From positions 1 to 64,000 of the forward strand of contig NZ_JAMXMB010000010.1 of assembly GCF_024055635.1 (NCBI RefSeq): a stretch of 64,000 bases of DNA, given 5' to 3'. Of the stretch, positions 1-64,000 are shown one piece after another (position 1 is the stretch's first letter; every line of letters begins with the position of its first letter). Position numbers and translations under genes: made by a program. The stretch comes from Microbacterium yannicii. Lineage in GTDB: Bacteria; Actinomycetota; Actinomycetes; Actinomycetales; Microbacteriaceae. Below the pieces are notes generated by a model. It saw only the letters and a program-made list of their open reading frames with translations, had not been told where the DNA came from and did no database searches.

Positions 1-31
1 CCGAGACGGGGACGCCCGCGGCGACACGGGA

Positions 32-301
32 CTATTGCGCGTCGAGGTCCGTCTCGAGCAGGGCGACCAGCGTGTCGAGCGCCTCATCGGCGCCGTCGCC
101 ATCCGCCTTCAACGTCACGACGGTGCCCTGCGAGGCGCCCAGCCCCATCAACGACAGGATGCTGCCCGCATTGAGGTCGGCGCCCCCTTCGACGGCGATA
201 GTGACCGGGACCGACTGGGCCTGCACGGCCTGCACGAACAGCTTCGCGGGACGGGCGTGCAGCCCGGAGCTGCTGGCGATGGTCGCCTGACGTTCTGCCA
301 T
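32..301 (-). CDS. ptsH: PTS phosphocarrier protein HPr
   Basis: This is the small cytosolic phosphocarrier of the sugar phosphotransferase system. It accepts phosphate from enzyme I and passes it to EIIA domains such as that of the neighbouring FruA. The 89-residue length is normal for HPr. The phospho-accepting histidine is His15 in GLHARPA, and Ser47 lies in the conserved NAGSILSLMGLG helix where HPr kinase sites occur in Firmicutes. An AGGAG ribosome site precedes the ATG. It is the last gene of the fruR-fruK-fruA-ptsH series, 63 bp after fruA. Enzyme I is not in the window. The 31 bases before its stop hold nothing recognisable. Confidence 0.96.
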   Translation of the reverse strand: MAERQATIASSSGLHARPAKLFVQAVQAQSVPVTIAVEGGADLNAGSILSLMGLGASQGTVVTLKADGDGADEALDTLVALLETDLDAQ

Positions 302-364
302 GGTTCTCTCCTGTCTGCGTCGAACCGCGACGGTCGACTGCTCCGATTCTGTCGGACGACGGCG

Positions 365-2425
365 TCAGGCCGCCACGGGTACGGCCGACTCCAGCGCTTC
401 CGCCTGCTCGAGCTCTTTGCGGCCCACCCACTTCTTCAGCGCGATGACGGCGAACGCAGAGACGATCGTGCCGGCCGCGATCGCCACCAGGAAGCCCCAC
501 ACGGGGTTGATGGCGAAGAACACGAAGATGCCGCCGTGGGGTGCGAGCGATTGCACCGCGAACGCCATGCTGAGGGCGCCGGTCACGGCACCGCCGACAA
601 GAGACGCCGGGATGACGCGCAGCGGATCCGCGGCAGCGAACGGGATCGCGCCCTCGCTGATGAATGCCGCGCCCAACAGCCACGCCGCCTTGCCGTTCTC
701 CCGTTCGACGGGCGGGAAGAGGTCGCGCGCGAGGACCGTGGATGCCAGAGCCATCGCGAGCGGCGGCACCATCCCCGCGGCCATCACCGCGGCCATGATC
801 AGGTAGGGCGTGGTGTTCTCCGGAGAGGCGGTGGCCAACCCCGCCACAGCGAAGGCGTAGGCGACCTTGTTCACCGGCCCGCCCAGGTCGAAGCACATCA
901 TCAGGCCCAGGACGATGCCGACGACGACGATGCCCGATGTGCCCGCCAGCTCGTTGAGCCAATCGGTCAGCCACACCATCAGTGTCGCGATCGGACGACC
1001 GAGGAACAGCACCATGAGCCCGGACGCGACGATGGAGGCCAGCAGCGGGATGATCGCGACGGGCATGAGCCCGCGCAGCCAGCGCGGAACGCGCCACGTG
1101 CCGATCCACCACGCGGTGACGCCCGCGAGCAGGCCGCCCACGATGCCGCCGATGAAGCCGGCGTTCATCGTCACCGCGATCGCTCCGGCGACGAAGCCCG
1201 GCGCGATGCCCGGGCGATCCGCGATCGCGAAGGAGATGTACCCCGCGAGAGCCGAGACCAGGAAGCCCATCGACGCCGCACCGATCGCGAAGGCGACAGA
1301 GCCCAGATAGATCCCGAGGCCGCCTTCGGGCAGGTCCCACAGCGAGTTCGTGACGATCACCGTCGTCGCATTGTCCGGCGCCGAGTAGTCGTCCCCGAAG
1401 AACAGGAAGCCGAGGGCGATCAGCAGCCCGCCACCGGCCACGAACGGGATCATGTAGCTCACCCCGGTGAGAAGGATCCGCTGGATGCGGGCACCCCACG
1501 AGAGCTTCTCACCCGCGACGCTCGTCGCGGCGGCCGCCTCACCGCCGACGCGGGTTGCGTTCGGGTTGTTCGCCGCGGCGACGGCCTCGGCGATGAGCTG
1601 ATCGGGCTGTTCGATCCCCCGCTTGACGCCGGAGCGGACGACGGGTTTGCCGCCGAATCGCTGCGGCTCGCGGACGTCGACATCGGTGGCGAAGATGACG
1701 GCGTCGGCGCTCTGGATGACCTCCGCCGGCAGTGCCTGGTAGCCGCTCGAGCCCTGCGGCTCGACGACCAGGTCGACGCCGGCCTTCTTGCCGGCTGCCG
1801 TCAGTGCGTCCGCGGCCATGAAGGTGTGGGCGATCCCCGTCGCGCAGGCTGTGACGGCGACGATGCGAGCGGGCCTGCCGTCGACGGCGAGGCCGGTGGT
1901 CTCGGCGGGCGCCACAGGCGTCGTCGCCGCCGCCCCCGCACCTTCCGCCGGCGCCGCCGCGGCAGCGGCATCCCGCTCACCGATCGCCGTCTGCACGATC
2001 GCGACGACCTCGTCGTCGGTCGTGGCCGCGCGCAGTCCCGCGGTGAAGTCGGCCTGCATGAGGCTGCGGGCGAGCTTCGACAGCACGGCGAGGTGCGCCT
2101 CGGCGGCGTCGGCGGGCGCGGCGATGAGGAACACCAGGTCGGCCGCGCCGTCGGGCGCGCCGAAGTCGACCCCCGGACTGAGGCGGGCGAAGGCGAGCGA
2201 CGGGGTGGTGACGGCCGCGCTCTTGGCGTGCGGGATGGCGATGCCGCCGGGAAGCCCGGTCTCGTCCTTCTCTTCGCGGGCCCACGCGTCGTCGAAGAGC
2301 GCCTGGGCGTCCGTCGCCCGGCCCTCGGCGACCACGCGTGCGGCGAGGGAGCGGATGACGTCGGATTTCGCCGCGCCGAGCGGCACGTCGAGGCTGACCA
2401 GGCCTGGGGTGATGGTGTCGGACAC
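365..2425 (-). CDS. fruA: PTS fructose transporter subunit IIABC
   Basis: This membrane permease imports fructose and phosphorylates it to fructose-1-phosphate. Three domains are visible in 686 residues. The EIIA domain is at about 1-150 with the phospho-histidine His66 in GIAIPHAKS. The EIIB domain is at about 185-285 with the phospho-cysteine Cys194 in VTACATGIAHT. The EIIC membrane domain, with many hydrophobic helices, runs from about 310 to the end. An Ala/Pro-rich linker of about 35 residues joins IIA to IIB. The start is a GTG preceded closely by AGGAGGT. The next upstream gene, fruK, makes the kinase for its product, which supports the sugar assignment. Confidence 0.95.
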   Translation of the reverse strand: MSDTITPGLVSLDVPLGAAKSDVIRSLAARVVAEGRATDAQALFDDAWAREEKDETGLPGGIAIPHAKSAAVTTPSLAFARLSPGVDFGAPDGAADLVFLIAAPADAAEAHLAVLSKLARSLMQADFTAGLRAATTDDEVVAIVQTAIGERDAAAAAAPAEGAGAAATTPVAPAETTGLAVDGRPARIVAVTACATGIAHTFMAADALTAAGKKAGVDLVVEPQGSSGYQALPAEVIQSADAVIFATDVDVREPQRFGGKPVVRSGVKRGIEQPDQLIAEAVAAANNPNATRVGGEAAAATSVAGEKLSWGARIQRILLTGVSYMIPFVAGGGLLIALGFLFFGDDYSAPDNATTVIVTNSLWDLPEGGLGIYLGSVAFAIGAASMGFLVSALAGYISFAIADRPGIAPGFVAGAIAVTMNAGFIGGIVGGLLAGVTAWWIGTWRVPRWLRGLMPVAIIPLLASIVASGLMVLFLGRPIATLMVWLTDWLNELAGTSGIVVVGIVLGLMMCFDLGGPVNKVAYAFAVAGLATASPENTTPYLIMAAVMAAGMVPPLAMALASTVLARDLFPPVERENGKAAWLLGAAFISEGAIPFAAADPLRVIPASLVGGAVTGALSMAFAVQSLAPHGGIFVFFAINPVWGFLVAIAAGTIVSAFAVIALKKWVGRKELEQAEALESAVPVAA

Positions 2426-2454
2426 GGTGACCTCCTGCGGTCGTGGGGTGGGTT

Positions 2455-3396
2455 CTAGGCGAGCCGGGCGACGAGCACGTCGTCCGACGGAAGATCTGCG
2501 GGGGTCGGCGCTTGCGTACCGGGGAGGGATGCCGCGGCCGCGCCGTAGCGGATGGCGAGGCGCAGCCGCTCCTCGCTGTCGGCTCCCCTCGTCGCGGCGA
2601 GCACGTAGCCGGCGAGGGAGCTGTCGCCCGCCCCGACGGTGCTGCGGACCTGGATCCGTGGCGGCCGCGCCAGCCAGGCGCCATCGGCGGTGACCAGCAG
2701 TGCGCCGCGAGAGCCGAGCGTGATGAGGGCGGCGCCCACGCGGGCCGGCACCAGTGATCGCGCGACCCCGAGGACGGCGGCGGTGTCGGCGCCGTCGAGC
2801 GGCGTGGCGACAAGCTCGCCGAGCTCGTCGTCGTTGGGCTTGATGAGGTCGGGGGCGCCGTCGGCGACCACGGCCGCCAGAGCCGGACCCGACGCGTCGA
2901 CCGCGATGGATGGGGCGGCGGTGCCGTGGGCGGCGCGCACCGCACGGGTGATTCGCACGTAGAAGTCCTCGGTGACACCGGGAGGCAGCGAGCCGGCGAG
3001 GACGAGCCAGGAGGCGCCGGCGGATGCGCTCACGACGGCGTCGACGACCGCGGCTGCCTCGTCAGCCGACAGCTCGGCTCCCGGCAGGTTGAGCTTCGTC
3101 GTGACGCCGGCAGGATCCGTGATCGCGAGGTTCGCGCGGACGTGACCGGCGACGGGCACCGGCTGGGTACGGAGAGCGGCCAGCTGGAGCGCCGCCTCGA
3201 ACGGGTCCCCCGCAGCGAGAGGCAGGACGGCGAGGCAGCCCTCACCCGCGGCGGCGACCGCGCGGGCGACGTTGATGCCCTTGCCGCCGGCATCCTCCCG
3301 CGCCGAATCAGCACTCTGGACATCGCCGACCTGTAGCGGAGCGGGCAGCACAACGGTGCGGTCGAGCGAGGGGTTGGCGGTCAGCGTGACGATCAT
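2455..3396 (-). CDS. fruK: 1-phosphofructokinase (PfkB/ribokinase family)
   Basis: The protein phosphorylates fructose-1-phosphate to fructose-1,6-bisphosphate, feeding PTS-imported fructose into glycolysis. Its 313 residues fit the PfkB family. GGKGINVAR is at 37-45, and the C-terminal signature TVGAGDSSLAGY has the catalytic base Asp258. The ATG overlaps the stop codon of the DeoR-type regulator fruR by four bases, so the two are probably translationally coupled. The stop lies 29 bp before fruA. The residue pattern cannot fully exclude tagatose-6-phosphate kinase, but the operon makes FruK by far the best call. Confidence 0.94.
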   Translation of the reverse strand: MIVTLTANPSLDRTVVLPAPLQVGDVQSADSAREDAGGKGINVARAVAAAGEGCLAVLPLAAGDPFEAALQLAALRTQPVPVAGHVRANLAITDPAGVTTKLNLPGAELSADEAAAVVDAVVSASAGASWLVLAGSLPPGVTEDFYVRITRAVRAAHGTAAPSIAVDASGPALAAVVADGAPDLIKPNDDELGELVATPLDGADTAAVLGVARSLVPARVGAALITLGSRGALLVTADGAWLARPPRIQVRSTVGAGDSSLAGYVLAATRGADSEERLRLAIRYGAAAASLPGTQAPTPADLPSDDVLVARLA

Positions 3397-4172
3397 GCGA
3401 GCCAGACCTCCACGTCGGCATCCGCGAGCGCGTCCGCCAGTTCGGGGTCGGGTGCGGCATCCGTGACGAGCACATCCACATCCGACAGCGACGCGAACCC
3501 CACGAGCAGTTCCGCTCCCAGCTTCTCGGCGTCGGCGACGACCACGACGCGTCGTGCTGATGCGACGATCGCGCGCTTCACGGCCGCCTCGTCGGGGTCT
3601 GGCGTGCTGAGACCGAAGGACGCCGACACACCATTGGTGCCGACGAAGGCGACATCCGGCCGCATCCCCCCGATCGCCTGCACGGTATCGGCGCCCACGG
3701 CGGCGGCCGTGAGCCCACGCACTCGCCCGCCCACGAAGGAGAGTGAGGCGCCGGGGACGCCGGCGAGGGCGTTGCCGAGAGTGAGCGAGTGGGTGACGAC
3801 CTCGATGGGAGCGTCAGCGAGGCGCGGAACGAGCGCCGAAGCGACCGCCGCGGTGGTCGTGCCGGCGTCGAGGAACACCGAGCCGGTGAAGTCGCGGCCG
3901 AGCGCGTCCAGCGCCCGCCGGCCGATCGCCTCCTTGGCTGTGCCGTGGTGGTCGCGTCGCTCGGCCAGTGAAGGCTCTCGCGTGCTCCCGCGCTCGGGTC
4001 CCACGGCTCCGCCGTGCACCCGGCGCAGTGCGCCCGCGGACTCGAGGTGGTCGAGGTCGCGGCGGATGGTCTCGGTGGTGACCTCGAAGCGGTCCGCGAG
4101 GTCGACGACGCTCACGCGGCCCTGCGCGGCCAGCAGGCGCTCGATCTGCTCGTGGCGCTCCGTTGCGTACAT
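3393..4172 (-). CDS. fruR: DeoR-family transcriptional regulator of the fructose operon
   Basis: The protein has an N-terminal DeoR winged helix-turn-helix (about residues 5-55, with VVDLADRFEVTTETIRRDL) and a C-terminal sugar-phosphate-sensing DeoRC domain. DeoR proteins of this kind usually repress fructose PTS operons and respond to a fructose phosphate; that is family knowledge, not visible here. The ATG at 4172 was chosen over an in-frame ATG 13 codons upstream. GGAGGG lies eight bases before it, and the longer version would read into the AT-rich control region. Its stop overlaps the fruK start (ATGA). It is probably autoregulatory because it is the first gene of the operon. Confidence 0.92.
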   Translation of the reverse strand: MYATERHEQIERLLAAQGRVSVVDLADRFEVTTETIRRDLDHLESAGALRRVHGGAVGPERGSTREPSLAERRDHHGTAKEAIGRRALDALGRDFTGSVFLDAGTTTAAVASALVPRLADAPIEVVTHSLTLGNALAGVPGASLSFVGGRVRGLTAAAVGADTVQAIGGMRPDVAFVGTNGVSASFGLSTPDPDEAAVKRAIVASARRVVVVADAEKLGAELLVGFASLSDVDVLVTDAAPDPELADALADADVEVWLA

Positions 4173-4235
4173 CTGCACAACCCTCCGTTGGATTCCCACA
4201 CAATACAACACATATCAACATAAACACAACCATGG
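4173..4235. promoter_or_regulatory. AT-rich divergent control region of fruR operon and phosphotransferase gene
   Basis: This short stretch is conspicuously AT-rich for the window. On the minus strand it reads as repeated TGTT/TTG motifs (TGTTTATGTTGATATGTG then TTGTATTGTG). Direct TGTT-type repeats upstream of a deoR-type gene are a plausible FruR operator and promoter, but the exact site is inferred. Confidence 0.5.
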
Positions 4236-4248
4236 TGCAAACACTCGG

Positions 4249-4290
4249 CGAGTATCTTCGGGCGGTGACCGAGTATCTTCGTACGGTGCC
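4249..4290 (+). promoter_or_regulatory. Tandemly duplicated leaderless promoter and GTG start
   Basis: Two adjacent 21-bp units (4249-4269 and 4270-4290) match at 18 of 21 positions. Each carries CGAGTATCTTCG followed by CGGTG. In each unit a TATCTT box sits six bases before an in-frame GTG (4265 and 4286). This is the spacing of leaderless actinobacterial transcripts, so both promoter and start codon appear to be duplicated. Confidence 0.55.
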
Positions 4291-5212
4291 CGACAAGCCC
4301 GCCGCCGAGATCGCGATCGACAGCGGCCTGGTCCGCGCGCTGCTGGTGGCCCAAGCCCTCGATGACATCCCCGATGCGGCGGACCTCCCACTCGTGAAGA
4401 TCGCCGAGGGCTGGGACAGCGAAGTGTGGCGCCTGGGGCACGCCCATGCCGTGCGCCTGCCCCGCCGTGCGCTGGCCGCGCCGCTCGTCCGGCACGAGCA
4501 GGCCGTGCTGCCAGGCGTGGCCGAGCAACTCGCGCCGACCGGAGTGCGTGTCCCGTTGCCCGTCGTCGACGGCGTCCCCGCTGCGGGCTATCCATGGCCG
4601 TGGTCGGTCGTGCCGTGGATGGAAGGCGAACGCGCCATGGATGAGTCACGCGCCGCACGCGGATCATGGGCGCCGACGCTCGCCCGCGCGCTCGACGCGC
4701 TCCACGTCGACGCGCCTGAGGAGTATCCGATGAACCCGTTCCGCGGTGTCCCACTGGCGGGGCGTTCCGAGGCGATCGCGGAACGATTCGACGCCCTCCG
4801 CGCGGCAGGCACGCTGGACGCGGAAGCCGCCACCGCATTCGAGGACGTCTGGCGCCGGGGCCTCGAGGCCGCCCCGTGGGACCGGCCACCGGTCTGGATC
4901 CACGGCGACCTGCACCCCGGAAACCTCGTCTCGCACGAGGGTCGACTGGTGGGCATCATCGACTTCGGCGACGTGACCGCCGGCGATCCGGCGTACGACC
5001 TCGCGGTCGCGTGGCTCGCGTTCGACGGCGCCGGCCGGTCCCGATTCATCGCCGCGGCCGGCTCGCACTACGACGCCGCCGTCTGGATCCGCGCCCATGC
5101 GTGGGCCGCCGCGGTGGCTGCCATGCTCCTCGCCCACAGCGACGACAACCCGGACTACTTCGCGCTGGGACGGGATGCCGCGACCGAGGTGCTGGCAGAC
5201 GCCGCAGGCTGA
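4286..5212 (+). CDS. Aminoglycoside phosphotransferase-family kinase
   Basis: This is a soluble small-molecule kinase of the APH/choline-kinase fold, about 308 residues long. HGDLHPGN (His206, Asp208, Asn213) is the catalytic loop with Asp208 as the base. IIDFGDV has the metal-binding Asp226. The helix-C glutamate is probably Glu71 in RHEQAVL. The substrate cannot be told from sequence; drug resistance is only one possibility and many such genes phosphorylate metabolites. The GTG at 4286 is the more downstream of two duplicated leaderless starts, the other being 4265. Longer in-frame starts at 4163 and 4232 would run through the fruR control region and are unlikely. Confidence 0.85.
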   Translation: MPDKPAAEIAIDSGLVRALLVAQALDDIPDAADLPLVKIAEGWDSEVWRLGHAHAVRLPRRALAAPLVRHEQAVLPGVAEQLAPTGVRVPLPVVDGVPAAGYPWPWSVVPWMEGERAMDESRAARGSWAPTLARALDALHVDAPEEYPMNPFRGVPLAGRSEAIAERFDALRAAGTLDAEAATAFEDVWRRGLEAAPWDRPPVWIHGDLHPGNLVSHEGRLVGIIDFGDVTAGDPAYDLAVAWLAFDGAGRSRFIAAAGSHYDAAVWIRAHAWAAAVAAMLLAHSDDNPDYFALGRDAATEVLADAAG

Positions 5213-5310
5213 GGCATCCGCCCGGATCACTGCCTGACGGCCACTCCGCGCAACCGGGACGGCGGCCGGTGCGGGGCATCCAGCGGCCGAGCGGACAAAG
5301 CCTTCAGAGA

Positions 5311-5346
5311 AACGAAAAACCCCCGCTCAGCGGGGGTTTTCTCGTT
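5311..5346. terminator. Bidirectional rho-independent terminator
   Basis: A stem AAAACCCCCG / CGGGGGTTTT with loop CTCAG is flanked by AACGA and TCGTT. It has a T-run in both directions. It can end the phosphotransferase transcript on the plus strand and the tRNA-Gln transcript on the minus strand. Confidence 0.85.
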
Positions 5347-5420
5347 GGCTGGGGTACCTGGACTCGAACCAAGAACAACGGTACCAGAAACCGCCGTGTT
5401 GCCAATTACACCATACCCCA
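5346..5420 (-). tRNA. tRNA-Gln (anticodon CTG)
   Basis: On the minus strand the sequence folds as a standard cloverleaf. The acceptor TGGGGTA pairs with TACCCCA. The anticodon loop TTCTGGT carries CTG. GGTTCGAGTCC is the T-arm. A G discriminator and encoded CCA occupy the 3' end. It lies 69 bp upstream of the stop of gltX, which is on the same strand. Confidence 0.96.
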
Positions 5421-5489
5421 AGGCTGTCAGCCGAAGCCGTGCCGAGGAATGAGTCTACGCGACGCCGGCGCGTGCTCCAAACCGAGGCG

Positions 5490-7019
5490 TCAGCCGCGCG
5501 CGTCGGCCAAGGCGCGCAACCTGCGGATCGACTCGGGCTTGCCGAGCAGCTCCATCGACTCGAACAGCGGCGGCGAGATGCGGCGTCCGCTCAGCGCGAG
5601 GCGCAGCGGGCCGTACGCGACGCGCGGCTTCAGACCGAGGCCGCCGTCCTCGATCGGCGAGATGAGGGCGACGGCGAGGGCGTCCTGCACGGCTGCGGCG
5701 GTGAAGTCGCTGTCGGGCACCCGCTCGAGTGCGCCGACCGACGCGACGAGCACCTCGTTCGCGTTCACCGGCAGGGATGCGAAAGCGTCCTCCTGGTAGC
5801 TCCCGACATCGGTGAACAGGAAGCCCAGCAGCGCGGGCGCTTCGCCCAGCAGCTGCATCCGCTCCTGAACGAGCGGAGCGGCCGCCGCGAGCATCGCCGC
5901 CTGCGTCGGGGTGGGGTTCGCGTCGATCAGGCCGGCGGCGGAGAGGTAGGGGACCAGGCGCTCGGCGAAGTCCGCGGGCTCCAGCATCCGGATGTGGTCG
6001 CCGTTGATCGACTCCGCCTTCTTCTGGTCGAACCGGGCCGGGTTCGGGTTGACATCGACGATGTCGAACGCGGCGATGAGCTCCTCGAGCGAGAAGACGT
6101 CGCGGTCCGGTGCGATCGACCAGCCGAGCAGGGCGAGATAGTTGAGCAGCCCCTCGTGGATGAAGCCCTTCTCACGCTGCAGGAACAGGTCAGCTTTCGG
6201 ATCGCGCTTCGAGAGCTTCTTGTTCCCCTCCTCGCCCAGCACGAGAGGCATGTGCGCGAAGCGCGGGATGAACGTCGTGATGCCGGCATCCACGAGTGCC
6301 CCGTACAGCGCGAGCTGGCGCGCCGTCGACGGCATGAGATCTTCGCCACGGATGACGTGCGTGATGCCCATCAGCGCATCGTCGACGGGGTTCACGAAGG
6401 GGTACAGCGGCACTCCCCCGGCCCGCACCAGCACGAAGTCTGGGAACGATCCGGCCGGGAACGTCACTTCGCCGCGGATGAGGTCGACATAGGTGAGGTC
6501 CTCATCGGGGACGCGCAGACGCCAGGCCGGCTCACGCCCCTCTGCGCGGAACGCGGCCTTCTGCTCGTCGGTGAGGCCGCGGTCGTGATTGTCGTAGCCG
6601 AGCTGCTTCGCGCGGCCGTTGGCCTCGTTGCGCGCGTCGATCTCTTCGGCCGTCGAGTAGCTCTCGTACACGGCCCCCGCGGCGATGAGGCGGTCGAGCA
6701 CCTCGCGGTAGATGTCGTGGCGCTCGGACTGCCGGTACGGCGCGTGAGGCCCGCCCACCTCGACGCCCTCGTCCCAGTCGATCTTCAACCACCGCAGCGC
6801 GTCCAGGAGCTGCAGGTAGCTCTCCTCGCTGTCGCGGGCGGAGTCGGTGTCTTCGATCCGGAACACCAGCTTGCCGCCGTTGTGACGCGCGTAGGCCCAG
6901 TTGAACAGGACGGTGCGGATCAGACCGACGTGCGGCAGTCCGGTGGGCGACGGGCAGAAGCGGACGCGGACGTCGGCGCCGGTGGCGGTCGTGGTGCGGG
7001 GATCAGGCGAAGAAGGCAT
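5490..7019 (-). CDS. gltX: Glutamyl-tRNA synthetase
   Basis: This class I aminoacyl-tRNA synthetase charges tRNA-Glu. In most actinobacteria it also mischarges tRNA-Gln for amidation by GatCAB. The length of 509 residues is normal. The HIGH-type motif is [11 protein letters not shown] (about 22-32) and the KMSKS-type motif is KKLSKR (about 267-272). The RIEDTD segment (54-59) is characteristic. There is no clear Shine-Dalgarno site; a TAAACT box eight bases before the ATG suggests a leaderless transcript. The gene starts 11 bp after the stop of the LysR gene on the same strand. Confidence 0.97.
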
Positions 7020-7030
7020 CGGGTGAGAGT

Positions 7031-8035
7031 TTAGTCAGCAGCAGCCGCGCCCGTCGGTGCCGCGGGACGAGCGGATGCCGCGGAAGCGTGCTCGTCGGCG
7101 CCGCGCTCGATGAGACGCCCCAGGGCGTCGAGCGTCGCGCGTACCGCGGGCACGCGATCGGCACCTCGAGCCGTCACGGTGTGGATGCGCCGCTGCTCGC
7201 CGGCCGGCAGAGGCACGATCGCGACACCGGGAAGGAGCGGGAACGACTCGACAGCCATCCTGGGCAGCGTCGCCACGCCGATGCCCTGGGCGACCAGGCC
7301 CTCGACGGCAACGAAGTTGTCCGTCTCGAACGCGATGCGCGGCGAGAAGCCGGCGCGATCGCACAGCTCGAGCAGGTGACCGCGGCAGCGAGGACATCCC
7401 GCGATCCAGTCTTCGTCGGCGAGCATGCCGACGTCGAGGGCGGCCGGGCCCGCCGCAGGATGGCCGGTGGGCAGGACGGCGAGCAGCTCGTCCGCGCCGA
7501 CGGTGTGCACCGAGAGCCCGCGCGCGCTGGAACCGTGCGGGTCGTCCCGATCGCCCGGGTAGCTGAACGTGAGGGCGATGTCGGTGCGATCCTCGCGCAC
7601 CGCCTCGACGGCTTCCGGCGGCTCGGCCTCGACGTACGTGAGAGAGATCCCCGGATGCCGCTGCGCGAGGTCCGCCAGCAGGCGCGGCACGATCGTGGGC
7701 GACGCGGACGGGAAGGCGACCAGCCGCACGCGTGCGGCGCGGAGGCCGCGCAGCTCGGCGAGCTCGCCGGCCGCTGCATCCAGCGCCGTGGTCACTGCCG
7801 GTGCGTGCCGCGCGAGGATCCGTCCCGCATCGGTGAGCCGGACGCTGCGTCCGACCCGCTCGACGATGGCGATCCCGAGGCGCTGCTCGAGACGCTTGAG
7901 CTGCTGGCTGACGGCCGGCTGGCTGTAGCCCAGCGTGAGGGCCGCGCCGGTGATCGACCCGGCGTCGGCGACGGCCTTCACGACCCGCAGCTCGCGGGCG
8001 TCGAAGCCGGGATCGTCCTCGAAGACGTCGGTCAT
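7031..8035 (-). CDS. LysR-family transcriptional regulator
   Basis: An N-terminal LysR helix-turn-helix contains [20 protein letters not shown] and is followed by a LysR substrate-binding domain, about 334 residues in total. It is divergent from the class V aminotransferase-fold gene at 8117, the classic arrangement for a LysR regulator and its target. The ATG at 8035 was preferred to longer in-frame starts because TATGAT lies exactly six bases before it, as in other leaderless genes of the window. A palindrome with T-N11-A geometry overlaps that box. The effector is unknown. Confidence 0.87.
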
Positions 8036-8041
8036 GACCAA

Positions 8042-8060
8042 ATCATAATCTCGAGTTATG
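8042..8060. promoter_or_regulatory. LysR operator overlapping its own -10 box
   Basis: CATAA-N7-TTATG at 8044-8060 is an inverted repeat containing the T-N11-A pattern typical of LysR sites. The minus-strand TATGAT box (8042-8047), six bases before the LysR ATG, overlaps it. This arrangement fits autorepression and activation of the divergent gene. Confidence 0.55.
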
Positions 8061-8116
8061 TTTCTCATGGAACACCGGCCGTAGACGCAGGGAATCGTCG
8101 CCGTCACGCTGGTGGC

Positions 8117-9181
8117 ATGCCCACGATCGCCCACTCGGCCGCGCTCGACGCCGCACGACGCGAGTTCGCCGGCCGCGACTACCTCGCCGCCTGCACGGTC
8201 GGCCTGCCCAGCCGGGCGACCCGCCGCGCCGTGATCGCCGACCTCGATGCCGCCGGAGCCGGTCGCCCGGACCTCGCCGCCTACTGCGCCGCCGTCGAGC
8301 GTTCGCGAGGACTGTTCGCGTCACTGGTCGCCGTCGGCGCGGACCGCGTGGCGATCGGCTCGCAGACCTCCGTCGCTGCCGGGATGGTGGCATCGGCTCT
8401 CCCCCACGGCGCCGAGGTGCTCGTCCCCGACGGCGAGTTCTCGTCGATGGTGCTGCCCTTCGTGCACTCCGGCCGCGATCTCGTCGTGCGGACGGCTCCC
8501 CTTCACGACCTCGCCGCGCACGTGCGGCCCAGCACGGCGCTCGTCGCGTTCTCGGTGGTCCAGTCGGCCACGGGTGAGGTGGCGGATGCCGCGGCCATCG
8601 TCGCGGCCGCTGCCGCGCACGACGCCCTCACGCTGTGCGACGCGACCCAGGCCGTCGGATGGCTGCCGGTCGAGGCATCCGCTTTCGATGCCGTGGTGTG
8701 TCATGCCTACAAATGGCTCTGCGCGCCGCGAGGGGTGTCGTTCCTGACCGTCTCGGACCGGCTCGCCGCACGGATGACCCCCGTCAACGCCGGATGGTAC
8801 GCGGGCGAGGATCCGTGGGCGTCCTGCTACGGCGGCGAGGTGGACCTCGCCCCCGACGCGCGGCGGTTCGACGTGTCGCCCGCGTGGCAGGCGTTCGTCG
8901 GGGCGGCGCCCGCGCTGGCGCTGTTCGCCGCGCTCGATCCGGGGGAACTCCATGCGCACGCGACGGGCCTCGCCGCCGCGTTCCGCGCCGGGCTCGGCAT
9001 CGCCGAGCCGGAGCGCGCGTCGGCGATCGTCGCCTGGGACGACCCGGAGGGGTGCGACCTCGGCCGGCTGATGTCTGCGGGCATCACTGCGTCCGGACGG
9101 TCAGGGCGCGCCCGCGTCGCGTTCCACGTCTTCAACGACGAGGACGACGTCGACCTGGCTCTCGCCGCGCTCGGTCACTGA
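8117..9181 (+). CDS. Aminotransferase class V-fold PLP enzyme
   Basis: This is a pyridoxal-phosphate enzyme of the cysteine-desulfurase/kynureninase superfamily, 354 residues long and probably cytosolic. The Schiff-base lysine is probably Lys199 in CHAYKWLCAPRG. Asp175 in TLCDATQAVG should contact the pyridine nitrogen. The C-terminal GRARVAFHVFN is typical of SufS-like and related enzymes. No suf or isc genes are adjacent, so a role in Fe-S assembly is not indicated. It is transcribed divergently from a LysR regulator, its probable controller. The exact reaction is unknown. Confidence 0.82.
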   Translation: MPTIAHSAALDAARREFAGRDYLAACTVGLPSRATRRAVIADLDAAGAGRPDLAAYCAAVERSRGLFASLVAVGADRVAIGSQTSVAAGMVASALPHGAEVLVPDGEFSSMVLPFVHSGRDLVVRTAPLHDLAAHVRPSTALVAFSVVQSATGEVADAAAIVAAAAAHDALTLCDATQAVGWLPVEASAFDAVVCHAYKWLCAPRGVSFLTVSDRLAARMTPVNAGWYAGEDPWASCYGGEVDLAPDARRFDVSPAWQAFVGAAPALALFAALDPGELHAHATGLAAAFRAGLGIAEPERASAIVAWDDPEGCDLGRLMSAGITASGRSGRARVAFHVFNDEDDVDLALAALGH

Positions 9182-9255
9182 CACCGCCCGCGGCCACGGG
9201 GCCGACGAGGCGAGGAACGACGAAGCAGAGGCTCCGCCCGACCTGCGCCGCCCCG

Positions 9256-10602
9256 TTAGCCACCGGCAGGCGCGTCGCCCACCGGTGCGGGGCGCCGCGA
9301 CGCCCGCCAGCCCAGCGGCGCGAGCAGCACCGATGCCGCGACCAGCACCAGCACCACGAGGGCGAGGCCCCCGTACCCGATCCCGCCGAGCACCGCGCCG
9401 GCCGCGATCGCGCCGAGGCCGCCCACGATGCTCATGGTGAAGTCGCTGATGCCCTGACGCCGGGTGCGCAGCGCCTCCGACGACGATTCGGTGAGCAGGG
9501 TCGAACCGGCCACGGTCGATGCGCTCCACCCCAGACCGAGGAGCACGAGCGCGACCGTCACCGCTGTCGTCGAGAGCTGCCCGAACGAGGCGGTGAGGAG
9601 GGCCGCGACGAGCAGCACTTGCCCGATGAGGATCGTCGGCACACGTCCGACCTTGTCGGCGAGGATGCCGAAGACCGGCGAGAGCACGTACATCCCCGCG
9701 ATGTGGAGGCTGATCGTCAGCCCGATGATCGAGAGCGTCGCGGCCTCGGTCGCACCGTGGGTCAGATGCGCCAGGTGCACCGGCGTCATGGCCATTACCG
9801 ACACCATCGTGCCGTGCGCAGCCGCCACCGCGAAGATCGCGTAGCGGGCGGCGACCGGCCGATCGGCCTTGGCGATGGTGCGGCTTTCTGCCCGCGCCGA
9901 CGCGACGACACGCTGTGCGAGGAGCAGCGGATCCGGCCTCATGGCGACGAGGTACAGCACGATGGCGAGTCCCTGTGCGACGAGGGTGAACAGGTACGGT
10001 CCCGTCAGCGGCGGCATGCCGATCGCGCCGCCGATGATCTCCCCGGGGCCGGTGAGGTTCGGGCCGAGCACGGCGCCCACGGTCGTCGCCCACACCACGA
10101 TCGACAGATCGCGACCGCGCGAGGCATCCGTGGCGAGGTCTGCGGCCGCGAAGCGCGACTGCAGGTTGGCCGCCTGGCCCGCGCCGATGATGAGGAAGCC
10201 GACGAGCAGCAGCGGGAACGCCCGCAGCGAGACGGCGACGATCACCAGTCCCACGCCGACGAGGGCGACCGCCATGCCCGTCGTGAGCGAGCGCCGGCGC
10301 CCGCGCCGGCGGGCGATCGCGGCGAGCGGCACGGCCGTCATCGCCGTGCCGAAGGTCACCGCCGCCGCGGCGAGCCCCGAGAATGCGTCCTCGCCCGAGA
10401 GTTCGGCCGCGAGCACGGCACCGAGCGACAGCGTGGCGCCGAAGGCCAGTCCGCCGAGCACCTGACCGAGCGAGAGAACCCAGACGGTGCGCCGCTGGAC
10501 GCCGGCCACCTCTTCGGCGGTCGTCCCGCTGTCGGTCCTCACCCCGACAGGATCGGCGTGCGGTGCGCTGCCGACCTCGTCAGGCTTCACGGGCCGCGTC
10601 AC
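9256..10602 (-). CDS. MFS transporter
   Basis: This 448-residue integral membrane protein has about 12 hydrophobic helices. A major-facilitator loop LADKVGRVPT lies between the two halves, and basic RRRGRRRS follows an early helix. The predicted start is GTG, 15 bp after the stop of the FAH-family hydrolase gene on the same strand, so they are probably cotranscribed. The substrate is unknown. A link with the product or substrate of the hydrolase is an inference from position only. No strong ribosome site was seen before the GTG. Confidence 0.85.
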   Translation of the reverse strand: MTRPVKPDEVGSAPHADPVGVRTDSGTTAEEVAGVQRRTVWVLSLGQVLGGLAFGATLSLGAVLAAELSGEDAFSGLAAAAVTFGTAMTAVPLAAIARRRGRRRSLTTGMAVALVGVGLVIVAVSLRAFPLLLVGFLIIGAGQAANLQSRFAAADLATDASRGRDLSIVVWATTVGAVLGPNLTGPGEIIGGAIGMPPLTGPYLFTLVAQGLAIVLYLVAMRPDPLLLAQRVVASARAESRTIAKADRPVAARYAIFAVAAAHGTMVSVMAMTPVHLAHLTHGATEAATLSIIGLTISLHIAGMYVLSPVFGILADKVGRVPTILIGQVLLVAALLTASFGQLSTTAVTVALVLLGLGWSASTVAGSTLLTESSSEALRTRRQGISDFTMSIVGGLGAIAAGAVLGGIGYGGLALVVLVLVAASVLLAPLGWRASRRPAPVGDAPAGG

Positions 10603-10617
10603 GCATCTCGGGTCGTC

Positions 10618-11385
10618 TCACGCATCTCTCGCCGAGTTGCGCAGGATGCCGAGGCCGGTGATCTCGACCTCCACGGTGTCGCCCGCGACGATCTGGCCGA
10701 CGCCGGCCGGGGTTCCGGTGAGGATCACGTCCCCCGGCAGCAGCGTGAACGCCGCCGAGGCGAACGCGATCACGTCGGCGAGCGAGAAGATCATGTCGCT
10801 GATGGGGCCCTGCTGTCGCACCTCTCCGTTCAGGCGCGTGGTGATCACGGCGGGTCCGTCGACGTCGAAATCCGTCTCGATGGCGGGGCCGAGCGGGCAC
10901 GACGTGTCGAAGCCCTTCGCGCGGGCCCACTGTCCGTCGGACTTCTGCCAGTCCCGAGCGGTGAGGTCGTTGGCGATCGTGTAGCCGAAGACGTAGTCGA
11001 GCGCGTTCTCTGCCGGCACGTTCTTCGCGATGCGGCCGATGACCGCCGCCAGCTCGCCCTCGAAGCTGATGAAGTCGGACCCCTTCGGCAGCACCACGGC
11101 GTCGCCGGGGCCGACCACCGTGGTGTTGGGCTTGAAGAAGAGCATCGGTGCCGTGGGGACGTCGTTGCCGAGCTCTGCCGCATGATCGCGATAGTTGCGG
11201 CCGACGCAGACGAGCTTCGAGCGAGGGATGACCGGTGCCAGCAGCGCGACATCCGCGAGCGGAACCCGCTCCCCCGTCGTGTCGTACCCGGCGAACATCG
11301 GGTCACCGGCGAGGACGACGAGCTCGCCCTCGTCGACGATCCCGAACTTGATGGCGTCGTTGTGGCTGAAGCGCGCGATCCTCAC
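10618..11385 (-). CDS. Fumarylacetoacetate hydrolase family protein
   Basis: The family cleaves or decarboxylates 1,3-dicarbonyl compounds with a bound divalent metal; members include acylpyruvases and oxaloacetate decarboxylases. Metal-ligand residues are visible as Glu109 and Glu111 in SFEGELA and Asp140 in ANDLTARD. The GTPAGVG motif lies near the C-terminus. The 255-residue size matches the single-domain bacterial type. The start is GTG with a TAGGCT box six bases upstream, so it is probably leaderless. The MFS transporter gene follows at 15 bp. The substrate cannot be assigned. Confidence 0.88.
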   Translation of the reverse strand: MRIARFSHNDAIKFGIVDEGELVVLAGDPMFAGYDTTGERVPLADVALLAPVIPRSKLVCVGRNYRDHAAELGNDVPTAPMLFFKPNTTVVGPGDAVVLPKGSDFISFEGELAAVIGRIAKNVPAENALDYVFGYTIANDLTARDWQKSDGQWARAKGFDTSCPLGPAIETDFDVDGPAVITTRLNGEVRQQGPISDMIFSLADVIAFASAAFTLLPGDVILTGTPAGVGQIVAGDTVEVEITGLGILRNSARDA

Positions 11386-11431
11386 CGGATCAGCCTAGCC
11401 ACCCGGTCCGACACGGACAGCCCCCGACGGA

Positions 11432-11468
11432 GAAAGCCCCGAGCCCGCGGAGCGCGCCGGCCCGGGGC
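11432..11468 (-). terminator. Terminator after ilvE
   Basis: Read on the minus strand, GCCCCGGGCC and GGCTCGGGGC form a GC-rich stem followed by TTTCT. It begins 17 bp beyond the ilvE stop. Confidence 0.65.
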
Positions 11469-11485
11469 ATCCGGAGAACCAGTGA

Positions 11486-12598
11486 TCAGCCGTCGAGGCG
11501 CGTCAGCCACCCGTGGCGATCGGCCACGCGCCCGTACTGGATGCCGGTGAGCTCCTCGCGCAGCGACAGCGCCAGCTCGGACGCCGCATCGCCCTCATGC
11601 ACGATCTCGTAGTCGTCGGCCACGAGCTTGCCGATCGGCACGATGACCGCCGCCGTGCCGCACGCGAACGCGCCCACGATGGAGCCGGATGCCGCGCCCT
11701 CGCGCCACTCGTCGATCGAGACCTTGCGCTGCTCGACGACGAGCCCGCGATCCTGTGCCAGCTGCAGCACCGACGCCAGCGTGATGCCCTCGAGGATCGA
11801 GTCCGACTCCGGGGTGATGAGGCGGCCGTCGTCCGTCACGAGGACGAGGTTCATGCCCCCGAGCTCCTCGATGTAGCCGTCGTCGAGGAAGAGCACCTGC
11901 TGGCAGCCCTTCTCGTACGCCTCGGCCTGCGGCAGCAGGCTCGACGCGTAGTTGCCGCCCGTCTTCGCCGCGCCTGTGCCGCCCTTTCCGGCGCGCGCGT
12001 AGCGGCTCGACAGGGCGATGTTGACGGGCTGCACGCCCCCGGCGAAATACGCTCCGGCGGGGCTGGCGATGAGGTAGTACCCGACCTTCTTCGCCGCGCG
12101 GACTCCCAGGAACGCCTCCTTCGCGAACATGAAGGGGCGCAGGTAGAGGCTTGTCTCGGCGGCGGTGGGAACCCACGCGCCATCCACGGCGATCAGCTCG
12201 CGCAGCGACTCGAGGAAGTACTCGGCGGGCAGCTCCGGCAGAGCGAGGCGCTGAGCCGAGCGCTGCAGGCGCGCCGCGTTGCGGTCGGGACGGAACGTCC
12301 AGATCGACCCGTCCGCGTGGCGATAGGCCTTCAGTCCCTCGAAGATCTCCTGCGAGTAGTGCAGCACGGCCGCAGCCGGGTCGAGCGGGATCGGGCCGTA
12401 CGGCTGGACGCGCGGCCGGTGCCATCCGCCCTTCTCGGACCAGCAGATGTCGACCATGTGGTCGGTGAAGTGCTGTCCGAAGCCGGGATCGGCGAGGATC
12501 GCCTCGCGCTCGGCATCGGGCGTCGCCTCGGTGTTCCGGGTGACGTTCCAGACGAGGCCTGCGGCCGAGGGCGCCTGGAGGGGAAGGTCGATGGTCAT
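11486..12598 (-). CDS. ilvE: Branched-chain amino-acid aminotransferase
   Basis: This PLP enzyme performs the last step of leucine, isoleucine and valine synthesis and the first step of their breakdown. Its 370 residues fit the class IV aminotransferase family. The Schiff-base lysine is Lys212 in GAAKTGGNYA. EIFEGLKAYR (84-93) and EELGGMNL are typical family segments. It lies 39 bp after leuB on the same strand, so leuB-ilvE is probably one transcript. The other ilv genes sit 12-18 kb away in a second operon. Confidence 0.96.
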   Translation of the reverse strand: MTIDLPLQAPSAAGLVWNVTRNTEATPDAEREAILADPGFGQHFTDHMVDICWSEKGGWHRPRVQPYGPIPLDPAAAVLHYSQEIFEGLKAYRHADGSIWTFRPDRNAARLQRSAQRLALPELPAEYFLESLRELIAVDGAWVPTAAETSLYLRPFMFAKEAFLGVRAAKKVGYYLIASPAGAYFAGGVQPVNIALSSRYARAGKGGTGAAKTGGNYASSLLPQAEAYEKGCQQVLFLDDGYIEELGGMNLVLVTDDGRLITPESDSILEGITLASVLQLAQDRGLVVEQRKVSIDEWREGAASGSIVGAFACGTAAVIVPIGKLVADDYEIVHEGDAASELALSLREELTGIQYGRVADRHGWLTRLDG

Positions 12599-12637
12599 GG
12601 GTGGAATCCTCTGTCGGTAGGACGACGTGATCTCAGG

Positions 12638-13699
12638 TTACGCCTGGAGCCGGGCGACGATCGCGTCGCCGATCTGCGTCGTCGTGCGGGTCGCGCCCGC
12701 GTCGGAGCCGCGTGCGGCAAGATCCTCCTCGACCGCGGTCGTGACGCGGCGGGCCTCGTCCTGGAGCCCGAGATGGTCGAGCAGCAGTGAGACGGAGAGG
12801 ATCGCGGCCGTGGGATCGGCCTTCTGCTGGCCGGCGATGTCGGGCGCCGATCCGTGCACGGGCTCGAACATCGACGGGAACGCGCCGTCGGGATTGATGT
12901 TCCCCGAGGCTGCGAGGCCGATGCCACCGGTGACGGCGCCGGCCAAGTCGGTGAGGATGTCGCCGAAGAGGTTGTCGGTGACGATCACGTCGAAGCGACT
13001 CGGGTTCGTGACCAGGTAGATGGTGGCCGCGTCGACGTGCACATAGTCTACGGTCACGTCGGGGTGCTCGAGCGCGACCTCGTCGACGAGGCGCTTCCAG
13101 ATGCCGCCGGCGTGGACGAGCACGTTCGTCTTGTGCACGAGCGTGAGCTTCTTGCGGCGACGCTCGGCCAGGTCGAACGCGTAGCGCACGACCCGCTCGA
13201 CGCCGAACGCGGTGTTCACGGAGGTCTCGTTGGCCACCTCGTGCGGGGTGCCGGTGCGGATCGATCCGCCGTTGCCGACGTACGGCCCCTCGGTGCCCTC
13301 GCGGACGACGACGAAGTCGATGTCGCCCGGTGCGGCGAGCGGTCCGGGCACCCCCGGGTACAGCTTCGACGGCCGCAGGTTGACGTAGTGGTCGAGCTCG
13401 AACCGCAGCTTGAGCAGCATTCCGCGCTCGATGTTGGCGTTCTTGAGGCGGGGATCGCCCGGGACTCCCCCGACCGCACCGAGCAGGATCGCGTCGTGCG
13501 CCTTGATCGCCTCGAGGTCGTCGGCAGTCAGCGTGTCGCCGGTGTCGAGGAAGCGGCCGGCGCCCAACGAGAATCGAGACTTCTCGAAACGGATGCCGCT
13601 GCCCGCGGCCGCGGCATCCAGCACCTTCTCCGCCTCGGCGATGACCTCCGGACCGATGCCGTCACCCGGGATGACGGCCAGCTTCACGACGCGCGACAT
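12638..13699 (-). CDS. leuB: 3-isopropylmalate dehydrogenase
   Basis: The enzyme oxidises 3-isopropylmalate to the precursor of 2-ketoisocaproate in leucine synthesis, using NAD+ and Mg2+. It has 353 residues. Clear family blocks are GDGIGPEV near the N-terminus, [20 protein letters not shown], and [11 protein letters not shown] with the metal-binding aspartates. GSAPDIAGQ lies near the C-terminus. AGGAG precedes the ATG. It is seven bases after an MFS efflux gene and is followed by ilvE. The upstream efflux gene is probably an unrelated neighbour. Confidence 0.95.
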
Positions 13700-13706
13700 A
13701 GTGCTC

Positions 13707-15245
13707 CTACGACTTCTGGCGGGATCCTCCCAGGGTAGTGGCCGCGATGACCCCCGCGACCACGACCAGGACGGCGCCGATCAGCGCGGTGACGGTGACC
13801 CCGGCGTCGAAGGCGGCCGCTGCCGCCTCGAAGAGCGCCTCCCCAGTGTTGCCGCCGATCTCGCCCGCAGCGTGCACCGCACCGGCGAGGGTCTCCGACG
13901 CGGCCCCGGCCGCGGCATCCGGGACTCCCTCGGGCACGACGAGGTTCGTCCGGTAGAGCGCGGTGAGGATGCCGCCCAGCACGGTCGTGCCCAGCACCGC
14001 ACCCAGTTCGTATGCGGTCTCGGAGACCGCGCTCGCGGCACCCGCCTTCGCAGGCGGAGCGCTGGAGAGCACCAGCTCGTTAGAGACCGTCTCGGCCGCG
14101 CCGATGCCGATGCCGAGGGAGACGAAGGCCGCCACGAGGGCTCCGATGCTCTCCGGCCCCGTGGCGAAGGCCACGGTCACGTACCCTGCGACCGAGAACA
14201 CGAGCGCCACCGGAACGACGACGCGAGCGGGCCACTTCTTGGAGATCGGCACGACGGCCAGGCCGGCGACGATCATCATCGCGAGGCCGGGCACGAGCGC
14301 GAGGCCCGCCTGCATCGGCGAGAGGCCGACGATGAGCTGCAGATGCTGCGCCACGAAGAAGAGGAACCCGACCAGAGCGATGACGCTGAGGAGGTTCACC
14401 ATCAGCGCGCCGCTGAAGGTGCCGCGACGGAACAGCCGCATGTCGAGCATCGGCGTGCGCGCCCGCAGCTGCCGCCGCACGAACAGCACACCGAAGCCCA
14501 GTCCGGCGACCATCGGAAGCCACGCAGCGAGCGTGAACCCGTGCACGGCGAGCTCCTTGATGCCGTAGACGACGGGGATCATCGTCGCCATCGAGAGGGC
14601 GATGCTCACCGGGTCGATGCGGCCGGGCTTCGGATCGCGGCTCTCGGGAACGAGCAGCGGCGCGAGCACCAGCAGCGGAATGAGCACGGGCACCGAGAGC
14701 AGGAAGACCGAACCCCATGCGAAGTGCTCGAGGAGGAGTCCCCCCACGATCGGGCCGAGCGCCGCGCCGGCCGAGAACATGGCGGCCCATACGGCGATCG
14801 CGAGGCGGCGCTGGTCGCGGTCGGTGAAGATGCTGCGCAGCAGCGACAGCGTCGAGGGCATCAGCATCGCACCGAACACGCCCATGCCGGCGCGCGCGGC
14901 GATCAGCCATGCGGCGCTCGGGGCGAAAGCGGCGAGCACCGAGACCGCAGCGAATCCGGTCGCGCCGATCAGCAGCATCCGCCGTCGCCCGAACCGGTCG
15001 CCGAGCGTCCCCATGGTGACGAGCAGCCCGGCCAGCACCAGCGGATAGGCGTCGATGATCCAGAGCTGCTGCGCGCTCGACGGCCCCAGCTCGAGCGCGA
15101 TCGACGGCAGGGCGAAGCTCAGCACGGTGTTGTCCACCGAGACGAGGAGCACGGGCAGCATGAGCACGACGAGCGCCGCCCAGCCGCGCCAGCCGACCCG
15201 GCGTCCCTGAGCGTCGGCGAGCGAGAGTTCTTGTGTGAGAGTCAT
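13707..15245 (-). CDS. MFS drug efflux transporter (DHA2/EmrB-QacA type)
   Basis: This 512-residue protein has about 14 hydrophobic helices. [16 protein letters not shown] and [16 protein letters not shown] are typical of DHA2-type proton-coupled drug exporters. It is divergent from a TetR gene, and a perfect inverted repeat lies directly before its start. Induction by the exported compound through TetR release is therefore likely. The start is one of two adjacent ATG codons (15245 or 15248); upstream in-frame codons would include the operator and were rejected. Substrates are unknown. The downstream gene is leuB at seven bases. Confidence 0.88.
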
Positions 15246-15250
15246 CATTT

Positions 15251-15272
15251 CTATACCGTCCAGCCGGTATAG
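15251..15272. promoter_or_regulatory. TetR operator between efflux pump and regulator
   Basis: CTATACCG-N6-CGGTATAG is a perfect 8-bp inverted repeat. It begins three to six bases before the efflux-gene start and lies 40 bp before the tetR start. It is well placed to block both promoters. Confidence 0.75.
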
Positions 15273-15311
15273 TATCAGGATGCGGCAGCCCCTGTCGATA
15301 CGATCGACGCC

Positions 15312-15857
15312 ATGAGTCGTCCTCCCCTCGCCCGCGAGAAGGTGCTCGACGCCTTCGAGCAGATCCTCATCGAGGAGGGCGAGCGAGCGGCGACCATGGA
15401 CGCCACCGCCAAGGCGGCAGGCGTGTCGAAAGGCGGGCTGCTCTACCACTTCGGCACGAAGGAGTCGCTCGAGTCGGCGATCATCGATCGCCTGCGGACC
15501 CTCGTCGCCGACGATGTCGCCGTCATGGCCGCCGCGCCCGAAGGGCCGATCGCCTACTTCCTGCGCACCTCGGTGATGGCCAACGATCCGATCGACCGCG
15601 CCATTCTGGCCACCTCACGGCTGGCTCAGGGCGGGGATGCGGTCGCCAGCGATGCGCTGCGAGACGTCCGGGAGCAATGGGCCGCGGCCCTGCGCCCGCA
15701 CACGAAGGACGCGGTGGCCCTCGACCTGGTGATGCTGGTCAGCGACGGCCTCTACTTCAACAACGCCCTGGCGGGCGGGTCGATCCCGGGACCCGTCCCC
15801 CGCGGTGCTGCCCTCGACGCGCTCATCGCCCTGGTCGAGGGCGCGACGCGGGGCTGA
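15312..15857 (+). CDS. TetR-family repressor of the adjacent efflux pump
   Basis: The protein has 181 residues. The N-terminal helix-turn-helix includes TMDATAKAAGVSKGGLLYHFGTKESL (roughly 28-53, split here only by reading), which is the TetR_N pattern. A variable ligand-binding C-terminal domain follows. TACGAT lies seven bases before the ATG, so the transcript is probably leaderless. It is divergent from the DHA2 efflux gene with the inverted repeat at 15251-15272 between them. The inducer is unknown. Confidence 0.88.
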   Translation: MSRPPLAREKVLDAFEQILIEEGERAATMDATAKAAGVSKGGLLYHFGTKESLESAIIDRLRTLVADDVAVMAAAPEGPIAYFLRTSVMANDPIDRAILATSRLAQGGDAVASDALRDVREQWAAALRPHTKDAVALDLVMLVSDGLYFNNALAGGSIPGPVPRGAALDALIALVEGATRG

Positions 15858-15867
15858 GCTCACCGAG

Positions 15868-15927
15868 CGCTGCACTCACCTGCGAGCGCGCCACTTCGCG
15901 ACGGCGCGCTCGCAGGAAAGTGCAGCG
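15868..15927. repeat. Long intergenic hairpin between convergent genes
   Basis: CGCTGCACT (15868-15876) and CCTGCGAGCGCGCC (15879-15892) pair perfectly with GGCGCGCTCGCAGG (15903-15916) and AGTGCAGCG (15919-15927). Only two bases are unpaired and the loop has ten bases. It sits between convergent stop codons and may act as a bidirectional terminator, although no T-run follows. A related smaller palindrome is at 61974-61987. Confidence 0.75.
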
Positions 15928-15940
15928 TTCGCGTCGCGGT

Positions 15941-16450
15941 TCAGCGTCGGGTGAGGGCGCGACGGGCACGACGGAGCATCGCGTGCACGACGAGCGGGTG
16001 CGCCAGTGAGACCGGAGAGAAGTACACGCGGCCGCGCCAGTCGTTGAACGTCACAACCGTGGTAACGCGCACGACGGCGGCCGCGGCATCCACCCCCACT
16101 GCGCAGCGGAAGGTGAGGTGCTTGTCGGCGTACTCGATGAGCGCCTCTTCGCCCACCACCTCGCGGACGTCGAACACCCCGCGCGGCGCGGCCTGCAGCC
16201 CGAGGAGCGGGGCGAGCGCCATGCGCAGCCCCATCGCAGCCTTCACCCACGCGGGCGCAGACGACGGCCGGAACAGGGTCTCGGCCCAGACTCGCGGATC
16301 GTCGGTGCTGCGCGGCGGCTTGGATACGAGAATCACGTCGCCGTAGTCGAACCGCGACAGTCCCTCGAACGCCAGGCTGCGGAAGACGGGGCTCACGCCG
16401 GACGCGCCCACGGGAGCGGCCGCCTTCACGGATGCCTCCCCCGGTGCCAC
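15941..16450 (-). CDS. DUF2867-like protein
   Basis: This 169-residue protein has no known enzymatic motif. The C-terminal half (TVVTFNDWRGRVYFSPVS then HPLVVHAMLRRA) resembles the DUF2867 pattern, which in other bacteria is found alone or fused to NAD-dependent epimerases. No signal peptide is seen. It starts three bases after the serA stop on the same strand, so it is probably translated from the serA transcript. No link to serine synthesis is evident. Confidence 0.65.
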   Translation of the reverse strand: MAPGEASVKAAAPVGASGVSPVFRSLAFEGLSRFDYGDVILVSKPPRSTDDPRVWAETLFRPSSAPAWVKAAMGLRMALAPLLGLQAAPRGVFDVREVVGEEALIEYADKHLTFRCAVGVDAAAAVVRVTTVVTFNDWRGRVYFSPVSLAHPLVVHAMLRRARRALTRR

Positions 16451-16453
16451 CGT

Positions 16454-18058
16454 TCAGTCCTCGGTGACCTCGATGCGACGGAACAGGTCGGCGCCCACCG
16501 ACTCGCGCATCTCGTCGAGAAGCTCCTCGGGGACCGGCGAGTCGACGGTCAGCACCGAGAGGGCGCGCCCGCTCGCGTCGGCCTGCGCCACCTGAAGCCC
16601 GGCGATGTTGATGCCGGCGCTGCCGAGCTTCTGGCCGTAGATCGCGACGATTCCGGGACGGTCGGCGTACCGCATGACGAGGTGGTGGCGCTCGATGGGC
16701 ACCTCGATCTCGTAGCCGTTGATGCCGACCACCTTGGGGACCATGCGCGTGCCGGCGAGCGTGCCGGCGATCGTGAGCACGGAGCCGTCGGCGAGCGTGC
16801 CGCGGAGGATCGTGATGTTGCGGTAGAGCGGGCTCTCGGCTTCGACGATCAGCCGCGTCTCGATGCCCCGCTGCTCGGCGAAGAGCGGCGCGTTCACGTA
16901 CGAGACGTTCTCGCTGACCACGTTGGCGAGGATGCCCTTGAGGGCGGCCAGCCGGTAGACGCTGACGTCGTAGGCCGCGAGCTCGCCGCGCACCTCGATG
17001 TCCAGGCTCGTGAGGGCGCTGTGCGCCAGACCCGTGAAGAACTGACCGAGCTGCTCGACGAGCGAGATGCCGGGGCGCACGAACGGGTCGATGACACCGC
17101 CCGCGACGTTGACGGCGTCGGGCACGAGGTCGCCCTCGAGCGCGAGCTTGACGGACTTCGCGACCGAGACGCCCGCCTTCTCCTGCGCCTCGTCGGTCGA
17201 GGCGCCCAGGTGCGGCGTGACGACGACGTTCGGCAGGCTCAGCAGCGGGAACGCCGTGCCGTCGGGTGCCGGCGGCTCGCTCGTGAAGACATCGAGCCCG
17301 GCGCCGGCGATCTCGCCGGTGGTCAGTGCCGTGTACAGCGCCTCCTCGTCGATGAGGCCCCCGCGGGCGACGTTGACGACGAACGCCGTCTTCTTCATGA
17401 GGCGGAACTGGTCGGTGCCGATCATGCCCGTGGTCTCGGGCGTCTTGGGCATGTGGATCGTGACGAAGTCGCTCTGCGCGAGCAGGTCGTCGAGTTCGAG
17501 GAGTTGCGCGCCGAGCTGCTGCGCGCGCGTCGGGGTGACGTAGGGGTCGTAGGCGACGACCGAGACGCCGAACGCCTGGAGCCGCGCCGCGATGAGGGCG
17601 CCGATGCGACCCAGGCCGATGATGCCGACAGTCTTCTCGAAGAGCTCCGTGCCGGTGTACGAGCTGCGCTTCCAGGCGCCACCGGCCAGCGATGCGTGCG
17701 CGGCCGGGATGCGGCGGGCGAGGCTGAGGATGTGTCCGACGGTCAGCTCGGCCGCCGAGATGATGTTCGACGTCGGCGCGTTCACGACCATGACGCCGGC
17801 CGTCGTGGCCGTCTTGATGTCGACGTTGTCGAGTCCGACGCCGGCGCGCGCGACCACCTTGAGGACGGGAGCCGCGGCGATCGCCTCGGCATCGACCTTG
17901 GTCGCCGAGCGGATCAGCACCGCGTTCGCGTCGGCGAGCGCCGCCAGCAGTGCCGGGCGGTCGGTGCCGTCGACGTGGCGCACGTCGAAGTCCGGGCCCA
18001 GGGCGTCGATCGTGGCGGGAGAGAGTTCTTCGGCGATGAGGACGACAGGCTTCGGCAC
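16454..18058 (-). CDS. serA: D-3-phosphoglycerate dehydrogenase
   Basis: The enzyme starts serine synthesis by oxidising 3-phosphoglycerate with NAD+. It has 534 residues, the long actinobacterial type. The Rossmann motif GIIGLGRIG is at about 145-153. Catalytic residues are Arg232 (VARGGLID), Glu261 (SEPP) and His283 (PHLGAST). An intervening allosteric domain is followed by a C-terminal ACT domain (about 455-534) that usually binds serine for feedback. The GTG start at 18058 has AAAGGA upstream and matches the family N-terminus, whereas the open frame continues artificially upstream. Confidence 0.96.
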   Translation of the reverse strand: MPKPVVLIAEELSPATIDALGPDFDVRHVDGTDRPALLAALADANAVLIRSATKVDAEAIAAAPVLKVVARAGVGLDNVDIKTATTAGVMVVNAPTSNIISAAELTVGHILSLARRIPAAHASLAGGAWKRSSYTGTELFEKTVGIIGLGRIGALIAARLQAFGVSVVAYDPYVTPTRAQQLGAQLLELDDLLAQSDFVTIHMPKTPETTGMIGTDQFRLMKKTAFVVNVARGGLIDEEALYTALTTGEIAGAGLDVFTSEPPAPDGTAFPLLSLPNVVVTPHLGASTDEAQEKAGVSVAKSVKLALEGDLVPDAVNVAGGVIDPFVRPGISLVEQLGQFFTGLAHSALTSLDIEVRGELAAYDVSVYRLAALKGILANVVSENVSYVNAPLFAEQRGIETRLIVEAESPLYRNITILRGTLADGSVLTIAGTLAGTRMVPKVVGINGYEIEVPIERHHLVMRYADRPGIVAIYGQKLGSAGINIAGLQVAQADASGRALSVLTVDSPVPEELLDEMRESVGADLFRRIEVTED

Positions 18059-18228
18059 GGGTGGTTCCTTTGGGGGCGGTGCGCGAGCGCGCGGAGCAGG
18101 GCAGACCGGATGCCGCGCCGCACGCCGTCGGGGGCGAGGCCTGTGCCAGCCTACCGCCCGTGTGGCGGCCCGCCCGACCGTGTGACGCGGGCCCGCCCCG
18201 GCGGCGACGGCTTCAGGCGTCGGGAGAT

Positions 18229-18657
18229 TCAGCCGAGGAAGGAGGCCGAGTTGAGCGTGGTGTACGCCACGACGTTCAACCAGAACACCGCGACCAACGC
18301 GAGGCCGGTGAGCATCACGAGCAGCAGCTCGTGCGGCGCACGCCGATATCCGATCGCGAAGGCACCGCCCCACACGATCAGGGGGAACACCGCGGCGAAG
18401 ATCCAGATGAACCAGCCGAGCGCGTTGAGCGTGAGGCCCGCGTCGGCGAACACCTGGAGGGTGGCGACCAGGTTGCCGATCGCGTTCCACACCGCGTACG
18501 CGTAGAACAGGCCGATGATGCCCGCGATCGTGGCGACGAGCCAGGTGGGCGTCCTGCCCCTCCGCGTCGCGGCTGCGGGGGTGTTCGTGGCGGGGCCGGA
18601 GGCTCGCGACGCGCCGGCGTCGTCCGCAGAAGGTGCGGGAGTCACGGTCTCGTTCAT
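18229..18657 (-). CDS. Small integral membrane protein of unknown function
   Basis: The protein has 142 residues. A disordered Ala/Pro/Ser-rich N-terminus of about 35 residues is followed by about three to four hydrophobic helices. A short basic loop YRRAPHE lies between the last helices. No known domain was recognised. Its ATG overlaps the stop of the preceding gene (18654-19238) by four bases, so the two are likely made together. Both share the layout of a polar N-terminus plus a small helix bundle. Confidence 0.7.
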   Translation of the reverse strand: MNETVTPAPSADDAGASRASGPATNTPAAATRRGRTPTWLVATIAGIIGLFYAYAVWNAIGNLVATLQVFADAGLTLNALGWFIWIFAAVFPLIVWGGAFAIGYRRAPHELLLVMLTGLALVAVFWLNVVAYTTLNSASFLG

Positions 18658-19238
18658 TGTCCGATCGCCCCGATCATCACGAAGGGCCAGGGCAGCAGCA
18701 CGATCACGCCCACCGCCAGCCACGCGAACCGCACCCATGCCCGTGAGCGGCGCGTGAGCAGGAAGGTCGTCGCGAACCACAGCACGGGCGCGAGCACGGC
18801 GAGCCACAGGCTCCCCTGGTACATCACGTCGAGCACCAGATACTGTGCGCGGCCCTGCAGTCGCAGCCCGCCGATGAGCCAGCCGATGGCGTACAGGGCG
18901 TAGATGCCGCCGAGCACTCCGAGGGCGACGAGCGTGCCGTTGCCGAGCGATCGTGCCTCCGGCGCGGGCGCGGGCGCGGCATCAATGGCGACGTCGGAGA
19001 TGGAGCCGTCGACGGATGCCGCATCCGCCGCGCTCCGGGCCGCCACCGTTTCGCTGCCCCTGCCGACGGCCGTATAGCCCTTCGGAAGCACCGGTGCCTG
19101 CGCCGGCGCTTCCGGCGCGGGATCGGCCGTGGGGTCAGGTTCAGGTGCAGGCTCGCGCTCGGCGGCCGCGCCGATGTCGAGGGTGGGGTCGTCGTCGCCG
19201 TCCCACGTCAGGGCGTCGTCGTCGCGTCCGGTCGTCAC
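18654..19238 (-). CDS. Membrane protein with acidic N-terminal tail
   Basis: This 194-residue protein has an acidic, Pro/Ala-rich N-terminal half (for example DDDALTWDGDDDPTLD) and three to four hydrophobic helices in the C-terminal half. Homologues in related genera are, from memory, often labelled hypothetical or mislabelled as polymerase III gamma/tau; nothing here supports polymerase function. The GTG at 19238 was chosen because TACTCT lies six bases upstream, as in the leaderless genes. A longer ATG start at 19265 is possible. It is coupled by ATGA to the next gene. Confidence 0.68.
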   Translation of the reverse strand: MTTGRDDDALTWDGDDDPTLDIGAAAEREPAPEPDPTADPAPEAPAQAPVLPKGYTAVGRGSETVAARSAADAASVDGSISDVAIDAAPAPAPEARSLGNGTLVALGVLGGIYALYAIGWLIGGLRLQGRAQYLVLDVMYQGSLWLAVLAPVLWFATTFLLTRRSRAWVRFAWLAVGVIVLLPWPFVMIGAIGQ

Positions 19239-19313
19239 CGTCTCAGAGTAGTGCTGCGCTGGCACGCCACCGAGAGCCGAACGGCGTTGCGGCGGCCCTC
19301 GGCGGACGACGTG

Positions 19314-20168
19314 TCACTCGAACAGGCGCAGCATCAGCGTGTGCCAGGTCTGCGGGCCGACGATGCCGTCCGCCGGCGGCAGGAAGACCTGCTGGAACTC
19401 ACGGACGGCGGCGTCGGTCTGCGGGCCGAAGTCGCCGTCGACCGTCACCCCGGCGAGGAGCGTCTGCACCGCACGCACCGCCTCGCCCTTCGCGCCCGCC
19501 GGCCCGTCGCCCTGCTTCACCGTGATGATGAGGCTCGGCCAGTCCAGCTGTCCGAGGGTGGTCGAGATCTCCACGGCGCGCAGGGTCTGCTGGAAGGCGC
19601 GCGCAGCCTGACCGCTGAGGGGTCCGAACGCGCCGTCGGCGGCGATGGTCGCGCCGTGAGCGCGCAGGAGGTGCTGAGCGGCGAGCACGCGCCAGTTCGT
19701 CGCCTGCGATGACCCCTGCTTCACGAGCGCCCAGGGGCGCTCCCCCGGCACGAATGTGCTGAAGAACGACCAGGTCTCGCGTCCCGCGACGCCGTCGAGG
19801 GTGAGTCCCCACGATTCCTGGAAGAACTCGACGCGTTCTTTGGTGATCGGACCGAAGTTCCCGTCCACGACGAGCGGCGGTTCCCCCGGCGAGCGTGCCA
19901 GCCCGAACTGCTGGACGGCGCGGACGGCGTCCCCTGTGGACCCCTGTTGGACTGCGATCACCAGCCGCGGCCAGGTGATGGGGCCCACGATGCCGTCGGA
20001 CGGCACGCCCTGCGCGGTCTGGAATGCACTGACGGCTGCGGCGGTCGCGGGGCCGTACACACCATCGACGGTCACGGCATGGCCGTGCGCGCGCAGCAGA
20101 AACTGGATGCCCGGGACGATCGCGGCGGATGATCCCGCTCCGACGGTGCTCCACGGTTCGACGTTCAT
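19314..20168 (-). CDS. Protein made of four peptidoglycan-binding repeats
   Basis: The 284-residue protein is almost entirely PG_binding_1-type repeats. The recurring pattern is VDG.FGP.T...V..FQ followed by DG..GP.TW. Four such units can be read: [27 protein letters not shown] and VDGDFGPQT. No catalytic domain is present. There is no signal peptide or membrane helix at the N-terminus ([12 protein letters not shown]), which is odd for a cell-wall binder. The start is firm, with GAGGAG six bases before the ATG. It could act on cytosolic wall fragments, be released by lysis, or use an unusual export route; none is shown. Confidence 0.8.
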
Positions 20169-20271
20169 GACGGCTCCTCTGATCGGTGTCCGATGCGGGG
20201 GCTTCGCCCCACTGGCTTCCGAGGCGTCGCCGGGGCGCCGTGATACGTCGGCGCCAGAACGGCGACGCGCC

Positions 20272-20988
20272 TCAGGCGGCCGCCGCGACGGCCGCCGCGA
20301 CGATCGCCGCATCGGTGACGTCGTGCCCCTCGGAACCGCCCCCGGGCCCGGACGGCGCGTCTCGAGCGATGCGCGACCGTGCCGACAGGTGGACGGCGTC
20401 GACGCCTGCGGCGAAGAGTGCCGGGATGTCGGCCGGCTGCACGCCGCCGCCCGCCATGACCTCGACAGCGCCCGACCGTGCTGCGAGATCCGCCAGCGCA
20501 CGCAGCCCGTCGATGGACCGGGTCGCGCCGCCGGAGGTGAGCACACGGTCCACGCCCTCCGCGACGAGCTGGTCGAAGACGGCGCCGGGGTCGGCGGCGG
20601 CATCGACGGCTCGGTGGAACACCAGCGCAGCCGAGCCCGCGGCATCCCGCCATGCTCGCAGCGTGGCGACGTCGAGGCTTCCCGCTGCCGTCAGCGCCCC
20701 GACGACCACCCCGCCCGCGCCGCGCTCGACGCAGGCGCGGATGTCGGCCGCCGCCACCGCGACCTCTTCGGGGCTGTAGACGAAGCCGCCGCCGCGGGGA
20801 CGGACCAGGACGTTGACGGTCGACGGATCGACGGCCGCCAGCACGCTCTCCAGGGTCCCCAGCGAGGGCGTCAGGCCGCCGACGTCGAGCGCCTGGCACA
20901 GCTCGAGACGCGTGGCCCCCGCCTCGAGCGCTGTCCGCGCACCCGCGGCATCTTGAACGGCGATCTCGACGGGGCGGTGTGCAGGCAT
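20272..20988 (-). CDS. cutC: CutC family protein (copper homeostasis annotation)
   Basis: This is a TIM-barrel protein of 238 residues. The family segments [24 protein letters not shown], split here as a reading guide, then [26 protein letters not shown] and EVMAGGGV are all present. The name comes from E. coli copper tolerance, but a direct copper role of the family is disputed. The ATG at 20988 has TATGCT six bases upstream, so the transcript is probably leaderless. The 5' extension to 21021 is therefore rejected. The strong hairpin upstream isolates it from the preceding small gene. Confidence 0.88.
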
Positions 20989-21030
20989 GCGGCGAGCATA
21001 TAGCGGGGGCGAGCGGGGCACGGGCAGAGT

Positions 21031-21061
21031 GAGACCCGCCGCTCCCCGGGCGGCGGGTCTC
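21031..21061 (-). terminator. Strong hairpin terminator
   Basis: GAGACCCGCCG and CGGCGGGTCTC form a perfect 11-bp stem with a nine-base loop. It lies eight bases after the stop of the 68-residue protein on the minus strand. Confidence 0.75.
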
Positions 21062-21068
21062 TACGGAT

Positions 21069-21275
21069 TCAGGAGAATCGCAGTTGGCGCGGCCTCGCGA
21101 AGAGGCCGCGGAACCAGACGCCGGCACCGGCGATCACGTGCCCCGTGGGGCTCACGGGAGTGATGGTGGCGCCGCGATCGGCGATGCTGTGGAGAATCTC
21201 GTTCTCGCGATCGAGGGCGACCGCCCGCTCGCGATGGAGCCGGTCGGCCGTGAAGATCAGGGCGATGCCGTCCAT
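21069..21275 (-). CDS. Small protein of 68 residues, function unknown
   Basis: No domain was recognised. The sequence starts MDGIALIFTADRLHRERAVA and ends with a hydrophobic and basic stretch (GHVIAGAGVWFRGLFARPRQ). A good ribosome site (GAAAGGA) lies eight bases before the ATG, and a strong terminator follows its stop. This supports a real gene. It lies between cutC and the 5'-nucleotidase gene on the same strand. Confidence 0.6.
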   Translation of the reverse strand: MDGIALIFTADRLHRERAVALDRENEILHSIADRGATITPVSPTGHVIAGAGVWFRGLFARPRQLRFS

Positions 21276-21363
21276 GGCCGTTCCTTTCGTGGTGACCGCC
21301 GGGTCGGCGATGCTGTGATGCTCTGAGTGACGGGCCCCTCCCGGTGATACGCCGCGTCGCCCG

Positions 21364-23202
21364 TCAGAAGACCGGGGTGCCGGCTCGCACGAGCTTCCAG
21401 TTCACGACGTGGAAGTCGGCGGGGTCGATCACTCCCGTGTCCGACGCGTAGGCGACGATCGCCTCGCGGATCGCGACCTGGGCGTTGTAGACCACCGGTG
21501 CGCCCGCGATGTGCGGGAAGCCGCCGCCGCCGGACTGACGGTAGTTGTTGACGGCGACGACGAACCGCTGGTCGGCCGCGACGGGCACACCCGCCCACGC
21601 CAGGTTCGCGATGCGTGAGCCCTGCGGCTGTGAGATGTCGATGTCGTAGGTCACGCCCGACAACTGGTCGAAGTTGTAGTCGGGGGTGTTCAGCGCGTTC
21701 GTCCACGACGCCGGTGCAATGGGTGCGTCCGGGGCGACAGTGAGGAAGTACTTCGCCGAGTACTCGAGATAGTCCTTGATCTGGGCGCCCGTGAGCACCG
21801 ATGCCAGCAGCGTGTTGTCGTAGATGTAGAGGCCCGCGACATCCCTGATGGTCACCTGACCGGCGGGGAACGTCGCGGCGCGGTTGAACGGCGCCGCGAT
21901 CGAGATGATTGGAAGGGATGCCTCGGCCGAGCCCGCGATCGCCTTCGACACCGTCTCGATCTGCACGTGGTTGACGTAGTCGAGGATCGCGGTGTCCTTC
22001 CAGCACGACTCCGCGGCCGACAGCGTCTCGGTGGACGTGGCGACCGGCGTGTTGACATAGGCGACGACGGCGTCGTGCTGCGCCTGGACGACCGCCACCA
22101 GCGCGGGGTCGTCCTCGACGGTGTTCGCGTTCACCGAATGCGCCGACGCCGACAGCACCGTCCAGGATCCGCGTGAGAACGCGAGGTCGAGGTCGAACAC
22201 GCTGAGCCGCTGCCCCCACTTCGCGGGCTCGCTCATCACGACCTGCTTGCCTGTCGCCGTGTTGGTCACGATGCGCTGCGGCACGTCGTTGTGCGCGTGA
22301 CCGAACAGGATGACATCGATGCCGGGCACCCGCTCCGCCAGCAGCGCCGACGCGTTCTCGACCGGCAGGTCGCTCCCGTACGACGACAGTCCGCTGTCGC
22401 CCGCGTGCACGCTCACCACGACGACGTCGACGCCCCGGCGGCGCATGACCGGCACCCAGCGCGCGGCCGACTCGACGACGTCGAGCACGTCGACCTGCCC
22501 GCTGACGTTCGCCTTGTCCCAGATCACGATGCCCGGGTTGGTGAGACCGAGCACGCCGACCCGGATCGGCGGCAGCCCGCGGCCTGCGTGCAGGGTCTTG
22601 ATGACGAACGGCTCGTAGCGGGGCACCGTCGTGCCCGCGTGCACGGCGTTCGCAGCGAGGGCGGGCGCGTCCAGCTGCGAGATCCAGTTGTCGAGGAAGT
22701 CCAGGCCGTAGTTGAACTCGTGGTTGCCGAGGGCGACGGCGTCGTAGCCGATCGCGTTGAACTGTGCGGCCATCGGGTGGATGGCGCCCGACGTCGTGAC
22801 GGGGTCCACCGTCGCGAAATAGAACCCGAGCGGGGTGCCCTGCAGCGTGTCGCCCGCATCGAACAGCAGCGTGCGCTCACGCCCGACGTCTGCCCGCACC
22901 TGGTTCACCAGGCTCGACACCCGCGCGAGTCCGATGGCGTTCTTCGCGCTGTCGCTGTACGCGGCGTCCTTGTAGTAGTCCCAGTTCAACGCGTTCGCAT
23001 GGATGTCGGACGTGCCCATGATGGCGATCTTGACCAGCTTCTGGCCGGGCGCAGCGACGGCCTTGGGCGCGGTCCCCCAGCCGGCCGCTGCCAGCACACT
23101 CGCCGCCGAGGCGCCGACGAGGAAGTTTCGCCGGCTGAGGCCTGAGCGCGGCGGGGTGTCCGCGAGCGGCGGCAGGTCGTGGTCGGGCGCGTTGTCAGGC
23201 AT
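21364..23202 (-). CDS. Tat-exported 5'-nucleotidase/2',3'-cyclic phosphodiesterase-like metallophosphatase
   Basis: The 612-residue protein probably hydrolyses extracellular nucleotides to release phosphate and nucleoside. A twin-arginine signal (SRRNFLVG at about 23-30, then a hydrophobic stretch ending near AVAAP) directs folded export. The metallophosphatase domain begins at IMGTSDIHANAL with Asp66 and His68 and continues with DAGDTLQG, GNHEF and the GHAH motif. The 5'-nucleotidase C-terminal domain contains NNYRQSGGGGFP. The start with GGGAGA just upstream was chosen over two earlier ATG codons. A 13-bp palindrome shared with the fucosidase promoter lies about 122 bp upstream. Confidence 0.92.
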   Translation of the reverse strand: MPDNAPDHDLPPLADTPPRSGLSRRNFLVGASAASVLAAAGWGTAPKAVAAPGQKLVKIAIMGTSDIHANALNWDYYKDAAYSDSAKNAIGLARVSSLVNQVRADVGRERTLLFDAGDTLQGTPLGFYFATVDPVTTSGAIHPMAAQFNAIGYDAVALGNHEFNYGLDFLDNWISQLDAPALAANAVHAGTTVPRYEPFVIKTLHAGRGLPPIRVGVLGLTNPGIVIWDKANVSGQVDVLDVVESAARWVPVMRRRGVDVVVVSVHAGDSGLSSYGSDLPVENASALLAERVPGIDVILFGHAHNDVPQRIVTNTATGKQVVMSEPAKWGQRLSVFDLDLAFSRGSWTVLSASAHSVNANTVEDDPALVAVVQAQHDAVVAYVNTPVATSTETLSAAESCWKDTAILDYVNHVQIETVSKAIAGSAEASLPIISIAAPFNRAATFPAGQVTIRDVAGLYIYDNTLLASVLTGAQIKDYLEYSAKYFLTVAPDAPIAPASWTNALNTPDYNFDQLSGVTYDIDISQPQGSRIANLAWAGVPVAADQRFVVAVNNYRQSGGGGFPHIAGAPVVYNAQVAIREAIVAYASDTGVIDPADFHVVNWKLVRAGTPVF

Positions 23203-23323
23203 GTGTTCTCCCATGGCGAGGATCACATCACGCGCGTGTGCTCCGCGACAAGGATCCGCTCATGAGGAAACTCTCAGCGAGGCGTGGTGCGTCGGCACGG
23301 GGCGACGAACTCCACTCGCACCG

Positions 23324-23336
23324 AACATCCGATGTT
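23324..23336. promoter_or_regulatory. Operator-like palindrome, copy 1
   Basis: AACAT-CCG-ATGTT is an inverted repeat between the fucosidase 3' end and the nucleotidase 5' end. Its core ACATCCGATGTT recurs exactly at 24710-24721 upstream of the fucosidase gene. Such palindromes are typical of GntR- or LacI-type operators; the regulator is not in the window. Nothing else was recognised in 23203-23396. Confidence 0.5.
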
Positions 23337-23396
23337 AAGTCCGTGCGTCCTCGCGCGGGCACCGGTCGTCTGTCTGCTGCGCTCGCCGCGATGCAC

Positions 23397-24659
23397 TCAG
23401 CCCGCATCGAGGGTGAGCTCGACGACAGGAACGACGACGTCGGGCCGCACGACCGGAAGGTGGATCGAGAGCGTGCCCTCCGCCTCCCCCGCCGGGATCA
23501 GGTTGCCGGCCGTCTGCGTCGGATCGGCGACCGACGTGCGCAGCCACGACCCGTCGTGAAGGAACCGCGCGTACGACACCTTGCCGGCGAGGTCGGGCAG
23601 GTGCACGAAGCCGAGCGGCCACGACAGCAGGTGCAGGTAGAGCTTGCTGCCACGGCGCGTGTAGACGCCCTCCCGCGGAGGCGTGAAGTCCGCATGCCCC
23701 GCGCCGACGATCGCGCCTCGGTGCAGCCGCATCCACTCCGCGATCTCGGAGAGCGTGCGCTCGTCCCGTGGCGCGATCGCGCCGCGACCGTCCGGGCCGA
23801 TGTTGAGCAGCATGTTGCCGTCCATCGACACCGAGTCCGCGAGCATCTGCACGAGGAGCGTCGCAGACTTCTGGTCGGCGTTGTCGCGGTGGTAGCCCCA
23901 CGAGCCGTTCATCGTCTGGCACGCCTCCCAGACCTGCAGCTCGCCGTCGACCGTGAGCGGGGAGGTCGGCTGATACTGCTCCGGCGTCACGAAGTCTCCC
24001 GGGATGCCGAGGCGATCGTTGACGAGCATCTCGGGCTGGAGTCGGCGGCACATCGCCAGAAGGCCCTCGGCATCCCAGTCCTCCGGTCCCTTGCCGGCCA
24101 GACCGTCCACGGTCTCGGGAGACGTGAAGTCGAAGAAGAGGTAGTCGATCCGGCCGTAGTCGGTGAGCAGCTCGCGCACCTGCGCGTGCAGGAATTCGCG
24201 ATAGCGCGCCATGTCGCGGCCCTGGTTGAGCGCCGCGACGTCGTCACCTCGGCGCGGATGGTTCCAGTCGACGGTGAAGTCCGGGTGATGCCAGTCGAGG
24301 AGCGAATGGTAGAGACCCACACGCAGCCCCTCCTCCCGAAGCGCGTCGACGTACTCGCGCACGAGGTCGCGGCCGCACGCGGCGACCGCGTTGAAGTCGC
24401 TGACTGCCGTGTTCCACAGCGCGAATCCGTCGTGGTGCTTCGTGGTCAGGACGACGTAGCCCATGCCCGTCGCCTTCGCGCGGCGCGCCAGCGCCTGCGC
24501 GTCGAACAGGTCGGGATCGAAATGATCGAAGTACTGGCGATAGTCCTCGTCCGTCAGCCGTTCGTAGTTCTGCACCCACTCGTGTCGCGCCGCGGCGCTG
24601 TACAGACCGAAGTGCACGAACATCCCGAGCCGCGCGTCGTCGAACCACTGCTGTCGCAT
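23397..24659 (-). CDS. GH29 family alpha-L-fucosidase
   Basis: The enzyme should release L-fucose from glycans. The 420-residue protein has the GH29 TIM-barrel pattern: WFDDARLGMFVHFGLYS at the start, LTTKHHDGFALW at 71-82, and IDYLFFDFTS with Asp177 as the likely nucleophile. NIGPDGRG then leads to a C-terminal beta domain. No signal peptide is seen, so it is probably cytosolic and acts on imported oligosaccharides. The ATG at 24659 was chosen because it matches the family N-terminus. The longer frame to 24713 would run over the palindrome at 24710-24721. No transporter or fucose genes are adjacent. Confidence 0.87.
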   Translation of the reverse strand: MRQQWFDDARLGMFVHFGLYSAAARHEWVQNYERLTDEDYRQYFDHFDPDLFDAQALARRAKATGMGYVVLTTKHHDGFALWNTAVSDFNAVAACGRDLVREYVDALREEGLRVGLYHSLLDWHHPDFTVDWNHPRRGDDVAALNQGRDMARYREFLHAQVRELLTDYGRIDYLFFDFTSPETVDGLAGKGPEDWDAEGLLAMCRRLQPEMLVNDRLGIPGDFVTPEQYQPTSPLTVDGELQVWEACQTMNGSWGYHRDNADQKSATLLVQMLADSVSMDGNMLLNIGPDGRGAIAPRDERTLSEIAEWMRLHRGAIVGAGHADFTPPREGVYTRRGSKLYLHLLSWPLGFVHLPDLAGKVSYARFLHDGSWLRTSVADPTQTAGNLIPAGEAEGTLSIHLPVVRPDVVVPVVELTLDAG

Positions 24660-24709
24660 TCTCGCCCACTCACCCTTTCGCCTGTGCGTCCTCTCCCATC
24701 CTGACACAG

Positions 24710-24721
24710 ACATCCGATGTT
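24710..24721. promoter_or_regulatory. Operator-like palindrome, copy 2
   Basis: ACATCCGATGTT (palindromic core ACATC-C-GATGT) lies 51-62 bases before the fucosidase ATG. It matches the copy at 23324-23336 and is the probable operator for sugar-responsive control. Confidence 0.55.
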
Positions 24722-24751
24722 TGCGTCAGGCCGAGCCCGGCACCCGAACGC

Positions 24752-24783
24752 AAGAGCCCGGCCCCTTCCGGGGCCGGGCTCTT
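24752..24783 (-). terminator. Terminator after ilvC
   Basis: AAGAGCCCGGCCCC and GGGGCCGGGCTCTT form a perfect 14-bp stem with the tetraloop TTCC. It lies 35 bp past the ilvC stop, at the end of the ilvD-ilvB-ilvN-ilvC cluster. Confidence 0.88.
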
Positions 24784-24817
24784 GGAGCCCCGCGCTACGC
24801 GCGAGGCGGAGCGTGCA

Positions 24818-26474
<1,657 letters not shown>

Positions 26475-26478
26475 GGCC

Positions 26479-28284
26479 TCAGTCCTCCTGCTCGTCGAAG
26501 GCGGGCGAGTGGTCCCGCGCGTACTGGACGTAGCTGTTGCTGACACCCTGTGGCACCATCGGCCACACCATGGCGTCCGCGCTCACCACGAAGTCGATGA
26601 CCACGGGCCGGTCGTTCGTCTCGAGGGCGGTCTGGATCGCGGCATCCACGTCCTCTTCCTTCTCGACGCGGATCGCGAGGCAGCCGTACGCCTCCGCGAG
26701 CTTCACGAAGTCGGGGATGCGCACGGTGCCGTGCCCGGTGTTCAGGTCGGTGTTCGAGTGACGGCCCTCGTAGAACAGCGTCTGCCACTGGCGCACCATG
26801 CCCAGCGACGAGTTGTTGATGATCGCGACCTTGATCGGAATGTTGTTGATCGCGCAGGTCGCGAGCTCCTGATTGGTCATCTGGAAACAGCCGTCGCCGT
26901 CGATCGCCCACACGACGCGGTCGGGCTCGGCCACCTTGGCACCCATCGCCGCGGGCACGGAGTAGCCCATCGTGCCGGCGCCGCCCGAGTTCAGCCAGGC
27001 GTTCGGACGCTCGTACTTGATGAACTGCGCAGCCCACATCTGGTGCTGGCCGACGCCGGCGGCGTAGATGCCCTCGGGGCCGGTGAGCTCGCCGATGCGC
27101 TTGATCACGTACTGCGGCGACATGAGGCCGTCGGTGGGCTGCGAGTACCCGAGCGGGAACTCGTCGCGCAGGCCGTCCAGGAACGACCACCACTCGGCGA
27201 TGTCGGGCGCGGCCCCGTCGCTCAGGGCGCGGAACGCGGCGTCGAGGTCGACGAGGACGTCCTTCAGGTCGCCCACGATCGGGACGTCGGCCGTGCGGAT
27301 CTTCGAGATCTCGGCCGGGTCGATGTCGACGTGCACGACCTTCGCGTTCGGGGCGAAGAGCGCTGCCTTGCCGGTGACCCGGTCGTCGAACCGCGAGCCG
27401 AGGGCGACGAGCAGGTCGGCCTCCTGGAGCGCGAGCACGGCGGGGACGGTGCCGTGCATGCCGGGCATGCCGAGGTGCTGCGGGTGCGAGTCGGGGAAGG
27501 CGCCGCGCGCCATCAGCGTCGTCACGACGGGGGCCCCGGTCGTCTCGGCGAGCGAGCGCAGCTCTTCGGAGGCGCGCGCGCGGATCACGCCGCCGCCGAC
27601 GTACAGCACCGGCTTCTTGGCCTCGGCGATCAGCTGCGCCGCCGCCTGGATCTGCTTGCCGTGCGCCTTGGTCACCGGGCGGTAGCCGGGAAGGTCGATC
27701 TGCGGCGGCCAGACGAAGGGCGCCTCGGCCTGCTGCGCGTCCTTGGTGATGTCGACGAGCACCGGCCCCGGACGGCCGGTCGATGCGATCTCGAACGCCG
27801 CCGCGAGTGCTCCGGGAATGTCCTCCGGGCGCTTCACGAGGAACGAGTGCTTCGTGATCGGCATCGTGATGCCGACGATGTCCGCCTCCTGGAAGGCATC
27901 CGTCCCCATGAGGGTCGAGAACACCTGTCCGGTGATGCAGACGATCGGCACCGAGTCCATGTAGGCATCGGCGATCGCCGTGACGAGGTTGGTGGCGCCG
28001 GGACCGGAGGTCGCGATGGCGACGCCGACGCGACCGGATGCCGCAGCGTACCCCTCGGCGGCGTGACCGGCGCCCTGCTCGTGGCGGACGAGGATGTGGC
28101 GCACCGACTCGTCGTCCATGAGGGGGTCGTAGACGGGCATGATGGCCCCGCCGGGAAGACCGAAGACGTCGGTCACCCCGAGCAGGTCGAGCGAGCGGAC
28201 GACCGCTTCCGCGCCCGTGAGCACGGGCGTCGAGGCGGTGCGGGCTGGCGGCCGGGGAATGGCCGCGGCGGTGTCGGCTGACAT
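26479..28284 (-). CDS. ilvB: Acetolactate synthase large catalytic subunit
   Basis: This thiamine-diphosphate and FAD enzyme condenses pyruvate with pyruvate or 2-ketobutyrate, the first common step in branched-chain synthesis. It has 601 residues. The N-terminal TPP domain includes [12 protein letters not shown] and [18 protein letters not shown], with the catalytic Glu in RHEQ. The central FAD domain contains GGGVIRA and [12 protein letters not shown]. The TPP-binding block is [16 protein letters not shown], ending in NN. GAGGAA precedes the ATG. It follows ilvD at 47 bp and precedes ilvN at four. Confidence 0.97.
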
Positions 28285-28331
28285 GGTGAGATTCCTCACA
28301 GACGGGTCGGACGGGATGCCGGGAACCAGGC

Positions 28332-30050
28332 TCAACCGGTGGTCGCGCCCTCCGCAGCGGAGCGCACGAGTCGGGAGTACTTGGCAAGGACGCCACGGGT
28401 ATAGCGCGGGGGAAGCGGCTCCCAGCCAGAGCGGCGGGAGTCAAGCTCAGCCTCGTCGACGAGTAGGTCGAGAGTGCGAGCCGCGATATCGACCCGTATC
28501 AGATCACCATCGCGCACGAAGGCGATGGGACCAGCGTCCACCGCTTCGGGTGCTATGTGGCCGATGCACAGGCCGGTTGTGCCGCCTGAGAATCGTCCGT
28601 CCGTCAAGAGTAGTACATCTTTTCCGAGCCCTGCGCCCTTGATGGCCGCCGTGATGGCCAGCATCTCGCGCATGCCGGGGCCGCCCTTCGGGCCCTCGTA
28701 GCGGATCACGACGACGTCGCCCGCCTGGATGGCACCGGCTTCGAGGGCATCCATCGCCGCGCGCTCGCGCTCGAACACGCGGGCCGGGCCTTCGAACACA
28801 TCGGCGTCGAAGCCCGCGGACTTCACGACGGCGCCTTCCGGCGCGATCGACCCGTGCAGGATCGTGATGCCGCCGCTGGCGTGGATGGGGTTGTCGAACG
28901 TGTGGATGACCGTGCCGTCGACCGGGTCGGGCGCGAGGTCGGCCAGGTTCTCGGCGAGCGTCTTGCCGGTGACGGTGAGAGCGTCGCCGTGCAGCAGACC
29001 CTCGTCCAGCATGGCCTTCATGATGACCGGGATGCCGCCGTGACGGTCGACGTCGTTCATGACGTACTTGCCGAACGGCTTCATGTCGGCCACGTGCGGG
29101 ACCTTGTCGCCGATGCGGTTGAAGTCGTGCAGGCTCAGGTCGACGTCGGCCTCACGGGCGATGGCCAGCAGGTGCAGCACGACGTTGGTCGAGCCGCCGA
29201 GCGCCATCGCCAGGGCGATGGCGTTCTCGAACGCCTCCTTGGTGAGGATGTCGCGCGTCGTGATGCCCTGGCGCAGCAGGTTCACGACGGCCTCGCCCGA
29301 GCGGTGGGCGAAGTAGTCGCGGCGGCGGTCCGCCGAAGGCGGTGCCGCGGAGCCCGGAAGACTCAGGCCCAGCGCCTCGGCGACCGAGGCCATCGTGTTC
29401 GCCGTGTACATGCCGCCGCAGGCGCCCTCGCCGGGCGCGATGGCGCACTCGATGCGCTTGAGGTCCGCCTCGCTCATCTTGCCCGCGAGGCAGGCTCCGA
29501 CGGCCTCGAACGAGTCGATGATCGTGACGTCCTTCTCGGTGCCGTCCGAGAGCTTGACCCATCCCGGTGCGATCGATCCCGCGTAGAGGAAGACACTCGA
29601 GAGGTCCAGCCGCGCGGACGCCATCAGCATGCCGGGGATCGACTTGTCGCAGCCGGCGAGGAGCACCGAGCCGTCGAGGCGCTCAGCCATGATGACGGTC
29701 TCGACGGAATCGGCGATGACCTCGCGCGAGACGAGCGAGAAGTGCATGCCCTCGTGGCCCATCGAGATGCCGTCCGACACCGAGATCGTGCCGAACTGCA
29801 GCGGGTAGCCGCCGCCGGCGTGCACGCCCTCCTTGGCGCCCTGCGCGAGCCGGTCGAGGCTCAGGTTGCAGGGGGTGATCTCGTTCCAGCTCGAGGCGAT
29901 GCCGATCTGCGGCTTGTCCCAGTCCGCATCCCCCATGCCGACGGCACGGAGCATGCCGCGCGAGGTCGTGGCTTCGATGCCGTCGGTGACGACGCGGCTG
30001 CGGGGCTTGATATCGATGGTGTTGTCAGCGGGCGAATGGGGCTGGGCCAT
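28332..30050 (-). CDS. ilvD: Dihydroxy-acid dehydratase
   Basis: The enzyme dehydrates dihydroxyisovalerate and dihydroxymethylvalerate, using an Fe-S cluster. It has 572 residues. Cluster cysteines are visible in [14 protein letters not shown] and [15 protein letters not shown], and the catalytic serine in [16 protein letters not shown] lies six bases before the ATG, so transcription is probably leaderless and independent of otsB. About the last 100 codons use many A/T-ending codons (GTA, CTA, TTG, CGA, TCA, ATA, GAA, CGT) unlike the rest of the gene, which suggests a recombined 3' end. The reading frame is intact. Confidence 0.97.
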
Positions 30051-30110
30051 TGGCTCAGTCTATTCCCGCGGGCCCACGCGCTCGCCCGCCATGACGCTGG
30101 CCGGGGACGC

Positions 30111-30905
30111 TCACCCCCGCACGCGTGTGCGCTCGGTCGCGAGGAGCGTCAACAGCTCGGCGAGGGCGGCGATGTCGGGCACGCGTACCGCGGCCGCCGT
30201 CGGACCGTCGCCGACGCGCACGCCCAGGTCGTCCGCGCCCAGGCTCGCCAGCGCGTCCTCGTCGGTCACATCGTCTCCGGCGAACAGCACGGCCGTCGCT
30301 CCCACGCGCTCGCGCAGCTCGGCGATCGCGGAATCCTTGCCCTCGTGGCGGAACGCGAACTCCACGATGTTGTGCCCGCTCCGTCGACGCCAGTGCGGCG
30401 CCTCCGCCGCGACGATCTCGTCGGCGAGGCGATTCGCCTCAGCCGCGGCCTCCGCTGTCGCCCGCCGGGTGTGGACGCCGAACCCGAAGGTCTTCGGCTC
30501 GATCCAGACGCCGTCCAGGTGCGCCGTCGCCGCCTCGGCGTGCGCGCGCAGCGCGTCGCGGAGCGCGACATCCGCCTCCTCTTCGCCGTGGCTCTGCAGG
30601 CCCTCGCCCGGGATCCAGAACTCGGCGCCGTGGGATCCGGCCAACAGCACGCGCGACGCATCGTCGTGCTCGGCGATCACCCGCAGGTCGACGAGACTCC
30701 GGCCCGAGACGAACGCCACGACCGTGTCGGGTGCGGCGACCACGGCGTTCACCGCGTCGCGCGCGGCAGGCAGCATCCGTGCATCCATCGGCTCGTCCTC
30801 GAGCGGCGACAGGGTGCCGTCGAAGTCGAGTGCGACGAGGAGGAGTTCGGATGCCGCGACCCCGGCGATCGCCTGGCGCACGTCGTCCGCGAGGTCCACA
30901 CTCAT
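30111..30905 (-). CDS. otsB: Trehalose-6-phosphate phosphatase
   Basis: This HAD-superfamily phosphatase removes the phosphate from trehalose-6-phosphate made by OtsA. It has 264 residues. The nucleophile motif is VALDFDGTLSP with Asp27 and Asp29, followed by FVSGRSL and the C-terminal FAGDDVTDEDA metal motif. The ATG overlaps the otsA stop by four bases, so the pair is coupled. Trehalose in actinobacteria serves as osmoprotectant and carbon store. Confidence 0.95.
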   Translation of the reverse strand: MSVDLADDVRQAIAGVAASELLLVALDFDGTLSPLEDEPMDARMLPAARDAVNAVVAAPDTVVAFVSGRSLVDLRVIAEHDDASRVLLAGSHGAEFWIPGEGLQSHGEEEADVALRDALRAHAEAATAHLDGVWIEPKTFGFGVHTRRATAEAAAEANRLADEIVAAEAPHWRRRSGHNIVEFAFRHEGKDSAIAELRERVGATAVLFAGDDVTDEDALASLGADDLGVRVGDGPTAAAVRVPDIAALAELLTLLATERTRVRG

Positions 30906-32380
30906 GCGCGTGCCTCCGCCGATCGGTTGAGCGCGGGGAACCGGTTGCGCTCGCGCGCCCCGTCGAGGGCGTCGAGGAAGGACTGCGACCACCGTGCGAC
31001 GTCGTTCTCCACGACCTTGCGCCGCAGCGCCCGCATACGGCGGCCCTGCTCGGCAGAGGGCATCTCGATCGCACGCATGATCGCGTCCTTCATGCCGTCG
31101 ATGTCATGAGGGTTGATGCGCACCGCGCTCGGGAGCTCGTCGGCGGCGCCGGCGAACTCGCTGAGCACGAGCACGCCGCGGTTGTCGATGCGCGACGCGA
31201 CGTACTCCTTGGCGACGAGGTTCATGCCATCGCGCAGCGCGGTGACGAGCATGACGTCTGCCGCGAGGAACAGCGCCACCATCTCCTCCCTCGGGTAGGC
31301 CTGGTGGAGGTAGCGGATCGCGGTGTGCCCCATCGTGTCGTGGTCGCCGTTGATGCGGCCGACGGTGAGCTCGATCTCGTCACGCAGCTGCATGTAGGCG
31401 GCGACGCGCTCCCGGCTGGGGCTCGCGACCTGCACGAGCGTCACGTCCTCGACCGCGATCTTCCCGTCTTCCAGCAGCTCGCCGAACGCCTTCATGCGGT
31501 GCCGGATGCCCTTGGTGTAGTCCAGGCGATCGACGCCGAGCAGGATCTTCTTCGGGTTGCCCAGGCTCTCGCGGATCTCCTTCGCGCGCGCCCGCACATC
31601 GTCCTGCCGGGCGAGCTCGATGTAGGACGACGCGTCGATCGAGATCGGGAACGCCTTCGCGAGCGCACGCCGGGTGGTGCCGTCGGGATTGGGGACGGTG
31701 ATGCCCGAGGCCTTCGTGTCGTACCGCAGCTGGCGACGAACGGCCCGGGCGAAGTTGCCCGCGTCCGCGACCCGCTGAAAGCCGATGACGTCGGCGCCGA
31801 GCAGCCCCTCCAGCACCTGGCGGCGCCACGGCAGCTGCGAGTAGAGGCCGTATGCCGGGAAGGGAATGTGGTGGAAGTAGCCGATCGTCAGGTCGGGGCG
31901 CGCCTGTCGCAGCATCTGCGGCACCAGTTGCAGCTGATAGTCCTGCACCCAGACGGTCGCTCCGTCCGCCGCCACGGCAGCGGCGGCTTCGGCGAACCGG
32001 CGGTTCACCTTCACGTAGGCGTCCCACCAGACGCGGCGATAACGGGGCTCGGCGATGACATCGTGGTAGAGCGGCCAGAACGTGTCGTTCGACATGCCCT
32101 CGTAGTAGAGCTCGACGTCTTCGGATGTCAGCATGACCGGCACCAGATGCGTGCCCTCGAACTCGAAGGGGTCCACCTCGATGTCGGGCTGCCCCGGCCA
32201 GCCCACCCACGCGCCATCGGCCCGGCGCATCACCGGCTCGAGCGCGGTCACGAGCCCGCCCGGCGAACGTCGCCAGCTGGGCTCGCCGTCGCCGTCGGCA
32301 ACGCGGTCGACGGGCAGGCGATTGGCCACGACCACCAGTTCGGCGATCCGGCCGGGCGAGGGAGGGTGGGGTTGTGTCAC
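30902..32380 (-). CDS. otsA: Trehalose-6-phosphate synthase
   Basis: This GT20 glycosyltransferase makes trehalose-6-phosphate from glucose-6-phosphate and a nucleoside-diphosphate glucose. It has about 492 residues. Typical segments are [51 protein letters not shown] and [13 protein letters not shown]. The GTG start at 32380 has AGGAG seven bases upstream. The longer open frame toward 32488 has no ribosome site and departs from the family N-terminus. It is the first gene of otsA-otsB. Confidence 0.95.
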
Positions 32381-32518
32381 GCGGGCTCCTGACGTTTCGT
32401 GGACTCGGCAACGGCCCCAGGCTAACAGCGCCCCCCTCCCGCCCAGATGCCCTTGACGCGCGACGCAGGGCCATGTCAAGGGGCGCATCGGCCACGACTG
32501 CCGCGCTAACGTGGCCTC

Positions 32519-32773
32519 ATGCGCAAGTACCTCTTCGGCACCGGCATCATCACGGCGTTCACCGGCGGGCTGACGCTGCTGAGAGGCCTTCGTGAGAATG
32601 AGCCGTTCACGTGGCGCATGGCGCTGGCATGGCTCAGCTGGGGGATCTCACTGGCGCTCGCGGTCGGCGCTGTCGTCGACGTGCGCCGGGCGTCGCGCGG
32701 CGTGCTCATCGCGAACGACTCCCCCGTCCACGGCCGCGAGAAGAAGCTGCTGAAGCGCCGCCTCGACAGCTGA
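32519..32773 (+). CDS. Small membrane protein of unknown function
   Basis: An 84-residue protein with two hydrophobic segments, about 5-22 and 34-53, and a basic C-terminus (REKKLLKRRLDS). No domain was recognised. TAACGT lies six bases before the ATG, matching the leaderless pattern, which supports a real gene. It is divergent from otsA and is followed by tandem repeats. Confidence 0.6.
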   Translation: MRKYLFGTGIITAFTGGLTLLRGLRENEPFTWRMALAWLSWGISLALAVGAVVDVRRASRGVLIANDSPVHGREKKLLKRRLDS

Positions 32774-32803
32774 TCGGCGCCGGCAGCTTCGATCGCTCAT
32801 CGA

Positions 32804-33060
32804 GCACCCACGGGACGCAGCGCGCCCCTGCTCCGGTCGCTGAGCGAGCGCCAGCGAGACGAAGCGCAGGCTCCCCCGCCCCGCCGGCACCCACGGGACG
32901 CAGTGCGCGGCCCTGCTCCGGTCGCTGAGCGAGCGCCAGCGAGATGAAGCGTGGGCTCGCCCGCCCCGCCGGCACCCACGGGACGCAGCGCGCCCCTGCT
33001 CCGGTCGCTGAGCGAGCGCCAGCGAGACGAAGCGTGGGCTCGCCCGCCCGGCCGGCACCC
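32804..33060. repeat. Three tandem repeats of 83-85 bp
   Basis: Nearly identical units begin at 32804, 32887 and 32972 with GCACCCACGGGACGCAG. A fourth partial GCACCC follows at 33055. Each unit contains GGTCGCTGAGCGAGCGCCAG, then CGAGAYGAAGCG. The first two units differ by a few substitutions and a two-base length change. The array fills the space between the small membrane protein and the thiolase stop. It is not interrupted by unique spacers, so it is not CRISPR. Confidence 0.9.
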
Positions 33061-33070
33061 GCCACAGCCC

Positions 33071-34255
33071 TCAGCGCGTGAGGATGAGCGCGTCGCCCTG
33101 GCCACCGCCGCCGCAGAGCGCGACCGCGGCGGTGCCCCCGCCGCGGCGAACCAGCTCGTGCACTGCGTGGACGACGAGGCGGTTGCCGGATGCCCCGATC
33201 GGGTGCCCGATCGCGATGCCGCCGCCGTGCGGGTTGACGACCTCGTCGGAGAGTCCCAGCTCGGCCTGCGAGCGCGCGACCACGGCGCCGAACGCCTCGT
33301 TGATCTCGACGATGTCGAGGTCGGATGCGACGATGCCCTGCTTGGCCAGCGCCTTCTCGATCGCCCGGGCCGGCTGGGCATGCAGCGAGTTGTCGGGACC
33401 TGCGACCTGGCCCGAGGCACCGACGACGGCAAGCACGTCCCACCCGTTCTCGTCGGCGTGGGAGCGCGTCGTGAGCACGACCGCCGAGCCGCCGTCCGAG
33501 ATCTGCGACGAGTTGCCCGCCGTGATCGAGCCGCCCTGGGCGAAAGCGGGGCGAAGACCCGCGAGGGTGTCGACCGTCGTATCGGGCCGGACGCCCTCAT
33601 CCTTCGTCACGATGACCGGGTCGCCCTTGCGCTGCGGGATCTCGACCGGCACGATCTCGGCGTCGAAGACGCCCTCGGCCTGCCCTGCGGCGGCGCGCTG
33701 ATGAGAGCGGGCGGCGACGGCATCCTGAGCCTCGCGCGTGATCTCGAACCGCTCGTTGTGGCGCTCCGTGGATGCACCCATGCTCTCGCGGTCATACGCG
33801 TCGGTCAGCCCGTCGTACGCCATGTGGTCGAGCACCTCGATGGAGCCGTACGCCCAGCCGTCGCGCGAGCCCATCAGCAGGTGGGGCGAGCGCGTCATCG
33901 ACTCCATGCCGGCGGCGACCACCACGGTCGCGTCACCCGTGGCGATCATGCGGGCGCCGTCGATGATGGCCGTGAGCCCCGACAGGCACACCTTGTTGAC
34001 GGATCCCGAGTGGACCTCCCACGGGATGCCGGCTCCCACCGCCGCCTGCCGCGCCGGGTTCTGTCCGCTGCCGGCGGCGAGCACCTGGCCCACCAGCACG
34101 GCGTCGACGGCGTCGGCCGGGATGCCGCCCTTCTCGAGCGCGCCGCGGATGGCGGCGCTGCCGAGCTGCACCGCGGTGAGCGGAGCCAGCTGGCCCTTGA
34201 GGCGTCCCTGCGGAGTCCGCGCGGCCGCGACGATGACGACGTCCTCGTGGTTCAT
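33071..34255 (-). CDS. Acetyl-CoA C-acyltransferase (thiolase)
   Basis: This thiolase (394 residues) should cleave acetoacetyl-CoA, or another 3-ketoacyl-CoA, with CoA to give acetyl-CoA. The acyl-accepting cysteine is Cys90 in [16 protein letters not shown] holds the catalytic histidine and ALCGGGGQG the second cysteine. Its ATG overlaps the stop of the CoA-transferase beta subunit by four bases. With that pair and the nearby 3-hydroxybutyrate-type dehydrogenase, the role is most simply acetoacetyl-CoA thiolysis. A beta-ketoadipyl-CoA thiolase (PcaF) is the alternative. Confidence 0.92.
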
Positions 34256-34905
34256 GCTTCCACCTTAAGTTCGTCCGAGACCCGCAGCTCCGGTTCGGTC
34301 GCGGCGATCACCTCGGCCACCGAGACACCCGGGGCCGTCTCGACCAGCACGAGTCCGGCATCCGTCACATCGATGACCGCGAGGTCCGTGATGATCCGGT
34401 CGACCACACCGCGACCCGTGAGCGGCAGCGAGCATTCGTTCACGATCTTCGCCGAGCCGTCCTTGGCGACGTGCTCCATCAGCACGATCACCTTCGCGGC
34501 GCCGTGCACGAGGTCCATGGCGCCGCCGGGACCCTTCACCATCTTTCCGGGGATCATCCAGTTGGCGAGGTCGCCCGACGCCGAGACCTGCATGGCGCCG
34601 AGGATCGCGGCGTCGATCTTGCCGCCGCGGATCATGCCGAAGCTCGTCGCGGAGTCGAAGAACGCGGCGCCCGGGAGCGTGGTCACGGTCTCCTTGCCGG
34701 CGTTGATGAGGTCGGGGTCGACGTTCTCCTCGGTCGGGTACGGACCGACGCCGAGGATGCCGTTCTCGGACTGCAGCACCACCATCACGCCCTCGGGCAC
34801 GAAGTTGGGCACCAGCGTCGGCAGGCCGATGCCGAGGTTGACGTACGACCCGTCGGCGAGCTCGGCAGCCGCGCGGGCGGCCATCTCGTTGCGGTTCAGC
34901 GGCAT
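34252..34905 (-). CDS. scoB: 3-oxoacid CoA-transferase subunit B
   Basis: This is the beta subunit of a succinyl-CoA:3-oxoacid CoA-transferase. It moves CoA from succinyl-CoA to acetoacetate (or 3-oxoadipate). It has 217 residues. The catalytic glutamate is Glu47 in LQSENGILG, and [12 protein letters not shown] is the family N-terminus. It starts one base after the alpha-subunit stop and overlaps the thiolase start, so three products are made in step. The names scoB and pcaJ are both possible; the neighbourhood favours acetoacetate. Confidence 0.9.
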
Positions 34906-34906
34906 G

Positions 34907-35707
34907 TCAGGCTCCTTCGGGAATCTCGCGCGCGGCGGCCTGGGCGACGCTGACCGTGCGCCGCTCGATGCGCTTCTCGATGTCGGACCCGACCTCCACG
35001 ATGCGGTGCACATAGATGCCGGGAAGATGGATGCTGTCCGGGTCGAGTTCGCCCGGTTCCACGAGCTCCTCCACCTGGGCGATGCAGACCCGCCCGGCCA
35101 TGGCAGCGAGCGGGTTGAAGTTGCGCGCCGCCTTGTTGAAGACGAGGTTGCCGTGGCGGTCGCCCTTGAGCGCGTGCACCAGTGCGAAGTCGGTGACGAT
35201 CGCTTCTTCGAGCACGTAGTCGCCCGGCGTGCCGGCGACGTCGAAGCGGCGCACGTCCTTGACCGGCGACGCGACGGCGATGCTGCCGTCGGCGGCGTAG
35301 CGGCGCGGAAGCCCGCCTTCGGCGACCTGGGTGCCGACGCCGGTCTGCGTGTAGAACGCGGCGATGCCCGAGCCGCCCGCACGCAGCTTCTCGGCGAGCG
35401 TGCCCTGCGGCGTGAGTTCGAGCTCGAGTTCACCGGAGAGGAACTGCCGCTCGAACTCCTTGTTCTCTCCGACGTAGGACGACGTCATCTTGCGGATGCG
35501 CTGGGCGTTCAGCAGGATGCCGAGGCCCCAGTCGTCCACGCCGCAGTTGTTGCTGACGATGCTGAGGTCGCTCGTCCCCTGCGCGAGCAGCGCTTCGATG
35601 AGGGCGATGGGGTTGCCCGAGAGGCCGAATCCCCCCACCGCGAGCGAAGCGCCTTCGGGGATGTCGGCGACAGCTTCGGCCGCCGAGGCCCAGGTCTTGT
35701 CGATCAC
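34907..35707 (-). CDS. scoA: 3-oxoacid CoA-transferase subunit A
   Basis: This is the alpha subunit of the CoA-transferase, 266 residues. The family CoA-binding motif appears as [19 protein letters not shown], and [12 protein letters not shown] and [17 protein letters not shown] are typical. The start is GTG at 35707 with GGGAG upstream; the open frame continues further but without family similarity. It is the first gene of scoA-scoB-thiolase. It is divergent from the IclR regulator, whose control region is at 35708-35894. Confidence 0.9.
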
Positions 35708-35738
35708 ATGCACTCCCTCGTGTCTGACTGATCCGCAG

Positions 35739-35814
35739 CAACTCCTTCCGATCCGGCCATCGCCTGCCCAGACGCGGTGGAGATCACCGGAACTGCGTCG
35801 GATCGGAGGAGTTG
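35739..35814. promoter_or_regulatory. Inverted repeat in scoA-iclR divergent region
   Basis: CAACTCCTTCCGATCCG (35739-35755) and CGGATCGGAGGAGTTG (35799-35814) are inverted copies differing by one extra T. They are separated by 43 bases between the two divergent genes. They are candidate paired binding sites for the IclR protein or a hairpin in the scoA leader. Confidence 0.55.
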
Positions 35815-35885
35815 TGTCAATCCTGCGCCGCCCGGTGCGGGTTCGGCGCGTCCCCACTTGCCATGTGGAGCCTTCCTCGCTTAGC

Positions 35886-35900
35886 GTCCATATTGTGGAC
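35886..35900. promoter_or_regulatory. Possible IclR autoregulatory palindrome over the GTG start
   Basis: GTCCA-TATTG-TGGAC is a short inverted repeat covering the IclR GTG start at 35895. A TAGCGT box ends at 35887, seven bases before the start. Binding here would block a leaderless transcript. Confidence 0.4.
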
Positions 35901-36683
35901 ACCGAGCCGAAGCGCATCATCCCGGGCGCCCAGTCGATCGCCCGCGCAGCCCACTTGCTGAGGCTCGTGACGTCGGGCGGCGACGACGGGATGCCGGTGG
36001 CCGAACTCGCCCGCCGCGCCGAGCTCACCCGCCCCACGACGCACCGGCTGCTCGCCGCTCTGCGTCAGGAGGGCCTCGTCGACCAGGACGAGCGCACCGG
36101 ACGCTGGATGCCGGGCCCTGAGCTGTTCCTGATGGGCACCGTCGCGGCATCCCGCTATGACGTGACCGGGATCGCCCGCGACATCGTCCGCTCACTCGCG
36201 GTGCGCACCGAGGAGAGCGCGTTCCTCTCCGTGCGCCGCGGCGACGAGACCGTGTGCCTGCTGCGGGAGGAGGGCAGCTTCCCGATCCGCTCGTTCGTGC
36301 TGTCGGAAGGGGTCCGCTTCCCGCTGGGCGTCGCTTCGGCGGGCCTCGCGATCCTCGCCTTCCTGCCGCCCCACGATGTGGACGCCTACTTCGAGCGTCA
36401 TCCCGAGCTTCCCCGTGAATGGGGGGCCGCGCACAGCGAGCCCCGGCTGCGGACGCGGCTGCGCGACACCCAGGAACGCGGCTACGCCGTGAACCCCGGT
36501 CTCATCGTCGAGGGCTCGTACGGCATCGGCGCGGCGGTCTTCACACGCGAGGGCCACCCCCAGTGGGCGCTGAGCCTGACGGGCGTGGAGTTCCGCTTCG
36601 GCCACGACCGGCTCCCGGAGCTCGGCCGAACCCTCCTCGCCCACGCGCACCAGCTGACGATGCGCATCGCCGCCGCGCGCTGA
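35895..36683 (+). CDS. IclR-family transcriptional regulator
   Basis: The protein has 262 residues. The N-terminal IclR winged helix-turn-helix contains MPVAELARRAELTRPTTHRLLAAL. The effector domain covers about 90-255. It is divergent from scoA-scoB-thiolase and ends 15 bp before the stop of the hydrolase gene, which converges on it. IclR proteins next to CoA-transferase genes (PcaR-like) often sense an aromatic or keto acid. Here the inducer is unknown. The GTG at 35895 is chosen because it follows a TAGCGT box and begins a normal-length protein. Confidence 0.88.
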   Translation: MDTEPKRIIPGAQSIARAAHLLRLVTSGGDDGMPVAELARRAELTRPTTHRLLAALRQEGLVDQDERTGRWMPGPELFLMGTVAASRYDVTGIARDIVRSLAVRTEESAFLSVRRGDETVCLLREEGSFPIRSFVLSEGVRFPLGVASAGLAILAFLPPHDVDAYFERHPELPREWGAAHSEPRLRTRLRDTQERGYAVNPGLIVEGSYGIGAAVFTREGHPQWALSLTGVEFRFGHDRLPELGRTLLAHAHQLTMRIAAAR

Positions 36684-36698
36684 CGACCTGCCGGCGGT

Positions 36699-37592
36699 TC
36701 AGACCGCGGCGGCGAGCTCGGCTCGCACCGTGCCGGCGACCGCATCCGCTCCCCGCTCGGAGAGCACGATCGTGTAGTGGTTCACGTCGTCGATGTGCAG
36801 GTGGCGGACGCCAGGGTGCGCGGCCCGCAGCTCGGCCATGCGCTCCGGCGCGTACAGTGGCGGGACCTGGTCCAGCAGGCCGCGTTCGGCGGTGAGCAGG
36901 ACGGTGGGATGCCGCAGGGCCGCGAGCGCCGTGGCGATCGCCGTTCCCGTGTTCTGGTCGATCGAGTCCTCTTCGAGCGTCGCGTAGCTCGTCGCGGGAC
37001 GCAGCTCGGGCGCGTCGCCGACCAGGTCGTAGGCGAGGTACGCCTCGAGCATCGGCGACCAGTCCCGCCGGAACGCCGGGTGCTCCCGCCAGAAGTCGAA
37101 GTACGCATCGACCGACGGGAAGCGCATCGCGAGGCGGTCCGCCGTGGGTCCGAGCACTAGCCGGATGACCTCGTCCGCGGTCAGTCCGGCGGGCACGTCG
37201 AGTGGCAGCCCGCCGTCGACCAGCACCACGCGCGACACCCGTTCGGGATACCGATCGCCGAAGACGAGGCCGACGAACGCGCCCATGGAGTGCCCGACGA
37301 CGAGGACGCGCTCGACGTCGAGGGCATCCAGCACCGCAGCGAGATCGGCCGCGTGCGCCTCGAGTCCCGCACGGCCGGTCAGGTCGTTGCTCCGCCCGCG
37401 ACCGCGCAGGTCCGGCGCGATCAGACGCATGTCGGGAAGCCGGTCCGCCACCGCGCGCCATGACAGATGGGATGCCGTCACCCCATGGATCAGCAGCACC
37501 GCCGGCGCTTCGGGGTCGTCATCGGGTTCCCAGACGCCCACGCGCAGGTCGCCCCCCGAGACCGGCACATCGACGGTGCGGTAGACGCTCAT
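36699..37592 (-). CDS. Alpha/beta hydrolase
   Basis: This is a cytosolic esterase-type hydrolase of 297 residues. The nucleophile is Ser102 in VVGHSMGAF. The oxyanion region is LLIHGVTAS, and a catalytic histidine lies in DDVNHYTI. No signal peptide is present. Its ATG overlaps the dehydrogenase stop by four bases, so it belongs to the long importer-ligase-dehydrogenase operon and is its last gene. A plausible inferred task is hydrolysis of an imported ester or oligomer to give 3-hydroxybutyrate. Enol-lactonase (PcaD-like) activity is another possibility. Confidence 0.85.
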   Translation of the reverse strand: MSVYRTVDVPVSGGDLRVGVWEPDDDPEAPAVLLIHGVTASHLSWRAVADRLPDMRLIAPDLRGRGRSNDLTGRAGLEAHAADLAAVLDALDVERVLVVGHSMGAFVGLVFGDRYPERVSRVVLVDGGLPLDVPAGLTADEVIRLVLGPTADRLAMRFPSVDAYFDFWREHPAFRRDWSPMLEAYLAYDLVGDAPELRPATSYATLEEDSIDQNTGTAIATALAALRHPTVLLTAERGLLDQVPPLYAPERMAELRAAHPGVRHLHIDDVNHYTIVLSERGADAVAGTVRAELAAAV

Positions 37593-38341
37593 CGGGCCGT
37601 CCATCCGCCGTCCATCGTGTACGAGGCTCCGGTGACCATGCCCGCCTTCTCCGACGCCAGCCAGCCGGCGAGGGAGGCGACCTCGTCCGCCTCGACGAGC
37701 CGTTTGACGGCGCTCTCGGTGAGCATGATCTTCTCGACGACTTCGCTCTCGGGGATGCCGTGCACCTTCGCCTGGTCGGCGATCTGCTTCTCGACGAGGG
37801 GCGTGCGCACGTAGGCCGGGTTGATGCAGTTGCTGGTGACGCCGTGCGGCGCGCCCTCGAGCGCTGTCACCTTCGACAGCCCTTCCAGACCGTGCTTCGC
37901 CGACACGTAGGCCGACTTGAACGCACTGGCGCGCAGGCCATGCGCGCTGGAGATGTTGATCACGCGCCCCCATCCCCGCTCGTACATCGCGGGAAGCGCG
38001 GCGCGGATCAGGAGGAACGGCGACTCCAGCATGAGCCGCACGATGAGGCGGAACGCCTCGGGATCGAATTCCGGGATCGGCGCCACGCGCTGGATACCCG
38101 CGTTGTTCACGAGGATGTCGACGTCGAGGCTCAGATCGTCGAGCGCGGCGGTGTCGGCGAGATCGACCACCCAGGTCTCGCCGCCGACGGCGGTCGCGGC
38201 ATCCGTCGCGGCGTCCTGATTGAGGTCGGCGATGACGACATGCGCACCGCGTGATGCGAACTCGTGCGCGCAGGCCAGGCCGATGCCGCTCGCTCCGCCG
38301 GTGACCAGGGCGCGCTTGCCCACCAGGTCCTTCTCCGCCAT
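37589..38341 (-). CDS. bdhA: 3-hydroxybutyrate dehydrogenase (SDR family)
   Basis: This short-chain dehydrogenase (250 residues) probably oxidises 3-hydroxybutyrate to acetoacetate with NAD+. The cofactor motif is TGGASGIG at 14-21. The catalytic residues are Ser132, Tyr145 and Lys149 (YVSAK). The segment INPAYVRTPLVEKQI followed by DQAKVHGIPESEVV is highly characteristic of BdhA. It starts on the last base of the TetR stop codon (TGATG) and overlaps the hydrolase start. Acetoacetate would then be activated by the CoA-transferase at 34252-35707. Confidence 0.9.
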   Translation of the reverse strand: MAEKDLVGKRALVTGGASGIGLACAHEFASRGAHVVIADLNQDAATDAATAVGGETWVVDLADTAALDDLSLDVDILVNNAGIQRVAPIPEFDPEAFRLIVRLMLESPFLLIRAALPAMYERGWGRVINISSAHGLRASAFKSAYVSAKHGLEGLSKVTALEGAPHGVTSNCINPAYVRTPLVEKQIADQAKVHGIPESEVVEKIMLTESAVKRLVEADEVASLAGWLASEKAGMVTGASYTMDGGWTAR

Positions 38342-39033
38342 CACGCTTCCTTCCCTCCGTCGCCGCTGCCCGTTCGAGGGGCGAGCGCGTTGTCGATGAT
38401 TCGGGTCATCCCGGCGAACACCACCGGGTCGAGCTCTGCGGGCGGCTTGCCGTCGGCGTCCCGCTCCCACAGCAGGAAACGCATGCCGATCAGCTCGCCC
38501 ATGCCCATCAGCGCCCACGCGGTGGTCTGGGGGTCGAGGCCGCGGTCGACATCGCCCGCGGCCTGCGCCGCGCGCAGACCCGCCTCGTAGCCCTCGACGA
38601 TGCGGGTGTAATGGAGGCGCAGCACCTCGGGCGAGACGAACTCCGCCTCGCGGACGACCCGGTACAGCGCCGGGTGCTCGGCCGTGAACCGGAAGAAGCC
38701 GGCGAAGCCCGCGCGCTCCGCCTCCAGGCGCGAGGACGCGCCGGCCATCGCCTCAGACATCGAGTGCCGCACCCGGCGGTTGAGGTCGAGCACGAGCGCC
38801 TCGAAGATCGCCTGCTTGCTGTCGAAGTACAGGTAGAACGTGCCGAGTCCTATGCCTGCGCGCTCGGTGATCTTGACGATGGATGCCTCGTGGTAGCCCT
38901 GTTCGGCGAACACCAGCTCGGCCGCCTCCAGGAGGCGACGCCGGGTGGCCTCGCCGCGCTTCGTCAGCGGTCGGCCGGTCGCAGACGAGACCGGCGCTTC
39001 CTCGTGGTCGACGAGTTCCTCGGACATGCTCAT
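38341..39033 (-). CDS. TetR-family regulator within the importer operon
   Basis: The protein has 230 residues. Its N-terminal helix-turn-helix contains RRRLLEAAELVFAEQGYHEASI, then GIGLGTFYLYF. The C-terminal domain resembles acyl-CoA- or fatty-acid-responsive TetR proteins, but that is only an impression. It overlaps the ligase stop by four bases and the dehydrogenase start by one. It is therefore made with the enzymes it may control. No adjacent operator was found inside the overlapping genes; a site upstream of 45665 would be expected. Confidence 0.85.
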   Translation of the reverse strand: MSMSEELVDHEEAPVSSATGRPLTKRGEATRRRLLEAAELVFAEQGYHEASIVKITERAGIGLGTFYLYFDSKQAIFEALVLDLNRRVRHSMSEAMAGASSRLEAERAGFAGFFRFTAEHPALYRVVREAEFVSPEVLRLHYTRIVEGYEAGLRAAQAAGDVDRGLDPQTTAWALMGMGELIGMRFLLWERDADGKPPAELDPVVFAGMTRIIDNALAPRTGSGDGGKEA

Positions 39034-40658
39034 CGAGCCTCCCCCTCCGTGGCTGACTCCGTGGCTGCGCCCTCGACGCGGCCGCTCTCCCCCGGCTCGC
39101 TCCGACCGGAGCAGCCCATCAGCATCCTGGCCCGGTCACGCAGGCGCGAACGGGCGAGCTTCTCGATCGTCGACCGCGGCAGCGCCTCGACGAGTTCCAC
39201 GTGCACCGGCACCTTGAATGCGGCGAGGTTGCGACGCGCGTGGGCGAGCACCTCGTCGACCGAGAGAGCGGCACCGGTCGCGGGCACGACGAACGCGACG
39301 CCCCGCTCGCCCCAGACCGGGTCGGGTACTCCGACCACGGCCGCCGCCTCCACGAGCGGATGCAGGCACAGCGCGTACTCGACCTCCGCCGGGGCCACGT
39401 TCTCTCCGCCCGAGATGAAGATGTCCTTGAGCCGGTCGACCACCCGGAAGACACCGTCGGCATCACGCGACACCAGATCGCCGGTGCGCAGCCAGTCGCC
39501 GCTCATCGCACGTGCAGTGGCGGCGTCATCGCCCAGATAACCGGCGAAGACGCTGGGTCCGCGCACCCACAGCTCACCGATAGCCTCACCCTCGAGCGGA
39601 AGCTCCGACACCGGATCGACGACACGCACCGAGACGTGCGGATACGGTCGTCCCACCGCGCCCGGAGCGCCCGCGGCCTCCGCCGCCGGCAGATGCAGCA
39701 CGTTGGGCGCGGCTTCGGTGAGTCCGTATCCCTGGGTCAAGGGGATGCCGCGCGCCGTCCACGCCTCCTGCAGCGACGCCGGCATCGTCGCACCGCCGAC
39801 GAGGGCGAGACGCAGGGACGCCACGTCGCTCTCCTCCCATGCGCGGTCGTCCACGAGCATCGCGTATTGCGTGGGAACGCCCATCATGGCGCTGACATGC
39901 CGATCGGCGACGAGCTGGAGCACGCGTGCCGGTTGGAACGATCGTTCGAGCACGACTGTCGCACCGACCCACCATGCCAGCAACGGCTGGCAGTTCCACG
40001 CGGCGACGTGGAACTGCGGCAGCATCGCCAGCACCACGTCGTCCTGCCTCAGCGGCAGCGCCTGCGCGAGAGCGAGGTTGTTCCAGAAGCAGTTCGCATG
40101 GGTCAGCACGACGCCTTTCGGCGCCGCTTCGCTGCCCGAGGTGAAGATCACGAGCAGCGGGTCGTCGTCGCGCACCGGTCGGCGGGACCGCCGGTGCGAG
40201 CTGCGCGGGGCGGATCTCTCGACGCCCGTCGTTCCGAGCTGCGCAACCGGTGCCGTCGCAGCAGCGACGCGCAGCGCTTCGCCGGCGAGCGCGGCGTGCT
40301 CGTCCTCGACGAGTACCAGCGCGGGGTCGGAGCGGGTGAGCACGTCGGCGAGCTCGCGCGGCGTGAGCCGCCACGACAACGGCACGAACGCGATCCCCGC
40401 GATCGCGCACGCGAAGAACGCCACGACGTGGTCCGTGGAGTTGCCCGAGACCGTGGCGATGCGGTCGTCCGGACCGTAGCCCGCGTGGCGCACGGCATCC
40501 GCCAGCGCCGTCGCCCGGGCGGCCAGCGTCGCGTAGTCCGTCGTCACGCCCCTGTCGTCGATCGCGATGCGGTCAGGAGAGCGCGTCGCGCGGTCGACGA
40601 TCCAGCGGCCGATCGTGTGCGGTCCGTCGTCGATGTCGGGATCGGCGGTCCAGGTCAT
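39030..40658 (-). CDS. AMP-dependent acyl-CoA synthetase/ligase
   Basis: This 542-residue adenylate-forming enzyme activates a carboxylic acid as an acyl-CoA. The phosphate-binding loop is IFTSGSEAAPKGV. Other core motifs are QGYGLTEAAP, GDWLRTGDLVSRD, RLKDIFISGGENVAPAEVE and the catalytic lysine segment PRSTIEKLAR, where the usual GK is replaced by EK. The acid is unknown; medium- or short-chain fatty or hydroxy acids are likely given the neighbours. The ATG overlaps the livM stop and the stop overlaps the tetR start, both by four bases. Confidence 0.9.
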   Translation of the reverse strand: MTWTADPDIDDGPHTIGRWIVDRATRSPDRIAIDDRGVTTDYATLAARATALADAVRHAGYGPDDRIATVSGNSTDHVVAFFACAIAGIAFVPLSWRLTPRELADVLTRSDPALVLVEDEHAALAGEALRVAAATAPVAQLGTTGVERSAPRSSHRRSRRPVRDDDPLLVIFTSGSEAAPKGVVLTHANCFWNNLALAQALPLRQDDVVLAMLPQFHVAAWNCQPLLAWWVGATVVLERSFQPARVLQLVADRHVSAMMGVPTQYAMLVDDRAWEESDVASLRLALVGGATMPASLQEAWTARGIPLTQGYGLTEAAPNVLHLPAAEAAGAPGAVGRPYPHVSVRVVDPVSELPLEGEAIGELWVRGPSVFAGYLGDDAATARAMSGDWLRTGDLVSRDADGVFRVVDRLKDIFISGGENVAPAEVEYALCLHPLVEAAAVVGVPDPVWGERGVAFVVPATGAALSVDEVLAHARRNLAAFKVPVHVELVEALPRSTIEKLARSRLRDRARMLMGCSGRSEPGESGRVEGAATESATEGEAR

Positions 40659-41878
40659 GCGCCCACCCGGTCTGCGGTGGCGCCGGCGGCCGGGGTTTCC
40701 GTCTCGTCGGCGTCGTCGAGCCGGCGCAGCGCACCGCGCACCTTCTCGCCGCGCCGGCGGCGGACTGCCGCGTCGATCGTGCCGGCGATGCCTCCGGGAA
40801 GGAACATCACCACGACGATGAACAGCACGCCGAAGAGGAACAGCGGCTCCGACAGCGGCACGCGCAGCACGTCGGGCAGTCCCGCGATCGCGTCGGACCC
40901 GGCGAGCACCGTGAGCCGCTGATCGAGCAGCGTGTAGAGCACACCGCCCACGATCGCACCCCACCGGAAGCCCACGCCACCCAGCACGACCATCACGAGG
41001 ACGGTGATCGTGAGATCGGCCGACACCGACCGCGGCACGGTGCCCGACTGCAGCAGCATGTAGGCGACGCCGGCGAGGCTCGCCATGCCTCCGGCGATCA
41101 CGAAGACGATCAGCCGCACGCGGTAGGGCGACAGGCCGAGCACGCGCACGCGCTGCTCGTTTTCCCGCGTCGCGCGGGCCAGGTGGCCGAGCCGCGACGT
41201 GTCGACCCAGAGCGTCACGAGGTAGACCACCACGAGCACTCCGAGAGCGAACCAGTAGAGGTTCCGGGTGTTGATCACCCCGATGAGGAAGTCGGGCACC
41301 TGATCCGTGTTCAGGCTCAGTCCCTCCTCGCCGCCCGTGATGTGCGAGTTGCGACGCACCAGCACCGAGCCGGCCTGGGCGAAGGCGAGCGTCACCATGG
41401 CGAACGGAATGCCCGACACGCGCATCGACACCGCGCCGGTCACCAGGGCGATGACCATGCCGCCGATGAGAGCGATGAACACCCCCGGCCACAGCGGCAC
41501 GCCGAAGTGCTCGAGCGCGATCCCGAGGCCGTATGCGCCGGCGCCGAAGTAGAGGGCGTGGCCGAATGACAGCATCCCACCAGATCCGAGCAGGAGGTTG
41601 TACGACAGCGCGAGCGCCGCGAACACCATGCACAGCGAGAGCAGTGCCAGTGTGCCCGGCATATACGTCGGGGTGGGCAGGATGCCGGGCAGCGACAGGT
41701 TCAGCAGCGGCAGCACCGCCATGAACACCACCAGCGCGACGCCGACGATAGCGGGAACGTACTTTCCCGGTCGCCGAGCCTCTTCTCCCGGTCGCTGAGC
41801 CTGCTCTCCCGATCGCCGGTCCTGTTCTCCCGATCGCCGGGCCTGTTCTCCCGGTTGCTGAGCCTGTCGAAGCGTCAT
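40655..41878 (-). CDS. livM: LIV-type ABC transporter permease (LivM-like)
   Basis: This is the second membrane subunit of a branched-chain amino-acid-type (HAAT) importer. It has about 407 residues and roughly 9-10 hydrophobic helices. GSGGMLSFGHALYFGAGAY is the family motif. The first 38 residues are unusual: hydrophilic heptads with consensus A/D-R-R-S/P-G-E-Q before the first helix. They are encoded by five 21-bp repeats that derive from a dispersed element. The start overlaps the livH stop (ATGA), so this N-terminus appears to be translated. The C-terminus is an Arg/Asp-rich tail. Confidence 0.9.
   Translation of the reverse strand: MTLRQAQQPGEQARRSGEQDRRSGEQAQRPGEEARRPGKYVPAIVGVALVVFMAVLPLLNLSLPGILPTPTYMPGTLALLSLCMVFAALALSYNLLLGSGGMLSFGHALYFGAGAYGLGIALEHFGVPLWPGVFIALIGGMVIALVTGAVSMRVSGIPFAMVTLAFAQAGSVLVRRNSHITGGEEGLSLNTDQVPDFLIGVINTRNLYWFALGVLVVVYLVTLWVDTSRLGHLARATRENEQRVRVLGLSPYRVRLIVFVIAGGMASLAGVAYMLLQSGTVPRSVSADLTITVLVMVVLGGVGFRWGAIVGGVLYTLLDQRLTVLAGSDAIAGLPDVLRVPLSEPLFLFGVLFIVVVMFLPGGIAGTIDAAVRRRRGEKVRGALRRLDDADETETPAAGATADRVGA
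41766..41870. repeat. Five 21-bp tandem repeats inside the livM 5' end
   Basis: Units begin at 41766, 41787, 41808, 41829 and 41850. The plus-strand consensus is CCCGRTCGCYGRGCCTGYTCT. The unit next to the ATG ends in CTGAGCCTGTCGAAG, the dispersed element also seen at 25876-25938. The repeats are multiples of three and keep the livM frame open. Confidence 0.85.
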
Positions 41879-42750
41879 GCCTTCCTCCCGAGGAGTCCGC
41901 TCGGGCGCACCAGCAGCACGAGTGCCAGGAGGATCACGACGATGAAGTCGCCGGTGCCGCCGAGATAGAAGTTCGCGAACTGCTGCAGCACCGCCACCAG
42001 GACGGACGCGACCGCCGCGCCCGTGAGCGATCCGAGCCCGCCGACGACGGTCACGATGAACGCGAAGATGAGCAGCGTCTGCCCGAGGTTCGCCGACACG
42101 AACGTCGAGTAGTGCATCGCGAGCACGCCGCCGATGCCCGCCGCCGCCCCGCCGATCGCGAAGACGAGCGTGAACGAGCGCCGCACGTCGATGCCGAGCG
42201 CCGTCACCATCGAGCGGTTCTCGACCCCGGCCCGGATGATCATGCCGTAGCGCGTCTTCTGCAGGAACAGCACCAGCGCGACCAGCACGAGGACGGCGGC
42301 GATCATGAGCACCCAGTACGTGTTCGGGATGCGGGCGCCGAGCACCTCCGTCGTCTGCTTGAGCCACGGAGGCCCCGCGATGTGGATCGGGTCGGTGCCC
42401 CAGATGCCCTCGAACAGCGCGACGGCAGCGAACGAGAGACCCACGGTGACGAGCACCTGTTCGATGTGGCGCTCGTACAACGGCCGGATGAGCACGAGCT
42501 CGGTCAGGGTGGCGAACACGGCGCCGACGCCGGCGCCGGCGAGCAGCGACAGCAGGAACGACCCCCAAGAAGCGGTGCCGAGCGCCTGCGCCACCATCCA
42601 GCCCATGAAGGCGCTCAGCGTCAGGAAGGCGCCGTGCGCGAAGTTGAGGACGTGCATGAGGCCGTAGATGAGGCTGAGGCCGCTTGCGACGAGGAAATAC
42701 AGCGCGCCGAGGCCGACGCCGGTGATGAGGGTCAGGACGAGGGTGCTCAT
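41875..42750 (-). CDS. livH: LIV-type ABC transporter permease (LivH-like)
   Basis: This is the first permease subunit of the importer, 291 residues and about eight hydrophobic helices. The family motifs LIYGLMHVLNFAHGAF near the N-terminus and VVGGLGSLTGA near the C-terminus are clear. It overlaps livF and livM by four bases each. It pairs with LivM to form the channel; the substrate is set by the binding protein. Confidence 0.93.
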   Translation of the reverse strand: MSTLVLTLITGVGLGALYFLVASGLSLIYGLMHVLNFAHGAFLTLSAFMGWMVAQALGTASWGSFLLSLLAGAGVGAVFATLTELVLIRPLYERHIEQVLVTVGLSFAAVALFEGIWGTDPIHIAGPPWLKQTTEVLGARIPNTYWVLMIAAVLVLVALVLFLQKTRYGMIIRAGVENRSMVTALGIDVRRSFTLVFAIGGAAAGIGGVLAMHYSTFVSANLGQTLLIFAFIVTVVGGLGSLTGAAVASVLVAVLQQFANFYLGGTGDFIVVILLALVLLVRPSGLLGRKA

Positions 42751-43523
42751 TTCGACTCGCTCCGCTCGTTCAGTGCGTCGCCGGCATCATCCTGCTCCAC
42801 GTGGACGCCGAGGAGGCGGCGCGTGAGGTCTTCGTCGTCGAGGATGTCGCGTGCCTTGCCGACGTGGGCGACTCGTCCTCCGGCGATCACGATGGCGTCG
42901 TCGGCCAGCCGCCGCACGACCTCGAGGTTCTGCTCGACGAGCAGGATCGGGACGATCTTGGACGCCTCCTGGAGGGCGTCGGCCACCTCCGTGACGATCT
43001 TCGGCGCGAGGCCCTTGGTCGGTTCGTCGACGAGCAGCAGGATGTTGTCGTTGATCAGCGCCCGCGCCACCGACACCATCTGCTGCTGACCGCCCGAGAG
43101 CGTTCCCGCCTGCTGGTCGCGCCGCGCCACGAGGTCGGGGAAGAGCTCCGCCACGAACTCCCGACGGGGCTGCCGCTGTCGCTCGGCCAGGGCGAGGTTC
43201 TCGGCGACGGTGAGCCGCGCGAAGACCTCACGGTCCTCCGGCACGTAGCCCACGCCGCGACGGACGATGCGGTGTGTGGGCAGTCCGTCGATGCGCTCGC
43301 CGGCGAGCCGCACCTCGCCGCGTCGCGAGATCAGGCCGAGGATGCCTCGCAGGGTCGACGTCTTGCCGACGCCGTTGCGTCCGAGCACGGCAGTGATGCC
43401 GGTGGCGGGGACGTCGAACGAGACGTCTTCGACGACCTGCTGGCCCGCGATCGTGCAGCGCAGGCTGCGGACGGTGAGGACGGGAGGAACGGTCGTCGCC
43501 CCGTCAGGGGATGCCGTGGTCAT
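42747..43523 (-). CDS. livF: LIV-type ABC transporter ATP-binding protein (LivF-like)
   Basis: This ATPase has 258 residues. Walker A is GRNGVGKTS, the signature LSGGQQQM, and Walker B LLLVDEPTKGLAP. It powers uptake with LivG. The C-terminal NERSESK is written by GAACGAGCGGAGCGAGTCG, a sequence resembling the dispersed GAGCG-rich elements of the window. The tail may therefore be repeat-derived. Starts and stops overlap livG and livH by four bases. Confidence 0.93.
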   Translation of the reverse strand: MTTASPDGATTVPPVLTVRSLRCTIAGQQVVEDVSFDVPATGITAVLGRNGVGKTSTLRGILGLISRRGEVRLAGERIDGLPTHRIVRRGVGYVPEDREVFARLTVAENLALAERQRQPRREFVAELFPDLVARRDQQAGTLSGGQQQMVSVARALINDNILLLVDEPTKGLAPKIVTEVADALQEASKIVPILLVEQNLEVVRRLADDAIVIAGGRVAHVGKARDILDDEDLTRRLLGVHVEQDDAGDALNERSESK

Positions 43524-44338
43524 GCGGCCTCCGTTCCCGTCGACCCGGTCCCGAGGTAGGCGCTCTGCACGAGAGGGTTCTCCATGATCCGCTGCGGGGT
43601 GTCGTAGGCGATGATCGTGCCGAAGTACATGACGGCCACCTTCTCGACGAGGCCCATGAGCACGTCGATGTGATGCTCGACCATCAGCAGCGTGCAGCCC
43701 TTCTCGCGCTGCATCGCCCGGATGTTCTCGACCAGCCCGGGCACGTCGCCGGACCCGACGCCGGCCATCGGCTCGTCGAGCAGCACGATGCTCGACTCCG
43801 TCGCGAGCAGCACCGCGATCTCCAGCTTGCGCTTGTCGCCGTGCGAGATGTCGCCCGCCATCGCGTCGCGCATATGGCTGAGCCCGACGACCTCGAGCTT
43901 GTCGCGGGCCAGCTCGGTCGCGGCATCCGTCCGGCGGGGAAAGCGCAGCAGCGACCCGGAGCCGCCGAGCGAGACCTGGGCGGCCAGGCGCACGTTCTCG
44001 AGCACCGACAGCTTCGGGAAGAGGCTCGCCGTCTGGAACGTGCGGCCCAGGCCGGCGCGCGCTCGCGCCGGCACCGAGGCGTTCGTGATGTCGCGGCCGT
44101 CCAGCACGACCCGGCCGGCGGTGGGCTTCATCAGCCCCGATATGACGTTGAACAGCGTCGTCTTGCCGGCTCCGTTCGGACCGATGACTCCCACCAGGGA
44201 TCCGGCCGCGATGTCCAGTTCGACGTCTTCGAGGATGGTCGCTCCGCCGATCTGCAGGCCGAGGCCTTCGATCCGCAGCGGGGAGCCGCGGCGCGCGGTC
44301 TCGGCGTGCGACGGCGGGGACGGGACTGACGTGCTCAT
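43520..44338 (-). CDS. livG: LIV-type ABC transporter ATP-binding protein (LivG-like)
   Basis: This ATPase has 272 residues. Walker A is GPNGAGKTTLFN; Walker B (IVLLDEPMAGVG) and the C-terminal family extension are present. The signature region DISHGDKRKLEIA is the divergent form usual in LivG. It is the first of the overlapping gene block. A 127-bp gap with a hairpin separates it from the upstream binding-protein gene, which probably lets the binding protein be made in excess. Confidence 0.93.
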   Translation of the reverse strand: MSTSVPSPPSHAETARRGSPLRIEGLGLQIGGATILEDVELDIAAGSLVGVIGPNGAGKTTLFNVISGLMKPTAGRVVLDGRDITNASVPARARAGLGRTFQTASLFPKLSVLENVRLAAQVSLGGSGSLLRFPRRTDAATELARDKLEVVGLSHMRDAMAGDISHGDKRKLEIAVLLATESSIVLLDEPMAGVGSGDVPGLVENIRAMQREKGCTLLMVEHHIDVLMGLVEKVAVMYFGTIIAYDTPQRIMENPLVQSAYLGTGSTGTEAA

Positions 44339-44375
44339 CGGAGCAGTGCCTCTCGTTGGGGCGTGTCGTCCGGCG

Positions 44376-44435
44376 ACGAGCGCAGCGAGCAGACGACGCG
44401 TGTCGCCACGCGTTGAGCCGTCTCGCTGCGCTCGT
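44376..44435 (-). repeat. Intergenic inverted repeat between binding protein and livG
   Basis: ACGAGCGCAGCGAG (44376-44389) and CTCGCTGCGCTCGT (44422-44435) are perfect 14-bp inverted arms with a 32-base spacer. The hairpin may stabilise or attenuate the upstream transcript. The arms belong to the same GAGCG-rich repeat style as 32804-33060. Confidence 0.7.
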
Positions 44436-44465
44436 TCGGGAACATGGGCTCGGGAGATGCCGCTG

Positions 44466-45665
44466 CTACTCGGCTTCGGCCGGCGCCACGTCGTCGGCCG
44501 AGACGGTGTCGACGAGCTCGGGCACGAACGTGCCGTCCTTCGCGACGAGCTTGGCCTGGTACATCTCCTGAAGGAGCGCGTGATCGCTCGCGCGGACCGT
44601 CATGGCGCCCTTCGGCCCGTCGAACTCGAAGCCCTCGAGCGCGGACACCATCGCGTCGACGTCGCCCTTGCCCTCCTTGATCGCCTGGACGATCATGATC
44701 GCGGCGTTGAAGCCGTCAGGGCTGAACAGGTCGGGCGTGCCGCCGGCGTCCTCGATCGCCTTCACCATCGCGGTGTTGACGTCGTTGTCAGGAGCGCCCG
44801 GGAAGTAGTGGTTCAGGAAGTTGATCTTCTCCGATGCCTCGCCGTAGGCGCCGAACGTCGCCGAGTCGCCGAGCCCGGTGACGACCGGGATGTCGTCGAG
44901 GACGCCCTGCTGGCTCATCGCCTGCCACATCGCACCGGATGTCGCACCCGCCCACGCGACGAACACCAGGTCGGGATTGCCGGCGAGCACCTGCTGGGCG
45001 AACGGCGTGAACTCGGTTGCGTCCTCGGCGACGAGCACCGCGTTCACGGTGGCGCCCTTGCCGCCGAGGATCGCCTCGACCGCGGCGACGTTGCCCTGGC
45101 CGAAGGCGTTGTCCTGGGCGAACACCGTCACGGTCTTGCCTTCGATGTCGTCGAGGAAGGTGCCCGCGGTGGCGACGTCCTGCGCGCTCTGGCGTCCGGA
45201 GCGGAAGGTGTAGTCGTTGATCCCCGTGATCGCGTCGGCGGCAGCCGGGCCCGAGATGTACAGCACCTTGTTCTGCTCCGCCTGCTCGGCGACCGCGAGC
45301 GCGACGCCCGACGATGCGGTGCCGGCGATGATGTTGACGCCCTCGCCGATGAGCTCCTTCACGGCGGTGACAGCCTTGTCGGGGTCGCCCGCGTCGTCGC
45401 GGTTCTCGATCGTGATGGTCGTGCCGTCGATCTCGTTCGTGCCGTCGGTCGCATAGTCGAGGCCGGCCTCGAACCCGTCGAGGTACTGCTTGCCGTAGCC
45501 GGCGAGCGGACCGGACTCGCTCGTGACGATGCCGACGGTGACCTCTTCCGGCCCGGCGCCGTCGGTCGACTCTCCGCTCGGCTCGGCCGACGGCGCACAC
45601 GCCGCCAGGGCGAGCGCTGCCGTGACGACCACGGAGCCCAGGAGCAACTTCTTCGTAACCCGCAT
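44466..45665 (-). CDS. LIV-type ABC transporter substrate-binding lipoprotein
   Basis: The protein has 399 residues. A signal peptide with lipobox LALAAC puts the lipid anchor at about Cys23. The mature part is a periplasmic-binding-protein fold of the LivK/amide class: VGIVTSESGPLAGYGKQYLDG, with TFRSGRQS and VFAQDNAFGQG. It captures the substrate outside the membrane for LivHMGF. Related proteins bind branched-chain amino acids, amides, urea or carboxylates, so the ligand is open. The ATG has GAGGAAAGG upstream. It is the first gene of the nine-gene operon. Confidence 0.92.
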   Translation of the reverse strand: MRVTKKLLLGSVVVTAALALAACAPSAEPSGESTDGAGPEEVTVGIVTSESGPLAGYGKQYLDGFEAGLDYATDGTNEIDGTTITIENRDDAGDPDKAVTAVKELIGEGVNIIAGTASSGVALAVAEQAEQNKVLYISGPAAADAITGINDYTFRSGRQSAQDVATAGTFLDDIEGKTVTVFAQDNAFGQGNVAAVEAILGGKGATVNAVLVAEDATEFTPFAQQVLAGNPDLVFVAWAGATSGAMWQAMSQQGVLDDIPVVTGLGDSATFGAYGEASEKINFLNHYFPGAPDNDVNTAMVKAIEDAGGTPDLFSPDGFNAAIMIVQAIKEGKGDVDAMVSALEGFEFDGPKGAMTVRASDHALLQEMYQAKLVAKDGTFVPELVDTVSADDVAPAEAE

Positions 45666-45833
45666 GTGCGTGCCTTTCCTCATTGGAAGGATCTGGTGCC
45701 TCGAACCGGTGCTTCGCTCAAACATGAGAGCCGATTCAGGTTCTTGCAATCTATGAAATCCGGGGGGTCCACCGCAAGTCGAGGGCCGCGCGATCGCGAT
45801 GTCGTTATCCAAACGGGACGTTCGCCAGCTTTC

Positions 45834-45862
45834 ATACCCTCGATATATATCGAAGGTATACT
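45834..45862. promoter_or_regulatory. MarR operator overlapping a leaderless promoter
   Basis: ATACC-N-TCGATATATATCGA-N-GGTAT (45834-45859) is a 26-bp palindrome. It overlaps the TATACT box (45857-45862) that lies six bases before the MarR GTG. Autorepression by MarR is the simple reading. The surrounding 45720-45860 is AT-rich for this genome and also precedes the divergent binding-protein gene. Confidence 0.75.
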
Positions 45863-45868
45863 TGTCGG

Positions 45869-46327
45869 GTGACACACGACCAAGGCATCGAGACCCTCAT
45901 CGTGGCCGCTCACGCGCTGACGCGCGTCGCGGCGCTCGAGACATCCAATGAGACCCCCGCCGCTCAGTGGCGCACGCTGACGATCCTGCGTGACCACGGC
46001 GCGCTGCGCATCGGCGAACTCGCCCGTCTGAGCCGAGTGACGCAGCCCGGCATGACGCGCCTCGTCGGCCAGATGACCGAGCACGGGCTGGTGGAGAAGA
46101 CGACGGATGCCGCGGACTCGCGCGCGACGGTCGTCGACGTGACACCGCTCGGCCTGGAGGCACTGCACACCTGGCTGCTGCAGCTGACGGCCGCCCTGGC
46201 GCCGCACTTCGACGACCTCGCGCCGGAGGAATGGGACGCACTGCGGACGACGGCGGACGTGCTGACGCGCAAGCTCGACCGCACGCGCACGGCTCCCGTC
46301 GCCGGCACGGCGGAGGCGACCCGATGA
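45869..46327 (+). CDS. MarR-family transcriptional regulator
   Basis: The protein has 152 residues with a winged helix-turn-helix (LRIGELARLSRVTQPGMTRLVGQM, read as two helices, then a DAADSRATVVDVT wing). The start is GTG, apparently leaderless. It overlaps the MFS gene by four bases. A 26-bp palindrome covers its promoter. It most likely represses this two-gene efflux operon until a ligand binds. Influence on the divergent ABC transporter gene is possible from position. Confidence 0.9.
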   Translation: MTHDQGIETLIVAAHALTRVAALETSNETPAAQWRTLTILRDHGALRIGELARLSRVTQPGMTRLVGQMTEHGLVEKTTDAADSRATVVDVTPLGLEALHTWLLQLTAALAPHFDDLAPEEWDALRTTADVLTRKLDRTRTAPVAGTAEATR

Positions 46328-47556
46328 GCGGGCACGGCCACACCACAGTCTCGGTCTGGCGCCAGCCGGCACAGGTCTGGGCCGTCGCGTTCGCGTGCGT
46401 GGTCGCCTTCATGGGCATCGGCCTCGTCGACCCGATCCTGCCGGCCATCGCCGAGTCCCTCCAGGCCAGCCCCGTGCAGACGGAGCTCCTCTTCACCAGC
46501 TACCTCCTGGTGACAGGGCTCGCGATGCTCATCACGAGCTGGATCTCGAGTCGCATCGGCGCGAAGGCGACGCTGCTCATCGGTCTCGCACTGATCGTCG
46601 TGTTCGCTCTCCTCTGCTCGCTGAGCGGCAGTGTGGACGCGATCATCGGCTTCCGCGCCGGTTGGGGTCTGGGCAACGCGCTCTTCATCTCCACGGCACT
46701 CGCCACCATCGTCGGCGCGGCGTCGGGCGGCAGCAGCGCCGCCATCGTCCTCTACGAGGCGGCTCTCGGCCTCGGCATCGCGATCGGCCCGCTCCTCGGC
46801 GGCCTCCTCGGCGAGCTGAGCTGGCGCGGCCCGTTCTTCGGCGTCGTCGTCCTCATGGCCATCGCCTTCGTCGCGGTGCTCGTGCTGCTGCGCGGCCCCG
46901 CCGAGAAGGTGGCCCCCGTACCCCTGTCGGCACCGTTCAAAGCGCTGCGCATCCCCTCGCTCGCGGTGCTCGCCGTGACGGCACTGTTCTACAACATCGG
47001 TTTCTTCGTGCTGCTGGCGTTCTCGCCATTCCCCCTCGGTTTCGGGGCGATGGGCATCGGCTTCACGTTCTTCGGCTGGGGTGTCGGGCTGGCGGTCACG
47101 AGCGTGTGGGTCGCGCCGCTGCTGCTGCGCTTCCTCGCACGGACGACCGTCATGCTCCTGACCCTGCCGCTGCTGGCCATCGACCTCGTCGTCGCCGGCA
47201 TCCTCGTGGAGGACCCGACGTCGCTGGTCGTCTGCATCATCGTCGGCGGCCTGCTGCTCGGCATCATGAACACCGTGCTGACCGAGTCGGTCATGGAGGC
47301 GACCGACCTCCCCCGTTCCGTCGCCTCGTCGTCGTACTCTGCCGTGCGGTTCCTCGGCGGCGCCGCCGCTCCCCCGCTCGCCGCGTGGCTGTGGCACGCG
47401 TACGGTCCGACGGTGCCATACCTGTTCGCCGCGGCATCCATTCTCATCGCCACCGCGACGATCCTCTTCGGCCGCCGCGCGCTCGCCCGCATCGACGAGC
47501 GCGAAGCGGATGCCGCGGACGAGGCAGCCGCCGTGCTCGTCGGCGACGCGGCCTGA
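46324..47556 (+). CDS. MFS efflux transporter under MarR control
   Basis: This 410-residue membrane protein has about 12 helices. VAFMGIGLVDPILPAIAESL and SSRIGAKATLLIGLA are typical of drug:H+ antiporters of the DHA1 type. The ATG overlaps the marR stop, which fixes the start. Exported compounds are unknown. A strong terminator follows. Confidence 0.9.
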   Translation: MSGHGHTTVSVWRQPAQVWAVAFACVVAFMGIGLVDPILPAIAESLQASPVQTELLFTSYLLVTGLAMLITSWISSRIGAKATLLIGLALIVVFALLCSLSGSVDAIIGFRAGWGLGNALFISTALATIVGAASGGSSAAIVLYEAALGLGIAIGPLLGGLLGELSWRGPFFGVVVLMAIAFVAVLVLLRGPAEKVAPVPLSAPFKALRIPSLAVLAVTALFYNIGFFVLLAFSPFPLGFGAMGIGFTFFGWGVGLAVTSVWVAPLLLRFLARTTVMLLTLPLLAIDLVVAGILVEDPTSLVVCIIVGGLLLGIMNTVLTESVMEATDLPRSVASSSYSAVRFLGGAAAPPLAAWLWHAYGPTVPYLFAAASILIATATILFGRRALARIDEREADAADEAAAVLVGDAA

Positions 47557-47567
47557 CGCGCGAGTCA

Positions 47568-47601
47568 GCAGAAGGGCGGTCCGTGAGGACCGCCCTTCTG
47601 C
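47568..47601 (+). terminator. Terminator after the MFS gene
   Basis: GCAGAAGGGCGGTCC and GGACCGCCCTTCTGC form a perfect 15-bp stem with a GTGA loop. It lies 11 bp after the stop codon. Confidence 0.88.
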
Positions 47602-47651
47602 GTCTGTACGGCAGCTCGGCAGCACCCGTGAACTTCGAGCGGCGGAAAACG

Positions 47652-47684
47652 AAAACCGCCTTCCGCAAGGTCTGCGGGAGGCGG
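47652..47684 (-). terminator. Terminator after tRNA-Lys
   Basis: On the minus strand CCGCCTCCCGCA pairs with TGCGGAAGGCGG and is followed by TTTTCGTTTT. It lies nine bases beyond the tRNA 3' end. Confidence 0.85.
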
Positions 47685-47693
47685 CTTTCTGAG

Positions 47694-47769
47694 TGGTGCA
47701 CCCCCTGGGACTTGAACCCAGAACCCACTGATTAAGAGTCAGTTGCTCTGCCGATTGAGCTAGAGGTGC
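47694..47769 (-). tRNA. tRNA-Lys (anticodon CTT)
   Basis: Read on the minus strand, GCACCTC pairs with GGGGTGC. The D-arm is GCTC...GAGC and the anticodon loop contains CTCTTAA with anticodon CTT. GGTTCAAGTCC is the T-arm. Discriminator A and encoded CCA complete the 3' end. Confidence 0.96.
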
Positions 47770-47817
47770 ATGGTTCCCGACGAGGCGAACCGAGGACCAA
47801 CATTAGCATCACGATCG

Positions 47818-47856
47818 CGTCTCGTGAAATCGAGACGGGAACGCCCCGGCTATCCT
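47818..47856 (+). promoter_or_regulatory. hisN promoter with inverted repeat near -35
   Basis: TATCCT (47851-47856) lies six bases before a GTG, the leaderless spacing. CGTCTCG-N6-CGAGACG (47818-47837) is a perfect inverted repeat over the expected -35 position and may be an operator. Confidence 0.5.
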
Positions 47857-47862
47857 GGATCT

Positions 47863-48735
47863 GTGATGACCCCTCCCCCCTCGTCGACGTTCGACACGCC
47901 GTTCGAGGGCGATCTGGGACCCGATCTCGAGCTGGCGCTTCGCCTCGCGGACGCGGCGGACGCGGCATCCATGTCGCGCTTCGATGCGGCGGATCTCGAC
48001 ATCCGGCTGAAGGCCGACGCGAGCCACGTGACCGAGGCGGATCTCGCCACCGAGCGGGCCCTCCGCGCACTGATCGAGACGGAGCGCCCCGCCGACGGCA
48101 TCTTCGGCGAGGAGTACGGGATCACCGGCGACTCGAACCGGCAGTGGATCATCGACCCCATCGACGGCACCGCCAACTACCTCAAGGGCATCCCGATGTG
48201 GACGACCCTCATCGCCCTCGCGATCGACGGCGTGCCGCGCGTCGGCGTCGCCAGCCAGCCGGCGATCGGCCGGCGCTGGTGGGCCGCCACCGGCCTCGGC
48301 GCTTGGACCAACACGCCGTCCGGCGGCACCCGGCGCCTGAGCGTCTCGTCGGTCGATGCGATCGCCGACTCGAGCGTGAGCTTCCAGAGCATCGGACAGT
48401 GGCGGGATGCCGGCAAGCTCGAGGCCCTCGAACGCCTCACTGCGTCGGTGTGGCGGGACCGCGGGTACGGCGACGCGTGGCCGTACATGCTCCTCGCCGA
48501 GGGACGCCTCGAGCTCGTCGCCGAGTTCGGCGTCAAGGAGTACGACATCGCAGCGCTGGTGCCGATCGTCACCGAGTCCGGCGGCCGGTTCACGTCGTTC
48601 GACGGTCGCGATTCGCTGGCCGCAGGCTCCTCCCTTGCCACCAATCGTGTGCTCCACGACGCGTACCTCGACCTGCTCCACGGCACTGAGAACCACTCGG
48701 CCGACAACCACTCGGCCGAGAACCCCGCCGCCTGA
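47863..48735 (+). CDS. hisN: Inositol-monophosphatase-family phosphatase, probable histidinol-phosphatase
   Basis: This is an Mg2+-dependent phosphatase of about 290 residues. The metal motifs are IFGEEYG and IDPIDGTANY with the catalytic aspartates, and DAWPYMLLAEGRLEL is the C-terminal signature. HisN-type enzymes of actinobacteria dephosphorylate histidinol phosphate, but this family also includes inositol and sugar phosphatases; no his gene is adjacent. The GTG at 47863 directly before an ATG (47866) follows TATCCT by six bases, so the transcript is probably leaderless. The last residues repeat NHSA(D/E)N. Confidence 0.82.
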   Translation: MMTPPPSSTFDTPFEGDLGPDLELALRLADAADAASMSRFDAADLDIRLKADASHVTEADLATERALRALIETERPADGIFGEEYGITGDSNRQWIIDPIDGTANYLKGIPMWTTLIALAIDGVPRVGVASQPAIGRRWWAATGLGAWTNTPSGGTRRLSVSSVDAIADSSVSFQSIGQWRDAGKLEALERLTASVWRDRGYGDAWPYMLLAEGRLELVAEFGVKEYDIAALVPIVTESGGRFTSFDGRDSLAAGSSLATNRVLHDAYLDLLHGTENHSADNHSAENPAA

Positions 48736-48791
48736 TCCCGCTCCGCCCCCTCCCTCCCCCACCCACCTCCCTTCCCCCACGGAGACCCCCG

Positions 48792-49370
48792 ATGCCTGCC
48801 CCCCGCATCCTCGGCGCCGCTGCCGCCGTCGTCCTGACCACCGTGCTGCTGTCGGCATGCTCCGGCAGCCCGGAGGCCGCACCGGAAGAGACGGGAAACG
48901 CCGTCACACCGACTCCGGCCGCTCCCGAACCGTCCGCGACGCCCGAGCCCGAGCCTGAGGCCGCCGAAGACCCGACGTGCGAGAGCCTCGTCGGGACGTC
49001 GGTCGTCGCCAACTACGAGAGCGTCGGCTGGACATCGCAGGCCTCGCCGCTGTACATCGGCAGCACCGAGATCGAGGACGGCCTGCAGTGCATGTGGGCC
49101 GACTTCGACGGCCCTGCGGGCGATCACGGCCAGATGTTCGGCTGGGCGCCGCTCTCCGACGATGAGGCCGCAGACGCGCAGGACGAGCTCGTCTCGCAGG
49201 GGTGGCTGCGTGAAGACGACGCCGCCGGCGTCTACATCACGGAGAGCGCCGAGACCGCGATCGCCACCGACGACGCGGGCTACGGCATGACGTACTTCTT
49301 CACGGATGGGCAGGTGCTCGTCTCCGACACGAAGCAGGGGCTGCTGCTGATCGAGTGGCCGAAGAGCTGA
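48792..49370 (+). CDS. Putative secreted lipoprotein
   Basis: The protein has 192 residues. A signal peptide ends in lipobox LLSAC, giving a lipid-anchored cysteine at about position 23. A Pro/Ala/Glu-rich linker (about 28-60) precedes a small domain with two cysteines (in DPTCESL and GLQCMW) that could form a disulphide. No known family was recognised. It follows hisN by 56 bases of a C-rich tract (48736-48791), possibly in the same transcript. Confidence 0.75.
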   Translation: MPAPRILGAAAAVVLTTVLLSACSGSPEAAPEETGNAVTPTPAAPEPSATPEPEPEAAEDPTCESLVGTSVVANYESVGWTSQASPLYIGSTEIEDGLQCMWADFDGPAGDHGQMFGWAPLSDDEAADAQDELVSQGWLREDDAAGVYITESAETAIATDDAGYGMTYFFTDGQVLVSDTKQGLLLIEWPKS

Positions 49371-49440
49371 CGACAGCAGTCGACCGGCCGATCGCCCGCC
49401 AGCGCGAGCCAGCCCCCTCCACCGCGTAGGCTCGAACGCT

Positions 49441-49980
49441 ATGGCGATCGGCGTGACGATGTACACCTTCGACATCCAACTGGCGGACGTCGATCGGGGC
49501 GTCTACGAGGATCTGTCGATCCGCGTGGCGCGGCATCCGTCCGAGACCGACGCCTTCATGCTGACCCGGGTGCTGGCCTACTGCCTCGAGTACGAGGAGG
49601 GCATCGCGTTCAGCGAGGGCGTCTCGGCGACGGACGAGCCGGCGGTCCTGGTGCGCGACCTCACCGGCGCCCTGGTCGCGTGGATCGAGGTGGGGGCTCC
49701 GGATGCCGCACGCCTGCACACCGGCAGCATGCAGGCCGAGCGCACGAGGGTCTACACGCATCGCGACCCGGGGAAGGTCGCCGCGCCGTGGGCGGGCAAG
49801 CGGATCCACCGTGGCGATGCGATCCTGCTGAACAGCTTCGATCCCGGCTTCGTCGATGCCGCCACGGGAGTGCTGGCGCGCCGCAACACGATGACCGTGT
49901 CGATCACGGAGCGGCGGATCTACCTCGACCTCAACGCGACGAGCTTCGAGACCGACATCCACACGCAGACCGCCGCCTGA
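49441..49980 (+). CDS. YaeQ family protein
   Basis: The protein has 179 residues. TMYTFDIQLADVDRGVYEDLSIRVARHPSE, read in parts, and AFMLTRVLAYCLEYEEGIAFSEG are the hallmarks of the YaeQ family, which has a PD-(D/E)XK nuclease-like fold. A biochemical role is not established. TAGGCT lies eight bases before the ATG, consistent with a leaderless start. The upstream gene is the lipoprotein on the same strand. Confidence 0.9.
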   Translation: MAIGVTMYTFDIQLADVDRGVYEDLSIRVARHPSETDAFMLTRVLAYCLEYEEGIAFSEGVSATDEPAVLVRDLTGALVAWIEVGAPDAARLHTGSMQAERTRVYTHRDPGKVAAPWAGKRIHRGDAILLNSFDPGFVDAATGVLARRNTMTVSITERRIYLDLNATSFETDIHTQTAA

Positions 49981-50024
49981 CCGCACGGCGGTCCGACGCA
50001 GCAGCGTGACCGGACAGCGGCGCC

Positions 50025-50441
50025 TCAGGCGGGCAGGAAGTTCTCGCGCGCCAGCGGGGCGATCTCGAGTCCGTCGGCGTCCTTGCTCGTCACCCAGCGC
50101 AGCTCCTCGATCTCGGCACCGATCACCGGCACCTGAGCGCCGATGTCGGTCTCGAACACCTCGGCGATCACGAGGAAGCCCGGCTCGTTGGCCGCCGCGG
50201 CGGTGTACGAGCCGAGCGGCCGCAGGGTATCCGCCTCCACCGCGAGGCCGAGCTCCTCCAGCAGCTCTCGGCTCAGCGTCTGGCTCGGGGACTCCCCCGG
50301 TTCGGGCTTGCCGCCCGGCTGCATGAACGCCGTCGTCCCGGCCTTGCGCACCAGCAGCAGTTCATCCCGCTCGTTCACGATGACAGCGGCAGAGACATGG
50401 ATGCTGCGGTCGTGGGCCGGGGCGGCGTCCGAGGTGTTCAC
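50025..50441 (-). CDS. NUDIX hydrolase
   Basis: The protein has 138 residues and hydrolyses a nucleoside-diphosphate-linked substrate. The Nudix box runs from GGKPEPGES through SRELLEELGL (about 43-65) with the REXXEE metal-binding helix. The start is GTG with TAGCGT six bases upstream. It is divergent from the zinc-ribbon SDR gene with only 49 bp between the start codons. The substrate is unknown; an ADP-ribose or oxidised-nucleotide hydrolase is possible. Confidence 0.88.
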   Translation of the reverse strand: MNTSDAAPAHDRSIHVSAAVIVNERDELLLVRKAGTTAFMQPGGKPEPGESPSQTLSRELLEELGLAVEADTLRPLGSYTAAAANEPGFLVIAEVFETDIGAQVPVIGAEIEELRWVTSKDADGLEIAPLARENFLPA

Positions 50442-50447
50442 GATGGC

Positions 50448-50485
50448 ACGCTAACAGCTACCGCGCATCGGTCGCGGCGTAGAAT
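50448..50485. promoter_or_regulatory. Back-to-back leaderless promoters
   Basis: Minus-strand TAGCGT (50453-50448) lies six bases before the NUDIX GTG. Plus-strand TAGAAT (50480-50485) lies five bases before the SDR GTG. The two promoters share a 49-bp intergenic region, so their -35 regions overlap. Confidence 0.5.
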
Positions 50486-50490
50486 CACGT

Positions 50491-51972
50491 GTGCTTCCCG
50501 ATTCCTCCACCCCCGCCGACCTGCCGCCGAGCGGCATCGACCCGGACGAGCTCGCGACGACTCTGCGCGTGCTCGACAGCATGGCGGGGCTCGACGAGAC
50601 GCACCCCGACTTCGTCGCCGTACGGCGGGCGACGGCCGCCATGTTCAAGGCCGTGAAGAAGGTGCGCCGCCGAGAGATCCGCGAGGCCATCGCCGAAGCG
50701 GACCGCGCCGTCGTCGCGGCCACGGCCACCGGAGCGCCGGACCGGATCGACGACGAGACCCGCGGCATCCCGATCTCCACCGCGACGACCGCGCCCACCG
50801 CCGGCACCCTGATCAAGGCGCGCGGCTGCTACATCTGCAAACAGCCGTACACCGTGGTCGACGCGTTCTACCACCAGCTCTGCCCCACCTGCGCGGCGAT
50901 GAGCCACGCCAAGCGCGATGCCCGCGCCGACCTCACCGGCAAGCGCGCACTGCTCACCGGCGGTCGGGCGAAGATCGGCATGTACATCGCGCTGCGCCTG
51001 CTGCGCGACGGTGCGCACACGACGATCACCACCCGCTTCCCCCGCGACGCCGTGCGCCGCTTCAGCAGCCTGCCCGACGCGCCGGAATGGATCGACCGCC
51101 TCAAGGTGGTCGGCATCGACCTGCGCGACCCCGCGCAGGTGATCGGATTGGCGGAGGATGTCGCGGCCGCCGGCCCGCTCGACATCCTCATCAACAACGC
51201 CACCCAGACGGTGCGTCGCTCCCCCGGCGCTTATCAGCCACTCGTCGACGCCGAGCTGGCGCCGCTCCCCGAAGGACCGCTGCCCGAGCTGATCACCTTC
51301 GGCCACACCAACGATCGGCACCCGCAGGCGCTGGAGCGCTCGGTCACCGCCCACCCCATCCTCGCCGCGGCCGCCGCACGCGCCGACGAGCTCACCGAGC
51401 AGGCGATGACGGCCGGCTCCAGCTCGCTGGAGCGCCTCGCCGCAGGCACGGCGATCGACGCCGGCGGCCTCATCCCCGACCTCGACCACTCCAACTCGTG
51501 GGTGCAGAGCGTCGACGAGGTCGACCCGCTCGAGATGCTCGAGGTGCAGCTGGCCAACACGACCGCGCCGTTCCTGCTCGTCTCGAAACTGCGACCGTCG
51601 ATGGCCGCGAGCAGCGCTCGTCGCACGTACATCGTCAACGTGAGCGCGATGGAGGGCGTCTTCAACCGGGGCTACAAGGGGCCGGGGCATCCCCACACCA
51701 ACATGGCGAAGGCGGCCGTCAACATGCTCACCCGCACGAGCGCGAGGGAGCTCTTCGAGACCGATCGCATCCTGATGACGAGCGTCGACACCGGCTGGAT
51801 CACCGACGAGCGGCCCCACCCGACCAAGGTGCGGCTCGCCGAGGAGGGCTTCCACGCACCCCTCGACCTGGTCGACGGCGCGGCACGCGTCTACGATCCG
51901 ATCGTGCGCGGCGAGGCGGGCGAGGACCTGTTCGGCGTGTTCCTCAAGGACTACGCCCCCGGCGCGTGGTGA
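50491..51972 (+). CDS. SDR-like protein with N-terminal zinc-ribbon
   Basis: This 493-residue protein begins with a charged helical region (about 20-80). A CxxC-N14-CxxC module follows (Cys113, Cys116, Cys131, Cys134) that should bind zinc. Then comes a Rossmann SDR domain from about 150 with TGGRAKIG at 156-163, LINNATQ and VNVSAMEGVF. At the YxxxK position the sequence reads HPHTNMAK, so threonine stands where the catalytic tyrosine is expected. Normal SDR chemistry is therefore doubtful. The GTG start follows TAGAAT by five bases. Its stop overlaps the next small gene. Confidence 0.8.
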   Translation: MLPDSSTPADLPPSGIDPDELATTLRVLDSMAGLDETHPDFVAVRRATAAMFKAVKKVRRREIREAIAEADRAVVAATATGAPDRIDDETRGIPISTATTAPTAGTLIKARGCYICKQPYTVVDAFYHQLCPTCAAMSHAKRDARADLTGKRALLTGGRAKIGMYIALRLLRDGAHTTITTRFPRDAVRRFSSLPDAPEWIDRLKVVGIDLRDPAQVIGLAEDVAAAGPLDILINNATQTVRRSPGAYQPLVDAELAPLPEGPLPELITFGHTNDRHPQALERSVTAHPILAAAAARADELTEQAMTAGSSSLERLAAGTAIDAGGLIPDLDHSNSWVQSVDEVDPLEMLEVQLANTTAPFLLVSKLRPSMAASSARRTYIVNVSAMEGVFNRGYKGPGHPHTNMAKAAVNMLTRTSARELFETDRILMTSVDTGWITDERPHPTKVRLAEEGFHAPLDLVDGAARVYDPIVRGEAGEDLFGVFLKDYAPGAW

Positions 51973-52181
51973 ACCTGCCCGAACCGGGCCGCCGCGTGGT
52001 CGTGCGGTACCTGCTGCCGACCGGGCAGGCGACGGACGCACTGGGCGAACTGCTGAGCGCCGATGCCGAGACTGTCGTGGTCGACGGCAAGCGCGGAGTC
52101 GAGCGCATTCCCCGCGGTGCGATCATCGCGGCCAAGGAAGTGCCGCCGCCGCCGGCTCCTCGCCGGCCGACAGCACGCTGA
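51969..52181 (+). CDS. Small protein resembling the N-terminal domain of actinobacterial GNAT proteins
   Basis: A 70-residue protein starting at GTG 51969 and overlapping the previous stop (GTGA), so it is likely translationally coupled. Segments EPGRRVVVRYLLP, TDALGELLSAD, TVVVDGKRG and RIPRGAIIAAKEVPPPP match, from memory, an SH3-like N-terminal part found in front of GNAT acetyltransferase domains in actinobacteria. Here no acetyltransferase domain follows. It may be a stand-alone domain or a truncated gene. Confidence 0.6.
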   Translation: MNLPEPGRRVVVRYLLPTGQATDALGELLSADAETVVVDGKRGVERIPRGAIIAAKEVPPPPAPRRPTAR

Positions 52182-52282
52182 TCGGCGGAGCCCAGCCGCT
52201 CTCGCGGACCCTTTCCCTGCGGAGAGCGCCGCGGACGCGCCAGCCGGACCGCAGCCCGGCTGAGCGCGCGCGACCGACGGGC

Positions 52283-53260
52283 TCAGAAGCGGAGCAGCAC
52301 CTTGCCCGCTCGTCCCGGCACGGCGCTCGCCGCCGCGGCGGCCCGGGCCTCTTCGAACGGGTAGACGGCATCCACCGGAAGCGCGACCTCGCCCGAACCG
52401 ATGCGCTGCACGAGCTCGGCGAACAGGGCGCCGCGGGTGGCGGCATCCATCGTCCTGCTCACGGTGCTGCCCCAGAAGCCCTTCACCGTCGCCTGCTTGA
52501 AGATGAGGTCGCCGGCCGAGAGCTTCAGGGTGCTCGACCCCATGGAGCCGAACGAGACGAGCGTGCCGCCCTCGCCGAGGAGCGACAGGAGGTCGCCGGC
52601 CGCCTCGCCGCCGACCGAGTCCACGGCCGCGCGCGGCGCATTCTCGCCCAGGATCTCCGCAGCGCGCTCGCGCCAGCCGTCGGATTCGGTCGAGACGACA
52701 TCATGGATGCCGAGGCCGGCCAGCTCCGCCACCCCCGCGTCGCGCCGCACGAGCCCGAGGACGCGCACGCCGCGCGCCGCGGCGAACTGGGCCACGAGCT
52801 TGCCGACGGCGCCGTTGGCGGTGTTCTGCACGATCCAGTCGCCCGGCTTCACGGCGAGGAAGTCGAGAAGGCTCAGCGCACTGAACGGCATGGAGATGAG
52901 CTGTGCGGCCGTCTCATCGTCGATGGAGTCAGGCACGGGGATGAGGCCGGCCGCCTTGGCGACGAAGTACTCGCTCCACACACCGAACGTTCCCCCCGTG
53001 GCGACGCGCTGTCCGACCTGCAGCTGCTCGACGCCCTCGCCGAGCGCATCGACGACGCCGTACGCCTCGGTTCCCGAGGCCGCAGGCAGCTCGGGCTTGA
53101 AGCCGTAGGTGCCGCGGATCGTCCACAGGTCGTGATTGTGGATCGGAGAGAGCACCGTGCGCACCCGCACCTGACCCGGACCCGGCTCGGGGAGCGGTCG
53201 CTCGCCGACCTCGAGAACGTCGGTCGCGTCGCCGAAGGTGGAATGGATGAGTGCGCGCAC
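52283..53260 (-). CDS. Zinc-type alcohol dehydrogenase / quinone oxidoreductase family protein
   Basis: This MDR-superfamily oxidoreductase has 325 residues. The N-terminal GroES-like domain includes PLPEPGPGQVRVRT and HDLWTIRGTYG. The NAD(P)-binding domain has NTANGAVGKLVAQFAAARG with the AxxGxxG-type loop. The zinc-binding cysteines of true alcohol dehydrogenases are absent, so it is nearer quinone or enoyl reductases (MECR-like). The GTG at 53260 has AGGAG seven bases upstream and starts at the family N-terminus; the longer frame was rejected. No partner gene is evident. Confidence 0.88.
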   Translation of the reverse strand: MRALIHSTFGDATDVLEVGERPLPEPGPGQVRVRTVLSPIHNHDLWTIRGTYGFKPELPAASGTEAYGVVDALGEGVEQLQVGQRVATGGTFGVWSEYFVAKAAGLIPVPDSIDDETAAQLISMPFSALSLLDFLAVKPGDWIVQNTANGAVGKLVAQFAAARGVRVLGLVRRDAGVAELAGLGIHDVVSTESDGWRERAAEILGENAPRAAVDSVGGEAAGDLLSLLGEGGTLVSFGSMGSSTLKLSAGDLIFKQATVKGFWGSTVSRTMDAATRGALFAELVQRIGSGEVALPVDAVYPFEEARAAAAASAVPGRAGKVLLRF

Positions 53261-53438
53261 GGTGGTGCTCCTAACGAGATTCATGGCGGCCGGTTGAGCC
53301 GCCACTCGGTGTTATAGCCCAGGATGCCGGGAACGCATTCCCGGCGCCCGACCTTCGGCGCGTCTGTGCGTTGATGAGCGGTCAGATGACCGCCCTGCCG
53401 GCGGTTAGCCTGGGAGCCGACCACGAGAGGCCACCCGA

Positions 53439-53501
53439 GTGAACCGACGAGGCATTCCCCGGATCCCGCGCGACGATGCCGTCGCCGCGAGTGCGACATG
53501 A
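53439..53501 (+). CDS. Possible 20-residue leader peptide
   Basis: A GTG preceded by GAGAGG opens a 20-codon frame (VNRRGIPRIPRDDAVAASAT). Its TGA overlaps the ATG of the next gene. It could be a coupled leader or chance. In the rest of 53261-53497 there is a hairpin GCCGGGAA-CGCA-TTCCCGGC at 53326-53345 and nothing else recognised. Confidence 0.3.
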   Translation: MNRRGIPRIPRDDAVAASAT

Positions 53502-53818
53502 GCACCACCGGCGGCGCGACTCGCCGCATCGAGCTGACCCTGCACAAGCCGTGGTTCGCCCTCTACGCCCGCATCAAGCCGACCCTCGTGATCGCCGGTC
53601 GCGGCCAGCCGGCCCAGTGGGGCCTCGGCACCTGGCAGGTCCCGGCGGACGAGACCGTCGTCGTCGGAGTGTTCCTGTTCAACCGACTGTGGCGCTTCGG
53701 CCACGCCGAGTTCGCGCTCGAGCCGACGCATCCGCCCGCACTGCGGTACACGGCTCCGGCGCTGCCGTTCGGCCGCGGCCGGGTCCGCCTGAGCACTCCG
53801 GCGGGTGCAGTGCGCTGA
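53498..53818 (+). CDS. Hypothetical protein of 106 residues
   Basis: No known domain was recognised. The sequence is mostly beta-like with conserved-looking aromatic and charged positions (LTLHKPWFALYARIKPTLVIAG and FNRLWRFGHAEFAL, read in parts). No signal peptide or membrane helix is clear. Its ATG overlaps the stop of a possible short leader frame. A strong bidirectional terminator follows, separating it from the convergent NmrA-like gene. Confidence 0.6.
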   Translation: MSTTGGATRRIELTLHKPWFALYARIKPTLVIAGRGQPAQWGLGTWQVPADETVVVGVFLFNRLWRFGHAEFALEPTHPPALRYTAPALPFGRGRVRLSTPAGAVR

Positions 53819-53828
53819 CCGGTCAGAA

Positions 53829-53867
53829 CGAAGGCCCGGGCCACCGATCGGTGGGCCCGGGCCTTCG
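53829..53867. terminator. Bidirectional terminator
   Basis: CGAAGGCCCGGGCCACC and GGTGGGCCCGGGCCTTCG form a long stem around a GATC loop between convergent genes. Confidence 0.85.
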
Positions 53868-53875
53868 TCACATCC

Positions 53876-54634
53876 TCAGTCGCGCGGCGGGTTCGCCGGC
53901 AGCCACTCGTCCAGCGTCGTGGCGAACACCTGCACACCGTCGACCGGCATGAGGGTGCGCTCCTGCATGCGTGCGCCGAAGTAGGGGGCCTCGGGGTCGG
54001 TCACGACCTCGCGCGGGTCGCCGCGGAACGCCAGGCCACGGCGGACCAGCTCGTCGAGTCCCATGACCTCCGGGCCGGCGATCTCGACGTCGGCGTTCAG
54101 AGGTGCGCCGGCAGCGGTGCGCGCGACGGCCGTCGCGACATCCTCCGCGGCGATCGGCTGCATGAGGTTGTTCGGCAGGTGGATGCCGTCACCGTTGCCC
54201 GACACGGTGGCGATGCCGCCGATGAACTCGAAGAACTGGGTGGCATGCACGAGCGAGTAGGGAATCCCCGACGCGCGGATGAGCTTCTCCTGCGCCGCCT
54301 TGGCCGCGAAGTAGTCGATGTCGTTGGGACGGTCGGTCCCGACGATCGTGAGGGCCACGTAGTGCCCGACGCCCGCCTCACGCGAAGCCGCCACGAGGTT
54401 GTTCGTGGAGGTGGTGAAGAACTCCATCACGTCGTCGGGTGCGAACGACGGCGAGTTCGACACGTCGACCACGACGTCCGCGCCCTGCAGCACCTCGGCG
54501 AGACCCTCGCCGGTGATCGTGTTGACGCCCGAGTTCGGCGACGCCGGTACGGCCTCGTGCCCGTGCTCGGTGAGCTTCGCGACGACCTTCGAGCCGATCA
54601 GTCCCGAGCCGCCGATGACGACGATCTTTGCCAT
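53876..54634 (-). CDS. NAD(P)-binding NmrA-like epimerase/reductase, copy 1
   Basis: The protein has 252 residues. The Rossmann motif VVIGGSGLIGSKVV is at the N-terminus. HATQFFEFIGGI and PIAAEDVATAVAR are typical of atypical SDR/NmrA proteins. It is a clear paralogue of the protein at 56068-56865. ECF41 sigma factors are known to sit beside epimerase or oxidoreductase genes. Here an ECF41-like promoter (TGTCACA-N16-TGTC) lies 54-80 bases before the ATG. It is separated from the sigma operon by that promoter. The substrate is unknown. Confidence 0.87.
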   Translation of the reverse strand: MAKIVVIGGSGLIGSKVVAKLTEHGHEAVPASPNSGVNTITGEGLAEVLQGADVVVDVSNSPSFAPDDVMEFFTTSTNNLVAASREAGVGHYVALTIVGTDRPNDIDYFAAKAAQEKLIRASGIPYSLVHATQFFEFIGGIATVSGNGDGIHLPNNLMQPIAAEDVATAVARTAAGAPLNADVEIAGPEVMGLDELVRRGLAFRGDPREVVTDPEAPYFGARMQERTLMPVDGVQVFATTLDEWLPANPPRD

Positions 54635-54687
54635 GATGTGCCTTTCGTTCGAAGAGCGCGGGGAAGAGGTGTGCGCTCATCAGCTAG

Positions 54688-54714
54688 GACAGGGCGGTCG
54701 CTCGATCTGTGACA
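54688..54714 (-). promoter_or_regulatory. ECF41-like promoter for the copy 1 NmrA gene
   Basis: Read on the minus strand, TGTCACA (54714-54708), a 16-base spacer and TGTC (54691-54688) match the ECF41 consensus TGTCACA / CGTC (remembered from the literature). It lies just after the SnoaL gene stop. Confidence 0.65.
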
Positions 54715-54720
54715 GCCGCG

Positions 54721-55140
54721 TCACTCCGCGTGCCAGCGCGTCAGTTTGCCCGGATTCACCACGAGCCACGCCTGCACGATGAGCCGGCCGCGCACACGCA
54801 TACCCAGGACGCCTGTGACCTCACCGTGTCGGCAGACGACGAGCCCCGGCATCCCGTTCACCGAAGCGATGCGCACCGACACCTCGGAGTCGAGCAGCAC
54901 GCCGGACAGGTACCGCGTGACCTCCTGCGCACCGCGGAGCGCAGCCGATGGCGCGGCCACGATGCCGCCTCCATCGACCGTCAGCTCGACGCTCGGGTGC
55001 ATCAATCCCCCCAGCTGCCCCGGGTCGCCGCTCTCGACGGCGGCGGCGAGCGCGCGCGCGACGCCCTCGTGCTGCACGGCGCTCGTCCTCGAACCCCGCG
55101 GAAAGACGTGCAGCCACGACGCGCGACGTCGTCTGGTCAC
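54721..55140 (-). CDS. Stand-alone SnoaL-like domain related to ECF41 sigma C-terminus
   Basis: The protein has 139 residues. It lacks sigma regions 2 and 4 but resembles the C-terminal extension of ECF41 factors. DGGGIV is at 56-61 and VVNPGKL at 127-133, both at the places where ECF41 proteins carry DGGGK and NPDKL. The first 20 residues are Arg-rich. The GTG start overlaps the sigma-factor stop (GTGA), so it is made together with it. It may act in trans on the sigma factor, or be the remnant of a second sigma gene. Confidence 0.7.
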   Translation of the reverse strand: MTRRRRASWLHVFPRGSRTSAVQHEGVARALAAAVESGDPGQLGGLMHPSVELTVDGGGIVAAPSAALRGAQEVTRYLSGVLLDSEVSVRIASVNGMPGLVVCRHGEVTGVLGMRVRGRLIVQAWLVVNPGKLTRWHAE

Positions 55141-56045
55141 GCCCCGACCGGGGCGACGTGCCCGAGCTTGTCGGGGCTCATCACCCAGTGGATCTGACGG
55201 ATGCCGTCCTCCGACGCGGTGATCATCGCCACCGTGGTGACGACCCCGTCCTCGGAGAGCGTCGCCGCGGGCTGTCCGTTGAGCTCGACCCAGTCGATGG
55301 TCTTGCCGATCCAGAAGTGGCTCGAGAAGGCTGCGACGAACTTCGCGACCCGGCTGCGGCCGGCCACGGGGATGCGGGCCGCCAGCTTGACGCCGTTGCC
55401 GTCGGTCGTGCTCACGACGTCTTCTGCGAACAGCCGCTCGAGGCCCGTCACGTCGCCCTGCTGCGCGGCGACGAGGAACGCCTCGAGCAGGCGTCGCTGC
55501 TCGGCGGCCGCGACCTCCGCCCGGCGAGCGGACGCGAGGTGCTTCCGGGCACGGCTGACGAGCTGACGCGCGCTCGCGACAGTGGCACCGATGACGTCGG
55601 CGATGCGCTCATAGGGGTAGTCGAGCGCTTCTCGCAGGATGTACGCGGCGCGTTCGGTCGGCGTGAGCTTCTCGAGCACGAGCAGGATCGCGAACTGCAG
55701 CGCTTCTCCGCGTTCGGCGCCGAGCGCAGGATCGTCGTCGGTGTTGACCGGTTCCGGCAGCCACGGCCCGATGTACGTCTCACGACGCGCGTGCGCGGAC
55801 TGTGTCGCATTGATGGAGAGCCGCGTCGCGACGGTCGCGAGGAACGCCGCAGGCTCGCGGATGTCGGCGCGATCGGCGTTCTGCCAGCGGATCCAGGTCT
55901 CCTGGACGATGTCTTCGGCGTCGGCCACCGTGCCGAGCATCCGATACGCGATGCCGAAGATCCGGCGGCGGTGCTGGTCGAAGACAGCCACCGCCTGCAC
56001 GATGTCGTCGACCTGCTGTTCCGTCCCGGACGCTTGCTCGGTCAT
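55137..56045 (-). CDS. ECF41-type RNA polymerase sigma factor (SigJ-like)
   Basis: The protein has 302 residues. Sigma region 2 lies at about 22-90 (FGIAYRMLGTVADAEDIVQETWIRW). A linker includes YIGPWLPEPV at 91-100. Region 4 is at about 128-172 (PTERAAYILREAL, YERIADVIG, ARQLVSRARKHL). A SnoaL-like C-terminal domain (about 182-302) has DGNGVK at 215-220 and SPDKL at 290-294. In ECF41 factors this extension controls activity in place of an anti-sigma factor. It follows the copy 2 NmrA gene by 22 bp. Three matching promoters lie in this locus. Confidence 0.9.
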   Translation of the reverse strand: MTEQASGTEQQVDDIVQAVAVFDQHRRRIFGIAYRMLGTVADAEDIVQETWIRWQNADRADIREPAAFLATVATRLSINATQSAHARRETYIGPWLPEPVNTDDDPALGAERGEALQFAILLVLEKLTPTERAAYILREALDYPYERIADVIGATVASARQLVSRARKHLASARRAEVAAAEQRRLLEAFLVAAQQGDVTGLERLFAEDVVSTTDGNGVKLAARIPVAGRSRVAKFVAAFSSHFWIGKTIDWVELNGQPAATLSEDGVVTTVAMITASEDGIRQIHWVMSPDKLGHVAPVGA

Positions 56046-56067
56046 GCCGCCGCTCCTCTCGCCGCGC

Positions 56068-56865
56068 TCAGCGTACGCCCGCGGCGACCGGCAGCAAGAG
56101 GTCGTCCCGCCTCCCGCTCGCCGCCACCTGCCAGTCGTGGAAGCGGGTGGGCGCGATCGCCGCGTCGTTGCCGGGCAGCAGCTCCCAGCGATCGAGCTGC
56201 GCACCGAAGTAGGTCGCGAGCGGGTCTGCGACCACCTCTCGCTCGTCACGACGGAACCGCAGCTCACGCTGGGCGAGATAGCCGAGCTCGAACACCTCCG
56301 GGCCGGCGTGCTCCGCGACCTCGCCGGTCGGCCGAGCAAGGGCGGCGCGTGCCACCGCCGCGGCGACATCGTCGGCGGCCATCGGCTGGATGAGTGCGTC
56401 GGCGACATGTGCGATCCCACTGCGGGTCGCGGCATCCGTGATGCTGCGGATGAATTCGAAGAACTGCGTCGCGTGCACGATCGAGAACGGGCGACCGGAT
56501 GCCGCCAGCAGACGTTCCTGCTCCGCCTTGGCCCGGAAGTATCCCCCCTCCGAACGCGCGAGGCGGTCGGTGCCGACGACCGACAGCACGACATGGTGGC
56601 GGACGCCGGCTGCGGCGCCGTAGGTGAGCAGATTGAGGGTCGAGCCGGAGAAGAACTCGCGAGCGCCTTCCTCATCGGTGTACGACGAGTTGGAGACGTC
56701 GACGATGGTCTCGGCTCCGGCGAGCGCGTCCGCGAGGCCCTCGCCCGTGAAGGAGTTCACGCCGGCAGCTCTCGCGACGACGACGACATCGTGCCCGGTC
56801 GCCTGCAGTCGGGCCACCACTCGTGAGCCGATCAGCCCTGTTCCCCCGATGACAGCGATCCTCAT
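56068..56865 (-). CDS. NAD(P)-binding NmrA-like epimerase/reductase, copy 2
   Basis: The protein has 265 residues with the Rossmann motif AVIGGTGLIGSRVV. HATQFFEFIRSI and PMAADDVAAAVAR are shared with the paralogue at 53876-54634. It is the first gene of the operon NmrA-sigma-SnoaL and has its own ECF41-like promoter 52-78 bases upstream. It is divergent from an alpha/beta hydrolase that also carries such a promoter. The open frame runs further upstream but the ATG at 56865 begins the family fold. Confidence 0.87.
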   Translation of the reverse strand: MRIAVIGGTGLIGSRVVARLQATGHDVVVVARAAGVNSFTGEGLADALAGAETIVDVSNSSYTDEEGAREFFSGSTLNLLTYGAAAGVRHHVVLSVVGTDRLARSEGGYFRAKAEQERLLAASGRPFSIVHATQFFEFIRSITDAATRSGIAHVADALIQPMAADDVAAAVARAALARPTGEVAEHAGPEVFELGYLAQRELRFRRDEREVVADPLATYFGAQLDRWELLPGNDAAIAPTRFHDWQVAASGRRDDLLLPVAAGVR

Positions 56866-56916
56866 GTCGAACCCTCTCTGTTCATCGCGCGCGGGAACGC
56901 GCACGTTCACAGCTGA

Positions 56917-56943
56917 GACCGGATGCCACGGCCAGTTGTGACA
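56917..56943 (-). promoter_or_regulatory. ECF41-like promoter for NmrA copy 2 and sigma operon
   Basis: On the minus strand TGTCACA (56943-56937), 16 bases, then GGTC (56920-56917). This implies autoregulation of the sigma operon. Confidence 0.68.
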
Positions 56944-56976
56944 GGTCTGCTGTGTTTCGCCGGATTTCGGTTCCGC

Positions 56977-57003
56977 GGTCACAACCACGGACGGCGGTTG
57001 GTC
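56977..57003 (+). promoter_or_regulatory. ECF41-like promoter for the divergent hydrolase
   Basis: GGTCACA (56977-56983), 16 bases, then GGTC (57000-57003). It differs from the consensus -35 only in its first base. It lies back to back with the promoter at 56917-56943. Confidence 0.55.
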
Positions 57004-57045
57004 TTCGCTGACAACACCGCACGTCCACCCTCGAAAGGAACAGAC

Positions 57046-57786
57046 ATGTCCGAGCAGAAGCCCACCATCGTCCTCGTCCACGGCGCGTTCGCCGAGTCCT
57101 CGTCGTGGAACGGCGTCATCGCCCAGCTGCAGCAGCACGAGGTCACCGCGGTCGCGGTCGCCAACCCGCTCCGCAGCCTGGCCGGCGACGCCGCCTACGT
57201 GCGCGATGTCATGGCGTCGATCGAGGGCCCGATCATCCTCGTCGGCCACTCGTACGGCGGACTCGTCATCAGCGAGGCGGCCGCGGACAATGACGCCGTC
57301 GTCGGCCTCGTCTACGCCGGGGCATTCGTGCCCGAGACCGGTCAGAGTGCGTTCGACCTGTCGGGCAGCGCGCCCGGCAGCACGCTGGGTGACGCCCTCG
57401 CCGCGTACCCGGTGTCGAGCGGAGGCGACGAGTTCGTCATCCGTCCGGAGCTCTTCCATCACCAGTTCGCGGCCGACGTCTCCGCGGAGGTTGCCGCTCT
57501 GATGGCTGCCACGCAGCGCCCGGTCACCCAGGCCGCACTGACGGAGGGCCTGCCCACCGAGCGCCCGGCCTGGCGCGACATCCCCTCGTGGCACGTCTTC
57601 GGCGAGAAGGACCTCAACATCCCCGTCGCCGTGCACCGCGCCGGTGCCGAGCGCGCGGCATCGAGGGGCACACACGAGATCGCCGGCGCGTCGCACGCGA
57701 TCTCGGTGTCGGAGCCGGCTGCGGTCGCTGGGACGATCGCCGAGGCGGCCAAGGCCTACGTCGCGAGCCTCGTCGCGGCAGCGTGA
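57046..57786 (+). CDS. Alpha/beta hydrolase, probable ECF41 regulon member
   Basis: This cytosolic serine hydrolase has 246 residues. The nucleophile is Ser69 in LVGHSYGGLV. The start IVLVHGAFAESSSW is typical of the AB_hydrolase_6/MenH-like group. A histidine in GASHAISVSEP completes the triad. AAAGGA lies six bases before the ATG. An ECF41-like promoter is 43-69 bases upstream, so it probably belongs to the same response as the two NmrA-like proteins. Such hydrolases are often found with reductases in detoxification; the substrate is unknown. Confidence 0.88.
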   Translation: MSEQKPTIVLVHGAFAESSSWNGVIAQLQQHEVTAVAVANPLRSLAGDAAYVRDVMASIEGPIILVGHSYGGLVISEAAADNDAVVGLVYAGAFVPETGQSAFDLSGSAPGSTLGDALAAYPVSSGGDEFVIRPELFHHQFAADVSAEVAALMAATQRPVTQAALTEGLPTERPAWRDIPSWHVFGEKDLNIPVAVHRAGAERAASRGTHEIAGASHAISVSEPAAVAGTIAEAAKAYVASLVAAA

Positions 57787-57792
57787 CCGACC

Positions 57793-57830
57793 GCGGCGCC
57801 CCGGATGACCGTCGGTCTCCGGGGCGCCGC
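57793..57830 (+). terminator. Hairpin after the hydrolase gene
   Basis: GCGGCGCCCCGG and CCGGGGCGCCGC form a perfect 12-bp stem with a 14-base loop, six bases past the stop. There is no T-run, so read-through into the next gene is possible. Confidence 0.55.
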
Positions 57831-57849
57831 CTCATCCGAGAGGCCCCAC

Positions 57850-58782
57850 ATGCTCACCTCATTCCGCACTCCCCTCCGAACCGTCGACGCCGGCGAGCTC
57901 AGCGTCGGCTACATCGACGCCGGTGATCCCTCCGCCGAGCCGGTGGTACTGCTCCACGGTTTCCCGTACGACATCCACAGCTACGTGGACGTCGTGCCGC
58001 TGCTGACGGACGCCGGCTACCGGGTGCTCGTCCCCTTTCTCCGCGGGCACGGTCCGACGTCGTTCCGCGAGGCGCGCACCATCCGCTCCGGCCAGCAGGC
58101 GGCGCTCGGGTCCGACCTGCTCGCCTTCATCGGCGCGCTCGATCTGGAGCAGCCGATCCTCGCCGGCTACGACTGGGGCGCCCGTGCCGCCTGCGTCGTC
58201 GCCGCGCTCTGGCCCGAGCGTGTGGCAGGGCTGGTGTCGGTCAACGGCTACCTGATCCAAGACATCTCGACAGCCGGCATCCCGCTCCCGCCCGGTCTCG
58301 AAGCCGGGTTCTGGTACTTCTGGTACTTCGCGACCGAGCGCGGCCGCGCGGGCCTCTCACAGGACCCGAAGGGGATCGCCGACGTCATCTGGCGCCGCAA
58401 CTCCCCCGCCTGGACTTTCGACGACGCCGACCTGGCCCGCGCCGCCGCAGCGTTCGACAATCCCGACTATGTCGACGTGGTCATCCACTCGTACCGTCAC
58501 CGGCTCGGTCTCGAACCCGGGGCACCTCAGCATGTCGACCTGGAGCGTCGCCTCGCCGCGTTGCCGCCGATCACGGTGCCCACCATCACGCTCGACGGCA
58601 CCGCCGACGGCAACTTCCCCGCAACGGACGGCACGCAGCACGACCGGTTCTTCACCGGCCCGCGCAGGCATCGGCAGATCCCGGGGGCGGGACACCATTT
58701 GCCCGCCGAAGCACCGCACGCATTCGCCGAAGCGGTCCTCGACGTCGCCGAGCCGCCCGGCGACGGCGCCGGAACCCCCTGA
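57850..58782 (+). CDS. Alpha/beta hydrolase of the epoxide hydrolase/haloalkane dehalogenase type
   Basis: The protein has 310 residues. The nucleophile position holds Asp108 in AGYDWGARAA, the mark of epoxide hydrolases and dehalogenases rather than esterases. LLHGFPYDIHSY carries the HGxP-type oxyanion motif, and GAGHHLPAEAP supplies the histidine. GAGAGG lies upstream of the ATG at 57850. It lies 63 bp after the ECF41-linked hydrolase on the same strand and may be cotranscribed. A role in removing reactive epoxides or halides is inferred. Confidence 0.85.
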   Translation: MLTSFRTPLRTVDAGELSVGYIDAGDPSAEPVVLLHGFPYDIHSYVDVVPLLTDAGYRVLVPFLRGHGPTSFREARTIRSGQQAALGSDLLAFIGALDLEQPILAGYDWGARAACVVAALWPERVAGLVSVNGYLIQDISTAGIPLPPGLEAGFWYFWYFATERGRAGLSQDPKGIADVIWRRNSPAWTFDDADLARAAAAFDNPDYVDVVIHSYRHRLGLEPGAPQHVDLERRLAALPPITVPTITLDGTADGNFPATDGTQHDRFFTGPRRHRQIPGAGHHLPAEAPHAFAEAVLDVAEPPGDGAGTP

Positions 58783-58849
58783 ACCGCGATCATACGAACG
58801 GTGCCCCGGCCGGCTGCTGCTCGATCGACAGCCGGCCGTCGGCCCGATG

Positions 58850-59929
58850 TCACCAGTCGCCGAAGTAGCCGTTCGCGAAGCAGCCGCTCCCGCGGTGATG
58901 CCTGCCTGCACTGGACACGTCGTCGATCTTCCAGACCTCGCCGTTGAGCGTGAGCACATACGCCGTGTCCCGCTTGAAGGCCACCGAGGTCGGGAGGTCG
59001 AGTCCCTGGGCCACGACGGCGAATGTGCCGTCGTGGTTGACCTTGAGCAGCTCGCCGCTGTCAGGAAGGGCGGGCGAACCTGGGGGCACCTCACCGGGCG
59101 AGTCACCCTGGGACACCGCGTAGAGCCCGCACGCTCCGAAGGCGACGTCCGTGATGACGCTGTAGCCCGACGCGACATCCCTGGGCTGGGGGTTCCAGAG
59201 GCCGAATGCGACGACCTTGCCGGTAGCCGGATCGTGCGGCACCGGGCCCGCCTCGGCCATGAAGACCAGCGGTCCGAGAGCCGTGATACCTGTCGGCACG
59301 ACGTTGCCGAACTGCTCGACCTCGCTGATGTCGCCGGACATCGAGACCTTGAGGACGCGGTTGTGGTGCCCGTCGGTGACGAGGAATCCACCCCAGATCG
59401 GTTGCATCGCGTACTGCACCCCGCGGGCGAGGAAGAAGTCGATGTCGGGCGGCGGCGGGTTCTCCATCGACCAATCGCCGAGATTCGCGATGACAGTGAA
59501 GCTGTCGATGTCGTCGACGCGGTAGATGCCGTCGACGTCGTTGGTCGTATCACCCGGGATGTCGTCGCCGACCGTGGTGACGAGGACGTAAGCCGTACGG
59601 CCGACGAAGGCGACGTCGATTGCTCCGCCCAACGGCAGCAGAGTGATCGGCAGACCCGTCGCGAAGGCGGACTTCTCACCAGTGCGGACGTCGACCCGCG
59701 TGATCTGGCCGATCTTGCCCTCAGCGACGTAGAGCGCGCCGTCCGGGCCGATCGTACTGCCGATGGTTCCCTGCATCCCCGACGCAAGAAGCGCCGCGAC
59801 CGGTCCCTCACCGCCCGGTCCGTGCCCGCCGGCGGGCGTGCTCGCGCTCGCCGCTGCGGGGGCGGAAAGTATCGATAGCGCGAGAGCGGCTGCCGTGGCA
59901 CCCGCGAGCAGCGTCTTTCTGATTCTCAT
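58850..59929 (-). CDS. Secreted ScyD/ScyE-like beta-propeller protein
   Basis: The protein has 359 residues with a cleavable signal peptide (RKTLLAGATAAALALSILSAPAAASA, in parts). The mature part has repeated beta-propeller-like segments such as GPDGALYVAEG, GGFLVTDGHHNRVLKVS and SGELLKVNHDG. It resembles the ScyD/ScyE family named from cyanobacterial scytonemin clusters. No scytonemin genes are present, so the label indicates only fold. GGAGGAA lies before the ATG. Two cysteines (in GACGLYA and GSGCFANGY) could form a disulphide. Confidence 0.78.
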   Translation of the reverse strand: MRIRKTLLAGATAAALALSILSAPAAASASTPAGGHGPGGEGPVAALLASGMQGTIGSTIGPDGALYVAEGKIGQITRVDVRTGEKSAFATGLPITLLPLGGAIDVAFVGRTAYVLVTTVGDDIPGDTTNDVDGIYRVDDIDSFTVIANLGDWSMENPPPPDIDFFLARGVQYAMQPIWGGFLVTDGHHNRVLKVSMSGDISEVEQFGNVVPTGITALGPLVFMAEAGPVPHDPATGKVVAFGLWNPQPRDVASGYSVITDVAFGACGLYAVSQGDSPGEVPPGSPALPDSGELLKVNHDGTFAVVAQGLDLPTSVAFKRDTAYVLTLNGEVWKIDDVSSAGRHHRGSGCFANGYFGDW

Positions 59930-60118
59930 GAGAGTTTCCTCCGGTCGACCTTCGTAGGTCCCGGTCGCTCGCCATGCGTCACTCAGGTGCGGCCGGCGTG
60001 GGGCCGTCATGACAGATCAGAACACCGCTGCATGCTCCATCGTCATCGCGGCTGCGCTGCACCTTCCTCCCCGATGGTGGCGAGGTCAAGGGCCAGCGTC
60101 GGGCCCTATGCTCGGTCC

Positions 60119-60640
60119 ATGCGCTGCGTCGCGTTCATGCGGAACGTCAATCAGGGTCAGCGCGGCCATCCCTCGACGAGCGACATCGTGGCGGGGTTCG
60201 CCGACGGCGGTTGCCCCCGCGTCCAGACCTTCCAGAGCAACGGCACCATCCTGTTCGACTCCGACGAGCCGGCTTCGGTGGTCGAACAGGCGATGGACGC
60301 CGTGGCGGCGCGGTCGGGCCATGAGCGGCAGATCCTCTGGATCCCGCTGTCCGAGCTGGCCGCGATCGTCGACGAGTACGGAGCCACGCCGGAACCCCGC
60401 CGGTTCGAGTTCACGCTGCACAGCGGCGCGATCATCGACGCTGACGATGCCGAGGTGATCAGCCGCGCCACGGACCATCGCTGCTCCATCGTCGATGCCG
60501 GCGAAGGGTGGGCTCTCGTCCGCAACCAGGTCGAGGGGGAAGGCCACGCCACCCCCGTGCTCGAGAGCCTCACCGGGCGGCCGGCGACTTCTCGCGGACT
60601 GCCGACGGTGATCCGGCTGGTGTCCCGCTTCGGTCGGTGA
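60119..60640 (+). CDS. DUF1697 family protein
   Basis: The protein has 173 residues. The start RCVAFMRNVNQGQRGHPS and the segment VQTFQSNGTILFDS match DUF1697, whose usual start is FLRGINVGG. Its function is unknown. A TATGCT box six bases before the ATG indicates a leaderless transcript. The upstream 59930-60118 holds the divergent promoters of this gene and the ScyD-like gene; no other feature was recognised. Confidence 0.8.
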   Translation: MRCVAFMRNVNQGQRGHPSTSDIVAGFADGGCPRVQTFQSNGTILFDSDEPASVVEQAMDAVAARSGHERQILWIPLSELAAIVDEYGATPEPRRFEFTLHSGAIIDADDAEVISRATDHRCSIVDAGEGWALVRNQVEGEGHATPVLESLTGRPATSRGLPTVIRLVSRFGR

Positions 60641-60740
60641 GGCGCATTCGCGCGACGCGGCATCTGAGGGTCGTAGGCGGTTCGTCGGGCGGACGCAACC
60701 CGGTGTCGACGCCGCTGGAGCGCACCTAGGCTCGCGTGAC

Positions 60741-61940
60741 ATGAGCGAGAACGCGCGCGACCACGACATCGTCCTGCTCGGCGCGACGGGGTTCGTCGGA
60801 GCGTTCACCGCCCGGCACCTGGCCCGATCGGCGCCGGACGGCGTGCGGATCGCCCTCGCCGGGCGTTCACGCGCGCGCTTGGAAGACGCACGCCGCGAGC
60901 TGGGCGTGGACTGGCCGATCATGGAGGTGGACACGACCGACGAGACGGCGATCACGCGAATGACGCGGTCGACATCCGTCGTCGCGACGACGGTTGGGCC
61001 CTACCTGCGCTACGGCATGGAGGTCGCGGCCTCCTGCGCCCGCGAGGGCACCTCGTACGCCGATCTGTCGGGCGAGAGCATCTTCGTGGCGCGCAGCATC
61101 CAACGCAACCACGACGCCGCAGAGAAGAGCGGTGCCAGGATCGTGCATTCGTGCGGCTTCGACTCGATCCCCTCCGACCTCGGCGTCGGCCTCTCCCATT
61201 CAGCCGCCGGCGGCGTGCCGATCGTCGCGGCCACGCTGCGGGTGCGCTCCCTCCGCGGCGGCATCAGCGGGGGGACGATCGACTCGCTTCGCCAGCAGAT
61301 GAGAGAGGCGAGGACGGATGCCTCGGCACGCCGCCTCATCGCGAACCCCTTCGCCCTGACACCCGGGCCATCCGTCCGCCTTCCTCGCCGTGCCGGCAGC
61401 GGCTGGGGCAAGGAGCGGGGCGGCTGGCAGGCGCCGTTCATCATGGGCGCCTACAACCAGCAGATCATCCAGCGAAGCAACTACCTCACGGGCTGGAGCT
61501 ATGGCCAGCTCATGCAGTACCGCGAGGTCGTGACGACGGGACGAGGGGTCGCCGGCTTCGCGGCGGCCGGGGCTATCAGCGTCGGCACGGCGGCCTTCGT
61601 GGGCGCGATGTCGTTCGCGCCGACCCGCGCGATCCTGGATCGTGTGCTCCCGGAGCCGGGCACAGGCCCGGGCGCGGATACTGTCGAGCACGGGCGCTTC
61701 GTCCTCGATGTCGACGTCTACCCGGTCGAGGGCGAGCCGATGCGCGCCCGCGTTGCTGCACCGTTCGATCCCGGCTACGGCGGAACAGGCGTCATGCTGG
61801 GTGAATCAGCGCTCAGCCTCGCGCTCGACGAGCTGCCCGACCGCGCCGGCGTGCTGACGCCGATGGTCGCCATGGGCGACAAGCTCGCGGAGCGGCTGCG
61901 GGCGCACCGATTCACGCTGGATGTCGCCCCGCTGAGGTGA
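60741..61940 (+). CDS. Saccharopine dehydrogenase-like / trans-acting enoyl reductase family protein
   Basis: The protein has 399 residues. The N-terminal Rossmann motif VLLGATGFVGAFTARHLA and the SCGFDSIPSDLGV segment are characteristic of the family, which includes mycobacterial trans-acting enoyl reductases of lipid synthesis. No polyketide or lipid genes are adjacent, so the substrate is open. TAGGCT lies eight bases before the ATG, consistent with a leaderless start. Confidence 0.87.
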   Translation: MSENARDHDIVLLGATGFVGAFTARHLARSAPDGVRIALAGRSRARLEDARRELGVDWPIMEVDTTDETAITRMTRSTSVVATTVGPYLRYGMEVAASCAREGTSYADLSGESIFVARSIQRNHDAAEKSGARIVHSCGFDSIPSDLGVGLSHSAAGGVPIVAATLRVRSLRGGISGGTIDSLRQQMREARTDASARRLIANPFALTPGPSVRLPRRAGSGWGKERGGWQAPFIMGAYNQQIIQRSNYLTGWSYGQLMQYREVVTTGRGVAGFAAAGAISVGTAAFVGAMSFAPTRAILDRVLPEPGTGPGADTVEHGRFVLDVDVYPVEGEPMRARVAAPFDPGYGGTGVMLGESALSLALDELPDRAGVLTPMVAMGDKLAERLRAHRFTLDVAPLR

Positions 61941-61973
61941 CCGCCGCCCACACCGACGGCCGACCCTCGTGCG

Positions 61974-61987
61974 CCTGCGAGCGCAGG
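61974..61987. repeat. Short palindrome between convergent genes
   Basis: CCTGCGA-GCGCAGG is near-palindromic and shares CCTGCGAGCGC with the long hairpin at 15879-15892. It sits between two convergent genes as that hairpin does. Confidence 0.5.
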
Positions 61988-61992
61988 TCGGC

Positions 61993-63660
61993 TCAATGAA
62001 CCTCGGTGACGCGCCCCGCATCGACACGCCAGCGCCGGTCGAGCTGCACGGCTTCGAGCATGCGTCGATCATGCGTCACCAGGAGAAGGGTGCCCCGGTA
62101 TGACTCGAGCGCCTGCTCGAGCTGTTCGATCGCCGCCAGGTCGAGGTGGTTGGTGGGCTCATCGAGCACCAGAACGTTCACGCCGCGCGCCTGCAGCAGG
62201 GCCAGCGCAGCGCGCGTGCGCTCGCCCGGAGAGAGCTCGTCCACCGGTCGATTCACATGATCAGCCTTCAGACCGAACTTGGCGAGCAGAGTGCGCACCT
62301 CCCCGGACTCCATCGCCGGCACGAGCTCCTCGAATGCGGCGGCGAGGGGCCGGGAGCCCACCAGCAAGGAACGGGCCTGATCGATCTCGCCGACCTCGAC
62401 GTTCGCGCCGACGCTCGACGTGCCCTGGTCCGGCACCTGCCTCCCCAGCAGGGCGCGCAGCAGCGTCGACTTGCCGGCGCCGTTGTGACCCGTGATGCCG
62501 ATCCGGTCACCGGCGTTCACCTGCACAGACACCGGCCCGAGCGTGAACGAGCCCTGCTCGAAGACGGCGGAGTTCAGCGTCGAGACGACCGTGCTCGAGC
62601 GGGGTGCCGCGCCGATGGTGAACTCGAGCTGCCATTCCTTACGCGGTTCCTCGACCTCGTCGAGCCGCGCGATGCGGCTCTCCATCTGGCGCACCTTCTG
62701 CGCCTGCTTCTCGCTCGACTCGGTGACCGCCTTGCGCCGGATCTTGTCGTTGTCAGGCGATTTCTTCATCGCGTTGCGCACACCCTGGCTCGACCACTCC
62801 CGCTGCGTGCGCGCCCGCGCGACCAGATCGGCCTTCTTGTCTGCGAACTCGTCGTACTTCTCCCGCGCGTGCCGGCGAACCGTCGCGCGCTCCTCGAGAT
62901 AGGCGTCGTAGCCGCCGCCGTAAAGGCGGTGCGAATGCTGCGCCAGATCGAGCTCCAGGACTCGCGTCACGCTGCGCGCCAGGAACTCGCGGTCGTGGCT
63001 GACCAGCACGACACCGCCCCGCAGTCCCCGCACGAACGCCTCGAGTCGTTCCAGGCCGTCGAGGTCGAGATCGTTGGTGGGCTCATCCAGCAGCGCGATG
63101 TCGAACCGAGAGAGCAACAGCGCTGCGAGCCCGACCCGGGCAGCCTGGCCGCCCGACAGCGACGTCATCGTCGCCTCTGCAGCGGGCGCCCCGCCGAGGT
63201 CCAGCCCGAGGTCGGCGAGCACGACCGGAATGCGTTCCTCGAGGTCGGCAGCGCCGCTCGCGAGCCAGCGATCCAGTGCCGTCGAGTAAGTGTCTGCGGG
63301 GTCGACGCCGGGCTCGGACGACGCAGCGTCGCCCAGGGCGGCGGCCGCGGCATCCATCTCCCTGGTCGCCTGTGCACAGCCCGTACGACGGGCGAGGTAT
63401 TCGGCGACGGTCTCGCCGTCGACGCGTTCGTGCTCCTGAGGCAGCCAGCCGACGAAGGCGTCGGAGGGGGAAAGCGTGATGGTGCCGGCCTGCGGTTCGT
63501 CGATGCCGGCGAGCAGCCGCAGCAGCGTGGACTTCCCCGCTCCGTTGGCACCGACCACCCCGACCACATCGCCCGGCGCCACCGTCAGATCGAGCGAGTC
63601 GAAGAGCGTGCGATGACCGTGACCGCCGGCCAGTCCGCGCGTCACGAGTGTTGCGGTCAT
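61993..63660 (-). CDS. ABC-F family ATP-binding protein
   Basis: This soluble protein of 555 residues has two ATPase domains and no membrane part. The first has Walker A GANGAGKST, signature SLSGGQAARVG and Walker B LLDEPTNDLD. The second has GHNGAGKST, LSPGERTRAAL and VLDEPTNHLD. A charged linker of about 70 residues (ERATVRRHAREKYDEF onward) separates them. ABC-F proteins act on ribosomes as translation factors or antibiotic-resistance proteins; which applies here is unknown. GGATGGAGGC precedes the ATG. Confidence 0.92.
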   Translation of the reverse strand: MTATLVTRGLAGGHGHRTLFDSLDLTVAPGDVVGVVGANGAGKSTLLRLLAGIDEPQAGTITLSPSDAFVGWLPQEHERVDGETVAEYLARRTGCAQATREMDAAAAALGDAASSEPGVDPADTYSTALDRWLASGAADLEERIPVVLADLGLDLGGAPAAEATMTSLSGGQAARVGLAALLLSRFDIALLDEPTNDLDLDGLERLEAFVRGLRGGVVLVSHDREFLARSVTRVLELDLAQHSHRLYGGGYDAYLEERATVRRHAREKYDEFADKKADLVARARTQREWSSQGVRNAMKKSPDNDKIRRKAVTESSEKQAQKVRQMESRIARLDEVEEPRKEWQLEFTIGAAPRSSTVVSTLNSAVFEQGSFTLGPVSVQVNAGDRIGITGHNGAGKSTLLRALLGRQVPDQGTSSVGANVEVGEIDQARSLLVGSRPLAAAFEELVPAMESGEVRTLLAKFGLKADHVNRPVDELSPGERTRAALALLQARGVNVLVLDEPTNHLDLAAIEQLEQALESYRGTLLLVTHDRRMLEAVQLDRRWRVDAGRVTEVH

Positions 63661-63798
63661 GCCTCCATCCTCTCAGCGCGCGAGCGCCTGCTCGTTCGGC
63701 GGGCGCGCCCCGACGACGAATCGCCGCGGACGACGCACGTGACGGGCCGTCACGTCAAGGGGGTGCGTGCGACATGGTGGCCGCACCAAGGTGAGCGC

Positions 63799-64000
63799 AT
63801 GAGCATCCACAACGAGGACCTCCACGTCGCGTTGGACGACGATCGCATCGAGACCATCGAGCACGTGGTCGCCGAGGTGGAGGACGACATCCACCACGGG
63901 AAGGTGTCGGATGACGTGAGTCACGTGCTCGCGCTACGGCTCGAGGCCGCGGGCGTCTCGTTGCCACCCGAAGCCGTCGATGATCTGGCCGAGGCCATCG
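63799..64000 (+). CDS. Hypothetical acidic protein, cut by the window end
   Basis: The visible 67 codons begin MSIHNEDLHVALDDDRIETI and continue as an acidic, helical sequence without a known domain. The frame is open to the end of the window. The 138 bases before it hold no recognised element. Confidence 0.5.
   Translation, partial: MSIHNEDLHVALDDDRIETIEHVVAEVEDDIHHGKVSDDVSHVLALRLEAAGVSLPPEAVDDLAEAI

Follow-up and report, generated by a model that had tools for sequence, protein, structure and literature searches.

The ECF41 locus and its genes

The locus described here lies in a stretch of 64,000 nucleotides of Microbacterium yannicii DNA, analysed as a whole and referred to below as the window, and consists of the genes and putative promoter sites listed in Table 1. 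The two NmrA-like proteins share 49% identity. The second hydrolase gene (ABH2), which is also placed after ABH1 in several relatives, is probably cotranscribed with it. An NmrA/epimerase gene ('COE') beside an ECF41 gene is an already known arrangement according to passages of Wecke 2012 (PMC3426412), and the NmrA-ECF41 pairing found here is thus not new.

Table 1. Genes and putative promoter sites of the locus, with positions in the window
Feature	Position	Strand	Remarks
NmrA-like NAD(P)-binding protein, copy 1	53876-54634	-	PF13460 4.9e-11, PF05368 2.7e-10
Putative promoter P1	54688-54714	-	TGTCACA-N16-TGTC, upstream of NmrA copy 1
Free-standing ECF41/SigJ-type C-terminal SnoaL-like domain (free SnoaL)	54721-55140	-	GTG start; 4-base overlap with sigma stop
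ECF41 sigma factor	55137-56045	-	sigma2, sigma4, WLPEP linker, own SnoaL-like domain (DGNG, SPDKL)
NmrA-like NAD(P)-binding protein, copy 2	56068-56865	-	PF13460 6.1e-08; first gene of the sigma operon
Putative promoter P2	56917-56943	-	TGTCACA-N16-GGTC, upstream of NmrA copy 2 - sigma - free SnoaL operon
Putative promoter P3	56977-57003	+	GGTCACA-N16-GGTC, upstream of alpha/beta hydrolases
Alpha/beta hydrolase ABH1	57046-57786	+	PF12697 2.9e-22
Alpha/beta hydrolase ABH2	57850-58782	+	PF00561 5.4e-19; start may be 57805

The assignment of the sigma gene to ECF41, made in a preliminary description of the locus, was confirmed by matches to TIGR02957 (340.2 bits, 8.2e-102, cut-off 323.25) and to both Pfam domains PF04542 (sigma2) and PF08281 (sigma4); NF007214 likewise scored above its cut-off (291.4 bits, cut-off 271). 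The SnoaL-type C-terminal extension of the family, about 100 residues long, is present, as the family profiles match through to the C-terminal end, and SigJ (PDB 5xe7) matched query residues 19-247. The structure model of the sigma factor (pLDDT 54.1) was too poor and was left out of all conclusions. The WLPEP motif in the sigma2-sigma4 linker was found in 59 of 60 clade loci, the window among them. The distal motif of the fused domain reads SPDKL in the window and agrees with NPDKL in four of five positions; NPDKL is described in the literature consulted as conserved in the extension, but not as what defines the group. None of the 60 clade loci has NPxKL in the fused domain, which showed SPxKL in 52, APxKL in 6, TPxKL in one and no motif in the remaining one; DGNG was found in 57. 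Among the 25 further ECF41 genes in the retrieved loci, NPxKL was kept in 20 and DGGG in 22.

Promoter sites and extent of the proposed regulon

The three sites reported in the preliminary description were recovered as exact matches, each with a 16-base spacer. P1 starts 6 bases past the free SnoaL stop codon. All three sites lie before start codons, with 53 bases between -10 box and start for NmrA copy 1, 51 for NmrA copy 2 and 42 for the hydrolase, but the range of 43-80 bases given earlier holds only if some distances were counted from the -35 box. TGTCACA-N16-NGTC matched twice in the window against 0.08 expected matches, and 0 of 100 shuffles reached at least two. With one mismatch allowed the pattern was not enriched in the window (7 matches, 8.91 expected). 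The evidence therefore comes from the exact matches, from the way they cluster and from their conservation.

Counting per spacer length, we found 161 sites with a 16-base spacer across 60 orthologous loci of the genus, and 1-11 sites for each other spacer between 12 and 21; the reversed pattern gave 0 sites in these loci. The -10 box of this lineage was C[G/T]GTC in 146 of the 161 sites. It is thus not the CGTC of the consensus cited earlier (TGTCACA/CGTC); the sites upstream of the COE (NmrA) genes next to the window's sigma factor show the TGTC/GGTC variant. Orthologues of NmrA copy 1 were found in 58 of the 60 loci, 53 of them with a site at most 200 bp upstream, and those of NmrA copy 2 in 33, with a site in 29. 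ABH1 orthologues occurred in 21, 10 of which had a site within 200 bp. By these sequence comparisons the three sites look like real ECF41-type promoters that were kept across related soil bacteria. The regulon proposed earlier is accordingly retained for the sigma factor and the three conserved promoters at its own locus, but the hydrolase appears as an optional member only. The detoxification or modification response suggested there would be one conceivable role of the regulon.

A genome-wide scan, suggested in the preliminary description, yielded 17 exact matches to KGTCACA-N17-GTC in the own genome versus 3 for a reversed control; 11 matches lay outside ECF41 loci, 8 of them inside genes as predicted by a rough codon-usage gene caller. 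We also scanned six genomes for GTCACA-N15-CKGTC, and both extra sites in the own genome fell inside called genes. One site in the own genome was located 30 bp upstream of a cytochrome b-like gene.

A free-standing SnoaL-like gene behind the sigma factor

The most unusual part of the cluster is the small open reading frame following the sigma gene, which had been overlooked in the preliminary description. Its product matched the C-terminal part only of NF007214 (SigJ; profile positions 164-290 of 293, 1.2e-19) and of TIGR02957 (positions 159-279 of 281). No sigma2 or sigma4 region was found in it by profile searches, leaving the C-terminal domain alone, and no known anti-sigma domain was found in Pfam or NCBIfam at E <= 0.001. 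The best Foldseek match of its structure model (pLDDT 85.6) was SigJ 5xe7, and ranks 1-3 were filled by two SigJ chains and by SigG1; both proteins are ECF sigma factors with a fused SnoaL domain. Among 18 free copies with 32-75% identity to that of the window we found ten invariant columns. The invariant residues included D and G of DGGG, N of VNG, N, P, K and L of NPxKL, and a W, and are those of ECF41 C-terminal domains. NPxKL was present in 48 of 56 free proteins in a domain-limited count (49 counting the whole frame); the window's copy reads NPGKL.

The free gene followed the sigma gene in 56 of 60 orthologous loci, with its domain match starting between -3 and 217 bases relative to the sigma stop. 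All 60 clade loci showed a sigma stop of the type [A/G/T]TGA, which permits a 4-base overlap, versus 6 of 25 other ECF41 genes. This stop alone proves little, because it is also found in the four loci without a free gene behind the sigma gene (L117, L147, L149 and L156); L156 carries one at a distance of about 1.2 kb, on the opposite strand. Versions in L152, L153 and L157 were weak or broken, and the stop was lost in L071. The free domain evolved much faster than the sigma core, with dN/dS of 0.20-0.45 in 11 pairs, which indicates purifying selection.

Outside the genus, a class-wide check starting from the sigma factor found a partner in only 10 of 48 sigma loci, a minority. In seven of nine loci of other Microbacteriaceae with both genes (among L290-L298) the motif pattern was reversed, with NPxKL in the sigma factor and [S/A]PxKL in the free domain. 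We therefore rejected a general rule by which the free protein keeps NPDKL and the fused domain loses it; the contrast between fused and free motifs is one event in one clade and not a set of independent repeats. We also rejected pairing as a general trait of one ECF41 subclade: a count on a quick tree with SH-aLRT support only (78 of 89 rows with partner within, 3 of 58 outside) was biased, because it was via the partner that loci beyond the genus had been identified.

Judged by its sequence, the free gene looks like a relic of a second ECF41 gene that lost its sigma core. A recent copy of the neighbouring sigma factor's own domain was rejected as its origin (25% identity, separate parts of the tree). 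Streptomyces relatives of the free protein retain relics of the sigma core. We found 26 related proteins, the majority from Streptomyces, whose sigma core is degenerate or weak. All of them keep NPDKL or NPEKL while 22 have lost WLPEP (an alignment was made of 12 proteins), so that the motif there lacks an intact partner within the same chain. Reduction to a stripped form seems to have happened more than once.

A possible trans-acting regulator and related systems

The best explanation, which we rate as an evenly balanced possibility, is that the locus is a self-contained ECF41 regulon with the free SnoaL protein as a detached regulatory domain acting in trans. The sigma factor would transcribe its own operon from P2, which would amount to autoregulation, and would also drive NmrA copy 1 from P1 and the divergent hydrolase pair from P3, each promoter presumably depending on it. 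Translation of free SnoaL is probably coupled to that of the sigma factor, because its start overlaps the sigma stop. The free protein would most likely act on the neighbouring sigma factor, to which it is predicted to bind. Its NPxKL end might dock onto the WLPEP linker, which in ordinary ECF41 proteins is the docking site of the fused domain, or the free protein might pair with the fused domain; SnoaL-type domains often pair. Either way it would gate sigma activity in response to a putative ligand in its NTF2-type pocket. The sequence itself shows the conserved promoter motifs and, for the free gene, its homology, linkage, overlap context and purifying selection. The NPDKL-linker contact is stated in PMC7730460. 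Against a simple form of this proposal speak the reversed motif pattern in other Microbacteriaceae, the low share of paired loci outside the genus, the loci lacking an intact free gene behind the sigma factor, the NPGKL of the window's copy and the fast evolution of the domain.

Several other explanations were weighed against a trans-acting regulator. In one of them the ECF41 regulon is an ordinary one, and free SnoaL would be just a target enzyme of the ketosteroid-isomerase/SnoaL type, produced together with the NmrA and hydrolase enzymes and without a regulatory role. Both ketosteroid isomerases and SnoaL proteins often act as enzymes, NTF2-like folds include many enzymes, the model reached a VIA-align Z of about 11 to ketosteroid isomerases (SigJ tied at 11.3), and the free gene shares its operon with target genes. 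However, its invariant residues match ECF41 C-terminal domains, the NCBIfam profiles matching it were SigJ, SigX4 and SigI and no enzymes, and its Streptomyces relatives still carry the sigma-core relics, which makes an enzyme unlikely. A functionless, decaying relic would account for the fast evolution, the four loci lacking the gene behind the sigma factor and the broken copies, but we regard it as very improbable given the retention in the other 56, the dN/dS values, the ten invariant columns and the apparently repeated origin of stripped forms.

Activation or stabilisation of the sigma factor in trans, by a co-sigma factor or chaperone replacing a weakened fused domain and without inhibition, is likewise improbable, if less so than a mere relic. 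The altered motifs of the fused domain in this clade speak for it, and according to passages of PMC3426412 both activity and binding to RNA polymerase require part of the ECF41 extension; as complete removal of the fused domain abolished activity there, a domain of this kind may have a helping and not an inhibiting role. On the other hand, in two species partial truncation increased activity about 20-fold and 120-fold, respectively (PMC3426412, same passages), which favours a mainly inhibitory role, and in four of the 60 loci the sigma factor persists with no free gene behind it. For a trans-acting SnoaL regulator, inhibition would thus be a more likely effect than activation.

More tentatively, and with somewhat less confidence than in the explanation above, we propose that a second ECF41 sigma factor was worn down to its regulatory domain, as seems to have happened in more than a single lineage of actinobacteria, and is now a dissociable controller of the adjacent intact ECF41. 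A sigma factor would thereby have become a regulator of sigma factors, and this would be the first trans-acting protein partner of an ECF41 sigma factor. No description of a free-standing SnoaL partner of ECF41 was found in the literature searched by titles, abstract openings and passages. If true, this would be a new way of controlling ECF41 sigma factors, with the regulatory domain as a separate protein, and would suggest a route to new regulators in which a duplicated sigma factor loses its promoter-binding half. In such a natural split the domain could be added, removed or mutated in trans, and the docking of NPDKL onto WLPEP and the question of a ligand would therefore be directly testable.

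Small extra genes in presumed ECF41 operons have a parallel in the hypothetical cupin-fold genes beside four ECF41 genes, which passages of Wecke 2012 (PMC3426412) likened to the C-terminal domain of the anti-sigma factor ChrR; these differ from free SnoaL in having a cupin fold instead of the ECF41 domain. The SigG1-RsfG pair (ECF56) of Streptomyces tsukubaensis (SigG1 PDB 7qh5) resembles our locus in combining a SnoaL-fused ECF with a small cotranscribed downstream partner, and RsfG binds SigG1. Set against free SnoaL by its description in passages of PMC7730460, RsfG differs in having no conserved Pfam domain, and SigG1 has no NPDKL. For ECF41 itself, passages of Wecke 2012 (PMC3426412) presumed that no second protein serves as anti-sigma factor, reported no obvious anti-sigma gene nearby, and proposed that the fused domain exerts signal control. 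With known ECF41 systems (Ecf41Bli, Ecf41Rsp, M. tuberculosis SigJ, PDB 5xe7) the window locus shares sigma2, the WLPEP linker, sigma4 and the SnoaL-like extension, the TGTCACA-N16 promoter, and a neighbouring NmrA/epimerase gene, arranged as COE-ECF with the promoter ahead of COE. It differs from them in its three promoters at one locus, the -10 box C[G/T]GTC, the DGNG and SPDKL motifs of the fused domain, and the extra free-standing SnoaL gene.

ECF41-type promoters in the window and in related loci

We found the three ECF41-like sites with a 16-base spacer exactly where the preliminary description had placed them, before NmrA copy 1 (P1), before the operon of NmrA copy 2 and the sigma factor (P2) and before the hydrolase gene ABH1 (P3). 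Within the window TGTCACA-N16-NGTC was observed twice versus 0.08 expected, with two or more sites in 0 of 100 shuffles; this enrichment was gone when one mismatch was tolerated (7 matches versus 8.91 expected).

Features of the ECF41 locus and its surroundings
Feature	Position	Strand	Sequence or description
ORF	53498-53818	plus	106 residues
P1	54714-54688	minus	TGTCACA-N16-TGTC
Free gene	54721-55140	minus	stand-alone ECF41/SigJ-type C-terminal domain
Sigma factor gene	55137-56045	minus	ECF41 with fused SnoaL-like domain
P2	56943-56917	minus	TGTCACA-N16-GGTC
P3	56977-57003	plus	GGTCACA-N16-GGTC

A scan of the organism's own genome (4.44 Mb, 42 contigs) gave 17 exact KGTCACA-N17-GTC sites versus 3 for the reversed pattern. 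Gene positions came from a rough codon-usage caller, which is crude and overlooked NmrA copy 2 in the window. It placed intergenic sites before a gene in the window (all three) and on contigs 3 (two back-to-back sites at another ECF41/NmrA pair), 4 (112 bp upstream of a gene), 5 and 26 (169 bp upstream of a small ORF). A third ECF41 gene, on contig 31, has a site some 670 bp upstream, which the caller put within an opposite ORF; the other eight of the 17 sites fell within called genes. The contig 3 pair consists of divergent NmrA- and ECF41-like genes with TGTCACA-N16-CGTC sites, and neither WLPEP, the sigma2-sigma4 linker motif, nor NPxKL was detected in its sigma factor. The contig 5 site (41927-41953, TGTCACA-N16-TGTC) lies 30 bp upstream of a cytochrome bc1 cytochrome b-like gene and is possibly an extra target or a chance match.

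Among 295 genomes of the genus, 63 showed a sigma gene match at E <= 1e-65, and 60 loci with at least 65% sigma gene identity, the window included, formed the clade set (544.5 kb in all). NGTCACA-N16-NGTC occurred in these loci at 161 sites versus 0 for the reversed pattern, and separate searches with every other spacer length between 12 and 21 gave 1 to 11 sites. As the final five bases were CGGTC in 123 and CTGTC in 23 of the 161 sites, the -10 box in this lineage reads C[G/T]GTC. NmrA1 orthologues were found in 58 of the 60 loci, 53 of them with a site no more than 200 bp away; the corresponding numbers were 33 and 29 for NmrA2, 21 and 10 for ABH1, and 15 and 2 for ABH2, which follows ABH1. 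These neighbours were counted by tblastn at 1e-20 inside the flanks that had been fetched (about 3-7 kb), so that some counts are lower bounds, and the clade loci share ancestry, so that site and neighbour counts are not independent. A pair of conserved boxes whose distance is constant while the sequence between them varies looks like a promoter. The lowest-identity ECF41 loci have a different -10 box, GGTGTC, with 11 sites across 14 rows that count one locus twice.

A proposed detached regulatory domain behind the sigma gene

The new element of the locus is a detached regulatory domain, encoded by a free gene that the preliminary description had passed over. The gene begins with a GTG that overlaps the end of the sigma gene, and it stops 6 bases short of P1. 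The free protein has no sigma domain, and its profile match is confined to the last ~125 positions of SigJ and SigX4; against PDB sequences it matched SigJ (E 4.4e-05). Its predicted structure (pLDDT 85.6 from 18 sequences) retrieved SigJ 5xe7 (two chains, E 2.1e-07) and SigG1 7qh5 at Foldseek ranks 1-3. VIA-align gave Z 13.3 (rmsd 2.8, 118 aligned) to 7qh5 and Z 11.3 (rmsd 3.8, 127 aligned) to 5xe7, a score that ketosteroid isomerases and other NTF2-like proteins equalled; therefore sequence, more than fold, marks the ECF41 domain. No description of a detached ECF41 regulatory domain was recognised in the literature searched, whose coverage was incomplete, with key papers missing.

The free gene is a kept gene. 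A profile match stood behind sigma in 56 of the 60 clade loci, starting between -3 and 217 bases relative to the sigma stop, with none there in L117, L147, L149 and L156 and weak or broken copies in L152, L153 and L157. The [A/G/T]TGA sigma stop needed for the 4-base overlap was present in 60/60 clade genes, including the four without a partner, versus 6/25 other ECF41 genes. In 11 pairs overlapping in ancestry, the free gene had a dN/dS of 0.20-0.45, compared with 0.04-0.33 in the sigma core and 0.07-0.20 in the fused domain. Aligned with one another, 18 free-protein copies shared ten invariant columns, including D56, G58, N95, W125, N129, P130, K132, L133 and W136.

Single loci departed from this arrangement. 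L156 (G102) carries a free domain gene (4486-5415, plus) about 1.2 kb off on the strand opposite to sigma, possibly a rearranged pair. In L071 (G199, ~6989-8182, minus) the free frame continues without a stop through P1 into NmrA1 as a single ORF, possibly a natural fusion or a lost stop. In L076 (G188) the sigma gene is in two frames, through either a frameshift or a sequencing error, and the free gene behind it is still open. The 106-residue ORF of the window is 81-86% identical in four relatives and showed no Pfam or NCBIfam match.

A partner-based search suggested that the pairing is strongly tied to one ECF41 subclade, in which 78 of 89 rows had a partner; we rejected this as biased, since outside the genus the set had been found via the partner. 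When 394 genomes of the class were instead searched for the sigma gene first, 48 loci beyond the genus were fetched, and 10 of these had such a partner no more than 1.5 kb away (5 free, 5 degenerate-core). The pairing is therefore scattered outside the Microbacterium clade, in which it is nearly fixed.

Origin of the free gene

The free protein and the fused domain of its neighbouring sigma factor share only 25% identity. When 143 domains were placed in a tree, the free protein grouped with degenerate-sigma-core proteins, mostly of Streptomyces, and with second genes of tandem ECF41 pairs from other Microbacteriaceae (66 rows, 96/83), and the neighbouring sigma's domain fell apart from this group. 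A further tree, into which additional free forms were taken, again grouped it with the second genes of tandem pairs (39 rows, 98/91) and left the Streptomyces branch unresolved (84/74); both alignments had few columns and some long branches. Kribbella and Acrocarpospora free forms fell elsewhere in the second tree, which makes more than one origin of stripped forms probable.

Sigma-core scores were mostly 110-350 bits for proper ECF41 genes, 87-101 for tandem second genes and 18-68 for degenerate Streptomyces proteins, and the free proteins of Microbacterium had none. NPDKL or NPEKL was present in 26/26 degenerate or weak-core proteins, and WLPEP in only 4 (12 aligned). The simplest reading of these sequences is that a second ECF41 gene shed its promoter-binding half and retained the regulatory domain. 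In three tandem loci (L300, L301, L302) the second gene keeps WLPEP beside its divergent sigma core and has a C-terminal domain resembling the free protein; it is possibly an intermediate.

Complementary motifs in the clade and comparison with known ECF factors

In the 60 clade sigma factors the fused domain carried DGNG in 57, SPxKL in 52, APxKL in 6, TPxKL in 1 and NPxKL in none, with one lacking the motif. Within the free domain, NPxKL was present in 48/56 clade copies. The 25 other ECF41 genes of the fetched loci showed DGGG in 22 and NPxKL in 20; among them, a free gene lay directly behind in L075 and 871 bp on in L159. This fused/free contrast in the clade is a single evolutionary event. 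Of nine sigma-plus-free-gene loci in other Microbacteriaceae (L290-L298), seven were reversed, with NPxKL in sigma and [S/A]PxKL in the free domain. NPDKL contacts the WLPEP linker and keeps ECF41 compact, according to excerpts of PMC7730460; WLPEP was retained in 59/60 clade sigma factors.

Most likely the sigma factor would transcribe from P1-P3, its own operon included, and the free domain, produced in parallel with sigma, would bind it in trans and gate it. In the excerpted text of Wecke et al. (2012, PMC3426412), the B. licheniformis factor became about 20-fold and the R. sphaeroides factor about 120-fold more active when part of the fused domain was removed, and total removal abolished activity; the fused domain therefore both restrains and supports sigma. 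We lean towards restraint as the effect of the domain on sigma. RsfG offers a precedent, as a second protein that binds a SnoaL-fused ECF, the ECF56 factor SigG1 (excerpts of PMC7730460).

The sigma factor exceeds the curated cut-offs of both TIGR02957 and NF007214 and matches the SigJ structure 5xe7. The proposed regulon holds as a locus-sized one and is mostly known in kind: the same portions of Wecke et al. (PMC3426412) describe TGTCACA-N16-CGTC promoters that precede adjacent genes for a carboxymuconolactone decarboxylase, an oxidoreductase or an epimerase/NmrA protein, and a regulon no wider than the locus in both species tested. The position of P2 ahead of NmrA2-sigma fits the COE-ECF order with a single promoter given there as common for ECF41. 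Three promoters, two NmrA genes (49% identical) and an optional hydrolase at one locus are a modest extension of the known arrangement.
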